Origin: Clostridia bacterium | Lineage (GTDB): Bacteria > Bacillota_A > Clostridia > Oscillospirales > CAG-272 | Direction: 5' to 3' | Assembly (NCBI GenBank): GCA_017408625.1 | Contig: JAFQUG010000359.1 | Coordinates: forward strand, 1 to 6,051 | Length of the DNA: 6,051 nucleotides | Shown here: in pieces, positions 1 to 6,051 of the stretch | Layout of the letters: the number at the start of each line of letters is the position of its first letter | How positions within the stretch are numbered: position 1 is the first letter of the stretch | Position numbers and translations under genes: made by a program | The notes under the pieces: model-generated | What the model was told of the DNA's origin: nothing | The model's input: the letters and a program-made list of their open reading frames with translations, nothing else | The model's database searches: none

Positions 1-2
1 AG

Positions 3-1157
3 GATTATCAGCACGTTAAGCTGTCCAACGGTATGCTGCTTTGCTATGAGGTATACAGCATTCCGTATTATGCAAGCTACCGGGGCTTGAAGAACCTGAT
101 TGCATATTTCAATGATAATGATGATTTCTATGCATCGGTTTACACGCTGTCCATTCAGTATAATCCTGCGGATCAGTCGATCCAGGGCAACATGGTAATT
201 CTGCATTACTATCTGCTGGATGAAAACGCAGAGTACGTACCTCCCGTGATCGGCGAAGAGATCATTCCCGGTATCGACGGCATTTTCGGTGACGTGACCG
301 ATAACAATAAGCATCAGGGCAAGCAGAGCCCGTACACGGTTGACGACGTTAAGGGCTGGCTGGATGACGGCATGTCCTTCGAAGACGTTCGTGACAAGCT
401 CAAGAGTGAGGGCTATCCCGCAACCGAGTTTGCATGGATCATGAAGGAAGAGTATAAGACGCCCACCGAAATGCAGGCCTTCCTGGAGGAATACGGTGAA
501 GAAGGTGTTGAATACGACCTTGATTACGTGCTTGAGCTGCTTGAATGTGATCTGACTACGCTGATGGATATTTACTATGCAAAGGATCCCGGGGAGGATA
601 ACACGGGCGATGACAATACTCCCGATGATCCCGAGGAGGATACCACGGGCGGCGATACCCCCGATGATCCCGAGGAGGATACCACGGGCGGCGATACCCC
701 CGATGATCCCGAGGAGGAGACCACGGGCGGTGGAAATACCCCCGATGACCCCGAGGAGGAGACTACCACCGGCAGCAGCAAGCCGGTCGACCCCGAAGAG
801 GAGACTACCACCGGCAGCAGCAAGCCGGTCGACCCCGAAGAGGAGACTACCACCGGCGGCAGCAAGCCCCAGGGCGGCAAGCAGAGTGACTATACTGCCG
901 ATGAAATTGAGCAGATGCTGAAGCCTACCGGCACGAAGAGTCTGGAGCAGGTTCGCGACATGCTCAAGTCAAAGGGCTATCCTGCAACCGAGCTTGCGTG
1001 GATCCTCAAGGAAAAGTACAAGACGCGCGACGAGATCGAAATGTTCGTCATTTTCCGCGGCGAGGGCAAATATACCACGCTGGAGGATGCAACCGAGCTG
1101 TTTGAGTGCAGTGCGAACGAACTGAGATACATTTACGAATACGATATGGATCATTGA
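3..1157 (+). CDS. PilO-like type IV pilus assembly protein with repeat-rich C-terminal extension (5' end missing)
   Basis: The frame is open to the left edge, so the gene starts upstream; the ATG at 33 lies inside the domain and is probably not the start. 384 residues are visible. Residues 1-72 (motifs IPYYASYRGL, SIQYNPADQSIQG, MVILHYYL) fit the C-terminal ferredoxin-like part of PilO, which pairs with PilN and links the PilM/PilC platform to the pilus. A linker (73-105) follows, then a predicted helical module (106-193), an acidic D/E/P/T/G repeat linker (194-289), and a second module copy (292-384) ending at TGA 1155-1157. Ordinary PilO proteins end soon after the ferredoxin-like domain, so about 280 residues are extra. 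They should lie outside the membrane, perhaps within the cell wall. The PilO call rests on a short fragment plus the three pseudopilin genes downstream; another membrane-anchored pilus-platform protein is possible. I do not recognise the module family. Confidence 0.65.
   Translation, partial: DYQHVKLSNGMLLCYEVYSIPYYASYRGLKNLIAYFNDNDDFYASVYTLSIQYNPADQSIQGNMVILHYYLLDENAEYVPPVIGEEIIPGIDGIFGDVTDNNKHQGKQSPYTVDDVKGWLDDGMSFEDVRDKLKSEGYPATEFAWIMKEEYKTPTEMQAFLEEYGEEGVEYDLDYVLELLECDLTTLMDIYYAKDPGEDNTGDDNTPDDPEEDTTGGDTPDDPEEDTTGGDTPDDPEEETTGGGNTPDDPEEETTTGSSKPVDPEEETTTGSSKPVDPEEETTTGGSKPQGGKQSDYTADEIEQMLKPTGTKSLEQVRDMLKSKGYPATELAWILKEKYKTRDEIEMFVIFRGEGKYTTLEDATELFECSANELRYIYEYDMDH
318..581 (+). repeat. 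Helical module, copy A (internal duplication)
   Basis: First copy of a ~88-residue module in the PilO-like protein (residues 106-193). It begins GKQSPYT, has a core GYPATEFAWIMKEEYKT, and ends ELLEC...LMDIYYAKD. It lines up along its length with copy B at 876-1154. Charged and amphipathic spacing suggests mostly alpha helix. The lone cysteine (residue 182, codon 546-548) aligns with the lone cysteine of copy B. Confidence 0.85.
582..869 (+). repeat. In-frame tandem repeat, seven 39-42 bp units encoding an acidic linker
   Basis: Units start at 582 (degenerate), 624, 663, 702, 744, 786 and 828. The encoded consensus changes from DDPEEDTTGGDTP (13 residues) to VDPEEETTTGSSKP (14 residues). Units 624-662 and 663-701 are identical at the base level, and the last three differ by only a few bases. 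All lengths are multiples of three, so the frame is kept. The linker is Asp/Glu/Pro/Thr/Gly-rich, probably disordered and extended, and separates the two helical modules. The Thr and Ser residues could be glycosylated; that is inference. Confidence 0.95.
876..1154 (+). repeat. Helical module, copy B (internal duplication)
   Basis: Second copy of the module (residues 292-384), starting GKQSDYT, with core GYPATELAWILKEKYKT and ending ELFEC...LRYIYEYDMDH at the C terminus. It shares with copy A the patterns GKQSxYT, VRDxLKSxGYPATExAWIxKExYKT, ExxEC and a closing IY. The DNA has diverged clearly more than in the tandem linker, so the module duplication is probably older than the linker expansion. 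Confidence 0.85.
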
Positions 1158-1172
1158 TCCAATGCTTTGAGA

Positions 1173-1178
1173 AAGGAG
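1173..1178 (+). promoter_or_regulatory. Shine-Dalgarno site that sets the start of the first prepilin
   Basis: AAGGAG ends six bases before the ATG at 1185. A TTG at 1167 in the same frame lies upstream of this site and would add six residues (MRKEKG) to an already complete prepilin leader, so ATG 1185 is the preferred start. Confidence 0.85.
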
Positions 1179-1184
1179 AAAGGC

Positions 1185-1604
1185 ATGAGAAAGTTTTTGA
1201 AAAATCAAAAAGGCGTTACCATGATGGAAGTGTTGGTAACGGTTGCGCTGCTTGCAATCGTTGTCGTTCCGTGCCTTTCTTCCTTTATCATGGCGCAAAG
1301 CGGCAACGTCAAAGCCGCTGAGGTGACCAATGCTTATACCGAAGCCGCCAATTTGATGGAAGAGCTGAAGGGAATCGGCGAGGTTGACGAAGTCATCGCA
1401 CAATTAACCCCGAAGAAGGATGACCACGAGCAACTGCTGCCAAAGGAGTATAACGATACCATTTATGTTGTTTATCAAAATGCAGGTACGTACGTAACCG
1501 TATGGATCTTCCAAGGTAGTGCTGTAAATGCTGAATATGATAGTGAAAACGAAGCACAGCTTTCTAACGGAGAACTGCTTTTGAAAGGGGTGATCGCTCC
1601 ATGA
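1185..1604 (+). CDS. Type IV prepilin-like protein, PilV/GspI-like minor pilin
   Basis: The 139-residue product has a class III (prepilin) leader. A short basic leader MRKFLKNQKG ends in Gly10, where prepilin peptidase would cut. The mature end VTMMEVLVTVALLAIVVVP has Glu at +5 and a hydrophobic segment of about 20 residues that anchors the subunit in the membrane and later packs in the filament core. The following AEVTNAYTEAANLMEELKGI resembles the spine helix of PilV/GspI-type subunits, and the rest (about 60-139) is a small globular head. The length suits a minor rather than a major pilin. The stop overlaps the next start by four bases (ATGA 1601-1604), which suggests translational coupling. 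The prepilin assignment is firm; the PilV/GspI subtype is inferred from gene order and the spine pattern. Confidence 0.88.
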   Translation: MRKFLKNQKGVTMMEVLVTVALLAIVVVPCLSSFIMAQSGNVKAAEVTNAYTEAANLMEELKGIGEVDEVIAQLTPKKDDHEQLLPKEYNDTIYVVYQNAGTYVTVWIFQGSAVNAEYDSENEAQLSNGELLLKGVIAP

Positions 1605-1975
1605 CTAAGAGATTTATCAAGGATAATCGCGGTCAGGTGCTTTACGCAGTGATCGTTACGGTCATGTTTTTGGGCGTGCTTTCCATGATCGCCATGGGGC
1701 TGACCCTGCAGCATTACCATGCCTCCGTGCAAAAGCAAGAGCGCGTGAGCGACTATTATGCGGCGGATGCAGCAGCGGAGCTGTTGCGCATTGACCCTTC
1801 CAAGATCGTTAGTATTGAACAGGAGTGGAACGTTGATATTGGCGATCCTGTTACTGTTCAAGGCGCAACGCAATATACCATAAATAATGATACTGTGACA
1901 CTTGTTGTCGAGATTCAAAATGGAGAATTCACGAGCTGGGAGGTAAGCTATCATGCAAAACAACCGGCTGAGTAA
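1601..1975 (+). CDS. PilX/GspK-like pseudopilin lacking Glu+5
   Basis: A 124-residue protein with a prepilin-like leader ending DNRG (Gly11), then QVLYAVIVTVMFLGVLSMIA as the membrane helix. Position +5 after the presumed cut is Ala, not the usual Glu. Lack of Glu+5 is a known hallmark of GspK, which caps the tip of type II secretion pseudopili, and the start RGQxLxxVIV...L also resembles the PilX N-terminal family. The spine (SVQKQERVSDYYAADAAAELLRI) matches the YYAADAAAE pattern typical of PilX-like proteins. The head is small, far smaller than in GspK. The start at 1601 has AAAGGGG at 1584-1590, ten bases upstream, and overlaps the previous stop. The end overlaps the next gene by 23 bases. 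Pseudopilin class is likely; the exact subtype is uncertain. Confidence 0.78.
   Translation: MTKRFIKDNRGQVLYAVIVTVMFLGVLSMIAMGLTLQHYHASVQKQERVSDYYAADAAAELLRIDPSKIVSIEQEWNVDIGDPVTVQGATQYTINNDTVTLVVEIQNGEFTSWEVSYHAKQPAE
1939..1944 (+). promoter_or_regulatory. Strong Shine-Dalgarno site inside the preceding gene
   Basis: GGAGGT lies eight bases before ATG 1953, within the last codons of the PilX/GspK-like gene. It supports the 23-base gene overlap as real and the ATG at 1953 as the start. Confidence 0.85.
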
Positions 1976-2510
1976 GAATAACAAGGGCGTGACCCTTGTA
2001 GAAGTGATCGCGGTGATTGCGGTCTTGGGCGTGGTCATGGCGGCCGTAACAGGCTTTATGATAACAGGTACAAAAATGTCCGCCAAGGTCAGTAACGAGG
2101 CGGGAAGCAGTATGCGAGAGCAAACTGCGGTGGAATTTATTCAAAAGACGGTTTTGAGATACGGCTCTGCCTCTTTGAGAACAATCGAAGTAGTGCTCAA
2201 TGAAGAAGCAGAAGAAAAAGAGACTGTTTGGGCGTTGTTAATTATTCTTGCTACTGATGGTGGCCAAAGCTCCTGTGCGCTGATTACCGCAACCGAAGAT
2301 GAAAAGGTCGTTTATCAGCTTTGTACAGTGCCAATCTCGGAGGATGATGACGACATAGAATTTGGCGAATTGGATTTTGACGAAAGAGATCCCATTGAGC
2401 TTTGTTCGGGAAAGATCTCCTTCGAGCAGATTACGGACGACACCGTGATCTACGAATTGAATGGCGAAAAACACGTGGTGCATCTCAGAGTCGCTTCGCC
2501 CGGCTCGTGA
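1953..2510 (+). CDS. Type IV prepilin-like protein, PilW/GspJ/ComGF-like minor pilin
   Basis: The 185-residue protein has a basic leader MQNNRLSKNNKG (Gly12 at the predicted prepilin peptidase site), then VTLVEVIAVIAVLGVVMAAV with Glu at +5 and a hydrophobic helix. The spine region, with SSMREQTAVEFIQKTVLRYG followed by SASLRTIEVV, is like the PilW/GspJ/ComGF group, where a run of this type leads into a beta-rich head. The head (about 65-185) is acidic, with SEDDDDIEFGELDFDERD near residues 130-147, and holds three cysteines (in SSCALI, QLCTV, ELCSG) that might form a disulfide. It is the largest of the three pseudopilins, as GspJ/PilW-type subunits often are. It begins inside the previous gene and ends 28 bases before the large secreted protein. 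Prepilin identity is firm; the subtype is by pattern and gene order. Confidence 0.86.
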   Translation: MQNNRLSKNNKGVTLVEVIAVIAVLGVVMAAVTGFMITGTKMSAKVSNEAGSSMREQTAVEFIQKTVLRYGSASLRTIEVVLNEEAEEKETVWALLIILATDGGQSSCALITATEDEKVVYQLCTVPISEDDDDIEFGELDFDERDPIELCSGKISFEQITDDTVIYELNGEKHVVHLRVASPGS

Positions 2511-2523
2511 TGTACGTGACGTT

Positions 2524-2529
2524 GGAGGA
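2524..2529 (+). promoter_or_regulatory. Shine-Dalgarno site for the large secreted protein
   Basis: GGAGGA lies nine bases before ATG 2539. An in-frame TAG at 2530-2532 closes the frame just upstream, so the start cannot lie further left. The 28-base gap holds no hairpin that looks like a terminator, which suggests co-transcription with the pilin genes. Confidence 0.85.
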
Positions 2530-2538
2530 TAGATTTTG

Positions 2539-5500
2539 ATGAAAAAAATAGTTGTTTTCTTAACAGCTTGTTTACTGCTGATCGGAACTTTGGTGGGAAC
2601 AGCAGCTGCGGAAACCACACCCCGAGTAAGAAAAAAATACTCGGATCTGGATTACAGCATGGGCAGCACCAAGTCGGCAACCGTATATATGGGAGACGTG
2701 CTTGAACAGCTTTACGGTTACCAACTGACCGATGCAGAGAAGAACTTGATCCGATATAAGTTTGATGGGCAAAACGTTCTTTATTACAAGCGTCCTTCGA
2801 TCATTGATCCGCAGATCACGTACAATGGCGAAACACAGCAGTTGACCGTTATTCTGATGGACGACTATATTTACAACAGCAGATACGATTATGACATTTG
2901 CTGGACACCCTCGCGCGTTGTGATCAACGGAAAATCCGGAAAGTTTTCTCCTGCCCCCGACGTGGATGCAAACTATTTCCGCGCCACTGTGGAGGGCGTT
3001 GCATGGAGCAGCAACGTGCTGATGACGGTTGAGTACACCTCGCAGTTCACCATTTCTGCGGATACGCTCAACGATTTTGTCAATTTTGCTTACGATACCG
3101 CAGTTTCCTTGGATGGGGAGTACGCGATCTACCAATCCTCGCTGGAGCAATATAATCTCAAGCTGGATGAGTACAATGAAAACCAGATCGAATGGACGAG
3201 ATATCAGGCCGAGCTGGATGCATACCGTGACCATCAGTATCAAGAGGCATTGTACGCAGATTATCTGCTTTATCAGCAGTACCTGGCAGAAATGAAGGTA
3301 TATAATCAAGCTTATGCCGATTATACCGATAATCAAAAGGAATGGGCTACCTATTACGAGAATTGCAGCAAGTTCGAGCAATACATGAAATACAAAGAGC
3401 AGTATCCTACCCTGTATGCCGAATATCAGAATGAGATGGCCACGGTCAATCACCACCTGGGTCTGCTTGCGCTGATGGAGGTCAAGGATCCCGTGACCGG
3501 TTTTTCGTTTATTGAGACTGTTTTGGACGACCGCGTCGGTCAGGTGATTGCTGAGAAAAAGGCAGAGCTCTCTGCCCTTGAGGGAAGTGCTGTGGACAAC
3601 GTGGTAGCAGCAACGCCCGTATTGCAGAAATTTTTCACCACCTATCGCTCACTGAGCACCGATCAGGAGAGATACGAGTTTTACATCAAGGAGTATTCCT
3701 CCTTTGTCAAGCATCTCAAGATGCTCTACGACGGTATCAATAAGCTTTATAAAAACGGCCCGATCTATAACACGCTGCGCAAGGATTATCCCGATTACGT
3801 TGACTCCTTGGTGCGCATGCTTGGCTTGCTTTACGTCAACAACTGTAGCTTTAACGATAATATGACCATGAACCTGAACTACGAGGTGGATTATCACGGT
3901 CATAAAAAGGCAAAGGATCTGGTGGACGCTTCGCTGCGCCCTGCATCCGATACCAACAAAGCAAAGCCCCTTAGTGCATGGCCGAAGCCGCCCCAGCATC
4001 CTTCCGAATGCGAGGTTACCAGTCTGCCCACCAGACCCACCCAGACTCTGCCTGAGCCTACTAAGCCCCCTCTGCCCGAGTTTGGCGTAGTCACGTCTAT
4101 TGAAGAGTTCCCGACAAACATGCAGGATCCCGGCACCATGGAAGAGCCGACCGAGCCTTCCTTGTACGTGCCGCACCCCGGTACGCCGCCTTCCTTGCCT
4201 TGGGATTCCACCTATCAGAGCCTCTATGAGGCGTATTTGCGCGGAGAAATCGTGCAAAGAGCCCCGTTTGGCACTGCACAGACGGTTACGCTGACCGCTG
4301 CAGCCAATCATACGGCAACCCTTGACGAGGACGAGCATTATTATTACATTTACTTCTATAACAGTGACGAGGCTAAAACGTATATTGGCTACGATGCCGT
4401 GCGTTACGGTGAATCAGGCGCATATCCCGAGGATTTGCCCGTGCCCACCAAGCAACCCGTCAATGAGATCGCTTATGCCTTTGACCACTGGGTCTACGAG
4501 AACGGAGAGCCGGCTGATCTGAGTATGATCACCTCGGACGTTGAGGTGTTTGCTGCTTATAAGATCGTGCCCCGACAGTGTACCGTGACGTGGGACGTGG
4601 GCGGCAAGCTGATCGAAACACTGTGGTATTACGGAGAAACCCCCATATTTACAGGATCGACCGATCGAGAACCGTCCCTGCAATACATTTATACGTTTGC
4701 AGGATGGGATAAGGAGATCACAACAGTCAAGGAGGACGTCGTCTATACAGCACAGTATTCCACCGTGCTGAACAGACATAAGGTCACCTTTGTGATGGGC
4801 GACGGTACGTTGATCGAGAAGGTTTACGATTACGGAAAGAATCTGGGTGAGGCCGTGCCGCTGCAAACGCCGGTCAAGGCACCCACCGCACAGTATTCGT
4901 ACGTATTCAAGGGTTGGAAGGACGACCGAGGAAATCTGTACCGAACGCCGTCTGAGTTTCCGACGCTCTCAGGACCTGTCACCTTTACCGCTGAATTTGA
5001 GCCGGTGCTCAATGAGTATACCGTCACTTGGGTCGTAGAAGAGCAAACCTTCCGGCAGACCTACAAATACGGTGAAATCCCCGTATTCGGAGATGCTCCC
5101 GGTGCCGTACCCACCAAACCCTCGACGCTGCAGCATGATTACGTGTTCCGCGATTGGAGTTCCAAGATTGGAGCAGTGGTAGGGGACGTAACGTACGTTG
5201 CACAGTTTGACGAGGTCACGCGACAGTATATGATCACGTTTATCGTGGACGGTAAGGAATTCGTATATCCTCATGCATACGGTGATACGCCCGTATGTAA
5301 GAAGCCTCCCGAAAAAACTCCTACGGTAGAGCATGAATTTATCTTTGCCGGTTGGGATAGAGAGCTTGAGCCCGTCACCGAGGAGACGACCTACGTGGCG
5401 CGCTTTGATACAACGCCGAGAAAGCACCCCATTACGTTTTTGCTTGGAAAGGAAGAGGTCGTGCTGGAATTTGAGTATGGCACTGTTCCCGTATATCCGA

Positions 5501-6051
5501 GCAGAAAGCCCACGATTGCAGATGACAGCCGCTATTATTACGTATTTACGGGTTGGGACAGACCCTTTACCGAGGTAGACGGACAACCGACTACCTATAC
5601 CGCTTACTTTGACGCATTTCCTCTTGCACCTGTCAAGGATGGGGAGGATGGCGTTCTGTCGATCAGCCCGGACGGGAAATACGTCTTATATGTGGACGGC
5701 AGTATCGTCGATATTTCCAGAGTGATGGACAAGGCGGGCGAGAACGGTGCAGCACTGCTGCAGGTGCACTTTGGCAAGGCCATTGTGGAATTCCCCAAGG
5801 AGCAGGTCGATGCTTTCTACAATATGAGCGGTGCGATCTACGAGGTAAGATTGGCATGCGTGCCATATGAAGGTCGCATTTCGTATCAGTTGGAGCTGTT
5901 GGACGCGAACGGATTTCCCGTACAGTTCTTGATGACTGAGCTGATCCTCAAGCTGCCTTATCAAGGGGCATACTCTGCTGACGTGTATTGCGTCGGGGAA
6001 GACGGTGCGCTCAAAAAGATGGAGGCAGAGCATATTGATGGGCATCTTGTA
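2539..6051 (+). CDS. Large secreted multidomain protein with InlB-type B repeats, candidate pilus-associated adhesin (3' end missing)
   Basis: The frame is open for 1171 codons to the right edge, so the C terminus is missing. Residues 1-24 form a Sec signal peptide (MKK, hydrophobic LLLIGTLVG, likely cut after GTAAA). After it come an uncharacterised, apparently beta-rich region (about 35-190), a tyrosine-rich helical rod (195-297), a second helical region (about 330-465), a proline-rich stretch (475-554), six B repeats of the Listeria-Bacteroides/Flg_new type (about 600-1028), and the start of a C-terminal beta domain (1029 on). B-repeat proteins are usually exported surface or adhesive proteins. 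No catalytic motif is visible, nor LPXTG or SLH in the part seen. Its place right after three minor pilins matches where PilY1 adhesins sit in other T4P operons, so a tip or surface adhesin exported with the pilus is plausible. This role is inference; the domains are visible. Confidence 0.85.
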   Translation, partial: MKKIVVFLTACLLLIGTLVGTAAAETTPRVRKKYSDLDYSMGSTKSATVYMGDVLEQLYGYQLTDAEKNLIRYKFDGQNVLYYKRPSIIDPQITYNGETQQLTVILMDDYIYNSRYDYDICWTPSRVVINGKSGKFSPAPDVDANYFRATVEGVAWSSNVLMTVEYTSQFTISADTLNDFVNFAYDTAVSLDGEYAIYQSSLEQYNLKLDEYNENQIEWTRYQAELDAYRDHQYQEALYADYLLYQQYLAEMKVYNQAYADYTDNQKEWATYYENCSKFEQYMKYKEQYPTLYAEYQNEMATVNHHLGLLALMEVKDPVTGFSFIETVLDDRVGQVIAEKKAELSALEGSAVDNVVAATPVLQKFFTTYRSLSTDQERYEFYIKEYSSFVKHLKMLYDGINKLYKNGPIYNTLRKDYPDYVDSLVRMLGLLYVNNCSFNDNMTMNLNYEVDYHGHKKAKDLVDASLRPASDTNKAKPLSAWPKPPQHPSECEVTSLPTRPTQTLPEPTKPPLPEFGVVTSIEEFPTNMQDPGTMEEPTEPSLYVPHPGTPPSLPWDSTYQSLYEAYLRGEIVQRAPFGTAQTVTLTAAANHTATLDEDEHYYYIYFYNSDEAKTYIGYDAVRYGESGAYPEDLPVPTKQPVNEIAYAFDHWVYENGEPADLSMITSDVEVFAAYKIVPRQCTVTWDVGGKLIETLWYYGETPIFTGSTDREPSLQYIYTFAGWDKEITTVKEDVVYTAQYSTVLNRHKVTFVMGDGTLIEKVYDYGKNLGEAVPLQTPVKAPTAQYSYVFKGWKDDRGNLYRTPSEFPTLSGPVTFTAEFEPVLNEYTVTWVVEEQTFRQTYKYGEIPVFGDAPGAVPTKPSTLQHDYVFRDWSSKIGAVVGDVTYVAQFDEVTRQYMITFIVDGKEFVYPHAYGDTPVCKKPPEKTPTVEHEFIFAGWDRELEPVTEETTYVARFDTTPRKHPITFLLGKEEVVLEFEYGTVPVYPSRKPTIADDSRYYYVFTGWDRPFTEVDGQPTTYTAYFDAFPLAPVKDGEDGVLSISPDGKYVLYVDGSIVDISRVMDKAGENGAALLQVHFGKAIVEFPKEQVDAFYNMSGAIYEVRLACVPYEGRISYQLELLDANGFPVQFLMTELILKLPYQGAYSADVYCVGEDGALKKMEAEHIDGHLV
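3121..3429 (+). other. Tyrosine-rich predicted coiled-coil rod (residues 195-297)
   Basis: This segment holds 21 tyrosines in about 102 residues plus two tryptophans, with Gln, Glu, Asp, Lys and Ala between them. Aromatic residues recur at spacings of 3, 4 and 7, and glycine and proline are almost absent until a YPTLY near residue 290. This is the pattern of a long amphipathic helix whose core is aromatic rather than leucine. The helix call is by eye. Confidence 0.7.
3961..4200 (+). other. Proline-rich linker (residues 475-554)
   Basis: 21 of 80 residues are proline, in patterns such as PKPPQHP, LPEPTKPPLP and HPGTPPSLP, with few hydrophobic residues. It is likely an extended, polyproline-like or disordered spacer between the helical stalk and the B-repeat array. 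Unlike the linker in the PilO-like gene, it is not a regular tandem repeat. Confidence 0.8.
4336..5622 (+). repeat. Six InlB B-type (Listeria-Bacteroides/Flg_new) protein repeats
   Basis: Approximate units are 4336-4575, 4576-4773, 4774-5013, 5014-5220, 5221-5418 and 5419-5622 (66-80 residues each). Each has the family pattern: VTW/ITF opening strand, central YG(E/D/K/T), a proline-containing loop, then YxYxFxGW (FAGWD, FKGWK, FRDWS, FAGWD, FTGWD) and a closing T(Y/F)xA(Q/E/R/Y)(F/Y). The first unit is divergent (FDHWVYENGEP). The fold is known in internalin B and related proteins as a beta-grasp-like module. Units share motifs but are well diverged at the DNA level, so the array is old and stable. 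Confidence 0.88.
5623..6051 (+). other. Start of a C-terminal beta domain, cut by the window edge
   Basis: Residues 1029-1171 leave the B-repeat pattern. The region includes SPDGKYVLYVDGS, LQVHFGKAIVEFPKEQVDAF, SYQLELLDANG, ELILKLPYQGAYSADVYCVGEDG and AEHIDGHLV. This layout (a strand carrying a side chain set, a constructed-polarity strand with LKLPY, then a 'value of the model' strand ending in a DGHLV-like turn) resembles the beta domain found before the C-terminal anchor in many Bacillota surface proteins. There, the next residues usually read like F-x-T-x-H-F-S. That continuation lies outside the window. The family match is by memory of the pattern only. Confidence 0.5.

Follow-up and report, generated by a model that had tools for sequence, protein, structure and literature searches.

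The window, that is, the whole 6,051-nucleotide stretch of DNA from a Clostridia bacterium that was analysed, carries on one strand (+) a PilO-like gene, three minor-pilin genes and the gene of a large exported protein, in this order. The PilO-like gene, which is absent from an earlier note on this DNA, is present with its 3' part (3..1157, +), its 5' end lying off the contig, and encodes a putative PilO-like domain followed by helical repeats and acidic linkers. The first minor prepilin is PilV/GspI/ComGE-like (1185..1604, +; KG^VTMMEV) and matches PF07963 above the cut-off (E 2.7e-6), as well as TIGR02523 and NF041013, both below it. The second, PilX/GspK/ComGG-like and without Glu5 (1601..1975, +), shares 4 nt with the gene before it, and its resemblance to ComGG (NF041014, E 2.1e-5) stays below the cut-off. 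The third is PilW/GspJ-like (1953..2510, +; KG^VTLVEV) and, as the first, passes the PF07963 cut-off (E 1.9e-7). In the PilW-like family, for which 128 proteins were found and 120 of these listed, PF07963 is recovered in all 12 aligned proteins. The gene of the large protein (2539..6051, +) begins with an ATG at 2539, 28 nt past the end of the last prepilin ORF and with GGAGG ahead of it, and runs off the end of the window. The three pseudopilin genes in V/X/W-like order followed by a large protein, as described in the earlier note, are thus confirmed. The 1171 residues encoded in the window are identical to the start of P0001, the full protein of 1298 aa; the C-terminus lies outside the DNA that the earlier note had in view.

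The large protein starts with a putative signal sequence (residues 1-25, boundary approximate, from hydropathy only; 2539..2613, +) and an Ig-like beta domain (residues 26-172; 2614..3054, +). It continues with a Tyr-heptad alpha helix of about 130 residues (183-312; 3085..3474, +; block pLDDT 88-92 in AF2), a helical tip domain predicted by the AF2 model (residues 313-465; 3475..3933, +) and a proline-rich stretch (residues 466-556; 3934..4206, +), which we read as an antiparallel polyproline-II helix from its proline spacing, the AF2 model and indels. A strand at residues 581-594 (4279..4320, +) seems to complete the N-terminal Ig-like domain according to DSSP of the AF2 model; among the 50 matches listed, aligned ranges that start in this domain, recorded as first and last residue only, stop at model residue 569-578. 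Six InlB-type B-repeat units follow (residues 600-1026; 4336..5616, +), in agreement with the earlier count, each with an FxxW motif (residues 648, 720, 790, 870, 936 and 1003) and with PF09479 matched in relatives. The window ends within a C-terminal domain, delimited from P0001 (residues 1027-1171; 5617..6051, +). The remainder of this domain, a PF18998 domain, a hydrophobic helix and a basic tail lie beyond it. In Pfam, the window part matches PF18998 alone and below the cut-off; full-length P0001 passes the cut-off at residues 1189-1260. Among 25 family members, PF18998 is found in all and PF09479 in 10 (E<=0.01).

What the earlier note called a helical rod and a Pro-rich spacer look like the two strands of a single antiparallel alpha-helix/polyproline-II stalk resembling that of antigen I/II, a reading supported by prediction and covariation. 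The AF2 model has a mean pLDDT of 87 and a pTM of 0.45, so that its domain placement is uncertain. The Pro-rich character of the second strand stands, its role as a spacer does not: the model predicts order (block pLDDT 83-90) with little regular secondary structure, not a floppy linker. Gaps between conserved aromatics in the helix are 7 or 3 in 16 of 20 cases, and gaps between conserved prolines are 3 in 5 of 13 and a multiple of 3 in 9 of 13. Moreover, the region contains 17-27 prolines in all 11 rows of alignment A3, which includes distant relatives. In alignment A1 (25 proteins), the five sequences with a 7-residue deletion in the helix are all also deleted in the Pro strand, by 3 residues in four of them and by 2 in P0026, although the idea of a 7:3 exchange was taken from the very alignment used for the count. 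The converse, a Pro-strand deletion without a helix deletion, occurs in none of the other 20, once single-residue gaps and a bulge deletion of 7 residues are left out. The latter is present in P0019-P0021, whose helix is unchanged despite this loss, and also in P0024; beyond the co-deletion, P0024 is set apart from these three sisters by not a single indel of at least 2 residues after residue 26. Fisher's test on hand-supplied counts that ignore kinship gives p 1.9e-5 for the co-deletion. On a tree there are four co-deletion events, and four length-weighted throws hit the same four branches in 35 of 2,000,000 trials (analytic probability 1.4e-5). The paired positions run antiparallel: helix 294-301 with Pro 482-486, 200-206 with 548-550 and 254-260 with 508-509. 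Not every case follows the pattern: P0026 has a second helix deletion, of 4 residues, without a second partner in the Pro strand, in L068 a change of 7 goes with one of 2, next to small insertions, and P0031 shows no clean 7:3 fit.

In streptococcal antigen I/II proteins (SpaP, SspB, BspA), a helix with Tyr heptads interlocks with a PxxP strand, a tip domain lies between the two, an N-terminal domain precedes the stalk and globular domains follow it, as described in PMC7732690. The large protein appears to share this order, with the Tyr-heptad helix before the predicted tip and the PxxP strand after it, the pairing being supported by the indels. It differs in that its tip is predicted to be helical instead of a beta-type V-domain, in having B-repeats in place of C-domains and a transmembrane-like anchor in place of LPXTG, and in being encoded in a pilus operon. 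No antigen I/II chain is among the PDB matches of the large protein, and no antigen I/II family is among the 12 Pfam families matched at E<=10 by 11 members, HMMER filters dropping most weak matches in such a search. An exchange of seven helix residues against about three Pro-strand residues at antiparallel positions suggests itself as an evolutionary signature, with which sequence data could be screened for alpha/polyproline-II stalks that escape antigen I/II models.

We found 25 further clusters related to P0001 at 41-56% identity, which gives a family of 26 members; the lengths of the 25 proteins aligned (P0001-P0026 except P0023) are 1276-1311 aa. A C-terminal hydrophobic helix with a basic tail is present in all 26 proteins by reading and in four of four by hydropathy. 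From sequence, this anchor looks like a transmembrane helix, and it has the opposite topology to that of a pilin; the short basic tail could be an unrecognised sorting signal. None of the 26 proteins has an LPXTG-like motif in its last 60 residues, and no SLH or sortase signature was found in the large protein. The transmembrane-like look of the anchor speaks against the C-terminal sortase or SLH anchor considered in the earlier note. PF07963, the class III prepilin signal, is matched by 0 of 25 family members, which suggests that the large protein is not polymerised as a pilin. Searches of sets of 391, 398, 396, 295, 245 and 229 genomes recovered no member of the close family at the thresholds applied. 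Of these sets, the 245 genomes appear to overlap the 391 to a large extent (the draws are apparently nested), the search of 396 at E<=1e-80 was too strict to reveal distant homologues, and that of 398 scored at most two candidates per genome, so that its count is at least 8 of 398 genomes. Matches on viral contigs were rejected, having the B-repeats alone in common with the query (in one set, none of the 19 starts before query residue 533). Further matches in the genome searches were set aside on the same ground, loci L001 and L063 having been read and the remainder judged by match range. A single-sequence query of genome contigs returned an unrelated B-repeat protein as its sole match.

The link to pilus genes recurs among close relatives. 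In 13 of the 25 other clusters, 44-56% identical to the large protein, the contig is exactly as long as that of a PilW- or PilO-like relative, a matching done with the longest contig of each cluster only and for which chance coincidence is negligible by hand estimate. The association is therefore not confined to the source contig, and the possibility, raised in the earlier note, that it occurs in this genome only can be dismissed. The other 12 clusters, of which six have contigs 34-75 kb long, lack the link on this criterion, and among 23 other PilO-like clusters, 19 have no link to the large protein. Distant relatives occur in nine genomes, with 20-25% identity in the eight that were aligned. 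Seven of these nine genomes have no prepilin match, and none of the nine contigs carries one; several of the distant homologues adjoin rpoC- or ABC-transporter-like genes (identified by reading), and six of eight adjoin another protein of 1.5-2.0 kaa. Occurrence without type IV pilus genes, which the earlier note had named as evidence against its proposal if widespread, is thus true of distant relatives, in seven of the nine genomes found. Finally, distances among PilW-like proteins correlate with those among large proteins at a Mantel r of only 0.44 (12 pairs), a value reached in 70 of 10000 permutations. The distant relatives, the unlinked close clusters and this correlation would fit an ordinary adhesin that sits at the 3' end of the operon by chance and is functionally unconnected to the pilus. 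Against this speak the 13 linked clusters and, at the source locus, the shared strand and the 28-nt gap, and we consider it rather unlikely.

The earlier note had pointed to the position of pilY1 and proposed a non-homologous tip or surface adhesin. The large protein resembles PilY1/PilC in being large, Sec-exported by its signal-like N-terminus and encoded directly after the three minor-pilin genes, repeatedly in company with pilus genes. As PilY1 and minor pilins prime the pilus in Myxococcus (PMC7541494), it might replace PilY1 functionally by docking on the minor pilins, priming the pilus and being carried out at its tip. However, no PilY1 or vWA family is matched by any of the 25 family members (Pfam, E<=0.01), as the earlier note had said of the beta-propeller and vWA signatures, and all 26 proteins have the hydrophobic anchor, while PilY1 is described as soluble (PMC7541494). 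Together with the anchor topology and with distant relatives whose genomes lack a prepilin match, this makes a PilY1 replacement very improbable. The proposal is supported as regards a surface protein that is linked to a type IV pilus operon and lacks homology to PilY1; a location at the pilus tip finds no support.

Other adhesins offer partial parallels. The modular pilins PilB and PilC of Streptococcus sanguinis are likewise adhesins, belonging to the type IV pilus of a monoderm (PMC8179133), with a class III signal that finds no match in the large protein. InlB B-repeat and fibrillar adhesin-like proteins share the B-repeats as well as a stalk whose N-terminus is distal and whose C-terminus is anchored (PMC8286594); they differ from the large protein, which has a Tyr-helix/Pro stalk and a pilus linkage. 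The tapirin model NF051896 matches neither the large protein (E<=1) nor the 25 aligned members (E<=0.01). Tapirins of Caldicellulosiruptor are non-PilY1 attachment proteins encoded at a Firmicute type IV pilus locus. Their role in attachment is described in PMC9933333. Among the papers listed in searches of open-access literature, none has a title or opening abstract text that describes a 7:3 residue exchange, an antigen-I/II-like stalk in Clostridia or a pilus-linked counterpart to it, a monoderm tip adhesin of this type, or B-repeats with type IV pili.

On balance, we favour the reading that the large protein is a membrane-anchored fibrillar adhesin with an antigen I/II-like stalk, expressed from a monoderm's type IVa pilus operon. 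Rather than capping the pilus, it probably extends across the cell wall so as to take hold of something. From the membrane outward, the order would be a basic cytoplasmic tail, one transmembrane helix, the PF18998 domain, the C-terminal domain, the six B-repeats as an inner shaft, the Ig-like domain and a stalk of about 20 nm, in which the 130-residue Tyr-heptad helix would run out to the helical tip and the polyproline-II strand return alongside. Such a rod could carry the tip across the wall to hold a surface, a polymer or another cell, and with co-expression of the pilus, retraction might bring the target within its reach. We infer adhesion, a ligand and cooperation with the pilus; searches with the large protein gave no match to a ligand or adhesive domain. 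An antigen-I/II-type stalk may even have arisen or been retained outside the streptococci and joined a monoderm type IV pilus, as a body-anchored rod for retracted cargo or as a dock that spans the wall and receives the pilus tip, which we regard as an unlikely extension. The large protein is thus a candidate for a recurrent non-pilin partner of monoderm type IV pili, from a little-known lineage. A 2019 review (PMC6916266) counts both the adhesion of these pili and their passage through peptidoglycan among the questions still to be answered.

The same review suggests that an enlarged PilO might help the pilus to cross monoderm peptidoglycan. With an enlarged PilO-like gene in the same operon and the modelled rod geometry, the anchored rod and the PilO-like protein could position the filament through the wall as a guide or collar. 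The same type of protein is, however, present in genomes without prepilin matches, and we hold this to be highly improbable. Relatives of the PilO-like protein measure 403-669 aa, and six of six show no match to the PilO families of Pfam. In Foldseek, the model of one relative, P0164 (pLDDT only 56), has as its top match the PilO chain of 3jc8 (E 5.5e-4), followed by 2rjz and then 5uvr.

On the forward strand of the window, a PilO-like gene (3-1157, 5' end missing) is followed by V/I-like (1185-1604), X/K-like (1601-1975) and W/J-like (1953-2510) prepilin genes and by the large gene, which runs from the ATG at 2539, preceded by GGAGG, to the window end; successive intergenic gaps are 27, -4, -23 and 28 nt. 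This confirms the V/X/W-like order before a large exported protein described in the earlier note. The first and third prepilin genes match PF07963 above the cut-off, whereas the X/K-like product lacks Glu5 and its ComGG-like match lies below the cut-off. By our own pattern, the class III motif occurs in all 120 W-like proteins listed (at least 120 of the 128 found). The window is probably an entire contig, since the longest contig of a cluster identical to the first ORF measures exactly 6051 bases. The complete large gene, on an 11,064-base contig, encodes a 1298-residue protein (P0001), to which the window's 1171 residues are identical.

In four longer relatives of the PilO-like protein, and in a weak model of one of them, a hydrophobic helix and a coiled coil accompany a PilO-like segment, with additional helices at the C-terminus. 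Foldseek ranks the PilO chain of the type IVa pilus machine first for this model (E 5.5e-4; model pLDDT 56), a phage connector chain second and P. aeruginosa PilO third (E 1.2e-3). Because of this pLDDT, the PilO identity of the first ORF is a lead, not proof. Passages of PMC6916266 report an enlarged PilO in monoderm pili. The window's PilO-like protein (3-1157) also contains two similar helical repeats of the YTxDxI/V...EQVRDxLKSxGYPxTELxWILKxKY type, joined by an acidic PDPEE/TTGG linker.

A protein search with the large protein returned 34 proteins, of which 26, including the window's own, are of the same type (P0001-P0026; P0023 is a 980-residue form). The remaining eight, mostly repeat matches but also a distant relative (P0031), were left uncounted. 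Nineteen IMG/VR contigs (L044-L062) encode B-repeat proteins whose matches are confined to the repeat part of the large-protein family. Neighbouring genes were not directly given by the search, and linkage was read from identical sizes of the clusters' longest contigs. By this proxy, 11 of the 25 other large-protein clusters have a longest contig exactly as large as that of a W-like cluster (24507, 57576, 5730, 72968, 7976, 18206, 36342, 43955, 20756, 33414 and 14822 bases) and two further ones match PilO-like clusters (8786 and 8970 bases), making 13 of 25 pilus-linked clusters, 44-56% identical to the window protein. The large gene leaves less than 1.9 kb on the 5730-base contig, and the W-like gene must therefore be close. 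Among the matches listed, no link is seen for 12 of the 25 clusters, six of them on 34-75 kb contigs; of 23 other PilO-like clusters, four are linked to the large protein and 19 show no link. Since the word-based search misses relatives near 45% identity and only listed matches are covered, we read the unlinked clusters as uninformative; they are also compatible with a true absence of pilus genes. W-like and large-protein distances correlate moderately (r 0.44, 12 pairs; 70 of 10000 permutations as high).

All 26 C-termini have a conserved stretch near VEGGT..EV, then a single hydrophobic helix with a basic tail behind it, and none of the 26 proteins has an LPXTG-like motif in its last 60 residues. 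Hydropathy profiles of four proteins place hydrophobic stretches only at the N- and C-terminus; judged by sequence, the orientation would be type I, opposite to that of pilins. None of 25 members matches PilY1, von Willebrand A, sortase-anchor or SLH families at E<=0.01. The earlier claim of no PilY1 or von Willebrand A signature thus stands, and the sortase or SLH anchor that the same note had named as speaking against its proposal is not what these searches found. PilY1 identity was rejected on this result and the C-terminal hydrophobic helix, and modular pilin identity on the domain search of 25 members.

In the predicted model of residues 26-640 (mean pLDDT 87, pTM 0.45), a beta domain comes first, followed by one helix of 130 residues (183-312) and a helical domain that reaches ~438. 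The Pro-rich stretch has little regular secondary structure, yet its block pLDDT is 83-90, and a strand lies at 581-594. In 50 VIA-align rows, for which only the first and last aligned residues are given, the alignments begin N-terminally and stop at model residue 569-578, i.e. at this strand, which suggests a single long hairpin, made up of helix, tip and Pro region, as an insertion in an Ig-like domain. The previously proposed helical rod and Pro-rich spacer would belong to a single structure, in which the spacer is modelled as ordered. Gaps between conserved helix aromatics are 7 or 3 in 16 of 20 cases, and those between conserved prolines 3 in 5 of 13 and a multiple of 3 in 9 of 13. At the textbook rises of 1.5 Å per alpha residue and 3.1 Å per polyproline-II residue, hand arithmetic gives ~195 Å for 130 helix residues and ~200 Å for ~65 Pro-strand residues, although a close-family bulge near 517-530 need not be extended.

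If helix and Pro strand (466-556) pair antiparallel, loss of 7 helix residues (10.5 Å) should be matched by loss of the ~3 Pro-strand residues (9.3 Å) that face them. In the 25-protein alignment, a small sample with gaps as placed by the aligner and the one from which the 7:3 hypothesis arose (first cases were noticed before the systematic count), seven helix residues are missing from five sequences, all of which also have a Pro-strand deletion, of three residues in four and of two in P0026. No Pro-strand deletion is seen in the 20 others once 1-residue gaps are disregarded, along with a bulge deletion of 7 residues common to P0019, P0020, P0021 and P0024. With the helix and Pro columns left out of the tree, the losses map to four events (P0016+P0022, P0024, P0025 and P0026), and four length-weighted throws reach the same branches in 35 of 2,000,000 trials. 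The deletions are mirrored: helix 294-301 with Pro 482-486 (two events), 200-206 with 548-550, and 254-260 with 508-509. In the distant group, L040 pairs 7 (202-208) with 3 residues (545-547), plus single-residue changes, and L068 pairs 7 (212-218) with 2 (549-550) and has small insertions as well. A further helix deletion in P0026, of 4 residues, is without a Pro-strand match, and P0031 gives no clean fit to the exchange. P0024 served as a control: beyond residue 26, no other indel of at least 2 residues separates it from its sisters; P0025 and P0026 have others.

In antigen I/II stalks, according to PMC7732690, Tyr heptads interlock with PxxP motifs. The stalk of the large protein, with its Tyr-heptad helix and Pro strand, seems to work alike, but the protein has neither a Pfam or PDB sequence match nor an LPXTG, its tip is predicted to be helical, and it fails antigen I/II membership. 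The best-supported reading is a membrane-anchored stalk adhesin of the pilus operon. Attachment proteins of an unrelated kind have a precedent at the pilus locus of a Firmicute, the tapirins. The pilus-tip role proposed in the earlier note is unlikely, given the C-terminal anchor in 26 of 26 proteins and distant relatives whose genomes mostly show no N_methyl match.

These relatives, 20-25% identical to the window protein (eight aligned), share a similar N-terminal half and are encoded in at least eight of 398 genomes of one family (G781, G780, G498, G565, G593, G591, G322 and G580) and in G235. An N-terminal profile built from eight of the nine scores all nine at E<=1.0e-164. N_methyl matches occur in two of the nine genomes, whose completeness is not stated, and never on the large gene's contig; these two also give strong T2SSE ATPase matches, with a weak partial match above the cut-off in G580 and one below it in G591. 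By our own reading of nine neighbourhoods, including that in G235, rpoC-like or ABC-transporter-like genes lie upstream of several relatives, and in six of eight regions a second protein of 1.5-2.0 kaa with a signal-like start is encoded downstream. On these results, a pilus seems dispensable for this type of large protein.

Examples of the second large proteins are L036 12582-17258, with MBG_3 above the cut-off, and L042 966-6596. Five contigs of G565 (C2, C12, C15, C19 and C52) carry prepilin motifs within open frames of 719-1620 residues, whose sequences suggest very large modular pilins. At a contig end, an open frame with a Tyr-heptad helix (L069 1205-3142) matches the N-terminal profile over positions 176-289 (E 6.9e-10) and may be a further stalk protein.
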